Below, piece after piece: positions 1 to 64,000 of a stretch of DNA of 64,000 nucleotides. The notes under the pieces are model-generated. The model made no database searches. It saw nothing but the letters and a program-made list of their open reading frames with translations, and was not told the origin of the DNA. The translations under genes were made by a program, and so were the position numbers. Position 1 is the first letter of the stretch, and every line of letters starts with the position of its first letter. The stretch is from contig NZ_JAPSLK010000001.1 in assembly GCF_031180885.1 (NCBI RefSeq), positions 661,158 to 725,157 of the forward strand, given 5' to 3'. The stretch comes from Saccharothrix sp. GTDB lineage: Bacteria; Actinomycetota; Actinomycetes; Mycobacteriales; Pseudonocardiaceae.

Positions 1-838
1 CGCTGCCCAGGAACTCCGCGAGCGGCGCGACGCCCAGGTCGGCCGCCACCTGCTCGGTGCCCATCAGCACCGCCACCGCGCCGTCGCTCAACGGCGACGA
101 GTTGCCCGCCGTGACCGGCCCGCCCTCGGAGAACGCCGACGCCAGCTTGCCCAGCTTCTCCAGCGACGTCTCCGGCCGCACCGACTCGTCCCGCCGCACC
201 GCCGCACCGTCCCGCAGCTGTACGGCGAACGCGAACCCGTCGTGCACGCCCGCGTCCCACGCCGCCGACGCCCGCCGGTGCGACCGCAGCGCGTACGTGT
301 CCATCTGCTCGCGCGTGATGCCCAGCGACACGGCCACGTCCTCCGCCGCCCGCCCGAGCGGCACCGTCCACTCCGACCGCATCCGCGGGTTCACCAGCCG
401 CCAGCCCAGCGCGGTGGACACCGACTCCAACCGGTCGGCGAACGGCTTGTCCGGCCGCACCACCACGAACGGGGCCCGCGTCATGCCCTCCACCCCGCCC
501 GCGACGAGCAGGTCCGCGTCACCCAGCGCCAGCGCCCGCGCCGCCTGCACGACCGCCTCGCCGCCGGACGCGCACAGCCGGTTCACCGCCACCCCCGGCA
601 CGGTCGCGGGCAGCCCGGCCAGCAGCGCCGCCATCCGGCCGATGTTCCGGTTCTCCTCGCCCGCCCCGTTCGTGTTGCCGTAGACGACGTCGTCCACCCG
701 CGCCGGGTCCACCTGGTGCCGGCGCAGCAGCTCGGTGATCGGCAGGGCGGCCAGGTCGTCGACGCGCACCCCGGCCAGCCCGCCGCGGTAGCGGCCGAAC
801 GGCGTGCGCGCGGCGTCGAGGATCAGCGGGCGCTGCAT
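1..838 (-). CDS. Thiolase / acetyl-CoA acetyltransferase (3' end cut by window)
   Basis: Thiolases condense or cleave acyl-CoA through a cysteine nucleophile, in beta-oxidation or acetoacetyl-CoA formation. The translation from the ATG at 838 begins MQRPLILDAARTPFGRYRGG and reaches the family active-site segment NRLCASGG, with the nucleophile near residue 89. It continues through the GGVEGMTRAP and NSSPLSDGAV segments. Only about 279 of the usual ~390-400 residues are here; the C-terminal catalytic His and Cys lie beyond the window edge. The residue pattern suits a degradative thiolase (PcaF/FadA-like), but the substrate cannot be told. The next gene upstream (887-2692) is unrelated, so this is probably its own transcription unit. 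Confidence 0.9.
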   Translation of the reverse strand, partial: MQRPLILDAARTPFGRYRGGLAGVRVDDLAALPITELLRRHQVDPARVDDVVYGNTNGAGEENRNIGRMAALLAGLPATVPGVAVNRLCASGGEAVVQAARALALGDADLLVAGGVEGMTRAPFVVVRPDKPFADRLESVSTALGWRLVNPRMRSEWTVPLGRAAEDVAVSLGITREQMDTYALRSHRRASAAWDAGVHDGFAFAVQLRDGAAVRRDESVRPETSLEKLGKLASAFSEGGPVTAGNSSPLSDGAVAVLMGTEQVAADLGVAPLAEFLGS

Positions 839-886
839 GGCCCCATAGTGACACCGGACCCCCGGGTCCGGCAGATCACGCACAGG

Positions 887-2692
887 TCACGCGGTCACCA
901 GGAACGGCACGAAAGCCGAGGTCGGCCGGGTGCCGGCGGACGTGCCGAACACCCGGACCTCGATCATGTGCGGACCCGGCGACAGCCCGCTCGCGTCCAG
1001 GGCCAGCCGGTACGTGCCGACCACCCCCGGTCCGCCCAGGTTCGTCGGCACCGCCGCCACCCGGTCGTCGTCCAGCCGCACGGTGAACCCGGCCAGCCCC
1101 GCCAGACCCGTGCCGCGCTGACCCGGCCGCCCCGCCAGGGTCAGGTCGAACACCAGCCGCCCCCGGTGCACCGTCGCACCCTCCGGCACCGGCTTGCCGC
1201 TCGCGTCGAGGATCGTCCCGTCGATCCGCGCCAGTTCCAGTTCGACCTCGGGCAGCGCGGACGACCCCCCGGAGGGCGCCGTGGTCGGCATCCCCGGTGC
1301 GGGCGCCAGGTCCAGGTCGACGTGGGTCGCCTGGACGCGCAGCGGCGTGAGCACGTTCGCCTTCACCCGGCCGTCGTCGACCACCAACGCGCTCGCCGGC
1401 ACGTCCGCCACCAGCGGGTACCCGACGCCCGCCCGCCACGGCGCGCCCGGCACGGCGGGCCGCAGCGGGACCCGCGCGTCGCCGATGGCCAGGGTGAACT
1501 CCGGCGCGGTCGGCGAGGCGTCGGTGTGCAGGAGGGTCATCCGCAACTGCCCGCCGGCCACCCCGATGATCGGCGACCCGGTCAGCGGCGGCGAGTCCGG
1601 CTCCACGGCCACCTGGACCGGCGGCCCCGGCAGCGACGGCGGCGCGCTGGTCGGGGCGCCGTCGAACGCCACCAGCCCCACGTGCACCCGCTGCCCGGTC
1701 GGCCCGGCCACCGACACCAGCGCGGTCGCCTCCCGCCACCGCGGCACGGCCGGGCTGGTCGCCACCACCTCGCCGTCCAGCAGCACCCGCGTCCCGTCGC
1801 GGCGCAGCGCCAGCTCCCACCGGTGGGTCAGGGCGTGCTGGAGCGCCGGCACCTCCCGCACCGCCGTGCTCGGCGTGCCCTCGGCCGTGACCACCTCCGC
1901 GGTGGTCTTGCCGTTGCCGGACGCCACCCGCAGCCGGATCGTGTCGGGCGGCAGGCCGTCGCCCATCAGCGTGCTGACCGGCCCCGGGACCAGGTCGAGG
2001 AACAGCTCGCCGTCCGCGCCCGGCGCGTCGGTCTCCACCACGAACCGGCCCAGGTCGTCCGCGTCCCGCAGCACGAACGGCGCCCGCGACCGCAACGACG
2101 TCGGCGCCGCCGCGCAGGTGCTGCTGATCACCAGCCGGCCGTTCCCGTCGCCCGCGCGGGCCGCGCACGTGCCCCGCGTCGCGAGCCGCCACCGCGCCGG
2201 GTCGGGGACGCCGCCCTGGTCGAACGCGTCCGCCAGGGCGTAGTCGCCGGCCTGGACCGCCTTCGGCGTGCCGGTGACCCGCAGCGGGTCGGACCGCTGG
2301 CCGAACGCGTCCACCGCCCGGATGTCGACGGTGTACTCGGCGCCGTCGTCGAGGCCGGTCAGCTCGGTCGCCGGCTGGGCGACCAGCCTGGTCTGGTCCG
2401 GTGCGCCGCCGCGGCCCCAGCGCACCTCGTAGCCCGGCGCGTCCCCGGTCCACAGCACCTGGAGCCGGCGCGGACCCGGCACCACCCTGGGGCCGCGCGG
2501 CGACTCGGGCGCGGCTCCCGGCGTGGGCACCAGCACGCCCGGTGCGGCGAACGGCGCGAGGGACGTGGGCGGCGGCTGGGAGGTCGAGGTCGCGGTGACC
2601 GGCTCGCCCGCGCCGTTGGTCCGCAGCACCGCCACCACCCCGCCGAACAGCACCACACCGGCGGCGATGACGGCGATCCGGCGACGGTCCAT
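887..2692 (-). CDS. Membrane-anchored FnIII / LamG-like protein, copy 1
   Basis: A 601-residue protein of unknown function. Residues 5-24 form one hydrophobic segment with almost no cytoplasmic part, so it is probably anchored with the rest outside. A Pro/Thr/Ser-rich stretch follows, then a fibronectin type III-like domain at roughly 68-135 (GYEVRWGRGG, YTVDIRAVDAFGQRSDP). Next is a beta-rich segment at about 150-345 that resembles a concanavalin/LamG fold, and further beta-rich parts to the C-terminus. No catalytic motif is visible. The downstream neighbour at 2749-4518 on the same strand has the same layout, so the two arose by tandem duplication. The only obvious start is the ATG at 2692. 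Confidence 0.75.
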   Translation of the reverse strand: MDRRRIAVIAAGVVLFGGVVAVLRTNGAGEPVTATSTSQPPPTSLAPFAAPGVLVPTPGAAPESPRGPRVVPGPRRLQVLWTGDAPGYEVRWGRGGAPDQTRLVAQPATELTGLDDGAEYTVDIRAVDAFGQRSDPLRVTGTPKAVQAGDYALADAFDQGGVPDPARWRLATRGTCAARAGDGNGRLVISSTCAAAPTSLRSRAPFVLRDADDLGRFVVETDAPGADGELFLDLVPGPVSTLMGDGLPPDTIRLRVASGNGKTTAEVVTAEGTPSTAVREVPALQHALTHRWELALRRDGTRVLLDGEVVATSPAVPRWREATALVSVAGPTGQRVHVGLVAFDGAPTSAPPSLPGPPVQVAVEPDSPPLTGSPIIGVAGGQLRMTLLHTDASPTAPEFTLAIGDARVPLRPAVPGAPWRAGVGYPLVADVPASALVVDDGRVKANVLTPLRVQATHVDLDLAPAPGMPTTAPSGGSSALPEVELELARIDGTILDASGKPVPEGATVHRGRLVFDLTLAGRPGQRGTGLAGLAGFTVRLDDDRVAAVPTNLGGPGVVGTYRLALDASGLSPGPHMIEVRVFGTSAGTRPTSAFVPFLVTA

Positions 2693-2748
2693 GCCGCCAA
2701 GCTAGGTGCCGGGGTGATCGCGGTCACGGGACGTTGCGCACCCGATAT

Positions 2749-4518
2749 CTACAGGGGCCGGATCTCGAACGAGTACTCGGCCGACCGGGTCCGGCCGCCT
2801 TCGTCCACCGGGAGCACCCGCACGCCGACCTGGTGGTTGCCGGTCGACACCCGGTCCAGGTCCAGCAGGAACTCGTACCGCCCGCCCGCCGAGCCGTTCG
2901 TGGGCAGCACGACGACACCCTGCCCGTCGAGGTCCACCTCGACGCCCTTGACGGCCGCCACCTCGCCCGGCGTCCCGTCCAGCTCGACCACCACCCGCGC
3001 CTTGCCGCCCCGCGGGAACGCCCCGCCCGGCCCGCTCTCGTGCACGACGGTCACCGCCGGGGCCGGCACCTCCGGGGCCTGCGGTCCCCGGTCGGTCATC
3101 CTGGGCAGCGGCCGGCGCGCGGTGGCCTGCCCGTCGGCCACCACCAGGTGCGCGTCCAGCACGAAGAACGCCTCCGGCGCCCGCAACCGGACCTCGACCT
3201 CCCGGTCCGGCAGCGGCAGCGGGAAGTCGGCGTAGACGAGCTGGGCGGCCATCGGCCCCGTGCGGCTGAACGGCGGCACGGTCACGGCGGGCGCGGACCG
3301 GTCCCCGAACTCCACGGTGAACGGCACGTCCCGGACGTCCCCGCGCTGCTGCGCCACCCGCGCGACCACCCGCACGCCGCCCGCGCCTTCCAGCCGGTTC
3401 GGGGCCACGGTGCCCAGCGGGACGAGGGTGTCGTCCATGGGGCGCGTGGTGCCCAGCTGCACCAGGGACACCGGCACCGGGCTCTCCGGCGCACCGCCCA
3501 CGCCGAAGGTGTCCACCCGGGTGCCCCTCGTGTCCCGGAACGCCATCCGGGGGTGCGCGGTCGTCCACGGCACCGCGACCGGCGCGGTGGCCAGCGCCTC
3601 GCCGTCCCGCAGCGCCACCACCGCGTCCGGCAGCACCCGCAGCTCCCACCGGTGCCGGACGCCGGGCGTGGGCGGCGGGGCGGTGCCGACGACCGGGACC
3701 ACCTTCGTGGTCGGGGACAGGCCCTCGCCGAAGTCGAACGTCGCACCGTGCCGGGCGATGGTCAGCACGACCGTCCCCGGCGGGTACGGCTTGGTGAGGT
3801 GCCCGAGGTCCTGGAACGGCTCGGGCAGCAACGCCACCAGCACCCGGCCGTCCGCGGACGTCGGCCCGTCGGTGGTGACCACGACCCGACCGACCGCACC
3901 GTCCGCACCCGGCACGCCGAGCCGCAGCGGCACGTTCGACTGGAGGTCGAGGAGGTCGCAGGTGACCTCCAGGCGGCGGCCGTTGAGCGGGCGCAGACCC
4001 AGGCACTCGCCGCCCCCGTCGACGACCCGCCAGCGGCGCGGGCTCAGCGCCTCCGGACCGTCGAACCGGTCGATCGGCTGGACGAGCTGGTCGGCCCACG
4101 TCGCGTCGTGCGCCAGGCGCGGCACGGCCTTGCCGACCACCGGTTCCGACCGCTCGCCGAGCGGCCCGACCGCCCGCACCTCCACGGTGACCTCGCCGTT
4201 CGGGTCGAGGTCGGTCAGCTCGGTCTCGGTCGCCCGCACCAGGCGCGTCCGGTCGCCCCAGCGGACCTCGAACCCGCCGTGGGTCAGGCCGTCGGTCGGC
4301 GTCCACGTGGCCCGCAGGCTGGTCCGGTCCAGTGCGGTGAGCTTGAGGTCGGTGGGCCGGCGCAGCGGTTGCGCGTCGGCGACGTGCTCCACCCGCTCGT
4401 CCAGGAACCGCCCGAACTCCCGCGCCGGCGGCGGCGCGGACTCGTTGCGCAGCACGACCACCGCGCCCGCCACGAGCACCAGCCCGCCGACCCAGACGAG
4501 GACCTTGCGCCGCTCCAC
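2749..4518 (-). CDS. Membrane-anchored FnIII / LamG-like protein, copy 2
   Basis: A 589-residue paralog of the protein at 887-2692. It has an N-terminal membrane segment (VLVWVGGLVLVAGAVVVL), a short linker and an FnIII-like domain (GGFEVRWGDRTRLV, VTVEVRAVGPLGERSEP). A LamG-like region follows with HRWELRVLPDAVVALRDGEA, matching HRWELALRRDGTRVLLDGEV of copy 1. Sequence identity between the copies is clearly below half, so the duplication is old. tyrA starts 9 bp upstream on the same strand (4528-5493), so the three genes may be co-transcribed. A link to aromatic amino acids is not implied. Function unknown; cell-surface binding or scaffolding is a guess from the domains. Confidence 0.75.
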   Translation of the reverse strand: MERRKVLVWVGGLVLVAGAVVVLRNESAPPPAREFGRFLDERVEHVADAQPLRRPTDLKLTALDRTSLRATWTPTDGLTHGGFEVRWGDRTRLVRATETELTDLDPNGEVTVEVRAVGPLGERSEPVVGKAVPRLAHDATWADQLVQPIDRFDGPEALSPRRWRVVDGGGECLGLRPLNGRRLEVTCDLLDLQSNVPLRLGVPGADGAVGRVVVTTDGPTSADGRVLVALLPEPFQDLGHLTKPYPPGTVVLTIARHGATFDFGEGLSPTTKVVPVVGTAPPPTPGVRHRWELRVLPDAVVALRDGEALATAPVAVPWTTAHPRMAFRDTRGTRVDTFGVGGAPESPVPVSLVQLGTTRPMDDTLVPLGTVAPNRLEGAGGVRVVARVAQQRGDVRDVPFTVEFGDRSAPAVTVPPFSRTGPMAAQLVYADFPLPLPDREVEVRLRAPEAFFVLDAHLVVADGQATARRPLPRMTDRGPQAPEVPAPAVTVVHESGPGGAFPRGGKARVVVELDGTPGEVAAVKGVEVDLDGQGVVVLPTNGSAGGRYEFLLDLDRVSTGNHQVGVRVLPVDEGGRTRSAEYSFEIRPL

Positions 4519-4527
4519 CCGTCGACC

Positions 4528-5493
4528 CTACGAGGTGCGCGCGAGCGCGGTGCTGCCGTTCAGCCCAACGATCCGGCCGCCGCGGGAACCAAGCGCCCGC
4601 AACGCTTCCAGCGCCTGCGGCGAGGTGAGGTCGATCGTCAGGTCGGTGAGTTCGGCACCTTGCCGCTCCACCAGCGCCCGCCGCGCCGCGTGCCCCGCCT
4701 CGATCGTCTTGGCCAGCCCACCCGTGGACGCGAGCGACCCGCGCGCCGCGCCCAGCCGACCCAGGGCGTCGTCCACGGCGTCCAGCAACGCGGACCGGTT
4801 GCCCTCGCACATCGCGCGCACCAGCTCGGGCCGACTGCCCGCGACCCGCGTGCCGTCACCGAAGGAGCCCGCCGCCAGCGCCAGGGCCAGCGGCCCACCG
4901 TCCGCGCCGACACTGGCCAGCACCGCCGCCAGGACGTGCGGCAAGTGGGAGATCCGGGCCACGGCGGAGTCGTGCTCACCCGCGGTCGTCGGCACCACGT
5001 GCGCCCCGGCGGCCAGCGCCAGCTCCACCACGTCGGTCAGGACGTCGAGGTCGGCCCCGTCCTCGGCGGTGACCACCCAGGCGGCGTCGCGGAACAGGTC
5101 GGCGGTACCGGCACCCCACCCGGAGGCCGACGTGCCCGCCATCGGGTGCCCGCCGACGTACCGGGCCTGCGGCGCCACCCGTGCCACCAGTTCCGCCACC
5201 GGCCCCTTGACGCTGACGACATCGGTGAGCCGAACCCCGTCCGGCACCAACCGCAGCACGTCCTCCACCGCCGGCAACGGCACCGCCACCACCACCAACG
5301 CGTCCCGCTCCCGTGCCCGCCGCAGCGCGTCGGCGGTGTCCACCACGTCGAAGCCGTCCGCGCGCGCGGCGTCGGCGTCCCCCGCCGAGGCCGTGGCACC
5401 CCACACCACCCGCCCGGCAGCCGCGGCGGCCCGCAACACCGAGCCGCCGATCAACCCCAGTCCGACCACGCACACGTCACGCACGCGGGACAT
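4528..5493 (-). CDS. tyrA: Prephenate dehydrogenase
   Basis: Catalyses NAD(P)-dependent oxidative decarboxylation of prephenate to 4-hydroxyphenylpyruvate in tyrosine synthesis. The Rossmann motif is at the N-terminus (VCVVGLGLIGGS). The family segments VSVKGPVAE and GGHPMAGTSASGW are present, and AVARISHLPHVLAA carries the conserved HLPH. Length is 321 residues. The ATG at 5493 is chosen because it puts the dinucleotide loop about eight residues in; an in-frame start at 5550 would add 19 residues before it. No ACT domain is evident at the C-terminus, unlike many longer TyrA proteins. Confidence 0.92.
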   Translation of the reverse strand: MSRVRDVCVVGLGLIGGSVLRAAAAAGRVVWGATASAGDADAARADGFDVVDTADALRRARERDALVVVAVPLPAVEDVLRLVPDGVRLTDVVSVKGPVAELVARVAPQARYVGGHPMAGTSASGWGAGTADLFRDAAWVVTAEDGADLDVLTDVVELALAAGAHVVPTTAGEHDSAVARISHLPHVLAAVLASVGADGGPLALALAAGSFGDGTRVAGSRPELVRAMCEGNRSALLDAVDDALGRLGAARGSLASTGGLAKTIEAGHAARRALVERQGAELTDLTIDLTSPQALEALRALGSRGGRIVGLNGSTALARTS

Positions 5494-5582
5494 CCTGCCG
5501 GCGCACCCCGACAACTCCACACGATCAACTCCCGCACCATCACTTCCCACAACCCCGCAGGGCTGCGGAACGTCCCCGGGTC

Positions 5583-6398
5583 ATGCGGATCGAAGTGATC
5601 GCCGGCCCCGAGGCCGACCGCGTGGCGGCGCAACTGCGGGCCCACGACACCGAAGGCCTGCTCACGGTGACCGCGGTGAACCGCCCCGGCCCGGCCGCGC
5701 TGGTGATCGGCGAGGACGTGCCGCTGTCGGTGGACATCGCCGACCTGTGGACGCACCGCGTCCGCCCCATGGCACGCCGCCTGGCCGGCCTGGACCGCGC
5801 CGCCCCCGCTCCCGCCGTCCTGCACCCCCACGACCCCGCTCTGCCGCGCGCCGCCGAGGTCCTCCTCAACCGCCTGCGCACGGCACTGCACCACACCGAC
5901 GACGGCCGCTGGACCTACGACCACATCGGCTCGACCGCCGTCCCCGACCTGCGGGCCAAGCGCTTCATCGACCTCCAGATCGGCGCGACCACCCTGCCCG
6001 ACCGGGGCGTGGACGACCGCCTGGCCACCACGGGTTTCCTCCCCGCGAAGGGCTCCCGCCCCGACTCACCCGGGGTGCACCACGACCTGCCCATCGGCGG
6101 CCAGGGCCCGACGGAGGTCTACCGGAAGCGCCTCTACGTCCGCCCCGACCCGGCGGCGCCGGCGATCTTGCACTTCCGCCTGCTCGACTCCCCGTGGTGC
6201 GCGGCCACGACGTCCTTCCGCGACCGGCTGAGAGCGGACGCCGCTACCCGCCGCGCGTACGAGGAGGTGAAGGAACGGGCGGCACGCGACCATGCCGGCG
6301 ATCCGGACTACGACGACTACACGCGCAGCAAGTCGGCCTTCATCACCGGCTGCGGCCGGCGGTTGACGGCGGACGAGAGCGACACCGAGACGGTGTGA
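5583..6398 (+). CDS. GrpB-family (UPF0157) nucleotidyltransferase-fold protein with CoaE-tail-like N-terminus
   Basis: A 271-residue protein. Residues ~105-260 carry the GrpB/UPF0157 signature (YDHIGSTAVPDLRAKRFIDL, then EVYRKRLYV and ILHFRLLDSPW). Biochemical activity of the family is not established. In many actinobacteria this domain is fused to the C-terminus of dephospho-CoA kinase. Here residues ~1-100 (VIGEDVPLSVDIADLWTHRV and following) look like only the tail of such a kinase, and no P-loop is seen. I infer a stand-alone descendant of the fusion. It starts 89 bp from the divergent tyrA start and ends before a strong hairpin at 6621. Confidence 0.8.
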   Translation: MRIEVIAGPEADRVAAQLRAHDTEGLLTVTAVNRPGPAALVIGEDVPLSVDIADLWTHRVRPMARRLAGLDRAAPAPAVLHPHDPALPRAAEVLLNRLRTALHHTDDGRWTYDHIGSTAVPDLRAKRFIDLQIGATTLPDRGVDDRLATTGFLPAKGSRPDSPGVHHDLPIGGQGPTEVYRKRLYVRPDPAAPAILHFRLLDSPWCAATTSFRDRLRADAATRRAYEEVKERAARDHAGDPDYDDYTRSKSAFITGCGRRLTADESDTETV

Positions 6399-6620
6399 TC
6401 CCGTGGCGCGGGCCGGTGCTGAGGGCTTGGTCCTGCCCCGAGGTGGTCCTGCGGAGGTGGTGCGGACGGGTGTGGTCCCGCCGGAGGTGGTGCGGGCGGG
6501 GTTGGTGCGGGCGGTGATGCGGGCGGTGATGCGGGCGGCGCTGGGGTGGCGCGGCGCTGGGGTGGCGCGGCGCTGGGGCGCTGCTGGAGGTGGAGCGGGT
6601 GGAGGTGGGGCTGGGTGCCG
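6399..6620. repeat. Low-complexity G-rich intergenic stretch
   Basis: Between the GrpB gene and the following terminator there is no gene. The sequence is short G-rich near-tandem units: the 12-mer ggtgatgcgggc near 6514-6540, and a GCGCTGGGGTGGCGCG-type unit repeated around 6538-6570. It looks like degenerate replication-slippage sequence rather than coding DNA. Confidence 0.5.
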
Positions 6621-6660
6621 GCCCCGTGGGGGTGCGGCGCGGCCGGCACCCCCACGGGGC
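6621..6660. terminator. Perfect 15-bp hairpin between convergent genes
   Basis: The 15-mer starting at 6621 is exactly complementary to the one ending at 6660, with a 10-nt loop. It sits between the ends of the GrpB-family gene and the M20 amidohydrolase, which converge. It probably ends transcripts in both directions. There is no U-tract, which is normal for actinobacteria. Confidence 0.7.
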
Positions 6661-6663
6661 GGG

Positions 6664-7899
6664 TCAGCGGAGGGCGTCCAGGGCGAAGGCGGTGTAGACG
6701 ACTACGCCGTGTTCCATGGCGGCCTCGTCGAAGAGGACGCGGTTCGAGTGGTTCGGTTCGGCGTGGGCCAGGTCTACTCCGCGGGGGCAGGCGCCCAGGA
6801 AGGCGATCGCGCCCGGCACCCGTTGCAGGACGTAGGAGAAGTCCTCGGCGCCCATCAGCGGGTCGTCCATCGGGGCGGACCAGCGGGAGCCGAGGGCGGC
6901 CGCGGTCACCTCGCCGACGTGGAGGCCGACTTCGGCGTCGTTCACCGTGACCGGGTAGCCGGGCACGATCTCCACCCGGGCCCGGCAGCCGTGGGCGGCG
7001 GCGACGTGTTCGGCGACCTTCGGCAGTTCGCGCTTCACGAACGCCCTGGTCTCCTCCGACAACGTCCGGATGGTGCCCTCGACCAGCGCGGTCTCGGGGA
7101 TGATGTTGGTGGTCGTGCCCGCCTTGATGTGGCCGACCGTCACCACCGCCGGGTGGTGCACGCTGACCCGCCGCGCCACCAGCGTCTGGAGCGCCCCGAC
7201 CAGGGCGGCGGCGGCCGGGATCGGGTCGAGCGCGTCGTGCGGCATGCCGCCGTGGCCGCCGCGGCCGGTGAACGTCACGTGGAACGTGTCGGCGGAGGCC
7301 ATCGTCGGGCCGGGCCGCGACACCACGACGCCGGACTGCAGCGTCGAGGTGATGTGCAGCGCGAACGCCCGCTCCACCGGCGCGCCCGCCGCCTCCAGCA
7401 CGCCCTCGTCGAGCATGTACTTGGCCCCGTGCTGCCCTTCCTCGCCGGGCTGGAACATGAACACGACCTGCCCGGCCAGCGCTTCCCGCCGCGAGCTGAG
7501 CAGCCGGGCCGCGGACGCCAGCATCGCCACGTGCGTGTCGTGCCCGCAGGCGTGCATCGAACCGTCCACTTCGGACGCGTACGGCAGCCCGGTGTCCTCC
7601 TGGAGCGGCAGCGCGTCCATGTCGGCGCGCAGCAGCACGGACGGCCCCGGCTGGGCGCCCCGCAGCACCGCGACCACGGACGACGTGGACCGGCCGGTCG
7701 TGATCTCCAGGGGCAACCCGGACAACGCGTGCAGGATCGCCGCCTGCGTCGCGGGCAGGTCGAGGCCCTGCTCCGGGTGCCGGTGCACCTGCCTGCGCAG
7801 CGCCACCGTCCTGGGCTGGAGCGCGCGTGCGGCCTCCGCAAGCCCGGTGAACCGGGGCTCGGAGGTGGTCGTCTGTGCGTTCGGCAGAGTTGTGCTCAT
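6664..7899 (-). CDS. M20-family amidohydrolase (hippurate hydrolase-like)
   Basis: A metal-dependent hydrolase of the M20D/amidohydrolase group, which cleaves N-acyl amino acids or similar amides. Visible motifs are RADMDALPLQE (metal Asp), MHACGHDTH (metal His and the cysteine typical of this subgroup), FQPGEEGQHGAK (catalytic and metal Glu) and DDPLMGAEDFSYVL near the C-terminus (metal His replaced by the usual subgroup pattern). Length is 411 residues with the ATG at 7899; an upstream in-frame extension lacks family similarity. The upstream sequence gives GAGGG just before the ATG. It diverges from the tadA pair. Substrate unknown. Confidence 0.88.
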   Translation of the reverse strand: MSTTLPNAQTTTSEPRFTGLAEAARALQPRTVALRRQVHRHPEQGLDLPATQAAILHALSGLPLEITTGRSTSSVVAVLRGAQPGPSVLLRADMDALPLQEDTGLPYASEVDGSMHACGHDTHVAMLASAARLLSSRREALAGQVVFMFQPGEEGQHGAKYMLDEGVLEAAGAPVERAFALHITSTLQSGVVVSRPGPTMASADTFHVTFTGRGGHGGMPHDALDPIPAAAALVGALQTLVARRVSVHHPAVVTVGHIKAGTTTNIIPETALVEGTIRTLSEETRAFVKRELPKVAEHVAAAHGCRARVEIVPGYPVTVNDAEVGLHVGEVTAAALGSRWSAPMDDPLMGAEDFSYVLQRVPGAIAFLGACPRGVDLAHAEPNHSNRVLFDEAAMEHGVVVYTAFALDALR

Positions 7900-7988
7900 C
7901 CCTCGATAGTGGCATCGGACAGCCCCCGACGCCCGGAGCCGAGCCCCCCGTGCTACCGGGTGCGGTCCGGTGGCCCTACGGTGTGCAC

Positions 7989-8477
7989 ATGGCACACCAG
8001 GAGCCGGTCAACGGCTTCGCTGTCGCGGTGGTCCGGGAGGACGGCCGCTGGCGGTGCAGCAGGATGGACAGCTCCGCGCTGTCCGAGCTAGACGCGGCCA
8101 TCACCGAACTCCGCCAACTCCGCTCCACGGGTGCCGTCTTCGGGCTGCTCGCCGTGGACGACGAGTTCTTCATCGTCCTGCGCCCGGTGCCCGGCGGAGT
8201 CGCGCTCCTGCTCTCCGACGCCGCCGCCGCGCTCGACTACGACATCGCCGCCGACGTCCTGGACCTCCTGCGGGTCGATCCGCCCGACGAGGAGGACGAC
8301 GAGCTGTGGCCCGAGGGCGACCTCGCCATCCTCGCCGACCTCGGGATGCCGCAGCACGAACTCCAGGTGATCGTCGACGAGGTCGACCTCTACCCCGACG
8401 AGCAGCTCCAGATGATCGCCCAGCGCTGCGGCTTCGGCGACGAGTTCACCAAGCTGCTGGACACCATCCAGGCGTGA
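7989..8477 (+). CDS. tRNA adenosine deaminase-associated protein
   Basis: A 162-residue acidic protein of an actinobacterial family always found directly before tadA. It reads MAHQEPVNGFAVAVVREDGR at the start, and the middle has the acidic run DPPDEEDDELWPEGDLAILAD. Its stop overlaps the GTG start of tadA, so the two are translationally coupled and probably act together. Its molecular role is not known; assisting the deaminase is inferred from this constant linkage. No membrane or signal segment is visible. Confidence 0.85.
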   Translation: MAHQEPVNGFAVAVVREDGRWRCSRMDSSALSELDAAITELRQLRSTGAVFGLLAVDDEFFIVLRPVPGGVALLLSDAAAALDYDIAADVLDLLRVDPPDEEDDELWPEGDLAILADLGMPQHELQVIVDEVDLYPDEQLQMIAQRCGFGDEFTKLLDTIQA

Positions 8478-8923
8478 ACGACGAAGACCTGGTCCGGTCC
8501 GCCCTGGAGGTCGCGCGGCTGGCCCCGCGCACCGGTGACGTGCCGATCGGCGCGGTCGTGTACGACCCCGACGGCGTGGAACTGGCCCGGGCCTGCAACG
8601 CCCGCGAAGCCCTCGGCGACCCCACCGCGCACGCGGAGGTGCTGGCGCTGCGGGCGGCGGCGGCCGCGTTCGGCGACGGGTGGCGGCTCAACGGCTGCAC
8701 CCTGGCGGTGACGGTGGAGCCGTGCACCATGTGCGCCGGCGCGCTGGTGCTCGCGCGGGTGGCCCGGGTGGTGTTCGGGGCCTGGGAGCCGCGGACCGGG
8801 GCCGTCGGCTCGCTGTGGGACGTGGTCCGCGACCGCCGGCTCAACCACCGGCCCGAGGTGGTGGGCGGGGTCCTGGCGGACGAGTGCGCGACGTTGATGG
8901 AGTCCTTCTTCACCGACATGTGA
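8474..8923 (+). CDS. tadA: tRNA-specific adenosine deaminase
   Basis: Deaminates adenosine-34 of tRNA-Arg(ACG) to inosine, widening wobble decoding. The 149-residue protein has the cytidine-deaminase-fold zinc site: HAEV (His53, catalytic Glu55) and PCTMCAGAL (Cys84, Cys87). The start is the GTG at 8474, overlapping the stop of the preceding associated protein (GTGA arrangement). Length and motif spacing match the family. Confidence 0.95.
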   Translation: MNDEDLVRSALEVARLAPRTGDVPIGAVVYDPDGVELARACNAREALGDPTAHAEVLALRAAAAAFGDGWRLNGCTLAVTVEPCTMCAGALVLARVARVVFGAWEPRTGAVGSLWDVVRDRRLNHRPEVVGGVLADECATLMESFFTDM

Positions 8924-9016
8924 GCCGTGTCGGGTGGTGCCCGCCGGGTGGAAATAGCCCGCACGGGGGAAGCCGTTGGTCGGCGGGCCGCAGTGCGCGC
9001 TGCGACGATCGGGTGC

Positions 9017-9577
9017 GTGTCGGTAGACAGCGTGGACGCCGTGTTGGTGGGCGGGGTCGCCAGGGGCGACCTCGGTGCGTTCGAGGTGCTGGTCCGCCGG
9101 TACCAGGGGCGGGTGCTGGGGTTCGCCGTGCGCCTGCTGGGTGATCGGGCCGAGGCCGAGGACGTGACGCAGGAGGTGTTCGCGACGGCGTGGCGGCGGC
9201 TGGACTCGCTGGCCGAGCCGGCCGCGGTGCGGACGTGGCTGTTCCGGGTGGCCTACCGGGAGTGCCTCGGGGTGCTGCGGCGGCGGAGGACCGATCCGGT
9301 GGGGGAGTTGCCGGACTTCGGGGTCACGCCGGTCGGGGTGGGGCAGGTGCCCCGGGACCCCTCCGCGGTGGCCGAGGTGGTGGCGGTGGTGGCGGCGCTG
9401 CGGCTGGCGCTGCGGAGGTTGCCCGAGCCGCAGCGGGTCGCCTGGCTGCTGGCCGAGGTGGACGGGCTCTCCTACGCCCAGATCGCGCTGGCGGTGGGGG
9501 CCAGCGAGGAGTCGGTGCGCGGGCGGCTCGCGCGGGCCCGGGTGCGGCTGGCGGAGGTCATGAAGGTGTGGCGGTGA
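9017..9577 (+). CDS. ECF-type RNA polymerase sigma factor
   Basis: A group 4 sigma factor of about 186 residues. Region 2 is at roughly 15-85 (FEVLVRRYQGRVLGFAVRLL, AEDVTQEVFATAWRRLDS, VRTWLFRVAYRECL). Region 4 is at about 125-180 (ALRRLPEPQRVAWLLAEVDG, LSYAQIALAVGASEESVRGR, RARVRLAEVM). The GTG at 9017 is favoured because it gives a normal N-terminus; an upstream ATG at 8927 would add 30 unmatched residues. No anti-sigma gene follows: tRNA-Ser comes next, so the control partner is unknown. Confidence 0.87.
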   Translation: MSVDSVDAVLVGGVARGDLGAFEVLVRRYQGRVLGFAVRLLGDRAEAEDVTQEVFATAWRRLDSLAEPAAVRTWLFRVAYRECLGVLRRRRTDPVGELPDFGVTPVGVGQVPRDPSAVAEVVAVVAALRLALRRLPEPQRVAWLLAEVDGLSYAQIALAVGASEESVRGRLARARVRLAEVMKVWR

Positions 9578-9690
9578 CCGGCCGGGAACCCGGGTGGTGG
9601 ACCCGGTGGCGACCGCCCGCCACGACCTCCCGACGACGCCCGCGACCCCCCGGTGACGGGTGGGTGACCCGGTCTTGTATTGTTCTCGGC

Positions 9691-9775
9691 GGTGGCGTGT
9701 CCGAGCGGCCGAAGGAGCACGCCTCGAAAGCGTGTGAGGTGCAAGCCTCCGTGGGTTCAAATCCCACCGCCACCG
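9691..9775 (+). tRNA. tRNA-Ser(CGA)
   Basis: An 85-nt cloverleaf. The acceptor pair GGTGGCG (9691-9697) with CGCCACC (9768-9774) is perfect, followed by discriminator G. The anticodon loop CTCGAAA carries CGA at 9725-9727. A long variable arm typical of serine tRNAs and the GGTTCAAATCC T-arm follow. CCA is not encoded. Confidence 0.97.
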
Positions 9776-9780
9776 CTGAC

Positions 9781-9821
9781 GACGGGGCCCGGTTCGCGAT
9801 CATCGCGGAACGGGCCCCGTC
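9781..9821. terminator. Terminator hairpin after tRNA-Ser(CGA)
   Basis: A long near-perfect inverted repeat (GACGGGGCCCGG... pairing with ...CGGGCCCCGTC) starts 6 nt after the tRNA. It is the expected end of the tRNA transcript. Confidence 0.8.
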
Positions 9822-9967
9822 GGCATTTCGCGCTCTGGTCTTGTCAAGGTGCGACCTCCGGGGGCACCGCGCCGCCTCGTCAGGCGGGCGGCGCCCCGTC
9901 GTGTGCGTCGTGCCCCGCCGGCGCTGGGAGGGCCACCGGGCGGCACGTGATCGAGCTTACCCCATGT

Positions 9968-9983
9968 TCGAACACACGTTCGA
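9968..9983. promoter_or_regulatory. Perfect LexA (SOS) box
   Basis: TCGAACACACGTTCGA is an exact match to the Gram-positive LexA operator CGAACRNNYGTTCG. It lies in a ~310-nt stretch without a convincing gene (9822-10137). It is about 155 nt before the start of the rightward secreted nuclease, the only credible target in that direction. Leftward there is only the terminator and the tRNA. The match is seen directly; regulation of the nuclease is inference. Confidence 0.7.
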
Positions 9984-10137
9984 GTGATGAACGGCAATCC
10001 GTCCTGTGGGTGATCACACGGCCGCCCATCCGGGCAGCGTGTGCCCGTGCAGGGTCAACAGTTAGTGACGGCTTCTTTCGAAGTTCATGCGATCCGGGGA
10101 GGATGCGCGGACCCGCCAACATTCTCCGGAGGATCCG

Positions 10138-12579
10138 TTGAGACCCACCCCGCTCCGCGTCGGGTTAGCGGTCACCGCCGCCTCGGCCGTGTCCCTGGCC
10201 CTGGTCGTGCCCGCCACCGCGGCGCCCAGCCCCGATGCGCTCATCGCCGAGGTCTACGGCGGTGGCGGCAATTCGGGCGCCACGCTGACCCGCGACTTCG
10301 TCGAGCTGGCCAACCGCGGCGACAGCCCGGTCGCCCTCGCCGGGTGGAGCGTCCAGTACCTGCCCGGCAGCGCGAGCGCGAGCAGCCGGTGGCAGGCCAC
10401 GCCGCTCACCGGCACCGTCGAGCCCGGCAAGCGGTTCCTGGTCGCCCAGGCGCAGGGCTCGGGCGGCACGGTGCAGCTGCCGACCCCCGACGTCACCGGC
10501 GCCATCGCGATGTCCGCCACCGGCGGCACGGTCGCGCTGGTCACCGGCACCGAGCCGCTGACCTGCAAGACCGCCGCCGACTGCGCGGCCGACACCCGCA
10601 TCCGCGACCTGGTCGGCTACGGCTCGGCCACGGTGGTCCGCGAGACCACCCCGACGGCCAACCTGAGCAACACCACGTCCGCCGCCCGCCCGGCCCTCAC
10701 CGACACCGACGACAACGCGGCAGACTTCACCGTCGGCGCGCCCACCCCGGTGAACTCCAAGGGCCAGGGCACGGGCGACCCGGACCCGGAGCCCCAGCCG
10801 GGCGACAAGCGGATCCGCGACATCCAGGGCACCACCCGCATCTCGCCGCTGGTCGGCACCAAGGTCGCGGGCGTCCCCGGCGTCGTCACGGCCACCCGCG
10901 CCACCGGCGACCGCGGCTTCTGGATCCAGGACACCGCGCCGGACACCGACCCGCGCACCAGCGAGGGCGTGTTCGTCTACACCGCGGGCCTCGCGCCGAC
11001 CGTCGAGCCGGGCGACTCCGTCCTGGTCAGCGGCACCATCGCGGAGTACCGGCCGGGCGGTGACAACGCGTCCAACGCCAACCAGACGCTCACCGAGATC
11101 ACCGGCGCCACGGTCACCGTCCTGACCAAGGGCAACGCCCTGCCGGCGCCGGTCGTGCTGACCCCGCCGGACGGCTTCATTCCCACCGCGGGCGGCGGCA
11201 GCGTTGAAACGTTGCCGCTGGAGCCGGCCAAGTACGGCCAGGACTACTACGAGTCGCTGGAAGGCATGTACGTCCAGGTCGACGACGCCCGCGTGGTCGG
11301 CCCGACGAACAACTTCAGCGAGACGTGGATCACCACGCGGCCGGACCAGAACCCGACCCCGCGCGGCGGCACCGTGTACCTCGGTTACGACCAGCCCAAC
11401 AGCGGCCGGATCAAGGTCAAGGCGGGCAGCGCCACGCCGCAGGCGTCCAACGTGGGCGACGTGTGGCGCGGCGCCACCGTCGGCAACGTCGAGTACACCA
11501 ACTTCGGCGGCTACACCCTGGCCACCAAGTCGGTCGGCGAGCACGTGTCGGGCGGCATCCAGCCGGAGACCACCGACGCGGCGCGCCAGTACGAGCTGTC
11601 CGTGGCCACCTACAACGTGGAGAACCTGGCCGCGACCAACCCGCAGGCCAAGTTCGACCGGCTCGCGGCGGCCGTCGTGAACAACCTGGCGTCCCCGGAC
11701 GTCGTGGTGCTGGAGGAGATCCAGGACAACAACGGCGCCACCGACGACGGCACGGTCGCGGCGGACCAGACGTTCGCCAAGTTCACCGAGGCGATCGTCG
11801 CCGCGGGCGGCCCGCGCTACGAGTGGCGGCAGATCGACCCGCAGAACAAGGCCGACGGCGGCCAGCCGGGCGGCAACATCCGGGTGGCGTTCCTGTTCAA
11901 CCCGGCGCGGGTGTCCTTCGTGGACCGCGCCGGCGGCGACGCCACGACCCCGGTGTCGGTGGTCAAGCAGCACGGCCGCGCCGCGCTGTCGGTGTCGCCG
12001 GGCCGCATCGACCCGGCCAACTTGGCCTGGGCGGACAGCCGCAAGCCGCTGGCGGGCGAGTTCAAGTTCCGCGGTCGCACGGTGTTCGTGGTGGGCAACC
12101 ACTTCACCTCCAAGGGCGGCGACCAGGCCCTGCACGGCCGCTACCAGGAGCCGAACCGGTCCTCGGAGGTGCAGCGGCTCAAGCAGGCCGCGGCGCTGCG
12201 GGCGTTCGTGGACCAGGTGCAGGCGGTCGACCGCGGTGCCAACGTGGTGCTCGCGGGTGACATCAACGACTACCAGTTCTCGCCGACGGTGCAGGCGCTG
12301 ACGGCGGGCGGTTCGGTGGTGGACCTGATCTCCACGCTGCCCGAGTCGGAGCGGTACAGCTACGTCTTCGACGGCAACTCGCAGACGCTGGACCACATCC
12401 TGATCAGCTCGAACATCAACCGCTACCGGTACGACGTGGTGCACATCAACGCCGAGTTCACCGACCAGGCCAGCGACCACGACCCGCAGGTCGTCAAGCT
12501 GCGCCCGAGCACGGGGAACCCGCAGGTGGACCGCATGGTGTTCCTGCTGGAGGACATCGCGGAGTGCGTGCGGGGCTGA
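10138..12579 (+). CDS. Secreted ExeM/NucH-type endonuclease with lamin-tail domain
   Basis: An extracellular DNase-like protein of about 813 residues. The TTG start at 10138 has an ideal ribosome site (GGAGG at 10128-10132). It begins the signal peptide MRPTPLRVGLAVTAASAVSL, with cleavage near PATAAPS. A lamin-tail domain follows (LIAEVYGGGGNSGATLTRDF, then FVELANRGDSPVALAGWSVQ). A middle OB-like segment comes next. The endonuclease/exonuclease/phosphatase domain occupies roughly 495-790 (ATYNVENL, VVLEEIQDNNG, GNHFTSKGGD, LAGDINDYQFSP, DHILIS, SDHDPQ). These are the metal and catalytic residues of the family. Proposed roles are nutrient phosphate or DNA scavenging. A LexA box lies upstream. 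Confidence 0.9.
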   Translation: MRPTPLRVGLAVTAASAVSLALVVPATAAPSPDALIAEVYGGGGNSGATLTRDFVELANRGDSPVALAGWSVQYLPGSASASSRWQATPLTGTVEPGKRFLVAQAQGSGGTVQLPTPDVTGAIAMSATGGTVALVTGTEPLTCKTAADCAADTRIRDLVGYGSATVVRETTPTANLSNTTSAARPALTDTDDNAADFTVGAPTPVNSKGQGTGDPDPEPQPGDKRIRDIQGTTRISPLVGTKVAGVPGVVTATRATGDRGFWIQDTAPDTDPRTSEGVFVYTAGLAPTVEPGDSVLVSGTIAEYRPGGDNASNANQTLTEITGATVTVLTKGNALPAPVVLTPPDGFIPTAGGGSVETLPLEPAKYGQDYYESLEGMYVQVDDARVVGPTNNFSETWITTRPDQNPTPRGGTVYLGYDQPNSGRIKVKAGSATPQASNVGDVWRGATVGNVEYTNFGGYTLATKSVGEHVSGGIQPETTDAARQYELSVATYNVENLAATNPQAKFDRLAAAVVNNLASPDVVVLEEIQDNNGATDDGTVAADQTFAKFTEAIVAAGGPRYEWRQIDPQNKADGGQPGGNIRVAFLFNPARVSFVDRAGGDATTPVSVVKQHGRAALSVSPGRIDPANLAWADSRKPLAGEFKFRGRTVFVVGNHFTSKGGDQALHGRYQEPNRSSEVQRLKQAAALRAFVDQVQAVDRGANVVLAGDINDYQFSPTVQALTAGGSVVDLISTLPESERYSYVFDGNSQTLDHILISSNINRYRYDVVHINAEFTDQASDHDPQVVKLRPSTGNPQVDRMVFLLEDIAECVRG

Positions 12580-12593
12580 CCCTCCGCCGACGC

Positions 12594-12634
12594 GAAACGG
12601 CCCCGTCCGGGAATCTCCGGGCGGGGCCGTTTTC
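12594..12634. terminator. Bidirectional terminator between nuclease and tRNA-Ser(GGA)
   Basis: GAAACGGCCCCG pairs with CGGGGCCGTTTTC around a short loop (16-bp stem with one imperfection). It ends in T residues on the + strand and A residues on the other, so it can serve both the nuclease gene and the leftward tRNA. Confidence 0.85.
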
Positions 12635-12636
12635 AG

Positions 12637-12721
12637 CGGAGGATACGGGATTTGAACCCGTGAGGGGGTTAACCCAACACGATTTCCAATCGTGCGCACT
12701 AGGCCGCTATGCGAATCCTCC
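12637..12721 (-). tRNA. tRNA-Ser(GGA)
   Basis: An 85-nt tRNA on the minus strand. Acceptor GGAGGAT pairs with ATCCTCC. The anticodon loop TTGGAAA gives GGA (12685-12687 on the + strand reads TCC). A long serine-type variable arm and GGTTCAAATCC T-arm are present. No CCA is encoded. Confidence 0.97.
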
Positions 12722-12910
12722 GCCGAGGAGTCTAACGGAGGCACCTTCCGGTCCCCAAAACGGGTGGTCACACGCCCTCGGCGGGGGTCTGGTGATGATC
12801 GGTCCGCCGGGGTCCGGTGGTGCCGACGGCGTCCGGCGGGGCGCGGTGGCCAGGTGGCCGCGGGAGGTGGCGGTGGAAGTGCTCCGCCGGCCCTCGGCTA
12901 CACTTGCCGT

Positions 12911-12996
12911 GGACCTCGTGCGGCGCACATCCCATGAACCTCCCCAGGGCCGGAAGGCAGCAAGGATAAGTGGGCTCTGGCGGGTGCACGGGGTCC
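12911..12996 (+). ncRNA. ffs: Signal recognition particle RNA (4.5S type)
   Basis: A short bacterial SRP RNA. The apical domain with the Ffh-binding internal loops and GGAA tetraloop is clear around 12936-12975 (core GGGCCGGAAGGCAGCAAGGA). The basal stem pairs GGACCTCGTGC at 12911 with GCACGGGGTCC ending at 12996. A CCCTTTTT tract follows as terminator. The dnaX GTG is about 38 nt downstream, the usual actinobacterial ffs-dnaX order. Confidence 0.93.
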
Positions 12997-13033
12997 CCTT
13001 TTTCTGTCGGACCCCTTCGGTAGGGTCTCCGGC

Positions 13034-15112
13034 GTGGCGCTCGCCCTCTACCGCAAGTACCGACCGGCCACCTTCGCCGAGGTGGTCGGGCAGGAGCACG
13101 TCACCGACCCGCTGCGCACGGCGCTGGCCGCCGGTCGGGTCAACCACGCCTACCTGTTCTCCGGTCCGCGCGGCTGCGGCAAGACGTCCTCGGCGCGCAT
13201 CCTCGCGCGGTCGCTGAACTGCGTGAACGGGCCGACGCCGGACCCGTGCGGCGAGTGCAACTCGTGCATCGGCCTGGCGCCCAACGGCGCGGGCAGCGTG
13301 GACGTGGTGGAGCTGGACGCGGCGTCCCACGGCGGTGTCGACGACGCCCGCGAGCTGCGCGACAAGGCGTTCTACGCGCCGGCGGAGTCGCGCTACCGGG
13401 TGTTCATCATCGACGAGGCCCACATGGTCACCACGCAGGGCTTCAACGCCCTGCTGAAGATCGTGGAGGAGCCGCCGGAGCACCTGATCTTCATCTTCGC
13501 GACCACCGAGCCGGACAAGGTGCTGCCCACCATCCGGTCGCGGACGCACCACTACCCGTTCCGGTTGATCCCGCCGTCGGCGATGCGCGCGCTGCTGGAG
13601 CGCAACTGCGCGGCCGAGGGGGTGGCGGTCGAGCCTTCGGTGTTCCCGCTGGTCATCCGGGCGGGCGGGGGCTCGGCGCGGGACACGCAGTCGGTCATGG
13701 ACCAGTTGCTGTCCGGTGCCGGCCCCGAAGGGGTGAAGTACGACCGGGCGATCGCGTTGCTGGGCGTGACCGACGTGGCGTTGATCGACGACGTCGTGGA
13801 CGGCCTGGCCGAGGAGGACGGCGCGAAGGTGTTCGGCACGATCGACCGGTTGGTCGACGCCGGGCACGACCCGCGCCGGTTCGCCGCCGACCTGCTGGAC
13901 CGGCTGCGGGACCTGGTCCTGCTGCACGCGGTGCCGGACGCGGGGGAGCGCGGGCTGGTGAACGTGCCGGACGACGTGCTGGTCAAGATGCTCGCGCAGC
14001 GCGACGCGACGCGGCCGGCGACGGTCACCCGGTGGGCCGAGGTGCTGCACCAGGGGCTGACGGACATGCGCGGGTCGACGGCGCCGCGGTTGCTGCTGGA
14101 GCTGGTGTCGGCGCGGATGCTGCTGCCGTCGGCCAGTGACGCGGAGTCGGCGGTGTTGCAGCGGGTCGAGCGCCTGGAGAAGTACGGGCCGCCGGCGGGT
14201 GCGCAGGCCGGTGGACCGGCGGCGGGCGGTCCGGTGCAGGCTGCCGGTGGTGCGCCCGCGCCGGCCGAGGGCGGGCGGACCTTCCAGCGGCCATCGCAGC
14301 GAGCGGCCCAATCCGAGCCCGCCCCGCAGAACCCGCCCGCGCAACCGCCGGCCGCGCCGAGCCGCGCCGCCGCGCCGGCCGCCGCCGGGCCGGGCCAGGC
14401 CGGGCCGGGTGCGCAGGGCCACGCCGGGCCGGGTGAGGCTGCCGTGCCGAACCACGCCGCCGGTCAGCCGCAGCCCGCCGCCCAGGCCGCGCCGAGCCGT
14501 CCCGAGCCGCCGGCCCCACCTGTCGAACAGGCCCCGCCCGCGTCAGGCGGGGTGGACGTCGCGGAGGTGCGGCGGCGGTGGGCCGAGTTGTGCGGGATCG
14601 TCAAGGGGCTCGCCGGACCCAGTGCCAGCGCGCTGCTGACCAGCGGCGCGACCGTGGCCGAGGTCGACGGCAACTCCGTCACCATCACCCACACCTCCGC
14701 CCCCCTCGCCCGCCGGCTGGCCGAGCCGCGCACCGTGGACGCCATCGCGTCCGCGTTCAGCCAGGTGTTCGGCGGGTCGTGGCAGGTCCGGTGCGTCCAC
14801 GGCGCGCCCAACCAGGCCGCGCCCCGCCCGACCCCCCAGCGCGAGCAGCGGCCCGCGCCGACCCGACCCAGCCAGGCGGCCCGCACGCAGGAGCCCCGGC
14901 AGCCGCCGACCCGGCCGGCGCCCGTGGACGACGTGCCGCCGCCGCCCGAGCCGCCGGAGCCCGATGAGCCCCTCCCGCCGGAGCCGGTGGACGAGGAGGA
15001 GATGCTCGCCGAGGCCGCCCGGCCCGGTGACGCCGGTGATCAGCTCGACCCCGAGCAGGTCGTGCTCAAGCTGCTCGCCGACGAGTTGGGCGCGCGCCCG
15101 CTGAAGGGCTGA
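13034..15112 (+). CDS. dnaX: DNA polymerase III subunit gamma/tau
   Basis: Clamp-loader ATPase that links polymerase cores in the replisome. The N-terminal AAA+ part has Walker A at about 44-52 ([10 protein letters not shown]), the zinc module [16 protein letters not shown], Walker B/DEAH ([10 protein letters not shown]) and sensor segments [17 protein letters not shown] long Ala/Pro/Gln linker occupies ~395-510. The conserved C-terminal tau segment follows ([20 protein letters not shown]), then an acidic-proline tail. Length is 692 residues with GTG start at 13034. No slippery heptamer for gamma is seen. ybaB, recR and a small kinase follow closely and probably share the transcript. Confidence 0.96.
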
Positions 15113-15158
15113 GCGCGCGACTACGCTGGTGGCAAACCCCAAGCGAGAGGAACCCGCG

Positions 15159-15497
15159 GTGCAACCCGGTGGGCCGAACATGCAGCAGATCCTCCAGCAG
15201 GCGCAGAAGATGCAGCAGCAACTCGCCGCCGCACAGCAGGAGTTGGCCGAGGCCGAGGTGACCGGCACCGCGGGCGGCGGGCTGGTGACCGCCGTCGTGT
15301 CCGGTGGCGGCGAGCTGAAGAGCCTGAACATCGACCCCAAGGTGGTCGACCCGGACGACGTGGAGACGCTGTCCGACCTGGTCGTGGCCGCCGTCCGCGA
15401 CGCCAACCGCGCCGCGCAGGAGCTGGCCGCGCAGAAGATGGGTCCGCTGGCCTCCGGCATGGGCGGCCTGGACTCCCTCGGCGGGCTGTTCGGCTGA
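15159..15497 (+). CDS. YbaB/EbfC nucleoid-associated protein
   Basis: A small DNA-binding protein of about 112 residues, usually encoded between dnaX and recR. It reads [20 protein letters not shown], a helical dimer segment, then [14 protein letters not shown] and [14 protein letters not shown]. The GTG at 15159 is chosen over the in-frame GTG at 15129 because GAGAGG at 15145-15150 is correctly spaced before it. The stop overlaps the start of recR (TGATG), suggesting coupling. Confidence 0.92.
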
Positions 15498-16090
15498 TGT
15501 ACGAGGGGCCCGTCCAGGACTTGATCGACGAACTCGGCCGCCTGCCGGGCGTCGGTCCCAAGAGCGCGCAGCGCATCGCCTTCCACCTCCTCGGGGCGGA
15601 CCCGGCCGACATCACCCGGCTCCAGGACGCCCTCCAGAAGGTCAAGGACGGCGTGGTGTTCTGCGAGGTGTGCGGCAACGTCTCGGCCGAGGCGACGTGC
15701 CGCATCTGCCGCGACCCACGCCGCGACCTGAGCCTGATCTGCGTGGTCGAGGAGCCGAAGGACGTGCTGGCCGTCGAGCGGACCCGGGAGTTCAAGGGCC
15801 GCTACCACGTGCTGGGCGGCGCGCTGGACCCGTTGTCCGGGGTGGGCCCCGACCAGCTGCGCATCCGGCAGCTGCTGACCCGGATCGGCACCGAGGTCAA
15901 CGAGATCATCATCGCCACCGACCCGAACACCGAGGGCGAGGCGACCGCCACCTACCTGGTGCGGATGCTGCGGGACTTCCCCGGCCTGACCGTGACGCGC
16001 CTGGCGTCCGGCCTGCCGATGGGCGGTGACCTGGAGTTCGCCGACGAGCTCACCCTCGGCCGGGCCCTGTCCGGCCGGCGCAGCATGTGA
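15497..16090 (+). CDS. recR: Recombination mediator RecR
   Basis: Works with RecO to load RecA on gapped DNA. The 197-residue protein has the helix-hairpin-helix start ([20 protein letters not shown]), a four-cysteine zinc finger (Cys56, 59, 68, 71), the Toprim core ([31 protein letters not shown]) and the Walker-B-like tail ([18 protein letters not shown]). The start overlaps the ybaB stop, and its own stop overlaps the GTG of the next gene. Confidence 0.97.
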
Positions 16091-16560
16091 GGCTCGTCGC
16101 CGTCGACGGCCCCTCGGGGTCGGGCAAGACGACCTTCGCGGCCGGGCTGGGCGGTGTGGTGGTGCCGACCGACCACTTCGCGACCTGGGACGACCCGGTG
16201 TCGTGGTGGCCCCGCCTGGTCGCGCAGGTGCTGGAACCGCTGTGGGCGGGCCGCCCGGCCCGCTACCAGCGCATGGACTGGAGCGAGGGCCGGCCTCGTC
16301 TCGGCGAGTGGGTGACCGTCGAGCCACCCGAACTGCTCGTCGTCGAGGGCGTGTCGGCGGCCCGCCGGTCCATCGCGGCGCGGCTGGACGAGGCGATCTG
16401 GGTCGAGCTGCCCGACGAGCGGGAACGGCTCGAACGGGCCGTCAAGAGGGACGGCGAGGCCAGTCGCGGTCACCTGGAGCGCTGGCAGGCCTTCGAACGG
16501 GGCTGGTTCGCGGTCGACGGCACGAAGGCCCGCGCCGACCGGATCGTGATCACCGACTGA
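16087..16560 (+). CDS. Small P-loop kinase, uridine-kinase-like
   Basis: A 157-residue nucleoside-kinase-like P-loop protein. The Walker A is at residues 8-17 ([10 protein letters not shown]). [15 protein letters not shown] resembles the substrate-binding Asp region of uridine kinases, and [12 protein letters not shown] is Walker-B-like. It is shorter than true uridine kinases (~210 residues), so the phosphate acceptor is uncertain. The GTG start overlaps the recR stop, making it the last gene of the dnaX operon. Its end overlaps the convergent SARP gene by 11 bp. Confidence 0.75.
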
Positions 16561-19500
16561 GGGCCGCGCGCACGACCTCGGCGTCCGGGCACCCGATGGC
16601 GGTGAACCACTCCAGGGCCGAGGTCCACAGGGACCGTGCCTCCTCCAACGAACCCGCCGCCGCGTACGCGTCCCCCGCCACGTGCGCCGCGCGGGCCTGG
16701 ACGTACCGCTGGCCGGCCGCCTGGCTGCGGTCCAGCGCGCGGTGGGCCAGGTCCAGGGCCTGCGGCACGTCGCCCTGGTCCAGCCGGACCCGGGCCAGCA
16801 GGGCCAGCACGTCCACCTCGGCGAGCTTCAACCGGTACCGGACCGCGCTGTCCAGGGCCTGCTGGGCCGAGTACCGGGCCTCGTCCAGCCGCCCCGCCGC
16901 CCGGTGCGCCACCGCCAACCCGCGCCGGGCGGCGCAGATGCCCCACGGGTAGCCGTTCTCCTCGGCGATCCGCAGCGCCTCGGTGTGCAGCTCCACGGCC
17001 TCCGCGTGCCGCCCGTCGCCGTGCAGCGCCTCGCCCAGGGCGTTCTTGGTGTCGCACGCCCCCTTCAGGTTGCCCAGATGCTCGGCCATCTCCAGCGCCT
17101 TGGACGCCTCCTCGATGGCCTCCGCGTACCGGCCGCGCATGTTCAGCGTGTGCGCCAGGCCCTCGTGCGGGATGTGCACGAACCCCCGCGCGCCGGACCG
17201 CTCGTACAGGTCCACCGCCCGCCGGTACAGCTCCGCCGCCCGCTCCGGCTGGCCCTGGAACAGGTGCACCTCGGCCAGCGCCCGGTGGCTGTCGGCCTGG
17301 GTGATCCACACGCCCAGCCGGTTGCCGACGTCCAGGGACCCCTCGAACGACGACACCGCCCGGTCCAGCTGCCCGAGCTGGAGGTACACCCCGCCCAGGT
17401 TGATCAGGGCCACGCCCTCCTGCTGCAGCGCCCCGATCTCGCGGGTGATCACCAGCGCCCGCTCCAGGCAGTCCGCGGCCTGCTCCAGCTCGCCGGTGTC
17501 GATGTAGACGCCGCCCAGGTTGATCAGCACCGCCGCCTCGGCCGCGGGCGCCGCGCCGGTGCGCTGCTGGATGGGGATGGCCCGGCGGAAGCAGTCGACG
17601 GCCACCCGGTGCTGCCCGATCGTCCAGTACAGCGTGCCCAGCGACGACAGCATCGCCACCTCGCCCGCGGCGTCGCCGATCGCCTGCGCCACGGACAGCC
17701 CCGCCTTGGCCACCGCGAGCCACTCCGCCGGCAGGCCCTGGCCGTAGAAGTACCGGCGCAACGCGTCCGCGAGCTGCCAGCAGTCCCGGTCCGGCTCCCG
17801 GTCGGCCGCGTGCAGCACCAGGGCCACCAGGTTCGCCCGTTCCGCGTCCAGCCACGCCAGCGCCTCGCCCGCGGCGGCGAACACGCGCGGGGTCACGCCC
17901 GCCACCACCGACTCGCGCGGCAGCCGCAGCATGCTGGACTTCGCCGCGTCGGTCGCGTTGTCCACCGACCGGATCGACCAGTCCAGCAGCCGCCGGTGGG
18001 CCTGCGCGCGCTCGGCCGGGTCGTCCTCGAACGTGAGCCGCTCGGCCGCGTAGTCCCGCAGCAGGTCGTGGAACTGGTAGCGGCCCGGCGCGTGGTTGTC
18101 GACCAGGTTCGCGGTGGCCAGCCGGTCCAGCCGGCGGCGGGCGTCCTGGGTGGTCAGGCCGCCCAGCGCGGCGGCGATGTCCGGTGTGATGTCCCCCGGC
18201 GCGAGGCTGAGCAGCCGGAACAGCGACGCCAACTCGGGCTTCAACGCCGTGTAGGACAGGTCGAAGGCGGCGTGCACGGCCGCCCGCTCGTCGCCCTCGA
18301 CGGCCAGCGCCGCGAGCCGGTTGCCCGCCCGCAGCTCCTCCACGTAGGAGGCGATGGTGGTCTCCGGCCGGGACAGCAGGTTGGCCGCCGCGATCCGCAG
18401 CGCCAGCGGCAGGTGCGCGCACAGCTCGGCGAGCTGCTCGGCCGCCTCCGACTGCTCCGCGACCACGTCCTCGCCCAGCATCCCGGCGAGCAGCGCCCGC
18501 GTCTCCTGCCGGTCCAGCACGTCCAGCCGCACGTTGGCCGCGGCGTGGCTGACCGCCAGCCCGCGAAGCGTGTCGCGGCTGGTCACCAGCACCGCGCAGC
18601 CCGGCGAGCCGGGCAGCAGCGGCCGGATCTGCTCGGCGTTGGCCGCGTTGTCGAGCACCAGCAGCACCTGCTGGTCGGTCAGCCGGGACCGGAACATCGC
18701 CTCCTGCTCGTCCTGGTCCAGCGGCACGGACTCCGGCGGCACGCCCTGCGCCCGCAGGAACCGCGGCAGCACGTCCACCGCGCTCAACGGCGGGCCCTGG
18801 GCGTACCCGCGCAGGTTCACGTACAGCTGGCCGTCCGGGAAGTACTTGCGCATCTTGTGCGCCGCGTGCACGGCCAGCGCCGTCTTGCCCACCCCGGGCG
18901 GACCGGCCAGCGTCACCACCGGCACGCCCTGCGCCGTCCGCAGCAACGCCTCGATCAGGTGAACCGCCTGCTCACGCCCCACGAAGTCGCCGATGTCCGC
19001 GGGCAGCTGGGACGGCACCACCCGGTCCCGCCGCGCGGGCGCCGCCGACCCGGACACCTCCAGCGACCCGCCCAGCACCTGCTGGTGCACCCGCCGCAAC
19101 TCGTCGCCGGGGTCGATGCCGAGCTGGTCGGCCAGCAGGTCGCTGACCCGCTTGTACGCGTGCAGCGCGTCGGCCTGCCGCCCGGACCGGTACAACGCGG
19201 TCATCAGCTGCGACCACAGCCGCTCCCGCAGCGGGTGCTCGCTGGTCAGCCGGGACAGCTCGGGGATCAGCTCGGCGTGCCGGCCAAGCTCCAGCTCGAC
19301 CTCGACCCGCCGCTCCTCGACGTGCAGCCGCCGCTCGCCCAGCCGGGGGACCTCGTCGCGGTGCAGCACCTCCGACGGCACGTCCACCATCGCCGGCCCC
19401 CGCCACAGGCCCAGCGCCGCGGTGAAGATCGCCGACGCCGGCTCCAGCCGCCCCGCGAGCCGCTCCTGCTCGCCCTCCTCGACCAGCTGTTCGAAGCGGA

Positions 19501-19804
19501 CGACGTCGATCGTCCGTTCGTCGACGTCGATCAGGTAACCGTCCGGCACCGTCCGGATCGGCACGGCGGGCCCCAGCACCTGCCGCAGCCGCATCACGTA
19601 GGTCTGGAGGGTGCCGCGGGCGCGGGCGGGCGGTTCGGCGCCCCACACGTGCTCGGCCAGCTCGTCGACCGACACGCCGGCGCCGGCCCGCATCAGCAGC
19701 GACACCAGCAGCGCCCGCTGCCGACCTGCGCGGACGACCACCTGCTCGCCGTCGACCAGCACCTGCAACGGCCCGAGGACGCGGAACTCGACCTGAGGGC
19801 CCAC
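16550..19804 (-). CDS. AfsR/SARP-type regulator with NB-ARC and TPR domains
   Basis: A 1,084-residue signal-transduction transcription regulator. Residues ~5-95 form an OmpR-like winged helix (VEFRVLGPLQVLVDGEQVVV; AGVSVDELAEHVWG; LQTYVMRLRQVLG). Residues ~100-245 are the bacterial transcriptional activator domain. Residues ~275-560 are an NB-ARC ATPase with Walker A LAGPPGVGKTALAV, Walker B VLLVLDNAAN and GLPL-type motif CAHLPLALRIAAANL. From ~690 onward there are many tetratricopeptide repeats (INLGGVYIDTGELEQAADCL and similar). The start is a GTG at 19804. Such proteins often activate antibiotic clusters, but no cluster is in view; the divergent peptide importer is 228 bp away. Confidence 0.93.
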   Translation of the reverse strand: MGPQVEFRVLGPLQVLVDGEQVVVRAGRQRALLVSLLMRAGAGVSVDELAEHVWGAEPPARARGTLQTYVMRLRQVLGPAVPIRTVPDGYLIDVDERTIDVVRFEQLVEEGEQERLAGRLEPASAIFTAALGLWRGPAMVDVPSEVLHRDEVPRLGERRLHVEERRVEVELELGRHAELIPELSRLTSEHPLRERLWSQLMTALYRSGRQADALHAYKRVSDLLADQLGIDPGDELRRVHQQVLGGSLEVSGSAAPARRDRVVPSQLPADIGDFVGREQAVHLIEALLRTAQGVPVVTLAGPPGVGKTALAVHAAHKMRKYFPDGQLYVNLRGYAQGPPLSAVDVLPRFLRAQGVPPESVPLDQDEQEAMFRSRLTDQQVLLVLDNAANAEQIRPLLPGSPGCAVLVTSRDTLRGLAVSHAAANVRLDVLDRQETRALLAGMLGEDVVAEQSEAAEQLAELCAHLPLALRIAAANLLSRPETTIASYVEELRAGNRLAALAVEGDERAAVHAAFDLSYTALKPELASLFRLLSLAPGDITPDIAAALGGLTTQDARRRLDRLATANLVDNHAPGRYQFHDLLRDYAAERLTFEDDPAERAQAHRRLLDWSIRSVDNATDAAKSSMLRLPRESVVAGVTPRVFAAAGEALAWLDAERANLVALVLHAADREPDRDCWQLADALRRYFYGQGLPAEWLAVAKAGLSVAQAIGDAAGEVAMLSSLGTLYWTIGQHRVAVDCFRRAIPIQQRTGAAPAAEAAVLINLGGVYIDTGELEQAADCLERALVITREIGALQQEGVALINLGGVYLQLGQLDRAVSSFEGSLDVGNRLGVWITQADSHRALAEVHLFQGQPERAAELYRRAVDLYERSGARGFVHIPHEGLAHTLNMRGRYAEAIEEASKALEMAEHLGNLKGACDTKNALGEALHGDGRHAEAVELHTEALRIAEENGYPWGICAARRGLAVAHRAAGRLDEARYSAQQALDSAVRYRLKLAEVDVLALLARVRLDQGDVPQALDLAHRALDRSQAAGQRYVQARAAHVAGDAYAAAGSLEEARSLWTSALEWFTAIGCPDAEVVRAALSR

Positions 19805-20032
19805 CCGTCCCGACCTCCCCTCCCGCGCACGGGTTTCTGTTGTCCGTTGTACAGCGTAGGAGAGCGTTTGAAGGATCGGTCGTCGTCACGTTGGGTCAAC
19901 GAACCTGTGCCGGAAGTACGAGAATGCCCATTCGCGTGGCCGGATCGTGACCTGGCTTACTGCGGAAGGGTTGCGCGCAACGGTTAGGGTCCGACACCAC
20001 ACCGAGATCCCGGATTTCCCAAGGGGTGTTTG

Positions 20033-21712
20033 ATGGTCCATTCCCGAACGGCTCGGCGCCGCTGGACGGCCGCGATCGGCCTGACCGGCGTCGCCGTCCT
20101 CGCACTGTCCGCCTGCGCGCAATCCGAGCGTGGTGGAGACTCCGGGTCCGGCAAGACCGGCGGGACGATGGTCTTCGGGGCCGCGGGCGAGCCCAAGAAC
20201 TTCGACCCGATCTTCAACGACGACGGTGAGAGCTTCCGGCCGATCCGCCAGATGTACGACACGCTCATCACCTATAAGCGCGGCTCGGCGGACCTCGCGC
20301 CCGGCCTCGCGGAGAAGTGGGAGCCGAGCGCGGACGGCAAGTCGTGGACGTTCACACTGCGGAAAAATGTGAAATTCCACGACGGCACTCCGTTCAATGC
20401 GGCCGCGGTCTGCTTCAACTTCGACCGCTGGTTCAACATGAAGGGCGCCGCCGCGCAGAGCCAGATGATCTACTACGGCGACGTGTTCGGCGGCTTCGCC
20501 AAGAACGAGGGCGACGCGGCCGGCGAGCCGCTGTACAAGTCCTGCGAGGCCAAGGACGAGGGCACCGCGGTCCTGAACCTCAACGCCTACAAGGGCGCGT
20601 TCCCGGCCGCCTTCGGCCTCACGTCGTTCTCCATCTCCAGCCCCGAGGCGCTGAAGAAGTACGACGCGGACGCCGTCCAGCAGTCGGGTGACTCGTTCAC
20701 CTACCCGGCCTACGCGACCGAGCACCCGACCGGCACCGGCGCGTTCAAGTTCGAGAAGTTCGACAAGGCCAACAAGACCATCACCCTGGTCCGCAACGAC
20801 GACTACTGGGGCGAGAAGGCCAAGCTGGACAAGCTGATCTTCAAGATCATCCCGGACGAGAACGCCCGCAAGCAGGAGCTCAAGGCCGGCACGATCGACG
20901 GCTACGACTACCCGAACCCGGCGGACTACAACACCCTGAAGTCCGACGGCTTCAACGTCACGCCGCGCCCGGCGTTCAACATCCTGTACCTGGGCATCAA
21001 CGGCGCGAACACCCCGGCGCTGAAGGACCTGCGGGTGCGCCAGGCCATCGCCCACGCCGTGAACCGCGAGCAGCTGGTCAAGACCAAGCTCCCGACGGGC
21101 GCCGAGGTGGCCACCCAGTTCATGCCCAAGACGGTCGCGGGCTACGCCGACGACGTGCAGAAGTACCCGTACGACGTCAACAAGGCCAAGGACCTGCTGG
21201 CCCAGGCCGGCGCCACCGGCCTGACGCTGAAGTTCTACGTGCCGACCGAGGTCAGCCGCCCGTACATGCCGAACCCGACCGAGATCGCGGCCGTGATCAC
21301 GGACGACCTGAAGGCCGCGGGCATCAACGTCGAGATCGTGTCGCGCCCGTGGAACGGCGGCTACAAGGACGACGTCCAGAAGGCCGGCAAGCACGACCTG
21401 CACCTCCTGGGCTGGACCGGTGACTACAACGACGCCGGCAACTTCATCGGCACGTTCTTCGGCCGCGCCAAGGCCGAGTTCGGCTTCGACGACAAGAACC
21501 TGTTCGACGCCCTGGCCGCGGCCGACGCGGTCGTCGACCAGACCAAGCACGCGGACGCCTACAAGCAGGTCAACCGCGACATCATGAGCAAGTACCTGCC
21601 CGCGGTGCCCGTTTCCCACTCCCCGCCGGCGATCGTGGTGAGCAGCAAGATCTCGGGCCTGGTGCCCAGCCCGCTCACCGACGAGCGCTTCGACACGGTG
21701 AGCAAGGGCTGA
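20033..21712 (+). CDS. Peptide/nickel-type ABC transporter substrate-binding lipoprotein
   Basis: The extracytoplasmic binding protein of a DppA/OppA-class importer. The signal peptide ends in a lipobox (LALSACAQ), so it is lipid-anchored. The family segments DLAPGLAEKWEPSADGKSWT, LRKNVKFHDGTPFNAAAVCF and TGAFKFEKFDKANKTITLVR are present. The ATG at 20033 follows AAGGGG at 20021-20026. Length is 559 residues. It is the first of five co-directional importer genes, and a hairpin separates it from the permeases, which usually raises its relative mRNA level. The ligand (peptide or other) is not determinable. Confidence 0.92.
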   Translation: MVHSRTARRRWTAAIGLTGVAVLALSACAQSERGGDSGSGKTGGTMVFGAAGEPKNFDPIFNDDGESFRPIRQMYDTLITYKRGSADLAPGLAEKWEPSADGKSWTFTLRKNVKFHDGTPFNAAAVCFNFDRWFNMKGAAAQSQMIYYGDVFGGFAKNEGDAAGEPLYKSCEAKDEGTAVLNLNAYKGAFPAAFGLTSFSISSPEALKKYDADAVQQSGDSFTYPAYATEHPTGTGAFKFEKFDKANKTITLVRNDDYWGEKAKLDKLIFKIIPDENARKQELKAGTIDGYDYPNPADYNTLKSDGFNVTPRPAFNILYLGINGANTPALKDLRVRQAIAHAVNREQLVKTKLPTGAEVATQFMPKTVAGYADDVQKYPYDVNKAKDLLAQAGATGLTLKFYVPTEVSRPYMPNPTEIAAVITDDLKAAGINVEIVSRPWNGGYKDDVQKAGKHDLHLLGWTGDYNDAGNFIGTFFGRAKAEFGFDDKNLFDALAAADAVVDQTKHADAYKQVNRDIMSKYLPAVPVSHSPPAIVVSSKISGLVPSPLTDERFDTVSKG

Positions 21713-21729
21713 TCCGACTGGTCAGTGCA

Positions 21730-21762
21730 GGTGGTGGCGCCCGTGATCCGGGTGCCACCACC
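21730..21762 (+). terminator. Intra-operon hairpin after the binding-protein gene
   Basis: GGTGGTGGCGCCC and GGGTGCCACCACC pair (13 bp with one wobble) around a 7-nt loop, 18 nt after the binding-protein stop. This is probably a partial terminator or 3' stabilizer that makes the binding protein more abundant than the permeases. Confidence 0.7.
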
Positions 21763-21785
21763 TTGCTGTCCAAGGGGTTTCCACC

Positions 21786-22790
21786 ATGCTGCGATTCATA
21801 GTCCGTCGCCTGCTCCAGGCGATCCCGACGCTGTTGATCCTCTCCCTGCTCGTCTTCGTGTGGCTGCGGCTGCTGCCCGGCGGACCCGCCGGCGCGCTGC
21901 TGGGCGACAAGGCGACCCCGGAGAAGATCGAGGCGCTCAACAAGGTGCTGGGGCTCGACCAGCCCCTGGTCATCCAGTACTTCAAGTTCCTCGGGCGCAT
22001 CCTCACCGGGGACTTCGGCAGCTCGCTGATCAGCGGTGAGCCGGTGATGACCGAGATCGGCCGGGCCCTGCCCGCGACGATCGAGCTGTCCATGGCGGCG
22101 CTGCTGTTCGCCGTGGTGCTCGGCATCCCGCTGGGCTACCTGGCGGCGAGCTACCGCGGGCGCTTCCTCGACAACGCCACCGTCATCGGCACGCTGGTCG
22201 GCGTCGCCGTCCCGGTGTTCTTCCTGGGCATCCTGCTCAAGAAGGTGTTCGCTCAGGACCTGGCGCTGTTCCCGCCGTCGGGCCGGCAGGACGTCACGAT
22301 CGACCCCACGCACGTCACGAACTTCGCCGTCCTCGACGGCATCCTCACCCAGGAGTGGGACGCCTCGGCCGACGCCCTGTGGCACCTGGTGCTGCCCGCG
22401 ATCGCGCTAGGCACCATCCCGCTCGCGGTGATCGTCCGGATCACCCGCGCGTCCGTGCTGGACGTGCTCAACGAGGACTTCGTGCGCACCGCCAACGCGA
22501 AGGGCCTCCAGGCGACGATCGTGCGGCGCAGGCACGTGCTGCGCAACGCGATGCTGCCGGTGTCCACGACCATCGGCCTCCAGACGGGCCTGCTGCTGGG
22601 CGGCGCGGTGCTGACCGAGCGCGTGTTCGTGTGGGGCGGTCTGGGGTCGCTGCTGGCCCAGGGCATCGAGCGCCGCGACTACCCGCGCCTGCAAGCGCTG
22701 CTGCTGCTCGCGGCCGTGGTCTACGTCCTGGTGAACCTGCTGGTGGACATCTCGTACGCCATCATCGACCCGAGGGTGCGGACATCATGA
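21786..22790 (+). CDS. ABC transporter permease (DppB-like)
   Basis: Inner-membrane permease of 334 residues. It has an N-terminal transmembrane helix (ILSLLVFVWLRLLPGGPAGA) and further helices. The permease signature of the coupling loop reads TANAKGLQATIVRRRHVLRN. The family ending SYAIIDPRVR is present. Its stop overlaps the start of the next permease (ATGA). Confidence 0.93.
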   Translation: MLRFIVRRLLQAIPTLLILSLLVFVWLRLLPGGPAGALLGDKATPEKIEALNKVLGLDQPLVIQYFKFLGRILTGDFGSSLISGEPVMTEIGRALPATIELSMAALLFAVVLGIPLGYLAASYRGRFLDNATVIGTLVGVAVPVFFLGILLKKVFAQDLALFPPSGRQDVTIDPTHVTNFAVLDGILTQEWDASADALWHLVLPAIALGTIPLAVIVRITRASVLDVLNEDFVRTANAKGLQATIVRRRHVLRNAMLPVSTTIGLQTGLLLGGAVLTERVFVWGGLGSLLAQGIERRDYPRLQALLLLAAVVYVLVNLLVDISYAIIDPRVRTS

Positions 22791-23713
22791 CGACCCTGCT
22801 GAACCGCAAGAAGCGGCGGATCGACGACTTGGCGGAGTCCGCCGGCACGAGCCTCGCGGCGGACGCGCTCAAGCGCATGTCGCGCAGCCCCGTGGCGATC
22901 ATCGGCGGGATCATCGTGTCGCTGTTCGTGCTGCTCGCGATCGTGGCGCCATTCATCACGCCGAAGGACCCGTACAAGCGGTACCCGGAGCTGCTGGAAC
23001 ACTCCACGGCCGAGTTCGTCCCCGGACCGATGCCCGGGTTCATCCTCGGCAGCGACGAGATGGGCCGTGACTTCTTCAGCCGGCTGCTCGTCGGCGCGCA
23101 GCAGTCGTTGATCGTCGGGGTCGGCGCCACCCTGATCGGCCTGGTCCTGGGCATGATCATCGGTGGTGCGGCGGGCGCGTTCGGCGGCTGGGTGGACAGC
23201 TGGCTCATGCGGTTCACCGACATCATGCTGTCCATCCCGAGCCTGCTGCTGGCCATCTCCATCGCGGCGCTGGCCAGCCGGGGCAGCCAGACCACGGTCA
23301 TCATCGCGGTCGCGGTGACCACCGTGCCGATCTTCGCCCGACTCTTGCGCGGCGCGATGTTGGCGCAACGGCACAGCGACCACGTGTTGGCGGCCACGGC
23401 GCTCGGCGTGAAGCGGAGGACGATCGTGTTCCGGCACATGCTGCCGAACTCGCTCGGCCCGGTGATCGTCCAGTCCACGTTGACGCTGGCCACTTCGATC
23501 ATCGAGGCCGCGTCGCTGTCGTTCCTCGGTCTCGGCGATCCCAACCCGGACCGCGCCGAGTGGGGCCTGATGCTGGGTATCGCGCAGAGCCGGATCGACA
23601 TCAAGCCGGAGCTGGCGTTCTACCCGGCGATCGCGATCATCATCGTGGCGCTGGGCTTCACGCTGCTCGGCGAGTCGCTGCGCGAGGCTCTCGACCCGAA
23701 GAACCGGAGGTGA
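22787..23713 (+). CDS. ABC transporter permease (DppC-like)
   Basis: Second permease, 308 residues. After an N-terminal cytoplasmic arm and one helix (IIGGIIVSLFVLLAIVAPFI) comes the typical LGSDEMGRDFFSRLLVGAQQ segment. The coupling loop is VLAATALGVKRRTIVFRHML, and the end is SFLGLGDPNPDRAEWGLML. It starts at the ATG overlapping the previous stop. The ATPase gene follows after 6 bp. Confidence 0.93.
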   Translation: MTTLLNRKKRRIDDLAESAGTSLAADALKRMSRSPVAIIGGIIVSLFVLLAIVAPFITPKDPYKRYPELLEHSTAEFVPGPMPGFILGSDEMGRDFFSRLLVGAQQSLIVGVGATLIGLVLGMIIGGAAGAFGGWVDSWLMRFTDIMLSIPSLLLAISIAALASRGSQTTVIIAVAVTTVPIFARLLRGAMLAQRHSDHVLAATALGVKRRTIVFRHMLPNSLGPVIVQSTLTLATSIIEAASLSFLGLGDPNPDRAEWGLMLGIAQSRIDIKPELAFYPAIAIIIVALGFTLLGESLREALDPKNRR

Positions 23714-23719
23714 TCCGCG

Positions 23720-24714
<995 letters not shown>

Positions 24715-24718
<4 letters not shown>

Positions 24719-25857
24719 CCGCCGCAGTCGAGCCCGCGGCCGCCGACGCGCCCGTGGGCGGGTCGCTGGTCTCGGTGCAGGACCTCAAGGTCCACTTCCC
24801 GATCAAGCGCGGCCTGATCGTGGACCGCACGGTCGGCCACGTCTTCGCCGTCGACGGCGTGGACATGGAGATCCGGCGCGGCGAGACCTACGGCCTGGTC
24901 GGCGAGTCCGGCTGCGGCAAGTCCACGCTCGGGCGGGGGATGCTGCGGCTGGTGGAGCCCACCGGCGGCAAGGTCGTGTTCGACGGCACGGACCTGGTGG
25001 AGCTGAAGGGCGAGTCGCTGCGCAGGATGCGGCGGCGGATCCAGATGGTCTTCCAGGACCCGATGTCGTCGCTGGACCCGCGGCAGTCGGTGGAGTCGAT
25101 CCTGGTCGAGGGCCTGCGGGCGCACGGCCTGGACAAGGGTCGGGAGGCCACCGGCAAGCGCTTGCGCGAACTGCTCTCGGCGGTGGGCCTGCCGTCGACC
25201 TCGCTGCGGAAGTACCCGCACGAGTTCTCCGGCGGCCAGCGGCAGCGCATCGGCATCGCCCGCGCGCTGGCGGTGGAGCCCGACCTGATCATCGCCGACG
25301 AGCCGGTGTCCGCGCTGGACGTGTCGGTGCAGGCGCAGGTGGTGAACCTGCTGGAGGAGCTGCAGGAGCAGTTCGGCCTGACCTACCTGGTCATCGCGCA
25401 CGACCTGGCCGTGGTGCGGCACATCTCCGACCGGGTGGGTGTGATGTACCTGGGCGGGATCGTGGAGGAGGCGTCCTCGGACGACCTCTACGCCGAGCCG
25501 CTGCACCCGTACACCAAGGCCCTGCTGTCGGCGATCCCGGTGCCCGACCCGGAGGTCGAGGACCGGCGCGAGCGGATCCTGCTCACCGGTGACCTGCCGT
25601 CGCCGGCGAACCCGCCGAACGGCTGCCGGTTCCACACCCGGTGCCCGTGGAAGCAGGAGACGAAGTGCGCCACCGACCGGCCCGCGCTGCGCGAGGTGCG
25701 GCCGGGGCACAAGGTGGCGTGCCACTGGGCGGAGGACATCCAGGCCGGCCGCATCCGGCCGCACGAGGTGGAGACCGTGCTGGTGGAGGAGGGCGGCATC
25801 TCGCCCGACGTGCCGCTGATCGGGCCGTCCTCGGTGACCGAGGTGCTCAACCCGTAG
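24715..25857 (+). CDS. ABC transporter ATPase (DppF-like)
   Basis: Second nucleotide-binding subunit, 380 residues. It has Walker [14 protein letters not shown], signature [15 protein letters not shown], Walker [13 protein letters not shown] and VIAHDLAVV. The C-terminal cysteine segment is [18 protein letters not shown] 35-residue N-terminal extension precedes the core. It is the last gene of the importer operon; a long imperfect palindrome follows at 25866. Confidence 0.94.
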
Positions 25858-25865
25858 CACCGCTA

Positions 25866-25958
25866 GGCCGCCGTCGGCTTGTCGCGTCGCCTTTCCCGCC
25901 GATCACGCTTTCCGATCAGCGGGAAACGCGGCGCGACGAGCCGACCTACAGGGCGGCC
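25866..25958. repeat. Long palindromic intergenic repeat, copy A
   Basis: The core at 25873-25945 is an imperfect inverted repeat (GTCGGCTTGTCGCG pairing with CGCGACGAGCCGAC) around a conserved central part (CCTTTCCCGCCGATC ... GATCAGCGGGAAACGCGG). Outer GGCCGCC/GGGCGGCC arms extend it. A near-identical core recurs at 30241-30333. It probably ends the importer transcript. Its right arm reaches the stop end of the convergent gene 25946-26551. Confidence 0.8.
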
Positions 25959-26551
25959 GAGCCGCGCGACGGAGTCGCGCCATTCAACACGGCCCGCCAG
26001 TTCGGCTCGCGGCCCAAGAGCCCGACGAGCCGGTCGGTCAGCGGTGCTTCTGCCGGCACGTCGACCGGGAGCCCGAAAGCCGCGCCCGGCCCCCGGACGT
26101 CCGGGGTCGACGGGTAGCGGCTGGCCATCTTGAAGGCGGCGAGCGCCATCTCGTCGTCCAACGTCGAGTCGAACCCGACCGCCTTCGCCAGGTCCCAGGC
26201 GTGGACCAGGTTGTCCACGAAGTGCCCGGCCACCAGGCCGCGGCCCGGCTGGGGGCCGTAACCGGGGAACACGCTGGGCCGGTCGAGGAAGCCGTCGGTG
26301 CGGAACGCCTCGGTGACCCGGTCGGCGGCGGCCGCGTAGGCCGCCAGCAGGTCGTCGCTCGCCTGGGGTGCTGTGTCGGTCTCCCGCGCGGCGGCGTCGA
26401 ACTTGAGGGTGCTGTCGACCTGGTGTTGCAGCAGGTCGCGGACGGTCCAGCCGGCGCACGGCGTGGGCAGGTCGAAGTGGTGCGGTTCGAGCTTGCGGTA
26501 GAGCGTGACGTTGAGGTCGAGAGCGGTGCGGTCGAGGTCGAGCAGGTCCAT
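25946..26551 (-). CDS. TIGR03086-type metal-binding protein (DinB/MDMPI fold)
   Basis: About 201 residues. LTPCAGWTVRDLLQH-like sequence is present as LPTPCAGWTVRDLLQHQVDS, with GHFVDNLVHAWDLAKAVG. These are the histidine-bearing helices of the mycothiol-dependent maleylpyruvate isomerase/DinB-like fold. Such proteins may be mycothiol-linked enzymes; the substrate is unknown. The ATG at 26551 follows GGAGGGGG. It diverges from a TetR gene across an operator-like palindrome, so it is the likely TetR target. The last ~12 codons abut a palindromic repeat and may derive partly from it. Confidence 0.82.
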   Translation of the reverse strand: MDLLDLDRTALDLNVTLYRKLEPHHFDLPTPCAGWTVRDLLQHQVDSTLKFDAAARETDTAPQASDDLLAAYAAAADRVTEAFRTDGFLDRPSVFPGYGPQPGRGLVAGHFVDNLVHAWDLAKAVGFDSTLDDEMALAAFKMASRYPSTPDVRGPGAAFGLPVDVPAEAPLTDRLVGLLGREPNWRAVLNGATPSRGSAAL

Positions 26552-26570
26552 GCGTCCCCCTCCGGGAATT

Positions 26571-26588
26571 TGTACGAACGATCGTACA
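26571..26588. promoter_or_regulatory. Candidate TetR operator
   Basis: TGTACGA-ACGA-TCGTACA is a perfect 7-bp inverted repeat with a 4-nt spacer. It lies in the short gap between the divergent DinB-fold and TetR genes. The position and symmetry are typical for a TetR operator controlling both. Confidence 0.7.
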
Positions 26589-26601
26589 GTTAGTTTGGGG
26601 T

Positions 26602-27228
26602 GTGACGTCAAGGACGGCTAGCGTGGTCGGCGTGAAGGTCGACGGGCGTTTGGAGCGGGGCGAGCAGACCCGCCGGCAGATCCTGCGGCGGGCCGCGGAG
26701 ATCGCGTCGGTGGAGGGTCTGGAGGGTCTGTCGATCGGGCGGCTGGCGACCGAGTTGGAGGTCAGCAAGAGCGGCGTGTTCGCCCACTTCGGGTCCAAGG
26801 AGGAACTGCAACTGGCCACCGTGCGGGCGGCGGCGAAGATCTTCGTGGACGAGGTCGTGACCCCGGCTCTGGACGTGCCGCCGGGCCGGGCGCGGTTGGA
26901 GCTGCTGCTGGAGGGGTGGCTGAGCTACTCGGAGCGTCGGACGTTCCCCGGCGGGTGCTTCTTCTACGCGGTGCAGGCCGAGTTCGACGCGCGGCACGGC
27001 CGGGTGCGCGATGCGGTCGCCGAGTACGGGCGCGGTTGGAACACGCTGGTGCGCGAGACGATCGAGGGCGTGCCGGACTTGGCGGTGGACGCGGACCAGT
27101 TGGCGTTCGAACTGATCGCGTTCCTGGAGATGGCCAACGCCCAATCCGTCCTGCACGACGACCCAACCGCCTACACCCGAGCCCGAACCGCCGTCCGCTC
27201 CACCCTCGACCGCGCGGTTCAAGCCTGA
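26602..27228 (+). CDS. TetR-family transcription regulator
   Basis: About 208 residues. The N-terminal helix-turn-helix is clear (IASVEGLEGLSIGRLATELE, VSKSGVFAHFGSKEELQLAT). The ligand domain includes SERRTFPGGCFFYAVQAEFD, a TetR_C-type segment. GTG starts are possible at 26602 and 26632; the first is given here. It is divergent from the DinB-fold gene and probably represses it and itself. It meets the dedA gene end to end. Confidence 0.88.
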   Translation: MTSRTASVVGVKVDGRLERGEQTRRQILRRAAEIASVEGLEGLSIGRLATELEVSKSGVFAHFGSKEELQLATVRAAAKIFVDEVVTPALDVPPGRARLELLLEGWLSYSERRTFPGGCFFYAVQAEFDARHGRVRDAVAEYGRGWNTLVRETIEGVPDLAVDADQLAFELIAFLEMANAQSVLHDDPTAYTRARTAVRSTLDRAVQA

Positions 27229-27783
27229 TCAGGCGGCCGCGTCGACCACCCGGCGTTGGGCGGACTTCACGGCCATGCCCACCGGGATGCTGATCAGCAC
27301 CGCCGTGCCCCACGACAGGGCGATCGCGAGCAGCGGGTCGTCGATCACCTGGCCGCCGAAGTACCCGATCAACGCCGTGTACCCGCTCCACAGCGTCGCC
27401 CCCGCCAGCGCGACCGGCGCGAACCGCCTGCTGGGCCACCGCAACGACCCCGCCAGCAACGCCCCGACCAGCCCACCTCCGGGCACCCACCGCACCGCCA
27501 CCAGGATCGGCTCACCCCGCGAAGCCAGTCGCGCCGCCGTCCACTCCACCACCGCCCGCGGCCCCGGCCGCCGGCTGAACCGGCGCAGCGCGCGCATCCC
27601 GGCGCTGCGGCCGAGCGAGTAGTTGACCAGGTCGGCGACGAAGCACCCCAGCGCCGCCACCGCGATCACCCCGGTCAACGGCAGCTCACCGGACGCGGCC
27701 AGCACGGCACAACCGATGAGCACGGCCTCGGTCGGCGCCAACGGCACGGCGGCGACCACGAACAGCACCACGAGGGCGGTCAT
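27229..27783 (-). CDS. DedA-family membrane protein
   Basis: A 184-residue integral membrane protein of the DedA/SNARE-associated (VTT) superfamily, linked in other bacteria to membrane lipid transport and proton balance. It has LAPTEAVLIGCAVLAASGEL, GCFVADLVNYSLGRSAGMRA and RWVPGGGLVGALLAGSLRWP, the last with the conserved Arg and Gly. About five hydrophobic segments are seen. It is on the short side for the family. It is convergent with the TetR gene, with no gap. Confidence 0.82.
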   Translation of the reverse strand: MTALVVLFVVAAVPLAPTEAVLIGCAVLAASGELPLTGVIAVAALGCFVADLVNYSLGRSAGMRALRRFSRRPGPRAVVEWTAARLASRGEPILVAVRWVPGGGLVGALLAGSLRWPSRRFAPVALAGATLWSGYTALIGYFGGQVIDDPLLAIALSWGTAVLISIPVGMAVKSAQRRVVDAAA

Positions 27784-27880
27784 GATCGGAGAACGCTAGC
27801 CGGACCGGGTTGACTCCGAGGGTCGCCCGACCTTCAGCAAAGGCTCAGGCGACCCCCGGAACAACGCTCGTCAACGGGGC

Positions 27881-29752
<1,872 letters not shown>

Positions 29753-29812
29753 TCAGACCCCGTCACGGCGGCGAAGCAGGAGGGCACGTGCCACGTCGGA
29801 CAGGTTAACCAC
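29753..29812 (-). CDS. leuA leader peptide
   Basis: A 19-residue ORF from the GTG at 29812 to the TGA at 29753-29755, reading VVNLSDVARALLLRRRDGV. It has three consecutive leucine codons (CTC CTG CTT) followed by three arginines, ending 78 nt before leuA. Its leucine codons are complementary to the leuA ribosome site. It is a regulatory leader sensing leucyl-tRNA, not a functional protein. No strong ribosome site precedes it, so its mRNA may be leaderless or nearly so. Confidence 0.78.
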   Translation of the reverse strand: MVNLSDVARALLLRRRDGV

Positions 29813-29836
29813 ATTCCGCCGAGACCTGGAACCGAG

Positions 29837-29853
29837 CGTCCAGAATATGGACG
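29837..29853. promoter_or_regulatory. 17-nt palindrome upstream of leuA leader
   Basis: CGTCCA-gaata-TGGACG is a perfect 6-bp inverted repeat, 25 nt before the leader ORF start and 92 nt before the divergent small membrane gene. It may be a regulator site for either. The binding protein is unknown. Confidence 0.4.
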
Positions 29854-29944
29854 GGCGGGGCGGTCCGCAGGCGTGGACGCGTCCGAGGAGGTGGTCCCGG
29901 TTAGCGGGTGTTTATCACCCGATGGTGTGAGGTACCTGAACGGC

Positions 29945-30244
29945 ATGTCCAGATGGCGAACCTCAACGCGCAGCGGCAGCTACACCGCTGCCCGAGTGAT
30001 CAGCGGCGTGGGCGCTGTGTTCGCTCTCATCGAGGTCCTCTACATCCTGATGATCCTCTTCGGGGCGAACCAGGCCAACGCGTTCTTCCGCTTCATCCAG
30101 CAGCTCGCCGAGCCGCTGGCGCTGTTCTTCCCAGGGCTGTTCCAGCTCGGCAACCCCAACCTGGACGTCATCGTGAACTACGGTCTCGCGGCGGTGTTCT
30201 GGCTGGTGGTGACCGGCATCCTGGCCCGTGTCGTAGCGCGGTGA
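29945..30244 (+). CDS. Small two-helix membrane protein, copy 1
   Basis: About 99 residues from the ATG at 29945. A short basic N-terminus is followed by a hydrophobic segment (GAVFALIEVLYILMILFGAN), an amphipathic middle (FRFIQQLAEPLALFFPGLFQ) and a second helix (VNYGLAAVFWLVVTGILARV). Function unknown. The gene at 30385-30699 is a paralog with the same ending (NYGIAAVFWLIV). The stop codon lies inside the 93-nt palindrome that separates the two. Confidence 0.7.
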   Translation: MSRWRTSTRSGSYTAARVISGVGAVFALIEVLYILMILFGANQANAFFRFIQQLAEPLALFFPGLFQLGNPNLDVIVNYGLAAVFWLVVTGILARVVAR

Positions 30245-30333
30245 GGCCGCGTCGGCTTGTCGGGTCGCCTTTCCCGCCGATCAGCTTTTCCGATCGGTGG
30301 GAAACGCGGCCCGACAAGCCGACGCGGCCTCAC
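30241..30333. repeat. Long palindromic intergenic repeat, copy B
   Basis: A 93-nt near-perfect palindrome. The outer 24 nt on each side are exactly complementary (GTGAGGCCGCGTCGGCTTGT... with ...ACAAGCCGACGCGGCCTCAC). The inner part CCTTTCCCGCCGATC ... CGATCGGTGGGAAACGCGG nearly matches copy A at 25866-25958. Both copies are followed 33-37 nt later by ATTCAACACGG. It may act as terminator for the upstream membrane gene. It looks like a dispersed repeat family member. Confidence 0.8.
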
Positions 30334-30384
30334 CCGCGACACCGGAGGCGGCGCAATTCAACACGGTCGTGTCAGACTCCCGTC

Positions 30385-30699
30385 ATGGCTGAACACACGG
30401 CGTCGTCGGATGTGCGGACGCGGATCGTGTCGGTCGTGGCGGGGGTCGTCGGCTGGGCAGGGCTGCTCATCGCGGTCGTCCTGGTCGCTCACGTCCTGCT
30501 GACCGTGGGTGGGGCCAACCCGGCCAACTCGATCACCACAACGGTCGCGAGCTGGGCAGACCGTCTTGCCCTCGGCTTCCGCGACCTGTTCACGCCCGAG
30601 GACCCGAAACTCCGCGTGTTGATCAACTACGGCATCGCGGCCGTGTTCTGGTTGATCGTCCGGTCACTGGTCGTGAAGCTCGTCCGCCGACTCGGCTGA
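30385..30699 (+). CDS. Small two-helix membrane protein, copy 2
   Basis: A 104-residue paralog of 29945-30244, starting at the ATG at 30385. It has a first helix VVGWAGLLIAVVLVAHVLLT, a middle FRDLFTPEDPKLRVLINY and a second helix GIAAVFWLIVRSLVVKLVRR. It ends with 36 nt overlapping the convergent nitroreductase gene. Role unknown; paired small membrane proteins sometimes form hetero-oligomers, which is a guess here. Confidence 0.7.
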   Translation: MAEHTASSDVRTRIVSVVAGVVGWAGLLIAVVLVAHVLLTVGGANPANSITTTVASWADRLALGFRDLFTPEDPKLRVLINYGIAAVFWLIVRSLVVKLVRRLG

Positions 30700-31260
30700 G
30701 TACAGCGGCGAGCCCCACTCGCCGGTGAACACCGTCTCCGTGAGCGGCTTGCGCTTCCGGACCCGGTGTTCCCGCGCCCGCAGGTCCTCCGGCAGATCCG
30801 AGTCGTCGCCGAGCACCCCGACGGCCACCACGACCACCGGGACCACGTCCTCCGGCAGCCCGAACGCCTCCCGCACGGCGTCCTTCGAGAACCCGCCCAT
30901 CTGGTGCGTGACCAGGCCGTTCTCCACCGCCTGCAAGCTGAGGTTCGCCACCGCCAAGCCCACGCCGTACTCGGTGTTCGGCAACGGTCCGCGATCATCC
31001 CCAGTGACCCGGCAAGCCACCATCAGCACCGAAGCCCGGCCCGCCCACACCTGGTTGCCCGGCCGCAACGCGTTGAAGATGCGCTGGAACCCCGAGTCGG
31101 CCCGGAACCCGACGATGAACCGCGCCGGCTGGGTGTTGCCGTGCGAAGGCGCCCACCGGGCGGCCTCCAGCAACGGCCGCAGGTCGGATGGGGTCAGCAC
31201 AGCCGCAGGGTCGAACGCGCGGGGGCTCCAGCGCTTGGCGATGATCGGGTTGAGTTCCAT
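30664..31260 (-). CDS. Nitroreductase-family oxidoreductase
   Basis: An FMN-dependent NAD(P)H oxidoreductase fold of 198 residues. RWSPRAFDPAAVLTPSDLRP and LEAARWAPSHGNTQPARFIV are the FMN-phosphate binding segments. YGVGLAVANLSLQAVENGLV and FGLPEDVVPVVVVAVGVLGD are typical later parts. The substrate is unknown (nitro compounds, quinones or flavin). The ATG overlaps the stop of the upstream membrane glycosyltransferase, so the two form an operon. Confidence 0.88.
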   Translation of the reverse strand: MELNPIIAKRWSPRAFDPAAVLTPSDLRPLLEAARWAPSHGNTQPARFIVGFRADSGFQRIFNALRPGNQVWAGRASVLMVACRVTGDDRGPLPNTEYGVGLAVANLSLQAVENGLVTHQMGGFSKDAVREAFGLPEDVVPVVVVAVGVLGDDSDLPEDLRAREHRVRKRKPLTETVFTGEWGSPLYSAESADELHDQ

Positions 31261-32459
31261 CAGATCGCATACTGCCAAGCCGTGATGGCGTAGGCGCCGA
31301 ACCAGGCGCTGAACACCGCCACCCCCACCAGCACCGCCACCACCGTGGACGTCCGCCGCCGCGCCATCGCCAGCGCCACCGGCACGAGCAGCGTGAACGC
31401 GGGCAGCAGCAGCCTGGCCTTGGAGTTCATCAGGCCGTTCGACCCCAGGTCCATGGCCAGCACGCCCGCCCCGTACACCACCAGCGGCCACTCCAGCCCG
31501 CGCCGGATGCTCAAGCCCACCAGGGCGATCGCCACGACCAGGAACCACACCGTCGCCAGCTCCAGCACCGACCGCGGTTCACCCAGGATGAGCAGGGCGA
31601 ACTTCAACGTGGCCGCCCCGCCGTCGAACCGGGAGTCCCACCCGCGCTGCTGCACGGCGAACCACCCGTCCCACTGGCCGGTGCGCACCGCCACGTACCC
31701 CAGGTACCCGAGCAGCCCGAGCGGGGCGATCAGACCGCCCACCCACGGCCGCCACGAGTCCTGCCGCTGCACGATCGCGACGAAAGCCGCCAGGCACACC
31801 GCCAGGATCAACGCCGCCGCCGTCGGCCGCACCAGCCCGGCGCACGCGCAGCACAGCCCGGCCGGCACCCACCGCCGTTCGACCACACCCACCAGCGACC
31901 ACGCGGCCAACGCGCAGAAGGTCGCCTCGGAGTACGTCATCGACAGCACGATCGCCATCGGCGAGGCCGCGAACAGCACCACCAGCACCAGGCCCGCGCG
32001 GTAGGACCCGCCGAACACCCGCGACCCCAGCCGCTGCAACCCGTACGCGCAGAACACCCCGCTGACCAGGCTCACCGCGAACGCCGCACCGACTGGTTCG
32101 ACCCCCGGCAGCCCGTCCACCCACCGCACCAGCGCCGGGTAGCCGGGGAAGAACGCCAGCGGCGTCTCCGGGTTGCGCCGCCCGAACGCGTCCACCAGGA
32201 ACGGCGGCACGCTGCCGTACCCGCCCTCGGCGATGCCCAGGAACCACTGCCCGTCCCACGACGTGAGCGCGCGCGTGACGTCCTTGTTCCACCGGTCCGC
32301 CATCAGCGCGAGCACGAGCAGCCCGAACTCCCGGACCACCAGGTACGCCACGGCCGGGGCGAGCGCCAGGGTGACCCGGTGTCTGGCCGCGCGCGCCAGC
32401 CGGTCGCGCGCGCTCGGCGCGTCCTCGGGCTCCACGCGAACCGCCTCCAGGGTCGACAC
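31260..32459 (-). CDS. Polytopic mannosyltransferase-like membrane protein (PIG-V-like)
   Basis: A 399-residue protein with about ten hydrophobic helices. Near the first loop it has [20 protein letters not shown] and [15 protein letters not shown], a WDxxW/aspartate-loop arrangement seen in GT-C fold mannosyltransferases of the GPI mannosyltransferase 2 type. It would transfer sugar from a polyprenyl phosphate donor outside the membrane. The acceptor is unknown. It is followed by the nitroreductase (ATGA overlap) and diverges from lysC. Confidence 0.8.
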
Positions 32460-32602
32460 AGCAGGAGAGGGTAGTGCCCGTCACGGTGCCCGCTGTCCAC
32501 TCCTTGGGCCAGGTAGTCTGCCTGCAAGCTGGGGTTTCACGCCCGCGTAACCGGCTGCGTGGAACTCCCTCGGCGTTTGTCGGCTCGGAGGGAGAAGGAT
32601 CA

Positions 32603-33868
32603 GTGGCGCTCGTCGTCCAGAAGTACGGCGGTTCCTCGGTCGAGAGCGCCGAGCGGATCAAACGGGTGGCCGAGCGCATCGTCGCGACCCGGAAGGCGGG
32701 CAACGACGTCGTCGTCGCCGTCTCCGCCATGGGTGACACGACCGACGAGCTGCTCGACCTCGCGCGCCAGGTGTCCCCGGTGCCGCCCGCCCGCGAGATG
32801 GACATGCTGCTGACCTCCGGTGAGCGCATCTCCATGTCGCTGCTGGCGATGGCGATCCACTCGCTGGGCGCCCAGGCCCGCTCCTACACCGGCTCGCAGG
32901 CCGGCGTGATCACCACCTCCGTGCACGGCAAGGCGCGCATCATCGACGTGACGCCCAGCCGCATCCAGGACGCGCTGTCCGAGGGCGCCATCGCGATCGT
33001 CGCGGGCTTCCAGGGCGTGAGCCAGGACAGCAAGGAGATCACCACGCTGGGCCGCGGCGGCACCGACACCACCGCGGTGGCCCTGGCGGCGGCGTTGAAG
33101 GCCGACGTCTGCGAGATCTACACCGACGTGGACGGCGTGTTCACCGCCGACCCGCGCATCGTGCCGAACGCCAAGCGGCTGGAGACCATCACCTACGAGG
33201 AGATGCTCGAGATGGCGGCGTGCGGGGCCAAGGTGCTCATGCTCCGCTGCGTCGAGTACGCCCGCCGCTACGGCGTCCCGGTGCACGTCCGATCTTCGTT
33301 CAGCAACAAGCCCGGGACCATCGTGTCCGGGTCAGTGGAGGACCTTCCCGTGGAACAGGCGATGATCACCGGCGTCGCGCACGACCGGTCGGAGGCCAAG
33401 GTCACCGTGACCGCGGTGCCGGACCACCCCGGCGTCGCGGCCCGCATCTTCCGCGTCGTGGCCGAGGCGGAACTCGACATCGACATGGTCGTGCAGAACG
33501 TGTCCCAGGCCGTGTCCGGCCGCACCGACGTGACCTTCACGCTGTCCAAGGACGACGGCCCGCGCGCCGTGGCGGCGTTGAACAAGGCGCGCGAGGAGAT
33601 CGGCTTCGAGCAGGTCCTCTACGACGACCACGTGGGCAAGGTGTCGCTGATCGGCGCGGGGATGCGCTCGCACCCCGGTGTGACGGCGACGTTCTGCGAG
33701 GCGCTCGCCTCGGCGGGGGTGAACATCGAGATCATCTCCACTTCGGAGATCCGCATCTCCGTGATCTGCCGGGACACCCAGCTGGACGACGCGGTCCGTG
33801 CGCTGCACGACGCGTTCGAGCTGGGTGGGGACGAAGAGGCCGTGGTGTACGCCGGGAGTGGACGATGA
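32603..33868 (+). CDS. lysC: Aspartate kinase (alpha, with internal beta start)
   Basis: Phosphorylates aspartate, entering lysine, threonine, methionine and diaminopimelate synthesis. The 421-residue protein has [20 protein letters not shown], the catalytic [32 protein letters not shown] and two ACT domains in the last 160 residues ([40 protein letters not shown]). The GTG at 32603 follows GGAGAAGGA. An in-frame GTG at 33350 with GGAGGA at 33337-33342 would give the 172-residue beta regulatory subunit, as known for actinobacterial ask. The stop overlaps asd. Confidence 0.97.
33337..33352 (+). promoter_or_regulatory. Internal ribosome site and GTG start for aspartokinase beta subunit
   Basis: GGAGGA followed by a 7-nt gap and an in-frame GTG at 33350 lies inside lysC. 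It would start the ACT-domain subunit (reading [17 protein letters not shown]). The alpha2beta2 arrangement is established for relatives; use of this site is inferred from spacing. Confidence 0.65.
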
Positions 33869-34926
33869 GCCCTGTTCTTGCCCTCGTGGGGGCCACGGGT
33901 GCCGTGGGCACCGTCATGATCGACATCATCAACGGCCGGCCGTCCGTGCCGTGGGGCGAGATCCGGCTGATCGCGTCCCCGCGCTCGGCGGGCAAGAAGA
34001 TCACCGTGCGCGGCGAGGAGCTGACCGTCGTCGCGCTGTCGCCGGAGGCGTTCGACGGCGTCGACATCGCGATGTTCGACGTGCCGGACGAGGTGTCCGC
34101 GGAGTGGGCCCCGATCGCGGCGGCGCGCGGCGCGGTGGCGGTGGACAACTCGGGCGCGTTCCGCATGGACCCCGAGGTGCCGCTGGTGGTGCCGGAGGTC
34201 AACGCGGACAAGATCTCCGAGCGCCCCAAGGGGATCATCGCGAACCCGAACTGCACGACCCTGTCCATGATGGCCGCGCTTGGTGCGCTGCACCGGGAAT
34301 TCGGGCTGCGTGAGCTGGTCGTGGCGTCCTACCAGGCGGCTTCGGGCGGCGGCCAGGCGGCGATCGACCGCCTGTACGGCGAGCTGGAAGCGTTGGCGGG
34401 CAAGGAGGTCGGCGTCCGCGCGGGCGACGTGCGCGAGGCGCTGGAGGCGGCCGGCCTGCCGGTCTCCGACTCCCCGTTCCCGGCGCCGCTGGCGCTGAAC
34501 GTGGTGCCGTGGGCCGGGTCGCTGAAGGACGAGGGCTGGACCAGCGAGGAGCTGAAGGTCCGCAACGAGTCCCGCAAGATCCTCGGCATCCCGGACCTGA
34601 AGGTGTCGGCGACCTGCGTGCGCGTCCCCGTGGTCACCACGCACTCGCTGGCCGTCCACGCGACCTTCGCCCGCGAGGTGACGGTCGAGCAGGCGCACAA
34701 GATCTTCGAGGCGCAGCCGTCGATCGTGCTCGTGGACGACCCGACGGCGAAGAGGTTCCCGACGCCGGCGGACGTGGTGGGCGAGGACCCCACGTACGTG
34801 GGCCGGGTGCGCCAGGCGCTGGACTTCCCGAACACGCTGGACTTCTTCGTGTGCGGTGACAACCTCCGCAAGGGTGCCGCGCTCAACACCTACGAGATCG
34901 CCGAGGAACTGGCCGACCGCCTGTAG
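33865..34926 (+). CDS. asd: Aspartate-semialdehyde dehydrogenase
   Basis: Reduces aspartyl phosphate to aspartate semialdehyde with NADPH. The 353-residue protein has the nucleotide loop [14 protein letters not shown], the active-site cysteine in [33 protein letters not shown], and the substrate/catalytic [16 protein letters not shown] (His). Its ATG overlaps the lysC stop (ATGA), the standard ask-asd operon. Confidence 0.96.
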
Positions 34927-34936
34927 GTTCGCCGTC

Positions 34937-36364
34937 ATGGCGGACGTGGTGCTCGCGATCGACCTGGGAACGACCGCGACCAAGGTGATCGCGGTCGACC
35001 GGAACGCGGGCGTGGTGGCATCGGCGGAGCACGGCTACCCGATGCGCACCACGCCCTTCGGCGAGGCCACGCACGACCCGGAAGAGGTGTGGGACGCGGC
35101 CGTCCGCGCGTTGCGGGAGGTCGCGTCCGCCGGGCACACCGTCCGCGCCCTGTCGTTGACGGGCGCGATGCACACGTTGCTGGGGCTGGATCCCGACCTC
35201 AAGCCGAGCACGCCGTCCCTGAGCTGGGCGGACAACCGCGCGGTCGCCGAGGTGGGCCGGTTGCGCGGCACGCCGCTGGGTATCGGCCTGCACCGCGCCA
35301 CCGGGACGCCCATCCACACGATGTCGCCGTTGGTGAAGCTCGCCTGGTTCGCCGGGCGCGGCGTCACGGCGGCCAAGTGGTGCGGGCTCAAGGATTACGT
35401 GACCCACCGGCTCACCGGCGTCCTGGCGACTGAGCACTCCTCTGCCTCAGCCACCGGCCTGCTGGACCTGGCCACTTCGACCTGGCACTCCGACGCACTG
35501 GCCTTCGCCGGCGTGACCGCCAACGAACTGCCCGACCTGCGCGCCCCCACCGACACCCTGCCGCTGACCTTCGACGTCCCCGGCATCCCGCTCGGCACCC
35601 CCGTCGTCCTGGGCGGTGGTGACGGCCCCATGGCGAACCTCGGGGTCGGCGCGGTCGTGCCGGGTGTGGCGGCGGTGTCGTTGGGGACCAGTGGCGCGTT
35701 GCGGGTGGTCCGGGACCGGCCCGCGGTGGACGAGGACGGGCGGGTGTTCTGCTACGCCGTCGGCGGCGGGCTGTGGGTGCTGGGTGGCGCGGTCAGCAAC
35801 GGCGGTGTGGTGGCGCGGTGGGCGTCGGACACCTTCGGGGCCGACCTGACGACCCTGCTGGACGAGGCCGCGAGCGTGCCGCCCGGCGCGTCCGGCATCA
35901 CGGCCCTGCCCTACCTGCTCGGCGAACGCGCCCCGTGGTGGGACCCGGACGCGTCCTCCGCGCTGATCGGCGTGCGGCGGGAGCACGGCCGGGCGGAGAT
36001 CACCCGCGCGCTGGTCGAGGGCGTGGCGCAGCAGCTCGCGCTGGTGCTGGACGCGGTGCGCTCGGTGGCGGAGGTGGACGCGATCCGGGCGACGGGCGGG
36101 GCGTTCCGCAGCGACCTGTGGGCGACCGTCCTGGCCGGGACCCTCGGCCTGCCGCTGGAGGTGGCGGAGGACAGCGAGGGCTCAGGCGTCGGCGCGGCCC
36201 TGCTCGCGTGGCACGCGCTCGGCGACCTGCCCGACCTGACCGAGGCCGCTCGGCTGATCCGGCCGACGAAGCGGATCGCCGTCGGCCTGGACCTCATCGA
36301 GCACTACGCCCGAACCCGCCCGTTGGTCGCCAAGCTCTACCGCGCGCTACACGAGCTGCGCTGA
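34937..36364 (+). CDS. FGGY-family carbohydrate kinase (gluconokinase-like)
   Basis: A 475-residue sugar kinase. The N-terminal ATPase motif is VVLAIDLGTTATKVIAVD. LSLTGAMHTLLGLD and LSWADNRAVAEV match the gluconokinase branch. The second ATPase lobe has VVLGGGDGPMANLGVGAVVP, VAAVSLGTSGALRVV and RATGGAFRSDLWATVLAG. Gluconate is the likeliest substrate, but no transporter or dehydrogenase is beside it. It starts 10 bp after asd, so it may be read through. Its end overlaps the convergent MFS gene by 18 bp. Confidence 0.85.
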   Translation: MADVVLAIDLGTTATKVIAVDRNAGVVASAEHGYPMRTTPFGEATHDPEEVWDAAVRALREVASAGHTVRALSLTGAMHTLLGLDPDLKPSTPSLSWADNRAVAEVGRLRGTPLGIGLHRATGTPIHTMSPLVKLAWFAGRGVTAAKWCGLKDYVTHRLTGVLATEHSSASATGLLDLATSTWHSDALAFAGVTANELPDLRAPTDTLPLTFDVPGIPLGTPVVLGGGDGPMANLGVGAVVPGVAAVSLGTSGALRVVRDRPAVDEDGRVFCYAVGGGLWVLGGAVSNGGVVARWASDTFGADLTTLLDEAASVPPGASGITALPYLLGERAPWWDPDASSALIGVRREHGRAEITRALVEGVAQQLALVLDAVRSVAEVDAIRATGGAFRSDLWATVLAGTLGLPLEVAEDSEGSGVGAALLAWHALGDLPDLTEAARLIRPTKRIAVGLDLIEHYARTRPLVAKLYRALHELR

Positions 36365-37522
36365 CCGGGTCCGGGTCCGGGTCAGCGCCAGTGACGCCGC
36401 AGCGATCCCGACCGCGCCCAGGCCCGCCACCGCGAAGCCCCAGCCCGGCGCGGAGTGGTCGATCACGAACCCGGTCAACGGCGCGCCCAGCGCCGCGCCC
36501 AGCGTGAACGCCGATCCCTGCAACCCCAGCGCCTCACCGCGCGCGTTGCCCGGCGCGAGTTCGGCGATCGCGTCCCCGGTCCCCGCGATCGTCGGCGCGC
36601 ACAGGAAGTTCGTCGGCACGAGCGCCAGGGCGAGCACCCAGGCGGACCCCGTGACCAACCCGATCGGGACGGCCAGCAGCCCCATGAGCCCCATCAGGAC
36701 CCACACGGGCGGCACCCGGTCCAGTGCCCCGTAGACGAACCCGCCCGCCAGCGACGCGACGCACATCACGACGATCACCGCACCGGTCCACGCGGTCAGG
36801 CCGAGGTCGCGCATGGCCGCCACGACCGCCACCTCGACCCCGGACAGCGCGAACGTCGCCCCGCCCGCGCTGATCAGCACGCCGACCAACGGCCGGGTCA
36901 GCCACTCGCGCCGGGGCACCCGTTCGCCCTTCTCGCTGCTCACCGGCGGGTTCACCGCGTACAGGACCAGACCGAACAGGACCATCAGCGCGCCGATCGT
37001 CCACATGGCGACCCGGCTGCTCCAGTGCGTGGTGAGGAACACGCCCAGCGCCGGCCCGGCCATGAACGCCACCTCGACGGCCATCGAGTCCAGCGCCAAC
37101 GCGGTGCGCCGACCGGACCGGTCGACCAGCGCGGTCACCACCTGCCGGCCCAGCGACATCACCGGGATGGTGCTCAGACCCGCCAGGAAGCACGTCACCA
37201 GCAGTGCCTCGAACGGCAGCGCGGGTGCCACGAACCAGAACACACCCTCGGTGACCAGCGACAACGCCAGCATCGCGCGCAGGCCCCGGCGGTCGGTGAG
37301 CCGACCCATCAGCGGCGACCCGACCGCGATCCCGATGGTCGACATGGCCCCGACCAGACCCGCCGCGCCGTACCCGCGCTCCAGGCCGAGCAGGACGTGC
37401 ATGGTGATCGTCATGCCCGCCGCGGTGGCCGGTATGCGCGCGAGCAGCATCAGGACCAGCGAGGACGGGACCCGGGGCGTGCGCAGGACGGCCAGGTAGG
37501 GGGCGAGGTTCACACGGTCCAT
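36347..37522 (-). CDS. MFS transporter
   Basis: A 391-residue major facilitator protein with about twelve helices in two halves. The loop 2-3 motif A is GSPLMGRLTDRRGLRAMLAL, and the intracellular loop between helices 4-6 includes TALVDRSGRRTALALDSMAV. This pattern matches drug/metabolite exporters. The ATG at 37522 is used; a GTG two codons earlier is possible. No regulator is adjacent. Confidence 0.86.
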   Translation of the reverse strand: MDRVNLAPYLAVLRTPRVPSSLVLMLLARIPATAAGMTITMHVLLGLERGYGAAGLVGAMSTIGIAVGSPLMGRLTDRRGLRAMLALSLVTEGVFWFVAPALPFEALLVTCFLAGLSTIPVMSLGRQVVTALVDRSGRRTALALDSMAVEVAFMAGPALGVFLTTHWSSRVAMWTIGALMVLFGLVLYAVNPPVSSEKGERVPRREWLTRPLVGVLISAGGATFALSGVEVAVVAAMRDLGLTAWTGAVIVVMCVASLAGGFVYGALDRVPPVWVLMGLMGLLAVPIGLVTGSAWVLALALVPTNFLCAPTIAGTGDAIAELAPGNARGEALGLQGSAFTLGAALGAPLTGFVIDHSAPGWGFAVAGLGAVGIAAASLALTRTRTRSAQLV

Positions 37523-37929
37523 CTTCACCCGGACGGGCAAAGGCTTTTGTCGACCGACCCCGGGGCGTGCGCTTCTCCTGCTTCCAGGGGTAGCGGGGCG
37601 CGACGATCTCGAACGAGTCCACCAGCCAGGTCGCGCGCGACTCGGGCGCCTCGTCGTCCCGGCGCGCCGCGACCGGGCGGCCCGACGCGCGGACCCAGCG
37701 GGGCTCGCCGGCTTCGGGCAGGCGGACCACGGCAGGCGCGTCGCCCAGCCGTGCCCGGACCCGGCCCGGGTTCGCGCACGGCCGCGATCCTGGACGCGTT
37801 CTTGTCCCGCCGGCGGTGCGGAGGCGGGCGTCGGGACAGGCGGCGCTGAGGCCGGTACCGGCGGCGCCGAAGCCGGCGTGGGCGGCGGCTCCGGCAGCCA
37901 GGGTTCACCGCAGGACAACTGACGCAACG
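37523..37929 (-). pseudogene. Possible decayed coding region
   Basis: No intact gene is evident here. One minus-strand frame reads a protein-like segment near 37590-37725 (GEPRWVRASGRPVAARRD, then WLVDSFEIVAPRYPWKQE) but runs without a stop into the MFS gene in another frame. A second frame reads a proline-rich segment (LSCGEPWLPEPPPTPAS) nearer 37850-37930. This could be a frameshifted remnant of one small gene. I do not recognise the family. Confidence 0.3.
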
Positions 37930-37959
37930 GGCCGCCCTCACGGGATCGAGGGCGGCCCG
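37930..37959. terminator. Perfect 11-bp hairpin
   Basis: GGGCCGCCCTC and GAGGGCGGCCC pair exactly around an 8-nt loop. It lies at the edge of the gene-poor stretch and just before the repeated promoter-like motifs. Confidence 0.7.
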
Positions 37960-38092
37960 CTGTCGGTGCCCGGTGGGAGAATGAGCCCCCGGGGGCGCTG
38001 GAACCGGATTGTCGGTGCTCCCTGGGAGAATTGACCCCAGGGGCGCTCAAACCGGATTGTCGGTGGTCTCTGGAAGAATGGAGATCGGGGGC
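37960..38092 (+). repeat. Three imperfect repeats with RecA-independent (PafBC-type) promoter-like motif
   Basis: Units of ~50 nt carry C/TTGTCGGTG, eight nt, then a GAGAAT or AAGAAT hexamer: -35-like parts at 37961, 38010 and 38058, and hexamers at 37978, 38027 and 38075. The known actinobacterial RecA-independent DNA-damage promoter is TTGTCRGTG-N8-TAnnnT, so the spacing is exact but the -10 first base differs. The repeats point rightward, where the next gene is on the opposite strand. The rest of 38093-38182 has two copies of GGGGGCTGCTCAGCGCG and no gene. Confidence 0.55.
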
Positions 38093-38182
38093 TGCTCAGC
38101 GCGTCGGGGGCTGCTCAGCGCGCCCCGAAGCTCATCAGGCCGCCGCTCCGACGCCCTCAAGCCGTCCCAGGCACCTCGCTCA

Positions 38183-39250
38183 TCAAGCCGTCTCGGGCAC
38201 GTCCTGCCGGGCGTTCGCCAGCGCCAGCCCCGTGCGCAGCGCGCCCACGGCCTCGGCCACCGCCTCCCGGAACACGCCACCCACCCCCAGGATGTTCGCG
38301 AACCCGTGGAACAGCCCCTCGTGCCGCCGCAGCACCACCGGCACACCCTGGGCCGCCAACTTCTCCGCAAAAGCCTCGCCCTCGTCCCGCAACGGGTCGA
38401 AGCCCGCCGTCGCCAGGTAGGTCGGCGGCAGCCCGCTCAGGTCCTCCGCCAGCAGCACCGACAGGCGCGGGTCGGCGTGGGAGTCGCGGGACGGGGCGTA
38501 GTGGTCGAGGAACCAGTCCATCTTCTCGTCGGTCAGGAAGAACCCGTGGCCGAACAGCTCGCGGGACCGCCGCCGCACCGTCGCGTCCACCGCCGGGTAG
38601 AACAGCAGCAGGAACACCGGCCGGGCCACCCGTGCGTGCAGCGCGGTCACCGCTGCCAGGTTGCCGCCGGCGCTGTCCCCGCCCAGGGCGATCCGCGCCG
38701 GGTCGACCTTCAACTCCGAAGCGTTCGCCACCGCCCACTCGAACGCGGTCTGCGCGTCGTCCGCCGCCGCCGGGAACGGGTGTTCGGGCGCCAGCCGGTA
38801 GTCCGCCGACAGCACCCGCACCCCGGCCTCCACGGCCAGGAACCGGCACAGGTTGTCGTGGCTGTCCAGGTCGCCGCTGACCCACCCGCCGCCGTGGTAG
38901 AAGACCAGCAGCGGCGAGCCCTCGGCCAGGCCGTGCGGGGTGTAGAAGCGGCCCGGGACGCCGTCCATGTGGACCGCCCGGACCGTCACGCCCTCCACGA
39001 CCGGGCCGCTGACCAGGGCGTTGCTCCTGGTCAGGGCGCTGCGGTTGGCGGCCGGGGTGGTGGTCGTCCACTCCTCGCCGGACAACTGCTGCAACCGCAG
39101 GATCAGCTGGGCCTCGGGGTGCAGGCGCTGGCCGTCCAGCACGATCGGGCGACCGATGATGAGGTTGCGCAACGGCCGGGGCAGGCCGAACGCGAACCGC
39201 AGGACGCCGGCGACGACGCCGGGGGGAACCGACTCGGCGAGCTTCGACAT
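38183..39250 (-). CDS. HSL-family alpha/beta hydrolase (esterase/lipase)
   Basis: A 355-residue hydrolase of the hormone-sensitive-lipase group. The oxyanion motif is YHGGGWVSGDLDSHDN at ~118. The nucleophile is in LGGDSAGGNLAAVT (Ser193). The later Asp region is ATAGFDPLRDEGEAFAEKL, and the His is in HEGLFHGFANI. These enzymes cleave short to medium acyl esters. The ATG at 39250 is used; an upstream in-frame extension lacks family similarity. It diverges from the FMN reductase gene. Confidence 0.9.
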   Translation of the reverse strand: MSKLAESVPPGVVAGVLRFAFGLPRPLRNLIIGRPIVLDGQRLHPEAQLILRLQQLSGEEWTTTTPAANRSALTRSNALVSGPVVEGVTVRAVHMDGVPGRFYTPHGLAEGSPLLVFYHGGGWVSGDLDSHDNLCRFLAVEAGVRVLSADYRLAPEHPFPAAADDAQTAFEWAVANASELKVDPARIALGGDSAGGNLAAVTALHARVARPVFLLLFYPAVDATVRRRSRELFGHGFFLTDEKMDWFLDHYAPSRDSHADPRLSVLLAEDLSGLPPTYLATAGFDPLRDEGEAFAEKLAAQGVPVVLRRHEGLFHGFANILGVGGVFREAVAEAVGALRTGLALANARQDVPETA

Positions 39251-39329
39251 GAGACGCACGTTACTAGCGGGTAGGTCCCGAAGCCAGGATTGGACCTCCA
39301 GATAGGTCGAGGTGGCAGGATCGGGCACC

Positions 39330-39890
39330 ATGACGGTCACGGTGGTGGGCATCGGCGGGTCGCTCCGCCCGAACTCGCAGTCCGAGCGCGCGATGCGCAT
39401 CGTCCTCGGTGCGGCGGCGGACGCGGGCGCCAAGATCATCGAGGTGTCCGGCCCGGACCTCGTCCTGCCGTTCTACGACCCGGCCGTCCCCGAACGCCCC
39501 GAGAACGCCCGCCGCCTGATCGACGCGCTGCGCGTCGCCGACGGCGTGGTGCTGGTCTCGCCCGGCTACCACGGCACGGTGTCCGGCCTGGTCAAGAACG
39601 CCCTCGACTACATCGAAGACCTCCGCGCGGACGAACGCCCCTACCTGCACGGTCGCGCCGTCGGCTGCGTCGCCGCCGCGCACGGCTGGCAGGCGGCCGT
39701 GACCACGCTGACCGCGTTGCGCTCCATCGTGCACGCCCTGCGCGGCTGGCCCACACCGCTCGGTGCCGCGATCAACTCCCGCCAGGTCGACTTCGACCTC
39801 GAAGGCGGCTGCTCGGACACCACGGTCGCGGACACTTTGCGCACGATCGGGCGACAGGTGGCGGAGTTCGCCGCGTCACAGACCCGTTAA
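39330..39890 (+). CDS. NADPH-dependent FMN reductase
   Basis: A flavodoxin-fold reductase of 186 residues. GIGGSLRPNSQSERAMRIVL binds the FMN phosphate. VSPGYHGTVSGLVKNALDYI is the family PxYxxxxSGxLKNxxD motif. It supplies reduced flavin or reduces quinones/azo compounds. The ATG at 39330 is 79 bp from the divergent hydrolase. It is followed by ohr after a 128-nt gap. Confidence 0.9.
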   Translation: MTVTVVGIGGSLRPNSQSERAMRIVLGAAADAGAKIIEVSGPDLVLPFYDPAVPERPENARRLIDALRVADGVVLVSPGYHGTVSGLVKNALDYIEDLRADERPYLHGRAVGCVAAAHGWQAAVTTLTALRSIVHALRGWPTPLGAAINSRQVDFDLEGGCSDTTVADTLRTIGRQVAEFAASQTR

Positions 39891-40018
39891 GCGGCTCTAC
39901 TGGACGGGTACCTCTGCGAGGGGCGTGAGCTGCCACACCGCCGGGTGTGGTTCGGCTTCGGCCGGGTGTTGGGAGTGATCGGAAGCTCCGACCACCAGCT
40001 CGAAGGAGAGCGTTCACC

Positions 40019-40441
40019 ATGCAGGTGCTCTACACGGCGGAAGCGACGGCCGCGGGCGACGGCCGCAACGGCGAGGTCCGGTCCTCGGACGGTGTGATCG
40101 ACGAGCAGTTGGCCACCCCGAAGGAGCTGGGCGGTCCCGGCGGCGACAAGACCAACCCGGAGCAGCTGTTCGCGGCCGGCTACGCGGCGTGCTTCCACAG
40201 CGCGCTGAAGCTGGTCGCCCGGCACGGCAAGGTCGCCCTGGGCAAGACCACCGTGACCGCGAAGGTGAACCTCGGGCCGAACGGCAACGGCGGCTACCAG
40301 CTGGCCGTCGACCTGCACACGCACATCCCGGGCGTGCCGCAGGACGTCGCCGACGACCTGGTCGCCAAGGCGCACCAGGTGTGCCCGTACTCCAACGCCA
40401 CGCGCGGCAACATCGAGGTGGCGCTCACCGCCACCGTCTGA
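40019..40441 (+). CDS. ohr: Organic hydroperoxide resistance protein (OsmC/Ohr)
   Basis: A thiol peroxidase of 140 residues that reduces organic hydroperoxides. It reads [20 protein letters not shown] and [20 protein letters not shown], with peroxidatic Cys58; resolving Cys122 is in [16 protein letters not shown]. The strong ribosome site GAAGGAGAG precedes the ATG. The Dps-like gene follows after 11 bp, so this is an oxidative-stress operon. No OhrR gene is adjacent. Confidence 0.95.
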
Positions 40442-40452
40442 AGGAGGCGTCC

Positions 40453-40929
40453 ATGAGCAAGTCCCCGATCACCAGCCCGCTGCCCGAGGCGGACAAGAAG
40501 TCCGTCGGCGCGGTGCTCCAGGCGACCCTGGTGGACTTGATCGACCTGTCCCTGGTCGCCAAGCAGGCGCACTGGAACGTGGTCGGCAAGAACTTCCGCA
40601 GCGTGCACCTCCAGCTCGACGAGCTGGTGACCACGGCCCGCACCTACACCGACGAGGTCGCCGAACGGGCCGCCGCGCTGGGCGTCTCGCCCAACGGCAA
40701 GGCCAAGACCGTGGCCGCCGCGTCGGGTGTGCCGGAGTTCCCGGACAACTGGCTCAAGGAGGACGAGGTCGTCGCGGCGGTCGTGAGTGCGCTCGCCAAG
40801 CTCATCGAGCGGCTGCGGGCGCGCATCGACGAGACGGACAAGTCCGACCTGGTCACGCAGGACCTGCTGATCGAGATCACCAAGAACCTCGAGCAGGCGC
40901 ACTGGATGTGGCAGGCCCAACAGGCCTGA
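40453..40929 (+). CDS. Dps-family ferritin-like protein
   Basis: A four-helix-bundle mini-ferritin of 158 residues that stores iron and protects DNA from peroxide. The ferroxidase signature is in [20 protein letters not shown], with His40, His52 and Asp56. [20 protein letters not shown] and [20 protein letters not shown] are typical. AAGGAGG precedes the ATG. It forms an operon with ohr. Confidence 0.93.
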
Positions 40930-40939
40930 CCGACCCCCG

Positions 40940-40984
40940 GAACACGCCCCGCGGGACGCCTACCCGGCGCCCGGCGGGGCGTTC
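40940..40984 (+). terminator. Terminator of the ohr-dps operon
   Basis: GAACACGCCCCGC and GCGGGGCGTTC pair with a two-base bulge, followed by CTGTTTCC. It lies 10 nt after the dps stop. Confidence 0.75.
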
Positions 40985-41006
40985 CTGTTTCCTCGCCCGC
41001 CTCGAA

Positions 41007-41189
41007 CTGTCGTACCCCGGTGGGACAATGGAAACGGGGCCGAGGCCGCCGTCTCTGCGGGAGATTGAGGGCCGGAGGCCGCCATCCCGCAGGAGATGAG
41101 GGCCGCCGGTCCCGCGGAACCAGCGGGCCGCCGTCCCGCGGAACCGGAGCCCGGAGGCCGCCGTCCCGCGGGAGATGGGGCCGCCGTTA
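41007..41189 (+). repeat. Promoter-like motif followed by ~30-nt GC-rich near-tandem repeats
   Basis: CTGTCGTAC-N8-GACAAT at 41007-41030 resembles the motif units at 37960-38092. Then about five degenerate copies of a GGAGGCCGCCGTCCCGCGGG-type unit run to 41189. The unit varies by small insertions and by GGAACC versus GGAGAT endings. There is no gene. It ends just before the stop of the S9 peptidase, on the opposite strand. Confidence 0.5.
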
Positions 41190-41197
41190 CACGTCGG

Positions 41198-43009
41198 TCA
41201 GAGCACGGTTCGCCGGGCGAAGGCGACCTCGGCCGCGGTCTGCCGGATCGTCTCGGCGACCACCAGCGAGCCGTGGCCGGCGTCGTACCGGTACACCTCG
41301 TACGTCGCGCCCCGCTCCGCCAGCCGGTCCAGGTAGTTGTCGATCTGCCGGATCGGGCAGCGCGGGTCGTTCTCGCCGGCCAGCACCAGGACCGGCGCGC
41401 GCACCGCGTCCACGTACGTCAGCGGCGAGCACTCCCGGTAACGGTCGGGCACCTCTTCGGGTGAACCGCCGAACAGCGCCCGGTCGAAGGCCCGCAGGGG
41501 CTCCATCTCGTCCTCGTACGCGGCCAGGTAGTCCGCGACCGGGACGCCGGCGATGCCCGCCGCCCACAGGTCGGGCTGGGTGCCCAGGGCGAGCAGGGTC
41601 AGGTAGCCGCCCCACGACGCGCCGTTGACCACGCACTTCGCCGGGTCGGCGAAGCCGGAGGACACGGCCCACTGGTGCACGGCCGCCACGTCCTCCAGCT
41701 CGGTCAGGCCCGGCCGGCCCTCGATGGCGTCGCGCCACTTCGAGCCGTAGCCCGTCGAACCCCGGTAGTTGACGTGCACGACCGCGAAACCGGCGTCCAG
41801 CCAGACCGCGCGGTACGCCGAGAAGCGATCTTCGTCGGCCGCGTGCGGACCGCCGTGGAGGCTGAACACGGTCGGCAGCGGACCGTTCCCGGCGTTCTGC
41901 GGTCGGGCGACCAGGGCGTGCACGTCGCCGACGAAGACGTCCTCCAGCTCGACCGACGGCGGAGCCTTGTGGCCCGGCGGCGACAGCAGCACGCGTTCGT
42001 CGCCGTCCACGTCCAGGACCCGGACCACGCCGGGCTGGGCGGCGGAGGACCAGGAGTATTCGACGGCACCGTCGGGGCGGACGTTCGCCGAGCCGACCGT
42101 CCCGTGTGGAGTGTCCAAAGCGGACAGTGTGCCGGTGGTCAAGTCGTAGCGGTGCAAGGTGTTGCGCGCCTGGAACGTGTGGACGACCAGCAACGCCGAC
42201 GCGTCCTCGTACCAGTCCGCGCTGATCTCGCCGGGCAGGTCGATCGAGATCTCGGTCTCGGTGTCCGCCGCCACGTCCCAGATCAGCAGTTCCTCGCGGC
42301 CGCGGCGCTCGTGCAGGACCAGGAGGCGGTTGTCGCCGCGGACCGGGCTGAACGCGATGGCGTCGAGGCCCTTGCCCGGGCCGTCCCACTTCTCGGCCAC
42401 CGGCGTGCCGTCCGGGGTGACCACGCGCAGCGCGGTGTGCCGGTTGTCGCCGTGCTCGGAGTGGGCGAGGGCGATGAGCGTCTCGTCCTTGGACAGCGCG
42501 GCCACGCCGCCGTCGTTCTCGTGGGCGTAGATCACCGCCGCCGGACCACCCGACCGGGACACGTACACCGCCGTCCCGTCGTCGGTGGACGTGCCGACGA
42601 CGACCACCTCGTGACCGATCTCCAACCCCGCCGGGTACGCGGCGGGCACGCCCTCGACGGCGGTTTCGACCTCGCCGCCGGGCTTGAACGGCTCGCGCAC
42701 CCAGACGCCGAACTCGTCGCCGTCGGTGTCGTTGAACCACCAGATCGTCTCGCCGTCCGGGCTCAGCGCCGCGTGGGACGTGCCGTTCGGGCGGTCGGTG
42801 ACCTTGCGGTGGGTGTCCGCGCCGCGGTCCCACGCGTAGATCTCCCAGACGCCGCTGGAGTTCGACAGGTAGAGGCTGCGGTCCGGCGCGTCGTCCGCCC
42901 AGCCGGGCAGGCTCACCCGGGGCGCGGTGAAGCGGTCCCGCCAGCGGGCTTCGGCCTCGGGGTCGTCGAACAGCGGCTCGGGGACTTCGGCGGTCGGGTG
43001 CGTCGTCAC
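41198..43009 (-). CDS. S9-family prolyl oligopeptidase-like serine peptidase
   Basis: A 603-residue peptidase. The first ~350 residues are beta-propeller repeats (SHAALSPDGETIWWFNDTDG and similar). The catalytic alpha/beta domain begins near 365 (PTVFSLHGGPHAADEDRFSA). NYRGSTGYGSKWRD and the nucleophile elbow VVNGASWGGYLTLLAL follow. The Asp is in LVLAGENDPRCPI and the His in YRYDAGHGSLV. It cleaves small peptides, probably in the cytoplasm as no signal peptide is seen. The GTG start overlaps the stop of the upstream methyltransferase (GTGA), so it is translationally coupled. Confidence 0.92.
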   Translation of the reverse strand: MTTHPTAEVPEPLFDDPEAEARWRDRFTAPRVSLPGWADDAPDRSLYLSNSSGVWEIYAWDRGADTHRKVTDRPNGTSHAALSPDGETIWWFNDTDGDEFGVWVREPFKPGGEVETAVEGVPAAYPAGLEIGHEVVVVGTSTDDGTAVYVSRSGGPAAVIYAHENDGGVAALSKDETLIALAHSEHGDNRHTALRVVTPDGTPVAEKWDGPGKGLDAIAFSPVRGDNRLLVLHERRGREELLIWDVAADTETEISIDLPGEISADWYEDASALLVVHTFQARNTLHRYDLTTGTLSALDTPHGTVGSANVRPDGAVEYSWSSAAQPGVVRVLDVDGDERVLLSPPGHKAPPSVELEDVFVGDVHALVARPQNAGNGPLPTVFSLHGGPHAADEDRFSAYRAVWLDAGFAVVHVNYRGSTGYGSKWRDAIEGRPGLTELEDVAAVHQWAVSSGFADPAKCVVNGASWGGYLTLLALGTQPDLWAAGIAGVPVADYLAAYEDEMEPLRAFDRALFGGSPEEVPDRYRECSPLTYVDAVRAPVLVLAGENDPRCPIRQIDNYLDRLAERGATYEVYRYDAGHGSLVVAETIRQTAAEVAFARRTVL

Positions 43010-43803
43010 CCCTCCGATCCTGCCGGCTGCCGCGCGGTGACCAGGTGGTAGTCCACGAGACCGCGTTCGGCGGCGGGCAGCCAGCCGCGGTCCCAGTGGT
43101 CGCGGTGGGGTCCCTGCGCGAGCCACCGGTCCAGGCCCGCCCACACGTGCGCGCCGATGCTCTCGGCCCGCACCTCGGTGAACCCGGCCGCGCGCAGGTC
43201 GTCCAGGAAGCCCTCGACGGTGTGGGGCAGGTCCAGGCCGCGCGCGAACGAGTCCAGCAGGTCGCTCAGCTCCGGTCCGGCGCCGTGCGCGGCGAAGAAC
43301 GTCGTCACCGCGAGCCGGCCGCCGGGCACGAGCACCCGCGCGCACTCCCGTGCGAACCCGGCCAGGTCCTCGAAGTGCTGCGCCGCCTCCACGGACAGGA
43401 CGCGCTCGAAGGTGTCGTCGCCGAACGGCAGGTCGTCCGCCGCGCCGACCCGGAACTCCACGTCAGGCGTGTTCCGCCGGGCCCGTTCAACCTGCTCTGG
43501 GACGAGGTCGACCCCGCACACCACTCGCGGCCCACGCCCCACGACCTTCCGCGCGCCGACCCCTTGCCCACACCCGACCTCCAGGACCCGGTCGTCCGCG
43601 GTGACGTGGAGGGTGTCCAGAACCGTGTCGTAGAGGGCCTGCTGGGCGGCGATGCGCTGGTCGACGGTCAGCTCGCCGTCGAGCGGGATGTCCCGCCAGT
43701 ACCCGAAGTTGATGAACCCGCCCGCGAAGACGTGCAGGGCGGCGAGGTCTTTCTCACCGTAGGTCCGCCGCCGGACCTCGGCCCGGATCGCCTGCTCTTC
43801 CAT
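43006..43803 (-). CDS. SAM-dependent methyltransferase
   Basis: A class I methyltransferase of 265 residues. Motif I is VLEVGCGQGVGARKV and the acidic loop is VVCGVDLVPEQVERAR. AADDLPFGDDTFERVLSVEA and GGRLAVTTFFAAHG follow. The N-terminal FINFGYWRD and the overall build match small-molecule or lipid methyltransferases of the Methyltransf_11 type. The substrate is unknown. It is upstream of and overlaps the S9 peptidase gene. Confidence 0.88.
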   Translation of the reverse strand: MEEQAIRAEVRRRTYGEKDLAALHVFAGGFINFGYWRDIPLDGELTVDQRIAAQQALYDTVLDTLHVTADDRVLEVGCGQGVGARKVVGRGPRVVCGVDLVPEQVERARRNTPDVEFRVGAADDLPFGDDTFERVLSVEAAQHFEDLAGFARECARVLVPGGRLAVTTFFAAHGAGPELSDLLDSFARGLDLPHTVEGFLDDLRAAGFTEVRAESIGAHVWAGLDRWLAQGPHRDHWDRGWLPAAERGLVDYHLVTARQPAGSEG

Positions 43804-44047
43804 GCTCCCGATCGTGCCCGGGTCTTGAGTCCAGTTCCTCGTCGAGGATGCGGTCGAAGGTGCGGGACGCGCGGGTGAGTGCGCTCACGGCCAGCCCGAC
43901 CACGGCGACCGCGAGGCCGACGACCAGGCCGACCACGGGGTTCACCAGCACCGTCACGAACCCGGCCGCGCCGAGGCAGACCAGGCTCCAGGCGATGAAG
44001 CGCACCCGGGCGGTGGAGGTCGGTTTCGTCGCGGAGACGGTGCTCAT
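43754..44047 (-). CDS. Small membrane protein
   Basis: A 97-residue protein from the ATG at 44047. Two hydrophobic helices (VRFIAWSLVCLGAAGFVTVL and VVGLVVGLAVAVVGLAVSAL) are followed by RTFDRILDEELDSRPG and a hydrophilic tail. The gene's end overlaps the methyltransferase start by 50 nt, so the true C-terminus or the methyltransferase start may differ slightly. Function unknown. Confidence 0.6.
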   Translation of the reverse strand: MSTVSATKPTSTARVRFIAWSLVCLGAAGFVTVLVNPVVGLVVGLAVAVVGLAVSALTRASRTFDRILDEELDSRPGHDREHGRAGDPGRGPAADLR

Positions 44048-44332
44048 GGTGACTCCTCGCGGGAAGCGTCCGGGCCGACGCGTTGTCCGACATTTCGCGT
44101 CGATCTCCACGCCCGTTACCGTCCGTGAGTTGAACCGTCAACCTTCACTCATATGGCTTAACAGAACGTGACCGCCCCTCGGCTGTATAACTACAGTACG
44201 TCAGAGTTCCGCTACTGAGCTGAAGATTCACTACATCGTGTGGCTCTGCCACGCCGGGCACTCGGCGGCGTAACGCGATCACAGAGCGTGCCGACACGGG
44301 AACAAGACCCGACCGAAGGGGCCCGCCGCCCG

Positions 44333-44698
44333 ATGACCCTCAGCCGCTCGGCCGCGGCCGCACTGGCCTTGATCGCCCTGACCGCGTGCTCACCGCCCAC
44401 CACCGCTATCCGCCCGACCGAGGCGCCCTCACCGTCCGCCGCTGCCACCACCATCGAGCCGCCACCCACCGCGAAGACGTGCACCGTCCCCGACGTCGTC
44501 GGCATGGTCCACCAAACCGCCCAGGACACCATGCAGGCCGCCGGCCTCTACCGCCTGCGCGAGGAGGACGCCACCGGCCAGGGCCGCGCACTGGTCGTCG
44601 ACCGCAACTGGACGACCACGGCCCAGAGCGTCCCCGCCGGCCGGGTCGTCGACTGCACCACGGAGATCCTGCTGTCGGCCAAGAAGATCGGCGAGTGA
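44333..44698 (+). CDS. PASTA-domain lipoprotein
   Basis: A 121-residue secreted lipoprotein. The signal peptide with lipobox is AALALIALTACSPP. A Pro/Thr/Ala linker follows, then one PASTA-like domain (CTVPDVVGMVHQTAQDTMQA, and later VPAGRVVDCTTEILLSAKKI). PASTA domains in kinases bind muropeptides; single-domain lipoproteins like this are common in actinobacteria and their role is not defined. A hairpin terminator follows at once. Confidence 0.85.
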   Translation: MTLSRSAAAALALIALTACSPPTTAIRPTEAPSPSAAATTIEPPPTAKTCTVPDVVGMVHQTAQDTMQAAGLYRLREEDATGQGRALVVDRNWTTTAQSVPAGRVVDCTTEILLSAKKIGE

Positions 44699-44704
44699 AA
44701 CGGC

Positions 44705-44739
44705 GAAGGGGCTGCCCGATGATCTCGGACAGCCCCTTC
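44705..44739 (+). terminator. Terminator after the PASTA lipoprotein
   Basis: GAAGGGGCTG and CAGCCCCTTC form a perfect 10-bp stem with a 15-nt loop, beginning 6 nt after the stop. On the other strand it would sit just past the tRNA-Pro 3' end fragment. Confidence 0.85.
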
Positions 44740-44740
44740 G

Positions 44741-44784
<44 letters not shown>

Positions 44785-44819
44785 TAAGCAAAGGTCCAAC
44801 TCCGGTGACCTACTCGTTC

Positions 44820-45030
44820 GCGCAGCTCAACCACCGTGTCAGGTCCGTTGACGTCCGGGCGCGTATGCCTACGAACGGGGTCGTTGTCACACAGTTGGTC
44901 ACTACGCTGACCCCCGAGTTGACGTGCGCTTAAGCCGTGGAGCGCCCGAGCGCCCCATGTAGTCACTCCAGCCGGTCGGGTTCAGGCGCTTGACAGGGCT
45001 CTGAACTGCCAACCACAGCCCTTCTGCCGC
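44820..45030. repeat. Element-end sequence, copy 1
   Basis: From GCAGCTCA near 44820 through GTCCGTTGACGTCCGGG (44840s) and CGTTGTCACACAGTTGGTCA to CTGAACTGCCAACCACAGCC (~45000). It matches 46910-47110 with scattered changes, and in part 47393-47460 and 48205-48260. It is non-coding and at a similar distance from att copy 1 as its homologue is from att copy 2. Confidence 0.65.
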
Positions 45031-45586
45031 ATGGACTCCACGTCCGTGCTGGCTGCACAGGGGGCAGGCGAGGCCTGACCGTAGAGCGCGCCTCACTCGA
45101 CCAGCGTGTCCACCCTCTCAGGCCCTACCGGCCGTCACCAACGTCATGACCCGCAACAGCTAGACCCGCGCCGGCCCACGAACTGCCCACTAGCGCGCGG
45201 GGGTAGTAGGACCTCACGTCGCACCAGGCGACCGCGCAACCACGCGGAAGCCGGAGGGCCAGGGTGGTAGGGCGGCCGGGTTCTGTGTGCCCTTCGCCCA
45301 GACCGGCGTGTTATGCGTGCCATGCCTCTAAACCGGCCGCTGCTGCCGTGATTGTCGAACCCTCACCGGATCGGATGAGCGGCTGGCGTCGCTGAGCAAT
45401 GGCTGAGACCTGTGGATCGGCCGGTGAGGGGCCGCACCTTCCCGGTGATCGAGTAGAGGTCTCAAACAGGCCGACGTTGGCGCGTCGGTCGGGAAGGCAC
45501 GCCCATGCTCACCGTAGTTCCTGACCCCCGTATCCGGTGACAACGACCAGCCGGCCGCCGGGGGGCACCACCCGTTCACAGCGCGA

Positions 45587-45623
45587 AAGGCTCTTGACCA
45601 GCGCGAACGCGGTCAAGGGCCTT
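45587..45623. terminator. Hairpin in remnant region
   Basis: AAGGCTCTTGACC and GGTCAAGGGCCTT pair over 13 bp with one wobble around an 11-nt loop. No intact gene precedes it. Confidence 0.5.
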
Positions 45624-45759
45624 ACTCGTCTATCCGGCCGTGTCAGGTGGAGTCCGGCCGCCTACGGGTGTCCGGGCCAAATACGGCCAAAGTTCAGCAG
45701 GACCTGACGCCTCCGGACCGCACCGCTCCTGGCCCTCCGACCTTGCGCCACGAACGGGT

Positions 45760-46010
45760 GACCGTTGCGAACGGATGGTTCACTGAAGAGTTCTTCCTTG
45801 CCTACAACCACGAACACCGACACTCCGGCATCGGCATGCACACCCCGCATCCGTCCACTTCGGAACCGCAGAACAGATCCGCGACCGACGCCAAGCCACC
45901 CTCGACCGCGCCCATGTCCGACACCCGCAACGCTTCGCGCGCCGCCCCAACCACCCCGACTGCCCAAGATGGCCTGGATCAACCAGCCCATCGGGCAACC
46001 ACAACCGGCA
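45760..46010 (+). pseudogene. IS3-family transposase fragment (C-terminus)
   Basis: The end of an integrase-core transposase split over frames. One frame gives WFTEEFFLAYNHEHRHSGIG. The next gives HPASVHFGTAEQIRDRRQAT and LDRAHVRHPQRFARRPNHPD. Then a further frame gives LPKMAWINQPIG. These match the usual OrfB C-terminus of IS3-type elements. At least two frameshifts and the lack of the N-terminal catalytic part make it dead. Confidence 0.75.
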
Positions 46011-46312
46011 CCATAAACACAACCTTTCTCATCTAAATTGACGACTAGCGCGACGCCGTCATCGCCGGGCGGGTGACTGTGCGTACTTTACGGATCACTA
46101 GTGACAGGGCGGACGAGTTATACGGCTTACTGTGACGTGGATTCCGGTCACGCTTCGCTCAACTGATCTCACCCATCCACACGTGTGTGGGAACTAGTTG
46201 GTTGAGCCTGGCAGCGGAGACGTCGCTGCTGGACACTACCTCGTGTCCAAATTTCTCTCCGGGCGATCGAAAGATATTCGAGCGTCGCTCTGATACATGT
46301 CAGGAGGATTCC

Positions 46313-46861
46313 GTGCGAGCCCTACGTGTTCTCGTTGCCGCCGTTGCCGCCGTTGCGCTGCTCACCAACGCCGGCCCGGCCATCGCGCAGGACGAACCCG
46401 CAACCCGAGATTTCGAGTCGACGGGCATCTTCTATTTGCAAGAGAACCTCGACCTACAGTCGGTCCCGGTAAATCAATACGCGGACTCCCAACTCAGGGT
46501 CCGGTTTACTCAGCCCGGTATATACGATCTCGACTACAATGTGCGCGGCGCGATCTCCGGGAGGACACCGTTCGACGCGCTCATCGTCGTCCGACTCTGG
46601 AATGAGACAACGAGCAGCGTGGTGGGCGGTAGCGAACGCATGGTGGTGCATGTCATCGACCGCGACCCAGCCGATCTCCCGGTGGGCGCCAACGACACGA
46701 TTCCGATTAGTGAGCGAATCACGGTGGACGGCGTACCGACCACGATCGTGCTGCAGGCGATGCGATTCGTCAGGCAGCCCAGCGGGAATACGACGGCGGC
46801 CTGGATCTTCTCCAACCCGCACGGCCGCACCTCCGTCCGTGTTCTCAAGGTGCACCCGTAG
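46313..46861 (+). CDS. Secreted protein of unknown function in the remnant
   Basis: A 182-residue protein. The GTG at 46313 follows AGGAGG at 46302-46307 and starts a signal peptide (VRALRVLVAAVAAVALLTNA) cleaved near GPAIAQD. The mature part is beta-rich: FESTGIFYLQENLDLQSVPV, LRVRFTQPGIYDLDYNVRGA, VLQAMRFVRQPSGNTTAAWI. It resembles no family I know. Codon use is less GC-biased than the flanking chromosome, consistent with acquisition. It is intact, with a good ribosome site, despite lying among decayed sequences. Confidence 0.7.
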   Translation: MRALRVLVAAVAAVALLTNAGPAIAQDEPATRDFESTGIFYLQENLDLQSVPVNQYADSQLRVRFTQPGIYDLDYNVRGAISGRTPFDALIVVRLWNETTSSVVGGSERMVVHVIDRDPADLPVGANDTIPISERITVDGVPTTIVLQAMRFVRQPSGNTTAAWIFSNPHGRTSVRVLKVHP

Positions 46862-46909
46862 CCGTTCCAGGCCGAAGCAAAAATCCGGATCTCTGGCCAT
46901 GCGTGTTTG

Positions 46910-47110
46910 TGCAGCTCAGATACCAGATGACGTCCGTTGACGTCCGGGTACGTATGCCCGCGAACGGGGCCGTTGTCACGCAGTTGGTCACGCGCTGACG
47001 AGGTGAGCGCCCAACCGTCACGTACCGGCTTCCCGTCGTCCGCGACCCTGACTCGCTCAAATCAGGCGCTCCACAGGCTTCTGAGCGGCCAACGACAGCC
47101 ACTCTGTCGC
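46910..47110. repeat. Element-end sequence, copy 2
   Basis: Diverged duplicate of 44820-45030 (GACGTCCGTTGACGTCCGGG, then CGTTGTCACGCAGTTGGTCA, ending GAGCGGCCAACGACAGCC). It implies that a second element end was once placed here, or that the region was duplicated. Confidence 0.6.
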
Positions 47111-47142
47111 CCCGTTCGCCCGACTCTTGCACACTCCAGACC

Positions 47143-47294
47143 GGACCACCCACGCGTGTGCGGGGGGAAGACGTGTGGTTCGAGCACCCCGACCACGGCA
47201 AGCAGGGGCCACCCCTGCGTGTGCGGGGAAGACGGGGACGCGCTGCACCTCGGCAAGCGCGTCCGCGGGCCACCCCTGCGTGTGCGGGGAAGAC
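47143..47294 (-). CRISPR. Three-repeat type I-E-like CRISPR array without cas genes
   Basis: Two identical 28-nt repeats at 47206-47233 and 47267-47294, and a degenerate one at 47143-47172 with two extra G and some changes. Spacers are 33 nt each (47173-47205, 47234-47266), giving a 61-nt period. Read on the minus strand the repeat has the I-E form GTCTTCCCCGCACACGCAGG... with a short palindrome. The degenerate repeat is the leader-distal one. The sequence at 47295-47360 read on the minus strand contains GCAAAGTGAATGAGACCCAG, like I-E leaders. No cas gene is in the window. Confidence 0.82.
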
Positions 47295-47504
47295 ACTTCT
47301 TGACCTGGGACTATAGCGGCCAGTGGCCTGGGTCTCATTCACTTTGCAGCCGGACCGCACTCTGGCATCCCCACTGACCGGCACTACAACGGGTAGGTGA
47401 GGCCGTTGGCGTCCGTCCGGGTGTGTATCCGTGATCGCGGCCGTTGTCGCGCAGTCGCCCGCTGCGCTACCTCTCCTACCTCCTCCCTCTCTCGGGGATG
47501 GAAA

Positions 47505-47623
47505 ACAAACCCGCAAACCCGCAGGGACCAGGCACAAGGGTGGCTGACCTGGGCAAACACCGCGCGGGTTTGGGTGTGGGTTTGGCAGATGTGGCGGCTT
47601 TGAAACCCGCATCCAAACCCGCC
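47505..47623. repeat. AAACCCGC/GCGGGTTTG iteron block, copy in remnant
   Basis: Repeated AAACCCGC and GCGGGTTTG words in both orientations: ACAAACCCGCAAACCCGC at the left, GCGCGGGTTTGGGTGTGGG in the middle, GAAACCCGCATCCAAACC at the right. The whole block matches 48395-48520 in order and spacing. It is probably an integrase arm-site array or plasmid-like origin iterons. The integrase fragment follows directly, suggesting a deletion junction. Confidence 0.7.
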
Positions 47624-47625
47624 AG

Positions 47626-47866
47626 ACCGCCCTCGGTCCTCAAGGCGGCGGGACTGAACGCCGCCGAGTGGACGCCGCATGAGCTACGTCACAGCTTCGC
47701 GTCCCTGCTTTCGAACAAGGGGATGACCATCGAGCAGATTTCGCGGCTGGTCGGGCACAGCGGAACTTCAGTCACTGAGGAGGTCTACCGCCACCAGATC
47801 CGGCCCGTGATCCAGGACGGGGCGATCATCATGGATCAGATCTTCCCGGTGGTCGCGGAACCGTAG
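47626..47866 (+). pseudogene. Tyrosine integrase, C-terminal fragment
   Basis: About 80 codons of a phage/AICE-type tyrosine recombinase: LKAAGLNAAEWTPHELRHSF with the conserved His-Arg, then ISRLVGHSGTSVTEEVYRHQ with the His and tyrosine nucleophile. The N-terminal and core-binding domains are missing, so it cannot be active. It ends 64 nt before att copy 2, the usual place for int in this kind of element. The upstream iteron block is fused to it. Confidence 0.85.
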
Positions 47867-47895
47867 TCACGCAGTTAGTCACGCAGGAACGAGTC

Positions 47896-47927
47896 AGGGC
47901 CGGTATGTCTTAAGACATACCGGCCCT
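47896..47927. terminator. Perfect 32-nt palindrome before att copy 2
   Basis: AGGGCCGGTATGTCTT is followed at once by its exact complement AAGACATACCGGCCCT. It probably ends the int transcript (and, on the other strand, a tRNA transcript). Confidence 0.75.
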
Positions 47928-47929
47928 GA

Positions 47930-47977
<48 letters not shown>

Positions 47978-48394
47978 TAGGTACGGCACCCGCGCCGACC
48001 TGGGTGCACACCTAAAAGCCCTGGTAGGGACGTTGGTGGCTGTTGGTCCATGTCGGCATCCGGAGCACTCCATCGCCACTGCTTCTCCCAGATTTCTCCC
48101 CAGGGCCACACCCCTACTCGCGGGGGATGAACGTTCGCCACGTCGCCTGCCCTCGGAGCCTGGCGGTCGTGTCCAGGATGAGGTCATGGCAGCCGCAGCC
48201 AGCCACGTTCGAGCGCTCTACAGGCTTCTGAGCGGCCAACGAGAGCCGCTGTGCCGCGCCGTCCGCCGGGGCCAGCCGCGCCAGTCCCAGGCCCTGCCAC
48301 CACGCCTACGCGCCCCCAGGCGGGTTCTCCCCGCCCTCCGGGTGGCTCGTTGCGTGGCTGTACTGCTCCTACTCCCCCCTCTCAGGATTAGAGA

Positions 48395-48520
48395 ACAAAC
48401 CCGCAAACCCGCAAGATGCTGGAGCAAGGGCTGTTGACCTGCACAAACACGGCGCGGGTTTGGGTGCGGGTTTGGATGACACGGCGGGTTTGAAACCCGC
48501 ACCCAAACCCGCCAAACCCG
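48395..48520. repeat. AAACCCGC/GCGGGTTTG iteron block, left end of AICE
   Basis: Same arrangement as 47505-47623: ACAAACCCGCAAACCCGC, then GGCGCGGGTTTGGGTGCGGG, then GAAACCCGCACCCAAACCCG. It lies ~420 nt inside the att site. Similar words recur at 63941-63990. Candidate roles are integrase arm sites or origin iterons. Confidence 0.7.
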
Positions 48521-48540
48521 CGCACGGGAGGCCACAAGCC

Positions 48541-48568
48541 CCCTACTACCCCGTGCGGGGTAGTAGGG
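48541..48568. other. Perfect 12-bp hairpin with GTGC loop
   Basis: CCCTACTACCCC, GTGC, GGGGTAGTAGGG. It follows the iterons. A half copy (GGGGTAGTAGG) is present in the remnant near 45200. It may be a terminator or part of an origin; nothing decides between these. Confidence 0.55.
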
Positions 48569-48698
48569 CCGTCCTGCCCTGGTTGCCCGCCTGCGCCAGG
48601 CCTGCCAAATCCGTCTTATCGAACAGCAGAGCAACGAGTAGGTTCACGAGGGCAGCGAAAAGGGGGCACCGCGACTAAGCGGTGCCCCCTTTCTCGTT

Positions 48699-49583
48699 TT
48701 AGTCCATACCTGTTAGTGTCCGGTAGTACATCCCATTCGCCTGCTTAATCTGCGACGCTTTGACTTCAAGCGCTCGCGATGCTTGTTGCAGTGCGACATC
48801 CCAAGGGTCGATAAGCGTTTTGTTGCCGTCTTCTCGCTTCAATTCGCGTAGCACCTGTGCGGCGTCAGACGCAATCGGTGACGAACGCTTCTCCAGGGCG
48901 TTCGCCGCGATCTCAAGGGCCGAGTTCCAAGGATCGTCACAACTTGCCGGTTCAGTTTCGCGGATGTTGGCCACAAAGTTGGCCGCTTCGATCCATGCTG
49001 CTGCCAAGCCGTCGGGATCGTACCGATTCACGTGCTCCCCCAATCCAACTGCGCGTTGCATCAGTGCCCCTGAACCGCGAATTCGACCCGGGACCGTTAG
49101 ATCTTCGGCGGTGACCTCAGCCACCTTGATGAACCCATGTCGTTTGTAGTAGTCCTGCAACGATTGGTTGTGCCGGTGGACATCCAGGCGTAGCCACTTC
49201 TTCCCCCAAGCCGCAACTCGCTCCGCCGCCCAATCGAGCAACGCGCCACCGATGTCGTGCCCGGCCGCGCGTCGCCTGACTGCCATGCGGAAGACATAGC
49301 CGCCTGTCTCGGAACCGTCCGGCCAACCGTGCGCGAACTGAGGATCGGCGGCTTTCGAGAGCGTGACTGTCGCGACGGCCTCACCAGTCTCGTCACGTGC
49401 AAGGAACGTCATACCGTGTTCGATATACGACCGAATCCTGTCGGTTCGCCACGTTGCGTCGCTTGTGAACGAGGCGGGCCACTGGTCGATGCCGCGCCCC
49501 TTTAGCCAACCTGCGGCATCGTCAAGGATCTCCAGAACCGTCGGCAGTTCGTCCGGCTGTGCAACATCGATCGACAGCTTCAA
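48699..49583 (-). CDS. GNAT acetyltransferase with ~110-residue C-terminal extension
   Basis: A 294-residue protein. The first ~180 residues are a GNAT domain: MAVRRRAAGHDIGGALLDWA is the acetyl-CoA pyrophosphate loop, and LRLDVHRHNQSLQDYYKRHG the later strand and helix. The rest has no known match but contains a repeated phrase, DDPWNSALEIAANALEKRSS and IDPWDVALQQASRALEVKAS, which suggests an internal duplication. The TTG at 49583 overlaps the stop of the GntR gene, so it is translationally coupled. Third-position GC is lower than in the transfer genes. Acceptor unknown; antibiotic or protein modification are possible. Confidence 0.8.
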   Translation of the reverse strand: MKLSIDVAQPDELPTVLEILDDAAGWLKGRGIDQWPASFTSDATWRTDRIRSYIEHGMTFLARDETGEAVATVTLSKAADPQFAHGWPDGSETGGYVFRMAVRRRAAGHDIGGALLDWAAERVAAWGKKWLRLDVHRHNQSLQDYYKRHGFIKVAEVTAEDLTVPGRIRGSGALMQRAVGLGEHVNRYDPDGLAAAWIEAANFVANIRETEPASCDDPWNSALEIAANALEKRSSPIASDAAQVLRELKREDGNKTLIDPWDVALQQASRALEVKASQIKQANGMYYRTLTGMD

Positions 49584-50407
49584 GAGCTTTCCCCGCGATT
49601 CCCGCTGAGAGCGGATTGGTTCACGGCAAGTTCGTAGCGAACGAACTGACGATCTCCCGCAAACACGCTGACAAGGACTCGAACACGCCTACCCTGGTCG
49701 TCAATGCCGATGCGGGCGTGCTCACCTACCGGAGTCCCCTTGGGCAGGAGCAGCAACTCTGCTTCTTCATCCCTTGGCATCCGTGAACGCAGTTCATCAA
49801 TGAACTTCACCTGTCGGATGCCGAGCGAGGCGATAATGCCTCCCGGCATGGTGATGTCGCGCTCTTCAAGCAACGGAGCGACGCCGTTCACCTGTCGTGT
49901 TGCGATGTCTTCAGGGAACCACGAGTCAGCAATCATCGCGGGAGTCCACTCAATCGCGCCGGGGCGGCGGACCGAACGGATGCGCCGCCGACGGTAGAGC
50001 CGCGTTTTTGATTCGACGTCGAGCCACTTGGCGACCTGTGCGGGTGCCGCTCGCTGCGTGACGGTGACCTGCTGACGCGCTTCCCAGCCCTGATGTTCGA
50101 CGTCGTTCGCCCACTGGTCCACGCCGCGAACCACGTCGTCCTGGTACTCGCCCACCTCGAACTTGGTGGCGTTGAAGCTGATCTCCAAGGAGCTACGGAC
50201 GGTGCGGCCGACGCTTCCTGCCCCAGCCGACACCAGCCCGGCCTGCTCCAACCGGGTGAATGCGTTCCGGATTGTTGATCTGGCTACGCCGTACCTCTCG
50301 ACCAGTTCCCGTTCCGGGGGCAGCTGATCTCCCGGGGCGTATTTGCCCTGCTCAATGGCCTCGCGCAGATCGTCGTAGACGACCTGCCAACGCGCCCTGC
50401 TGTCCAC
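49580..50407 (-). CDS. GntR-family (HutC-type) transcription repressor, KorSA-like
   Basis: About 275 residues from the GTG at 50407, which has GGAGG 7 nt before it; a TTG at 50455 is less likely. The N-terminal winged helix is YDDLREAIEQGKYAPGDQLP and ERELVERYGVARSTIRNAFT. The C-terminal UTRA-type ligand domain includes the segment WTPAMIADSWFPEDIATRQV. In AICEs such as pSAM2 a GntR protein (KorSA) keeps transfer and replication genes off. Its position facing the long rightward operon suggests the same role here. Confidence 0.82.
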   Translation of the reverse strand: MDSRARWQVVYDDLREAIEQGKYAPGDQLPPERELVERYGVARSTIRNAFTRLEQAGLVSAGAGSVGRTVRSSLEISFNATKFEVGEYQDDVVRGVDQWANDVEHQGWEARQQVTVTQRAAPAQVAKWLDVESKTRLYRRRRIRSVRRPGAIEWTPAMIADSWFPEDIATRQVNGVAPLLEERDITMPGGIIASLGIRQVKFIDELRSRMPRDEEAELLLLPKGTPVGEHARIGIDDQGRRVRVLVSVFAGDRQFVRYELAVNQSALSGNRGESS

Positions 50408-50484
50408 CTTTGCGCCTCCCGGTGTGGCCGGTTTGGTCAGTTTGGAGCGTACCAAGTGCTTGCGCCCGCGTCTCGATGGTGCCT

Positions 50485-50709
50485 ATGGTACGTACCAAGC
50501 GAACCAAGGGCGAAGAGGTCGCCAAGCCACCAGCCCCGTTCCGCTTCCGATCTTTGAGAACTGCATACGTTCCTGGATTCAGCGACTGGGCATGGGCTGA
50601 CGAAGGGGGTGGGCCGTACGGCGGCGCGGTGAGAGCCGGTCCGCTAGGTCTGTCCACACTGGAGGGAGATCACCCGACATGGTTCGGGCGGATCCCAGAA
50701 GGTGATTAA
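50485..50709 (+). CDS. Possible small AICE protein
   Basis: A 74-residue ORF whose ATG overlaps the palindromic operator at 50486. It reads MVRTKRTKGEEVAKPP, then RTAYVPGFSDWAWADEGGGP and GDHPTWFGRIPEGD. No ribosome site is seen, so it would be leaderless. Third-position GC is only moderate, as in the neighbouring regulator. No family recognised. It may be spurious. Confidence 0.3.
   Translation: MVRTKRTKGEEVAKPPAPFRFRSLRTAYVPGFSDWAWADEGGGPYGGAVRAGPLGLSTLEGDHPTWFGRIPEGD
50486..50497. promoter_or_regulatory. Candidate GntR operator
   Basis: TGGTACGTACCA is a perfect 12-bp palindrome containing GTNNNNAC spacing typical for HutC-type GntR sites. A half site GCGTACCAAG lies at 50448-50457. Both are between the repressor start and the rightward operon. 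Confidence 0.6.
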
Positions 50710-51142
50710 GCCCTTCCCGCCGCACGTGGTTCTTGCCGTGCGTTGCCGTGGGAGACGTTGCCCTGATCGCTGCGTGTGCATGGTCCCGGCTGGGAAAGCC
50801 GCCGGGACGTCCGCAACCCGTGCGCCTTTCCGCCGTGGACGTAGCGCAGTCGTTCTTTGACATCTCCACAGTGTTCGAGCGGTCCGCCTGCCTGCCCTGT
50901 CTGAAGGGCTGAGGGGGCCTGGCCGCTGTCAGCCGCGATTGCGGCTGGCTCTCCGGTGTGCGGATCTCGCCCGGCACCGGGGAGCAGTCACATGAGACGC
51001 ATCCGTTGGATGCCGTTCCCCCGCATCACACCCGCCGACCCGGGGCGGGTCCACTCGCTGATCGTCGGCGGGATGCGGGGGTTCGGGAACCAACGGCATC
51101 ACCTGGTTCCTCATCTGATTCCGACGCAAGGAGCTTCGACCG
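50710..51142. other. Non-coding gap before the AICE operon
   Basis: 433 nt without a supported gene. It contains a small hairpin (CAGCCGC-gatt-GCGGCTG at 50929-50946). From 50992 an open frame begins MRRIRWMPFPRITPADPGRV but has no stop before the next gene. It probably holds the promoter and 5' leader of the operon, and possibly the transfer recognition locus. Confidence 0.4.
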
Positions 51143-51466
51143 ATGCAGAGCTACGACTTCACGGCGGCCGGCACCGACTCCGAGCCGACCGCCGACGACA
51201 TCGCCGCGATCGACGCGTCCGGGGTGCTGACCACCCTGGACGCCGAGTTCCACCACCTGATCAGCCACCCGAAGCTGGCCGCCGAACTGGCCGAGATCCG
51301 CCAGGCGCAGCCGGTGCGCACGACCGCCCTGCTCGACGGCAGCGCCCGCGCCGCCCGTGACCTCCGCATCGCGCAGCGCGCCCTGGGCACCACGGTGCGG
51401 GTGCTGGCCGTGCACAACGGGTTCACGACCGGCGCGCCGGTCCAGGCCGGAACCGAGGCCGCGTGA
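51143..51466 (+). CDS. Hypothetical AICE protein, first gene of the operon
   Basis: A 107-residue protein with a good ribosome site (AAGGAG) before the ATG. It reads ADDIAAIDASGVLTTLDAEF and LAAELAEIRQAQPVRTTALL, mostly helical. No known domain. Its stop overlaps the start of the Pycsar-effector-like gene (TGATG), so the two are coupled. Confidence 0.65.
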   Translation: MQSYDFTAAGTDSEPTADDIAAIDASGVLTTLDAEFHHLISHPKLAAELAEIRQAQPVRTTALLDGSARAARDLRIAQRALGTTVRVLAVHNGFTTGAPVQAGTEAA

Positions 51467-51924
51467 TGGGGCCGCAGTCGGTGGAGTCCGCGTTCGCGGA
51501 CGTGGCGGCGCAGATCGGCCAGGCGAACGGCAAGGCGACCGGGTTGCTACCGCTGTTCGGCGGCGCGGTGGTCGGTGTGGTGGCGCTGGCGGCGCGGCCC
51601 ATGCCGCTGGTGGCGCAGGTGCTGTTGGCGTTGGCGGGAGCGTGCACGTTGGCGGCGGTGCTCGCGCTGCTGTCGGTGGTGCGCCCGCAGTTCACCCCCA
51701 GGGACGACAACGGTTTCCCGTTCGCGGCACGGTTCGCCGACCGGCCCTCCGCGCTGCTGGAAGCGTTGCAGGAGCGGCCCGGCGACGTGGCGATGGCGAC
51801 GTACACGGTGCGCCTGGCGCAGATCGTGCGCAGCAAGTACGTGCGGGTGCGCACCGCAGTGGACCTGATCGTGGTGGCGCTGCTGCTGGTGGCTGTCGCC
51901 CTGACCGTGATGGCGGTGGCGTGA
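51466..51924 (+). CDS. Pycsar-effector-like two-helix membrane protein (PycTM/DUF5706 type)
   Basis: A 152-residue protein. A soluble N-terminal helix (FADVAAQIGQANGKATGLLP) leads into one helical hairpin (LFGGAVVGVVALAARPMPLV and VLLALAGACTLAAVLALLSV). After VVRPQF there is a soluble middle (RFADRPSALLEALQERPGDV, TYTVRLAQIVRSKYVRVRTA) and a final helix (VDLIVVALLLVAVALTVMAV). This layout is that of the transmembrane effectors of cyclic-pyrimidine (Pycsar) defence. No cyclase gene is adjacent, so a defence role is not shown. The ATG at 51466 overlaps the previous stop. Confidence 0.65.
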   Translation: MGPQSVESAFADVAAQIGQANGKATGLLPLFGGAVVGVVALAARPMPLVAQVLLALAGACTLAAVLALLSVVRPQFTPRDDNGFPFAARFADRPSALLEALQERPGDVAMATYTVRLAQIVRSKYVRVRTAVDLIVVALLLVAVALTVMAVA

Positions 51925-52307
51925 TGACCAGGACCAAGACGAGGACGCCCGCGATTCGGCAGGCGGAGATGTTCGCGGTGTTGGCGCTGCACCTGACCCG
52001 CAACCCGGACCTGTACCCGGTCCACCTGGGCGCGGGTGGCCACCTGCAGTTGGAGTGGGTGCCCGGCGAGTTGGACGCGGTCGAGTTGTTGAAGTGGGCC
52101 GACTCGCTGAGCACGCCGGAGTTCGTCTACTCGGTGATCAGGGACGAGGCGTTCGTCTACGTGACCGGGGTCGCGGGCGGCCGGGAGCTGACCGTGTGGA
52201 CGGTGGTGCGCGGCCTGGTGACCGCAGCCGGCCTGAACCCGGTGGCGCACAACAGGCCGCTGCCGGCGGACGTGTTGCGCGAGTTCGCGGACGGGTTGTG
52301 GTCGTGA
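51924..52307 (+). CDS. Hypothetical AICE protein
   Basis: A 127-residue protein starting at the ATG that overlaps the previous stop. It reads EMFAVLALHLTRNPDLYPVH, then LDAVELLKWADSLSTPEFVY and TVWTVVRGLVTAAGLNPVAH. It is soluble, with no recognised domain. It is coupled at both ends to neighbours. Confidence 0.65.
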   Translation: MTRTKTRTPAIRQAEMFAVLALHLTRNPDLYPVHLGAGGHLQLEWVPGELDAVELLKWADSLSTPEFVYSVIRDEAFVYVTGVAGGRELTVWTVVRGLVTAAGLNPVAHNRPLPADVLREFADGLWS

Positions 52308-52744
52308 TGGCGGGCAAGACCTTCCCGTGGGTGCTGACTCCGTCCGTGCCGTGGGCGGACGGCCCGCAGTTCACCCGAGGTGTCCACGACGGGTTACCGC
52401 TGCTGTCCTACGGATGCGCGCCCCGCACCAGGTTGGCCACCCGCCGGCAGCTGCGGGAGATGGGGTTGCGCCCCAACGGTCAGGACCCGGTCGCGGTGCT
52501 CTATGTGCGGCACAGAAGGTCCGGCAAGGCCAACTTCGCCAGCCTCTACCTGATCGACAAGGCCGCGCCGGTCCGCCCGATGACCCGGGCCAGGTGGACC
52601 GCGCTGGCGAAGGCCAACCTGGCGCGGCGGATCTGCCCGCAGTGCGGCCGTGACCGCTTCTACGTCATCCCGCCCACGTTGGGCGCGTGCTTCGACTGCG
52701 TCGTCGCCAACGAGACCACCGAGAACGAAAGGCAGGCCGCGTGA
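52307..52744 (+). CDS. RRQRL-motif zinc-ribbon protein
   Basis: A 145-residue protein of a family common on actinomycete plasmids and AICEs. It has RRQLREMGLRPNGQDPVAVL, then SLYLIDKAAPVRPMTRARWT, and a zinc ribbon ICPQCGRDRFYVIPPTLGAC ending CFDC. The role is unknown; DNA or RNA binding is likely from the ribbon. The ATG overlaps the previous stop. Confidence 0.75.
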   Translation: MAGKTFPWVLTPSVPWADGPQFTRGVHDGLPLLSYGCAPRTRLATRRQLREMGLRPNGQDPVAVLYVRHRRSGKANFASLYLIDKAAPVRPMTRARWTALAKANLARRICPQCGRDRFYVIPPTLGACFDCVVANETTENERQAA

Positions 52745-52941
52745 TGAGCCACTACATCCACCCCATCACCCCGTTCGACGAGAGTGTGTCAAGGCCCCGG
52801 TGGAGCGCCGAAGCGCACCGCGACGAGGCGCGGCGGCTGCTCACGCTCGCGGAGCACGACGACACCGCGAACCGTCTGGCCGCAGCCCACGTGCACGCCG
52901 TGCTGGCGCTGTCGCTGCGCCCGTTGCCGGGATCGGCGTGA
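52744..52941 (+). CDS. Small hypothetical AICE protein
   Basis: A 65-residue protein (SHYIHPITPFDESVSRPRWS, EAHRDEARRLLTLAEHDDTA, AAAHVHAVLALSLRP). It is a helical, cytoplasmic-looking protein. The ATG overlaps the previous stop. No known family. Confidence 0.55.
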   Translation: MSHYIHPITPFDESVSRPRWSAEAHRDEARRLLTLAEHDDTANRLAAAHVHAVLALSLRPLPGSA

Positions 52942-52954
52942 TGCGCCGGCGACC

Positions 52955-53104
52955 GTGACCCGCCGCTGGGACGGCGAGCCGGAAACCCCGGCGGACAAGC
53001 GGTTCTTCGACCTGCGCGCCACCGGCCACACCGGGCCGATCGACCAGGACGGCCACGCCGTGCCCCGACACCTGACCATCGACGACCTAAAGGGAGACGC
53101 GTGA
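52955..53104 (+). CDS. Very small hypothetical AICE protein
   Basis: A 49-residue ORF from the GTG at 52955 (VTRRWDGEPETPADKRFFDL, DQDGHAVPRHLTIDDLKGDA). High third-position GC and the TGATG overlap with the next gene support it. It is too short for family assignment. Confidence 0.5.
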   Translation: MTRRWDGEPETPADKRFFDLRATGHTGPIDQDGHAVPRHLTIDDLKGDA

Positions 53105-53301
53105 TGTTGATCCCCGACCCGGACGGCACCGCCCACGCCTGCAAGAAGGGCTGCGGCCTGACCACCGTGCTCGCCGTGATGGGCGACGGCCGCCCGGTCC
53201 GCGTGCACTGCGGCACCTTCCGCACGGCCTGCCCCGGCCAGCCGACCCGGCAGACCCCGCAGACCTGGACCCGGTTCGCCCGGCCCGCGCACGCGGCCTG
53301 A
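53104..53301 (+). CDS. Small Cys/His-rich AICE protein
   Basis: A 65-residue protein with HACKKGCGLTTVLAVMGDGR and VRVHCGTFRTACPG. The Cys and His pairs could form a zinc site. It is coupled to the previous gene. No known function. Confidence 0.55.
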   Translation: MLIPDPDGTAHACKKGCGLTTVLAVMGDGRPVRVHCGTFRTACPGQPTRQTPQTWTRFARPAHAA

Positions 53302-53320
53302 CCTCGCCCGGAGGCACGTG

Positions 53321-53497
53321 ATGTTCGGACGCAACAAAGCCCAGCAGGCCACCACGAAGCCGGCGAACGACACCAGCACCGCGACCAACACCAAGAAATG
53401 CAACCACGAGATCTACTCGGGCTACCGCGAGGGCGACTTCCTCGTGTGTTCCTGCCACGACTGCGACCACTGGTGGACCCGACGCGTAGCCGGATAG
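53321..53497 (+). CDS. Small zinc-ribbon-like AICE protein
   Basis: A 58-residue ORF (MFGRNKAQQATTKPANDTST, KKCNHEIYSGYREGDFLVCS, CHDCDHWWTRRVAG). CNH and CSCHDCDHWW suggest a small zinc site. GGAGG lies upstream at 53310. It is shorter than typical annotation cut-offs. A ~57-nt gap to the NUDIX gene follows. Confidence 0.55.
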   Translation: MFGRNKAQQATTKPANDTSTATNTKKCNHEIYSGYREGDFLVCSCHDCDHWWTRRVAG

Positions 53498-53554
53498 CCG
53501 ACCTCGACCCGTCGACCACAACGAGTTCCGATCACGAGAGGTAACGAGGAAGTC

Positions 53555-54010
53555 ATGGAGACCACGAACGCGAGCCTCGCCACCGACATGGTGTTGCTGG
53601 CCCCGGACGCCGCCGGGGTGTGGCACGTGCTGTTGATCGAGCGCGGCTGGGACCCGTACGCGGGCCGGTGGGCGCTGCCCGGCGGCTACGTCGAGCCGCA
53701 CGAGACCTTCGCCCAGGCGGCGGTGCGGGAGTTGTTCGAGGAGACCGCCGTGCACAGCCCGGCCGGGGTCGAGCAGGTCGGGATCTACGACGCGCCGACG
53801 CGCGACCCGCGCGGCCGTGTGGTCTCGGTGGCGTTCGTCGCCGTGCTGAGCCGGCCGGTCCCCGCGCAGGGCGGCGACGACGCGCGCACCGCCCTGTGGT
53901 GGTCGCTGGCCGAGGTGTTCGACCCCGCCTCGCCGCTGCCGCTGGCGTTCGACCACGCCCGCATCCTCACCGACGCCGTCGCGGTGGCCGGAGTCCGCTA
54001 CCGCCCCTGA
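53555..54010 (+). CDS. NUDIX hydrolase
   Basis: Hydrolyses nucleoside diphosphate-linked compounds. The NUDIX box is complete (GGYVEPHETFAQAAVRELFE ending ETA) in a 151-residue protein. The following segment VSVAFVAVLSRPVPAQGGDD and ARTALWWSLAEVFD resembles the ADP-ribose/NADH branch, but the substrate is not certain. A ribosome site GAGGAAG is present. It is part of the AICE operon along with two other possible nucleotide-acting proteins. Confidence 0.9.
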   Translation: METTNASLATDMVLLAPDAAGVWHVLLIERGWDPYAGRWALPGGYVEPHETFAQAAVRELFEETAVHSPAGVEQVGIYDAPTRDPRGRVVSVAFVAVLSRPVPAQGGDDARTALWWSLAEVFDPASPLPLAFDHARILTDAVAVAGVRYRP

Positions 54011-54111
54011 CTTCGCCCGGACCGGCGGCCCACTCCCGCCACAGGAACTGCCACCGGTCCGGTCCACCCCAACACCGCCCCCACCCAGGGGCGGGTCAGG
54101 AGAGACCAAGC

Positions 54112-54561
54112 ATGTCCGACAACGCTGCCCACCACCAACCGCCGACGGTGCACCTGGTGTCGTTCGGCTACCTGCACGGCGAACCGCCCGCCGCCGACAT
54201 CGTCGTGGACCTCCGCCGGGTGCTGCGCGACCCCGCCCGCATCCGGGACGGCGGCCTGCTCGACCTGGACGGCCGCCACCCCGTGGTGCGCGACGCCGTC
54301 ATGACCACCCCTGGGGCGTTGAGCCTGGCGGCCGGTGTGTTCCTCGCCGCCGTGGCGCTACACGAGGCCGGCAAACCCGTGACGGTCGGGTTCGGCTGCG
54401 CGGGCGGGCGGCACCGCTCCGTGGCGCTGGCCGAACACATCGCCGTGTTGATGCTGGCCGACGGCTTCGGCGACCCGATCCCCGTGCGGGTGGACCACCT
54501 GCACGTCCACCTGCCGCGCGTGCTGCGCGACGGCGACGACACCCCGGGGGGCGGGCGATGA
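54112..54561 (+). CDS. RapZ C-terminal-domain-like protein
   Basis: A 149-residue protein with the C-terminal fold of RapZ/YvcJ. It reads VSFGYLHGEPPAADIVVDLR (compare the family SFGFKYG.P..AD...D.R) and VGFGCAGGRHRSVALAEHIA (family GCTGGKHRSV...). The N-terminal P-loop half of RapZ is missing. In E. coli this half binds RNA or amino-sugar ligand. Its role in AICEs is unknown. ATGA overlap with the next gene. Confidence 0.8.
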   Translation: MSDNAAHHQPPTVHLVSFGYLHGEPPAADIVVDLRRVLRDPARIRDGGLLDLDGRHPVVRDAVMTTPGALSLAAGVFLAAVALHEAGKPVTVGFGCAGGRHRSVALAEHIAVLMLADGFGDPIPVRVDHLHVHLPRVLRDGDDTPGGGR

Positions 54562-54836
54562 GCGCTGTTCCCGCCCCGGTCCTGCTGCTGATGGCCGGGC
54601 TTGCCGTCGCCGGGCTGATCGTGTTGTGGAAGGTGCTGCTCACCGCCGGCCTGATCGGGCTGACGCAGTGGGTGGTGATCACCCAGACCGACAGCCCCAC
54701 CGCCGCGCTGATCGTCTTCGGGCTGCCCGCCCTGGCGTTGGCGTTGGTGCTGCGCCGCTCCATCCCGCCCCACCGTTTCCCGCGTCGTCCCGCCGGTCCC
54801 CGGTTGCGACCGACCCGTGAGGGGGTCGTCCGGTGA
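54558..54836 (+). CDS. Small two-helix membrane protein of the transfer operon
   Basis: A 92-residue protein: VLLLMAGLAVAGLIVLWKVL, then LIGLTQWVVITQ and AALIVFGLPALALALVLRRS, with a basic tail (RRPAGPRLRPTREGVVR). It may be part of the transfer or spread apparatus, by context only. The stop overlaps the MazG-like start. Confidence 0.6.
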   Translation: MSAVPAPVLLLMAGLAVAGLIVLWKVLLTAGLIGLTQWVVITQTDSPTAALIVFGLPALALALVLRRSIPPHRFPRRPAGPRLRPTREGVVR

Positions 54837-55156
54837 CCGGTGTGTCCATGCCGGCGGGGCTGCCCGCAGTGGCGCGGGAGTTCGCCGAATCCCTGCGCGC
54901 CCACGGGTTCGACCCTGAGCGCGCGGCCGACCGGCAGGTCATGTGCCTGGCCGAGGAAGTCGGTGAGTTCGTGGGTGCCTACCGCCGGTTCACCGGGCAG
55001 GCCCGTCGGACCGGCACCGCCGAGGAAGTACGCGACGAACTGGCCGATGTGGTGCTCGCGGCGTTTGTCGCCGCGTACGAGCTGGGCATCGACCTGGCCG
55101 CCGCGATCGAGGACAAGACCCACACCATCCGCGCCCGAGGTTGGAGGACCCGATGA
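54833..55156 (+). CDS. MazG-like nucleotide pyrophosphohydrolase
   Basis: A 107-residue all-alpha NTP pyrophosphatase-like protein. CLAEEVGEFVGAYRRFTGQA carries the EExxE-type metal Glu residues. EEVRDELADVVLAAFVAAYE gives the downstream ExxD pair. GTG at 54833 overlaps the previous stop. It would hydrolyse dNTP or modified NTP to the monophosphate. Its 3' end overlaps the ribosome site of the next gene. Confidence 0.8.
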   Translation: MTGVSMPAGLPAVAREFAESLRAHGFDPERAADRQVMCLAEEVGEFVGAYRRFTGQARRTGTAEEVRDELADVVLAAFVAAYELGIDLAAAIEDKTHTIRARGWRTR

Positions 55157-56283
55157 GCACGTGGCAGGAGGAACGTCGCGCGAACCGTGCCGCCGAGGCC
55201 GCGATCCGGCGGGCGGACAAGGACGCCGAAGCCCAACGGCGTCGGGCCGACCAGGCGGCGGCGGTCCAGCTGCGGCAGGAGCGGGCCGACACCGCCCGGG
55301 ACCGCCGTGTCCGGGCGGTCAAGGCTGCGGGGGCCTGGGTGCGGTCGAACGTGCTGGAACTGCTGTTCGTTCCGGTGATCGTGGTTCCGGCCGTGCTGGC
55401 GTGGACGGCGATGGCCGCCTACGGGCAGGAGGTGTTCGGCCCGGCCGGCGTGTTGCTGCCGCTGTTCTCCGAGGGCGCGATGTGGACGTTCGCGTTCGCC
55501 GTGCCGATGGCGCAGCGCGCCGGCCGCTCCACCGGCTGGCTGCACCTGGGCGTGTGGGTGTTCGCGGCCGTGGCCGCGATCCTGAACTACGTCCACGGCC
55601 AGACCGTCGCCCACGGCGTGGTCATGGCCCTGGTGTCGGTGGGCGGGGTCGTGGTCCACCAACTCATCACCGCCTCCCCGCTGGGCCGCCGCCCGACCCG
55701 GGCCGAACGCGACCACGCCCGACTCCAGCGCCTGGCCGCGCGGCGGGTGGTCGCGGTGCGGCGCGCCGCCGTGCGGCAGGCCGCCGCCGCGCTGGCCGCC
55801 GACGGCACCGCCACCCTCGTGCACGCCCCCGGCGTGGTGCGGCTGCGCCGCCGCGTGCTGGGCCGCGCGCGGCTGGTGCCCGCCGTCGTGGCCGGGCTGC
55901 CCGTCGCCGGCGGTGCCGGCGACAGCATCGCCGAGCAGATCGCGGCGGAGATCGGCGAGTACCTGGGCGCGCTGCCCGCGCCGCGCCCCACCGCCGACGC
56001 CGCCGACGACCGGCCCGGGACGGGCGCGGAGATCGGCGCGCGGCCGGCGGGAACAGCGGAAACCGACACCGCGCCGACCGACCCGAAGATCACGCGCTAC
56101 AGCGCGCGGGTGCGGGCCGCGATCGACGGCGAACGGCTTCCCGCCGACCCGTCCCGCAAGCAGGTGCAGCGGTTCCTGCGCTGCCGCGCCGAGGACGCCG
56201 CCGCCGTGCACCGCGTCCTGTTCCCCGCCCACCCGGACAACGGCCCCGACGACGACGGCCCCCGTGAGGAGGTGACCGCATGA
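55153..56283 (+). CDS. AICE membrane protein (SpdA/DUF2637-like layout)
   Basis: A 376-residue protein. A charged coiled region (EAEAQRRRADQ-like, residues 5-60) precedes four hydrophobic helices (LLFVPVIVVPAVLAWTAMAA, GAMWTFAFAVPMAQRAG, WLHLGVWVFAAVAAILNYVH, GVVMALVSVGGVVVHQLITA). A long Ala/Arg-rich cytoplasmic tail ends with a helix-turn-helix-like segment (KQVQRFLRCRAEDAAAVHRV). The layout fits DUF2637/SpdA-type proteins next to traB in actinomycete elements. GGAGG at 55143 precedes the ATG; the stop overlaps traB. Confidence 0.75.
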   Translation: MSTWQEERRANRAAEAAIRRADKDAEAQRRRADQAAAVQLRQERADTARDRRVRAVKAAGAWVRSNVLELLFVPVIVVPAVLAWTAMAAYGQEVFGPAGVLLPLFSEGAMWTFAFAVPMAQRAGRSTGWLHLGVWVFAAVAAILNYVHGQTVAHGVVMALVSVGGVVVHQLITASPLGRRPTRAERDHARLQRLAARRVVAVRRAAVRQAAAALAADGTATLVHAPGVVRLRRRVLGRARLVPAVVAGLPVAGGAGDSIAEQIAAEIGEYLGALPAPRPTADAADDRPGTGAEIGARPAGTAETDTAPTDPKITRYSARVRAAIDGERLPADPSRKQVQRFLRCRAEDAAAVHRVLFPAHPDNGPDDDGPREEVTA

Positions 56284-58535
56284 CCACGCCCCACCCCCAC
56301 CACGACCGCGACCACGACGACCCGCGCGGCGGGACCGGTGTGCGCGACAACGTCGTGCCGCTGCGCCCCGCGCCGCCCGCCGCAGGGACGCAGATCGAGC
56401 CCGCCCCGCCCGTGGTCGAAGGCGAGTTGCTGACCGAGGAGGAGTCGGCGGCGCTGGACCGCCGGCTGGCGGCGCAGCGGGCCGAGCGGCTGCGCGCGGC
56501 GGCGGGCACGGTCGCGCGGGTGGTGCGCACCGGTGCCACCCACGACCGGACCCGCCGGGCCGGGCGCGCGGTGGTGCGCAACGCCCTCTACGTGCCGGCC
56601 GGCGCGGGCGTGGTGGGCCGCCAGGTGTGGGAGGCCCACACCACCGCCCGCTACCAGCGGATGATGCGCGCGGCCGAAGCCGCCGGGGACTTCGCGGCGG
56701 TGGCGGAGTGGGAGGAGCGGCAGGCCCGGTTCGTCGCCGAACGGCACCGCCGGATCATGACGTGGCTGGCCGCCCCGGTGCACGTGGTCAAGGCCGTGCT
56801 GGTGGTGCTGGTCGCGCTGGTCGGTGTGCTGGTGCTCACCGGCCTGGTGCTGGCGGTCGACAGCGGGGACCTGGCCGCGTTCCTGACCCCGTTCGCCACC
56901 ACGTTCGCGGTGCTGTCCGGGGTGGTGTCGGTGATCGACGCGGTGTGGGGGCCGTTGACCACGGTGGCCCCGTTCGCCGCGCTGGCGTGGCTGTGGCATG
57001 TGGGCCGCACCCGCACCACCCCTCCCGCGTGGGTCGCCGCGCACCGGCCGGAGGACCGCGCGGACGTGCCGATCACCCCGTCGGTCCTGGTGACCGCGCT
57101 GCGGGACCTGGGCGTGTCCAAGCTGACCAAGGAAATCAAGGCGATGGGCGACGCCGGCGCGGGGATGCTCGGGCTGATCCGCATCGCCGGGTGCGGTGTC
57201 GAGGTGGACGTCACCCTGCCCTCGGGGGTGTCCACCCACGACATCACCGGCAAGCGACGACGCCTGGCGGAGAACCTCTACCGGCACGAACACGAGCTGT
57301 TCATCACCATCCCGCCGGCCGCGCGCACGGTGCGGCTGTGGATCGCCGACCCGGGCGCGCTGGACGAACCGATCGGCCCGTCCCCGCTGGTCACCGACCC
57401 CACGACGACCGCCGACATGTACACCGGCCGCGCCCCGTGGGGCCAGGACCTGCGCGGCGACGCCATGGCGTTGTCGCTGCTGCAACGGCACCTGCTGATC
57501 ACCGGCCTGTCCAACCAGGGCAAGACCGCCGCGCTGCGCGCCCTGGCGCTGTGGCTGGCCCTGGACGCCACGGTGGAGTTCCGCATCGCCGACCTGAAGG
57601 GCATCGGCGACTGGCACATGTTCGCCGACCTGGCCACGGTCCTGATCGAAGGCCCGACCGACCCCGACGCCTGCGCCGCGACGCACATGCTCGAAGCCGG
57701 CGTGGAGGAGATGGAACGTCGCCTGGCCGCCGTGGACCCCGAGACCCACAAGAACGGCGTCACCCGCGACCTCGCGCGCGCCGGCCAAGGGTTCCACCCC
57801 CTGGTGCTGATCGTGGACGAAGCCCAGCAGGCGTTCATGAACCCCGCCATCGGCGAGGACAAGCGGCCCTACGGCGGACAGACCAACAAGAGCCGCTACT
57901 TCATGGCCGCCCGCAAAATCCACAACCAGGGCCGGGCGGTCAACGTCACCCTGTGGCAGGGCACCCAGAACCCCACCGACCAGAACCTGCCCAAGCTCGT
58001 CCGCGAGGGCGCGCACATCCGCGCCTCCCTCGTCGTGGGCACCGAGAGCGAGGCCCGCATGGCGTTGGGGGACAAGGCCGTCAACGCCGGCGCGGCACCG
58101 CAGGAACTGCGCCAGGGACTGGACAAGGGAACCCTGCTCGTCGCCGGCGACGGCGTCCCGCTGCCCCCGCAACAGGCCGCCATCACCGTGCGGACCCACT
58201 TCATCGACGGAGAGGACGCCACCGCCATCGCCGACCGCGCCAAGACCCTGCGCACCCGGCACACCGCCACCGACACCACCCCGGCACCCGCACGCGACCT
58301 GCTCGCCGACGTGGAACAGGTCATGGGCGAGGAAGTCCGCGTGCTCACCGAAGTGGTACGTCAGCGCCTAGCCGAACTGGACGCCGTCACCTACGAAGGC
58401 ATGACCGCCGAAGACCTCACCCAAGGTCTCGCCCTCGACGGCGTCGAGCCCTACAAGTACAACGGCCGCAAGCACCTCAGGCTCGCCGAAGTCCGCGACG
58501 CGCTCACCGTCCGTGACAACCAGCCCGGCGAGTGA
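56280..58535 (+). CDS. traB: FtsK/SpoIIIE-type DNA translocase for conjugative transfer
   Basis: A 751-residue TraB-like motor that pumps double-stranded DNA between mycelial cells. It has a long N-terminal charged region, two to three membrane helices at ~175-245 (VKAVLVVLVALVGVLVLTGL and following), and the ATPase domain with Walker A LITGLSNQGKTAALRAL at ~412 and Walker B HPLVLIVDEAQQAFMN. NVTLWQGTQNPTDQNLPKLV is the family segment after it. The C-terminal ~70 residues form a winged-helix-like part (YEGMTAEDLTQGLALDGVEP, NGRKHLRLAEVRDAL) that would read the clt repeats. ATG overlaps the previous stop. It is the central transfer gene. Confidence 0.9.
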   Translation: MTTPHPHHDRDHDDPRGGTGVRDNVVPLRPAPPAAGTQIEPAPPVVEGELLTEEESAALDRRLAAQRAERLRAAAGTVARVVRTGATHDRTRRAGRAVVRNALYVPAGAGVVGRQVWEAHTTARYQRMMRAAEAAGDFAAVAEWEERQARFVAERHRRIMTWLAAPVHVVKAVLVVLVALVGVLVLTGLVLAVDSGDLAAFLTPFATTFAVLSGVVSVIDAVWGPLTTVAPFAALAWLWHVGRTRTTPPAWVAAHRPEDRADVPITPSVLVTALRDLGVSKLTKEIKAMGDAGAGMLGLIRIAGCGVEVDVTLPSGVSTHDITGKRRRLAENLYRHEHELFITIPPAARTVRLWIADPGALDEPIGPSPLVTDPTTTADMYTGRAPWGQDLRGDAMALSLLQRHLLITGLSNQGKTAALRALALWLALDATVEFRIADLKGIGDWHMFADLATVLIEGPTDPDACAATHMLEAGVEEMERRLAAVDPETHKNGVTRDLARAGQGFHPLVLIVDEAQQAFMNPAIGEDKRPYGGQTNKSRYFMAARKIHNQGRAVNVTLWQGTQNPTDQNLPKLVREGAHIRASLVVGTESEARMALGDKAVNAGAAPQELRQGLDKGTLLVAGDGVPLPPQQAAITVRTHFIDGEDATAIADRAKTLRTRHTATDTTPAPARDLLADVEQVMGEEVRVLTEVVRQRLAELDAVTYEGMTAEDLTQGLALDGVEPYKYNGRKHLRLAEVRDALTVRDNQPGE

Positions 58536-58766
58536 CCCGGGGAGCGAGCTGGGGAGGCCGCCTCGGGCTGGGGAGTGCTCCCCAACCCCCTCCCCAGCCG
58601 CGCTCCCCAAACTCCACCAGCACGAACACCGTCTTGGGGACCCAGGGACCCCGGTAGCCGCGACCTGCTGAAACACCGGGAAGAAACCACTTCCGCGCGG
58701 GTGGCCACGCGTCCCCAGGCGATGACGCACACCCAGAATCAACTACAGAAAGTGATGGAGGCGACC

Positions 58767-58940
58767 GTGTCGAAGCAGATCATGCACCTGGGCAACCGCA
58801 GTTGGTGGGACGGCACCCTCAAGACCCTCTGCGGTCTGACCATCCCGGACGGAGGGGCCGAGAAGGTCTGGTTCCCCTCCCTGTCCAGGCACACGCCGTG
58901 CCCGACCTGCGAAGCCGTCCACCAGCGGACCAGCCGGTAG
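58767..58940 (+). CDS. Small zinc-binding protein, twin 1
   Basis: A 57-residue ORF from the GTG at 58767 with GGAGG at 58757-58761. It reads MHLGNRSWWDGTLKTLCGLT, then SRHTPCPTCEAVHQR. A Cys in LCG and CPTC suggest a zinc site. The next gene has the same SWWDGxxKTxCG pattern. The 58536-58766 gap has a GC-rich hairpin-prone stretch and no gene. Confidence 0.6.
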   Translation: MSKQIMHLGNRSWWDGTLKTLCGLTIPDGGAEKVWFPSLSRHTPCPTCEAVHQRTSR

Positions 58941-58952
58941 AGAGGGCTGGTC

Positions 58953-59135
58953 ATGGCCAAGAACGCCCAGGACGACGGCCTGATCCACGTCGAAGTGTCC
59001 CGCAGTTGGTGGGACGGCCACTCCAAGACCGCGTGCGGCCGGCGCATCGAGAAAGCCGAGACGGTCTGGACCTGGTGGACCGACCGGAAGTGGTGCACCA
59101 CCTGCAAGGCCTACGACAAGGCCAAACGCACGTAA
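58953..59135 (+). CDS. Small zinc-binding protein, twin 2
   Basis: A 60-residue protein: HVEVSRSWWDGHSKTACGRR, then WWTDRKWCTTCKAYDKAKRT. CG and CTTC give the same three-cysteine arrangement as twin 1. The two are tandem duplicates that have diverged. Function unknown. Confidence 0.6.
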   Translation: MAKNAQDDGLIHVEVSRSWWDGHSKTACGRRIEKAETVWTWWTDRKWCTTCKAYDKAKRT

Positions 59136-59160
59136 CCGCACCTCACAGCAGGGACGTGAC

Positions 59161-59733
59161 ATGTGCCGAACAGGCGGACGCCGCTGCGACGGCAGCAACC
59201 ACACCAGCCGCTCCACCCAAAACACCCGCAAACGCGTCTCCCGCGCCCGCAAAGCCCTACGCGAAGCCAAAGCCGGCGGTGACCAGGACGCCATCACCCG
59301 GGCACGGCAACGCCTCGCCACCGCCCGCGCCGCCCACCAGGAGGCCAGGAACGCCATGCGCCACAACGACAACACCCCAGACCAGGATAGGGACGTGACC
59401 CCGGACAACGGCCCGGACGTCCACACGAACCGGCCGTCCACACACGACACCGACCGATCCGGACCGGGCACCGTGCGCGTGGTCAACAACCACGTCAGCC
59501 ACATCAGCGGCAACGCCACCGTCTACCAAGCCGACGTGATCCACGGACCGCTCGTGTTCGACGCAGGCCCGGCCGGGGACGTGACCACCGAACCCGCACC
59601 GCGCACGACCCGCCCGGGCGGCTCCGGACGCGTGCGCGTGCAGGCCGGGCTGATCTTCGGCGGCGTCCACGGCGCAGACGACGACGTGGACGTGACCGCC
59701 GCGAACATCCGGCACGACCCCGACACCGACTGA
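59161..59733 (+). CDS. AICE protein with MCRTGGRRC N-terminus and glycine/valine repeat tail
   Basis: A 190-residue protein. The first residues MCRTGGRRCDGSNHTSRS resemble a short Cys motif seen at the start of various actinobacterial mobile-element proteins. Residues 20-70 form a basic coiled-coil (RKRVSRARKALREAKAGGDQ). The tail has two phrases, VYQADVIHGPLVF and RVQAGLIFGGVHG, preceded by VNNHVSHISGNAT. These look like the VxQAGxIxGG phrases in actinobacterial signalling and conflict proteins, some with amyloid-like behaviour. That link is inference. No enzymatic motif is visible. Confidence 0.6.
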   Translation: MCRTGGRRCDGSNHTSRSTQNTRKRVSRARKALREAKAGGDQDAITRARQRLATARAAHQEARNAMRHNDNTPDQDRDVTPDNGPDVHTNRPSTHDTDRSGPGTVRVVNNHVSHISGNATVYQADVIHGPLVFDAGPAGDVTTEPAPRTTRPGGSGRVRVQAGLIFGGVHGADDDVDVTAANIRHDPDTD

Positions 59734-59947
59734 CAACTTCGGCGCACCCCAGCGCCGGGGCGGCAGGAGGACCGGACCGGCGAAGAGGCGTAGCCGGCCA
59801 ACCTCCAACCCAAGTGCCTTCGGACTCTTCCCGGGGTCCGGGGGTCCGCTGACATCACAGCAGCCCGCGTCGGGGACGTGACCACCACACCGTCCCCGGC
59901 GCGGGACCCACCAGACATGACCGTCCACAACAGACGGAGGCTTCGCC

Positions 59948-59998
59948 ATGCCCTTATCCGCGATCAAGGCCGCCACGCACGCGCGAGGGGTGGCGTGA
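59948..59998 (+). CDS. 16-residue ORF coupled to the methyltransferase
   Basis: MPLSAIKAATHARGVA, with an ideal ribosome site (GGAGG at 59936-59940, 7 nt before ATG). The stop overlaps the methyltransferase GTG (GTGA). It may serve as a leader that delivers ribosomes to the methyltransferase. The 59734-59947 stretch before it contains a second copy of the 16-mer CGGGGACGTGACCACC (59574 and 59871) and no other gene. Confidence 0.45.
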   Translation: MPLSAIKAATHARGVA

Positions 59999-61071
59999 GC
60001 ACGCTGAGGGTCGGTGGCCTGTTCGAGGGCTACGGCGGCTTGACCGCCGCCATCCGCGCCGTGCTGGGCGGCCGGCCCGCCTGGTTCTGTGAGAACGACC
60101 CGGGCGCGTCCGCCGTGCTGGCGCACAACCAACCCGAGGTGCCCAACCTCGGGGACATCACCCGCGTGGACTGGGACACCGTGCCGGGCGTGGACGTGCT
60201 CGCCGGCGGGCCGCCCTGCCAAGACCTCAGCCTCGCCGGGGCAGGCGCGGGTCTGCGGCGGGGCACCCGGTCCGGACTGTGGTTCCACATGGCCGACGCC
60301 ATCGCCGCGCTGCGCCCGCGCCTGGTCGTCATCGAAAACGTGAGGGGACTGCTCAGCCGTGAAGCCGATAGCGACGTGGAACCCTGCCCGTGGTGTCTGG
60401 GAGACCGAGCAGACGTCCCTGCTCTGCGGGCACTCGGAGCCGTACTCGGCGACCTGGCCGGCCTCGGGTACGACGCGCGGTGGTGTGGCCTACGCGCATC
60501 CGACGTCGGCGCGCCACACGAACGGTTCCGGATCTTCGTCGTTGCTGCCCACGCCGACAGCGGCGGATTCGGACCGCTCCAGCGCGACGTACGTGAGGGG
60601 GAACCCGACCCTGGTGGGCGCGTTGTTGCCGACACCGACCGCGTCCGACGCCAACGGCCCCGGCCTGCACGGGACCGGAGCGGCGGACCTGCGCACCACC
60701 GTCCGGATGCTGCCGACGCCGACCGCACGCGACGGCAAGGGGCCGAACCAGCGCGGGGACGCGACGTGCCTGCACGGGGCGCTGCTGTCCAGTGGGGAGC
60801 CTACGAACCCGCAGTCCGCCGCTGGGAAACCGTGCTAGGGCGACCCGCGCCCGCACCCAGCGTCCTCGGACGCAAGGGCAACGCGGTGCTCAACCCGGTG
60901 TTCGTGGAATGGCTCATGGGCCTCGACCAGGGGCACGTCACCGCCGTACCCGGCCTGTCGCGCACCCAACAGCTCCGCATCCTCGGCAACGGCGTCGTGC
61001 CGCAACAGGGCGCTGCGGCCCTGCGCCGACTACTGCACCGCGAACACAACGCCGTCCCGCAGGCGGCATGA
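59995..61071 (+). CDS. DNA cytosine-5 methyltransferase
   Basis: A 358-residue C5 methyltransferase. Motif I is RVGGLFEGYGGLTAAIRAVL (SAM binding), motif IV GGPPCQDLSLAGAGAG with the catalytic Cys, motif VI VVIENVRGLL, and motif VIII ASDVGAPHERFRIFVVAA. The C-terminal motifs IX-X are LGRKGNAVLNPVFVEWLMGL and RILGNGVVPQQGAAALRRLL. The target-recognition part (about 205-290) is low-complexity and Arg-rich, and there a second frame has better codon bias. No restriction enzyme is adjacent, so it is probably a solitary protective or anti-restriction methylase. GTG start with GAGGGG before it. Confidence 0.88.
   Translation: MSTLRVGGLFEGYGGLTAAIRAVLGGRPAWFCENDPGASAVLAHNQPEVPNLGDITRVDWDTVPGVDVLAGGPPCQDLSLAGAGAGLRRGTRSGLWFHMADAIAALRPRLVVIENVRGLLSREADSDVEPCPWCLGDRADVPALRALGAVLGDLAGLGYDARWCGLRASDVGAPHERFRIFVVAAHADSGGFGPLQRDVREGEPDPGGRVVADTDRVRRQRPRPARDRSGGPAHHRPDAADADRTRRQGAEPARGRDVPARGAAVQWGAYEPAVRRWETVLGRPAPAPSVLGRKGNAVLNPVFVEWLMGLDQGHVTAVPGLSRTQQLRILGNGVVPQQGAAALRRLLHREHNAVPQAA
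60359..60838 (+). CDS. Possible overprinted gene inside the methyltransferase (LLPTPTA-repeat protein)
   Basis: In the +1 frame relative to the methyltransferase, a 159-residue ORF from the GTG at 60359 reads KPIATWNPARGVWETEQTSL, then EPYSATWPASGTTRGGVAYA, then three repeats: SLLPTPTAADSD, LLPTPTASDANG, MLPTPTARDGKG. Phage and mobile-element proteins with TWPxSGxTRxGxAY and LLPTPTAxD repeats near Dcm genes are known to me, but their function is not. By my count third-position GC is about 87% in this frame against about 70% in the methyltransferase frame over the same stretch. It could be a real overlapping gene, or trace of a frameshifted recognition domain. Confidence 0.5.
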   Translation: MKPIATWNPARGVWETEQTSLLCGHSEPYSATWPASGTTRGGVAYAHPTSARHTNGSGSSSLLPTPTAADSDRSSATYVRGNPTLVGALLPTPTASDANGPGLHGTGAADLRTTVRMLPTPTARDGKGPNQRGDATCLHGALLSSGEPTNPQSAAGKPC

Positions 61072-61168
61072 CCACGGCCGGCCAGGCGGCCCGCACGGCT
61101 TCGCCCAAGCCGCGCCACGTCCACCGGCACCACGTTGCTGATCACTGCCCGGATCGGAGGGATCGACC

Positions 61169-62218
61169 ATGTCCACAAACTCTGTTGCCGACCGCGCGGC
61201 CGGTGCGGCCCGGTGGGTGGCGGCCCGTCTGGGCTGGCAGGTGCTGCCGCTGCACCCGGACACCAAGCGGCCCCTGGCGGGCTGCCCGGACTGCCGGGGC
61301 AGCGGGCACACCGCCGCGCAGTGCCGCTGCCTGGCCCGCCGTGCGGGCGCGTTGTGCCACGGGGTCTGGGCGGCCAGCAACGACCCCACCGTGGTCGACC
61401 GGTGGGCGACCCGGTGGCGCACCGGGGTGTGGGCGGTGCACCTGGGCGTGTCCGGCCTGCTGTGCGTGGACCTGGACGTCCACGGCGGCACCCCGCCCGC
61501 CCAGCCGCTCAACGGCGTCCCGTGGCCCGACGGCGAGCCGCTACCGGTGGACGGCATCGGGACCTTCGCGATGCTGGCCGGGCTGCGGGACGCCCCGGTG
61601 GACCCTGGGACCCTGTCCACCGAGACCCCCTCGGGCGGGCTGCACCTGCTCTACACCGCCCAGCCGGGCCGGTGGAAGTCCAGCACCGGCCGGGTCCGCG
61701 ACGGCGACGACACCGTGCGCACCGGGCTGGGCTGGCAGATCGACATCAAGGCCCACGGCGGCTACGTCATCCTGCCCGGCTCGACCACCGCCGCCGGCAC
61801 CTACCGGCGCGCCTCCGCGACCGTCACACCCGCGCCGCTGCCGGGCTGGCTCGCCGCAGACTTGGCCCGCACCGGCCACGACAAACACGCCACCGCGCCC
61901 AGGCCGCCGGCACCCCAGGTCACGGTCACCGCACGCGGCGACGAGCGGCAGGCCCGCTACGCGGCGGGGGCGCTGCGGTCCGCGTGTGCCGAGATCGCCG
62001 CGATGCCGCCGGACTCGGGCCGCAACCGCAAGCTGTTCCGCTCCGCCTCAAGGCTGGCCGGGATGGTCGAGGCCGGGTGGATCGACCGGGACCAGGTGGA
62101 GACCGCGCTGGCCGAGGCCGCCGCACACGCCGCACTCCCGGCCGGGGAGATCCGCTACGCGATCGCGTCCGGCTTCCGCAACACCCGGCCCGCGCCAGAG
62201 CACAGGAGCGCTTCATGA
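61169..62218 (+). CDS. Bifunctional DNA primase/polymerase (Prim-Pol)
   Basis: A 349-residue Prim-Pol of the AICE/plasmid type that synthesises primers and extends them for element replication. The catalytic region includes AVHLGVSGLLCVDLDVHGGT with the DxD metal pair, then TETPSGGLHLLYTAQPG and WQIDIKAHGGYVILPGS with the conserved His and Asp. The N-terminal LGWQVLPLHPDTKRPLAGCP is typical for the group. A primase C-terminal helix bundle (PDSGRNRKLFRSASRLAGMV) follows. GGAGGGA precedes the ATG. The stop overlaps the next gene. Confidence 0.88.
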   Translation: MSTNSVADRAAGAARWVAARLGWQVLPLHPDTKRPLAGCPDCRGSGHTAAQCRCLARRAGALCHGVWAASNDPTVVDRWATRWRTGVWAVHLGVSGLLCVDLDVHGGTPPAQPLNGVPWPDGEPLPVDGIGTFAMLAGLRDAPVDPGTLSTETPSGGLHLLYTAQPGRWKSSTGRVRDGDDTVRTGLGWQIDIKAHGGYVILPGSTTAAGTYRRASATVTPAPLPGWLAADLARTGHDKHATAPRPPAPQVTVTARGDERQARYAAGALRSACAEIAAMPPDSGRNRKLFRSASRLAGMVEAGWIDRDQVETALAEAAAHAALPAGEIRYAIASGFRNTRPAPEHRSAS

Positions 62219-63891
62219 CCATCGCCGCCGACCCGACCGCCGACGCGCCCGCAACGGACACCGCGCCCGCCGACAGGTTGGCCATCCGGATCGGCGGCGA
62301 AGCCGACACCATCCGCGTGCTCACCGCCGCCGTCGCCGAAGGCGCACTGCCGGACGTGTTCGTCTCCGGCGGCCAACTGGTCCACCTGTCCCGCGTCTCC
62401 GGCGCGGCCGACCCCGGCGACCAGCAGCCCACCGCGCTCCCGGTCCGGGCCGACCCGGTCACCGCCCCGGCGCTGGCGTTCCTGCTCGCCCACCACACCT
62501 ACGTCCACCGGCTCAAGAAGGACAAGGAGACCGGCGAACTGGCCGAAGTGGAGGCCAGCCCCACCAAGACCGCGCTGTCGGCGGTGCTGTCCTCCCGCTA
62601 CTGGCCCGGCGTGCGCCCGCTGGCCGGCATCGTCGGCTCACCCGTGCTGCGCCCGGACGGCACCCTGCTCCACACCACCGGCTACGACCCCGCCACCAGC
62701 CTCTACTACGCGCCCACCACACCCATGCCGCCGATCCCCGCCGTCCCCACCGGGGACCAGGTCGAGCAGGCCCGGGAATTCGTGCTGGGCAGCCTGCTGC
62801 GGGACTTCCCGTTCGTCGCCCCGGCAGACCGGGCCAACCACCTGGCCTTGTTGTTCGCGCCGATCCTGCGGCCCTACCTCGGGTGCCTCACCCCGTTCGG
62901 CCTGATCTCCGCCACCACCCAGTCCAGCGGAAAAACCCTGCTCGCCGAGATCCCCGGCTACCTCTACGGCAGCAAAAACCTGGTCTGGCGCAAAGGCGAC
63001 GACTCCGAGCTGGAGAAATCCATCACCAGCGCCCTGCACAGCCCCGCACCGATCATGCTGTGGGACAACATCGCCGAAGGCAGCGTGGTGTCCTCCGCAG
63101 TCCTCGCGCAGCTGCTCACCTCACCGCAGTGGTCCGCCCGGATGCTCGGGTCCTCCGGCGCCGGGTTCACCGCCGTCAACGACAGGCTGTGGCTGGCCAC
63201 TGGCAACAACATCCGCCTGGGCGGGGACATGGCCACCCGCACCGTGCTGGTCCGACTCGACCCCAACGACCCCCACCCCGACCAGCGCGACCAGTCCCGC
63301 TTCGGCATCCCCCATCTCGACAGTTGGCTCAAACACCCCGCCAACCGCGTCACCGTGCTGCGACACCTGCTGATCCTGGTCATGGACTGGATCAACGCCG
63401 GGGCACCGCGCAGCGGCCACACCATGCGGCAGTTCACCAGCTGGGCACAGGCCGCCGGCGGACTGCTCGCCCACCACGGCATTGACGGGTTCCTGGACAA
63501 CCTCGCCGACATGCGCGAGGCAGACGACGAAGATGCCGAATGGGTCGCGTTCCTCGCACGCTGGCACGAACTCAACCACGACCGACCGGTCACCAGCCGC
63601 CACCTTCGGCAGCAAGCCGAAATCGACATCGTCAACGGCGCGCCAGTCGACCAATGGGAAGGAGCATTCCTCACCGACGACCAAGGCCGCATCCCCTCAA
63701 CCAAATCCATCGGCCGCATCCTCACGGGACACATCGGCCGCTGGCACGGCGACTACGTACTCCGATCCGCCATGGACACCCACGCCAAAGCCCGCGTCTT
63801 CTGGACCGAAACCCGCACTACCTGCGAACAGGCCACCGACGAAGCCGGAGACCACCACTCAGCCGAGGGACAACACGACCTCTGGCAGTAG
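62215..63891 (+). CDS. Replication ATPase/helicase-like protein partnered with Prim-Pol
   Basis: A 558-residue protein. The ATPase core has Walker A SATTQSSGKTLLAEIPGYLY near 245, Walker-B-like PIMLWDNIAEG and later LWLATGNNIRLGGDMATRTV with an arginine finger-like pair. This arrangement is seen in the second replication gene of Prim-Pol AICEs. The N-terminus has a soluble region (ADTIRVLTAAVAEGALPDVF), and the C-terminal ~110 residues may be a winged helix. The ATG overlaps the Prim-Pol stop (ATGA). It is the last complete gene in the window. Confidence 0.8.
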   Translation: MTIAADPTADAPATDTAPADRLAIRIGGEADTIRVLTAAVAEGALPDVFVSGGQLVHLSRVSGAADPGDQQPTALPVRADPVTAPALAFLLAHHTYVHRLKKDKETGELAEVEASPTKTALSAVLSSRYWPGVRPLAGIVGSPVLRPDGTLLHTTGYDPATSLYYAPTTPMPPIPAVPTGDQVEQAREFVLGSLLRDFPFVAPADRANHLALLFAPILRPYLGCLTPFGLISATTQSSGKTLLAEIPGYLYGSKNLVWRKGDDSELEKSITSALHSPAPIMLWDNIAEGSVVSSAVLAQLLTSPQWSARMLGSSGAGFTAVNDRLWLATGNNIRLGGDMATRTVLVRLDPNDPHPDQRDQSRFGIPHLDSWLKHPANRVTVLRHLLILVMDWINAGAPRSGHTMRQFTSWAQAAGGLLAHHGIDGFLDNLADMREADDEDAEWVAFLARWHELNHDRPVTSRHLRQQAEIDIVNGAPVDQWEGAFLTDDQGRIPSTKSIGRILTGHIGRWHGDYVLRSAMDTHAKARVFWTETRTTCEQATDEAGDHHSAEGQHDLWQ

Positions 63892-63940
63892 CACCACGGC
63901 CCGGCCGGCGGCCCCGACCAGTCCCGACGCGGACCTGCCG

Positions 63941-63990
63941 GCGGGTCTGCGGGTTTGGCCCGACCCCTCGCGGGTTTGCTGCGGGTTTGA
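63941..63990. repeat. GCGGGTTTG repeats, right side of the AICE
   Basis: GCGGGTCTGCGGGTTTGG, then CGCGGGTTTGCTGCGGGTTTG. The words are the same as in the left iteron blocks. They lie ~50 nt after the replication ATPase gene. The element continues past the window edge, so the array may be longer. Confidence 0.6.
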
Positions 63991-64000
63991 CCTGAACCCA

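Follow-up and report, generated by a model that had tools for sequence, protein, structure and literature searches.

The window, that is, the whole stretch of 64,000 nucleotides that was analysed, carries on its forward strand a gene for a C5-cytosine DNA methyltransferase (hereafter alpha), within which a second reading frame lies nested in +1 (hereafter beta). In alpha, residues 6-189 match PF00145 (E = 3e-30) and residues 4-129 align with M.HhaI in phmmer (E = 3e-12); the protein also matches phrog_116 (3e-72) and phrog_363 (3e-69), and the catalytic-domain motifs GGPPCQD, ENVRG and APHERFRIF are all present. Residues 257-357 match positions 221-328 of phrog_1008, a region that other loci have fused to beta. 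No target-recognition domain was found between motifs VIII and IX of the window's alpha; a low-complexity stretch lies there, with the LLPTP modules out of its frame. The features are listed below, where IX and X are the names that we take to apply to the C-terminal motifs of alpha.

59995-61071, forward strand: alpha, C5-cytosine DNA methyltransferase, 358 residues, GTG start (PF00145, PHROG and M.HhaI matches)
59995-60357, forward strand: alpha-only stretch with the PCQ and ENV motifs, free of beta (third position most divergent in relatives, a single-frame codon pattern)
60342-60348, forward strand: Shine-Dalgarno-like GAGGGGA, from the GTG AGG GGA that spells V-R-G in alpha (sequence; AGR enrichment in relatives)
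60359-60838, forward strand: beta, predicted nested gene of 159 residues with a GTG start, overprinted on alpha in +1 (phrog_1008, E = 5e-26; frozen alpha codons in relatives; openness and similarity beyond synonymous nulls)
60359-60541, forward strand: N-terminal segment of beta (KPIATWNPARGVWET ... TWPASGTTRGGVAYA), sharing its DNA with alpha as far as motif VIII and across it (A1 profile in +1 over alpha)
60496-60549, forward strand: motif VIII of alpha (ASDVGAPHERFRIFVVAA), dual-coded with PTSARHTNGSGSSSLLP of beta
60542-60622, forward strand: beta module 1, LLPTPTAADSDRSSATYVRGNPTLVGA (a type found in 5 loci including the window)
60623-60706, forward strand: beta module 2, LLPTPTASDANGPGLHGTGAADLRTTVR (a type found in 27 loci including the window)
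60707-60784, forward strand: beta module 3, MLPTPTARDGKGPNQRGDATCLHGAL, the same DNA reading AADADRTRRQGAEPARG in alpha (close counterpart in locus L022)
60787-61068, forward strand: C-terminal part of alpha, QWGAYEPAVRRWE ... LNPVFVEWLMG (IX-like, from 60889) ... LGNGVVPQQ (X, 60982-61008)

The neighbouring genes in the window, for an FtsK-like protein (56280-58535) and a primase-polymerase (61169-62218), fit an actinomycete integrative element. The source genome has a second methyltransferase (L012, G000:C16:24027-24434, minus strand; partial, running off the end of its stretch), the beta frame of which carries LLPTP repeats too.

The original prediction, made from the letters of the window, had described an open +1 frame of 159 codons at 60359-60838 with three LLPTPTA-type repeats and the segment TWPASGTTRGGVAYA, and a motif VIII that is kept in the methyltransferase frame; both are there, and the +1 frame begins with GTG. 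Its estimates of third-position GC were also about right, the alpha frame having 92.6% before beta, 67.5% inside and 84.4% after it, and the beta frame 87.4%; the drop of alpha inside beta is significant (108/160 versus 177/198, Fisher p = 4e-7). The better codon bias of the second frame stands as a figure but loses its weight as evidence, since synonymous shuffles of alpha give 86.5%: position 3 of beta is position 1 of alpha, which makes the GC3 of the beta frame uninformative alone. Moreover, 28.5% of 5000 synonymous alpha shuffles of the window sequence leave beta open. With openness and GC3 both near the null, the window sequence alone proves little, and judging beta from the window alone was rejected. 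Beta matched no family in Pfam or NCBIfam, and PADLOC returned nothing for it.

Position of the nested frame across relatives

A tblastn search with beta retrieved 231 phage and 7 plasmid records. At loci chosen in this way by beta, and with the window copies included, a profile of the N-terminal segment of beta (A1) gave 232 matches, all of them in +1 over alpha, and a scan of named genomes placed the A1 match in +1 over alpha at 76 of 76 loci. Because these loci had been chosen by beta, the search was repeated with the first 121 residues of alpha only, which lie outside the overlap with beta. Among the best 80 viral loci of a larger candidate set, beta was in +1 at 79, and the same query found it in +1 at 28 of 29 actinobacterial loci, window included (29 of 30 had a long enough alpha match). 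As here, several of the candidate sets for relatives were the best 80 of larger sets. Judged by these comparisons, beta is kept in the same position in nearly all relatives examined.

The two exceptions to the alpha-only query are L235 and L339. At L235 an insertion that carries GLIDGEG, a LAGLIDADG-like motif, breaks the methyltransferase near the start of beta, and a lone LAGLIDADG insertion has been reported in phage methylases of such kind (PMC11855218). The distant methyltransferase controls comprised 20 regions, eight of them with a long enough alpha match; seven of these were without beta and one (L359) had it, and one of the seven (L353) carries the second +1 family, beta2, described below.

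All 392 alpha matches that reach past motif VIII (24 of 416 stop short of it) read that motif in the alpha frame, with the beta frame across it in +1. On this ground a frameshifted methyltransferase was rejected, and equally an enzyme that normally uses the beta frame, an outcome that the original prediction had named as telling against itself. The stand-alone LLPTPTA genes for which it had hoped were absent from the loci examined, where the N-terminal match of beta lay over alpha. Ten matches initially flagged as beta alone turned out to be second matches to the LLPTP part, with the overlapping match present at the same loci.

Among the actinobacterial copies, those of many Streptomyces species in one series of loci (L364-L428, mostly Streptomyces) resemble one another, often with about 36-42% to the query and the same match length; instead of coming from phages recently, they may represent a version inherited with the chromosome.

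Selection in the shared DNA

For the codon analyses, 230 loci were reduced by similarity to 188 non-redundant alphas, 145 of which had enough codons in both zones and were used for divergence and synonymous nulls. Within the overlap, several synonymous alpha codons are near-fixed among the 188 alphas (Gly GGG 161/167, Glu GAA 136/143, Pro CCT 101/107), at loci that span GC contents from 0.40 to 0.75. In disjoint pairs, the third-position divergence of alpha falls from upstream to overlap from 0.162 to 0.101 (18 pairs), from 0.397 to 0.244 (28) and from 0.469 to 0.371 (57), and is lower in the overlap in 12/18, 26/28 and 48/57 of them, respectively; in the same pairs the divergence of alpha position 1, which is the wobble position of beta, rises on average. 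At conserved fourfold columns, mean third-base identity is 0.52 in the overlap (10 columns) versus 0.33 upstream (15 columns). With the window as reference, 38 of its 40 nearest relatives have a lower third-position rate inside the overlap.

A second pair set was drawn from 195 distinct genes with IX in alpha (86 disjoint pairs, 63 of them inside identity bands of 27, 18 and 18; the window's row was removed as a duplicate). It displays a single-frame pattern before and after beta and again a suppressed third position in the overlap, where position 1 rises little or not at all (0.020 to 0.032, 0.064 to 0.072 and 0.148 to 0.119). Over the modules, alpha position 1 is freest in all three identity bands.

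Openness and similarity of the beta frame exceed what synonymous resampling of alpha gives. Of the 145 relatives, 141 have an open beta frame, where 42% would be expected, and so do all 49 with an alpha GC below 0.60, where the expectation is about 10%; stops in the beta frame, which had been named beforehand as a refuting outcome, thus concern only four of the 145. Each of the 145 rows scored higher against the beta model than any of its 20 synonymous nulls, and 124 of these rows were outside model building, with an observed median of 87 bits against a null median of 24.7 and a null maximum of 64; the rows are related sequences, so that p-values are overstated.

These data bear on whether beta might be a shadow frame, an accident of high GC and of amino-acid conservation in alpha. 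Such an accident would account for the shuffles of the window that stay open and for a GC3 as the null expects, and the conservation of alpha alone does give a +1 null median of 24.7 bits, but it leaves unexplained both the excess of the observed median over the null maximum and the openness of all 49 low-GC relatives, as well as synonymous codons frozen across loci of such different GC. At the family level it is refuted by the low-GC relatives, and we consider it extremely improbable. Much the same holds for a DNA or RNA element, such as a recombination site or an RNA structure, that would constrain synonymous sites with no second protein: signals for recombination might accompany the shuffling of the modules, but the constraint tracks the codon frame of beta, the wobble position of which is freest over the modules in the three identity bands, and the protein similarity of beta persists between loci of very different GC. 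The chance that such an element accounts for the pattern seems to us negligible.

The view that both frames are under selection and that the smaller is overprinted on the larger, put forward in the original prediction, is thus borne out by the frozen alpha codons and by the openness of beta. On this codon and similarity evidence, both frames are under protein-level selection in the DNA that they share, and beta is a real overprinted gene.

The start region of beta points in the same direction. The arginine of the ENVRG motif, which contributes to the Shine-Dalgarno-like sequence, is encoded by AGA or AGG in 95 of 136 relatives, compared with 180 of 1088 upstream arginine codons, and the serine codon that gives beta its GTG start is AGT in 92 of 148, compared with 79 of 1106 upstream (171 of the 188 rows were used for this enrichment, and 167 for the survey of start sites). 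The consensus of the 92 AGT rows is GAGAACGTGAGGGGACTACTCAGTGCC; the GTG of the window, at 60359, lies one codon beyond their site. Of 167 relatives, 98 have a start codon at the conserved site, the first four beta codons; another 55 have one only outside that site, between -20 and +12 codons, and 14 have none in this range.

Modules, layouts and a second +1 family

The 329 distinct loci fall into three main layouts. IX/X lie in beta at 101 of them (layout A); at 154, the window's kind, IX/X lie in alpha with fewer than two LLPTP modules there (layout B); and at 55 alpha holds IX/X together with at least two LLPTP modules, beta keeping its N-terminal segment (layout C). The remaining 19 are incomplete or of another layout. 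Beta is wholly nested in alpha in 161 of the 195 distinct IX-in-alpha genes. The phrog_1008 profile extends across beta and on into IX/X, and the modules with IX/X borne by beta align with those borne by alpha (E = 2e-55). The interval from VIII to IX is the place of the target-recognition domain (TRD) in methyltransferases; since modules and IX/X occur in either frame, in the order VIII - modules - IX/X, this order puts the modules at the target-recognition place. At the level of sequence, motifs and a putative TRD would thus be divided between the two frames, with IX/X in beta at 101/329 loci and modules in beta.

The layouts with two genes also raise the question of whether a programmed ribosomal frameshift might fuse the N-terminal part of alpha to beta, so that no separate beta would exist. 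Forms in which alpha ends soon past VIII and beta holds IX/X are what such a fusion would look like, and methyltransferases are named among frameshift-containing genes in a part of PMC10885494. A frameshift has no need, however, of the AGR and AGT enrichments at the start of beta, which are far above the codon use of alpha; placed after VIII, it leaves the protein conservation of beta upstream of VIII unexplained, and the 161 nested forms need alpha in frame for IX/X. We regard it as quite improbable, and favour beta as a separately made protein.

The number of LLPTP-like motifs ranges from one to nine in the 315 distinct betas (one has none). Clustering of 538 internal modules, at an ad hoc similarity threshold and with a few clusters that look like N-terminal debris, gave 121 clusters, 25 of which hold 381 modules, and the same module types recur at different loci. 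A repertoire of recognition units that is being shuffled would be expected to look like this, if the modules are such units, as their place suggests.

Structure prediction was carried out for one protein of each kind. L144, an alpha with modules (374 residues), is predicted as a C5-methyltransferase (pTM 0.73), with M.HhaI as best solved match (E = 2e-14). L261, a beta with IX/X (241 residues), has a confident N-terminal part of 50 residues in five strands (block means of pLDDT 78-94) and a helical IX/X part, at an overall pTM of 0.39; its fold search was weak (best E = 0.76), and the 50 matches listed were all DNA methyltransferases. The overprinted N-terminal segment of beta is accordingly modelled as a credible domain. 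In both models the tandem LLPTP modules, the stretch between VIII and IX, are predicted at low confidence, mostly with pLDDT below 50, and a TRD fold is without structural support there. A search of the beta profile against solved structures gave no relative (best E = 0.28, unrelated proteins).

A second +1 family, beta2 (SGMGSPTEFLTLNTSEWPS...ILRRAEKRGKKLPPAL), lies over motif VIII in a different group of phage C5-methyltransferases (L436-L535, and L353 on the reverse strand at 1120-1461). Among the matches listed for beta2 queries it is in +1 at 89 of 100 loci, and with an alpha-only query, among the best 80 of a larger set, at 61 of the 63 loci with a readable motif VIII (17 of the 80 are unreadable); both exceptions have beta2 letters in +1, behind a stop in one and cut off in the other. 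Alpha codons of this group are frozen at 72 non-redundant loci of GC 0.39-0.71, one valine being GTT in 69 of 69; these loci were picked by the presence of beta2, so that its open frame is no independent test and the frozen codons are. The beta2 frame also lies in +1 inside dmt (marked incomplete) of phage P1 (L616, AF234173.1), at 1501-1707, and is itself unannotated. A profile comparison of beta and beta2 gave a probability of 49% with the SGM segment in register; a shared origin is possible, confounded by the conservation of alpha itself. Beta2 suggests that the overprinting arrangement over motif VIII is widespread. Overprinting of motif VIII might even be old and general in phage C5-methyltransferases, beta and beta2 being branches of a +1 specificity or partner chain and the LLPTP modules shared, shufflable DNA-recognition units, a tentative idea to which we give somewhat less than an even chance.

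A proposed two-chain methyltransferase

The reading that we prefer, with a probability of roughly 0.7, is that alpha is the catalytic chain, and that beta is an overprinted and internally initiated protein that pairs with it, its modules supplying target recognition. Alpha would be a phage-type enzyme with motifs I-VIII and IX/X and, in its own frame, a low-complexity linker at the target-recognition place. Beta would be made by internal initiation at its own GTG behind the Shine-Dalgarno-like sequence. Alpha would bind AdoMet and flip and methylate the cytosine, and beta would dock on it through its N-terminal domain; the modules of beta would read the DNA, each perhaps one target. Module swaps would then change the methylation of the phage or integrative element and may lead to escape from host restriction. 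That beta is one chain of the methyltransferase is argued by relatives that fuse LLPTP modules to IX/X in the beta frame or carry the modules in the alpha frame. Where the original prediction had seen a small gene of unknown function, the overprinting stands, and the function can be placed as one chain of a two-frame methyltransferase.

Beta might instead be real without being a specificity subunit; it could, for instance, be a partner in assembly, inhibit host restriction or regulate alpha. Its N-terminal segment is kept even where the modules sit in alpha and is the only new domain that the models fold with confidence, and the C-terminal part of beta2 differs, seven aligned sequences being free of LLPTP there. 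On the other hand, beta carries modules and the methyltransferase's own IX/X at 101/329 loci, and between VIII and IX the window's alpha offers no further candidate for recognition. We consider such a role unlikely, if well ahead of a frameshift, and retain beta as the probable specificity chain.

Known systems offer partial parallels. In M.EcoHK31I the gene of the small chain lies within that of the large one, in a different frame; by comparison, the window has the module array in beta and keeps IX/X in alpha. The two-subunit C5-methyltransferase M.AquI (CYCGRG) is a two-chain precedent for alpha and beta with a short overlap, whereas here the overlap is the N-terminal segment of beta over motif VIII, and the form in the window is fully nested. 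In its tandem layout the LLPTP array resembles the multispecific enzymes of Bacillus phages, which are single chains in a single frame. A part of PMC3404938 gives M.EcoHK31I (YGGCCR) as a precedent for two polypeptides that form one C5 enzyme, and adds that, among artificial fragments of C5 enzymes, complementation is best if the cut falls between VIII and the TRD. For the Bacillus phage C5-methyltransferases, several tandem TRDs and several target sequences are described in a section of PMC8936443.

The label of PHROG 1008, 'DNA methyltransferase', covers a profile that matches the N-terminal segment and modules of beta and, in its last part, IX/X; the label says methyltransferase, yet the matched betas are without motifs I-VIII, and the listing is silent on the +1 overlap. 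The HNH insertion in phage DNA methylase genes (ShiLan gp65), as far as a partial account of it goes, is likewise a hidden second frame, but a mobile one found in some phages, unlike a frame that is conserved and reads the methylase's own sequence in +1. Among the papers listed by searches of the open-access literature (PMC) we recognised nothing that describes the +1 frame of beta or the LLPTP modules.

Annotation has tended to pass over this frame. In ten annotated records, beta is missing from the entries for the five loci that have IX/X in alpha, and at the five with IX/X in beta (L003, L004, L005, L007 and L009) the start of the second gene is placed about 200-350 bases downstream of the conserved beginning of beta, and the overlap is therefore hidden. 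If the proposed reading is true, a textbook enzyme class would consist, in phages and actinobacteria, of two genes in two frames, and would be a strong natural example of overprinting that is conserved and joins two proteins of a single enzyme; hundreds of sequences from phages and actinobacteria show this double-coding. It would also offer a testable modular code, namely which LLPTP module recognises which DNA sequence, and would bear on restriction evasion by phages and integrative elements and on the genes that are hidden by overlap-avoiding annotation.
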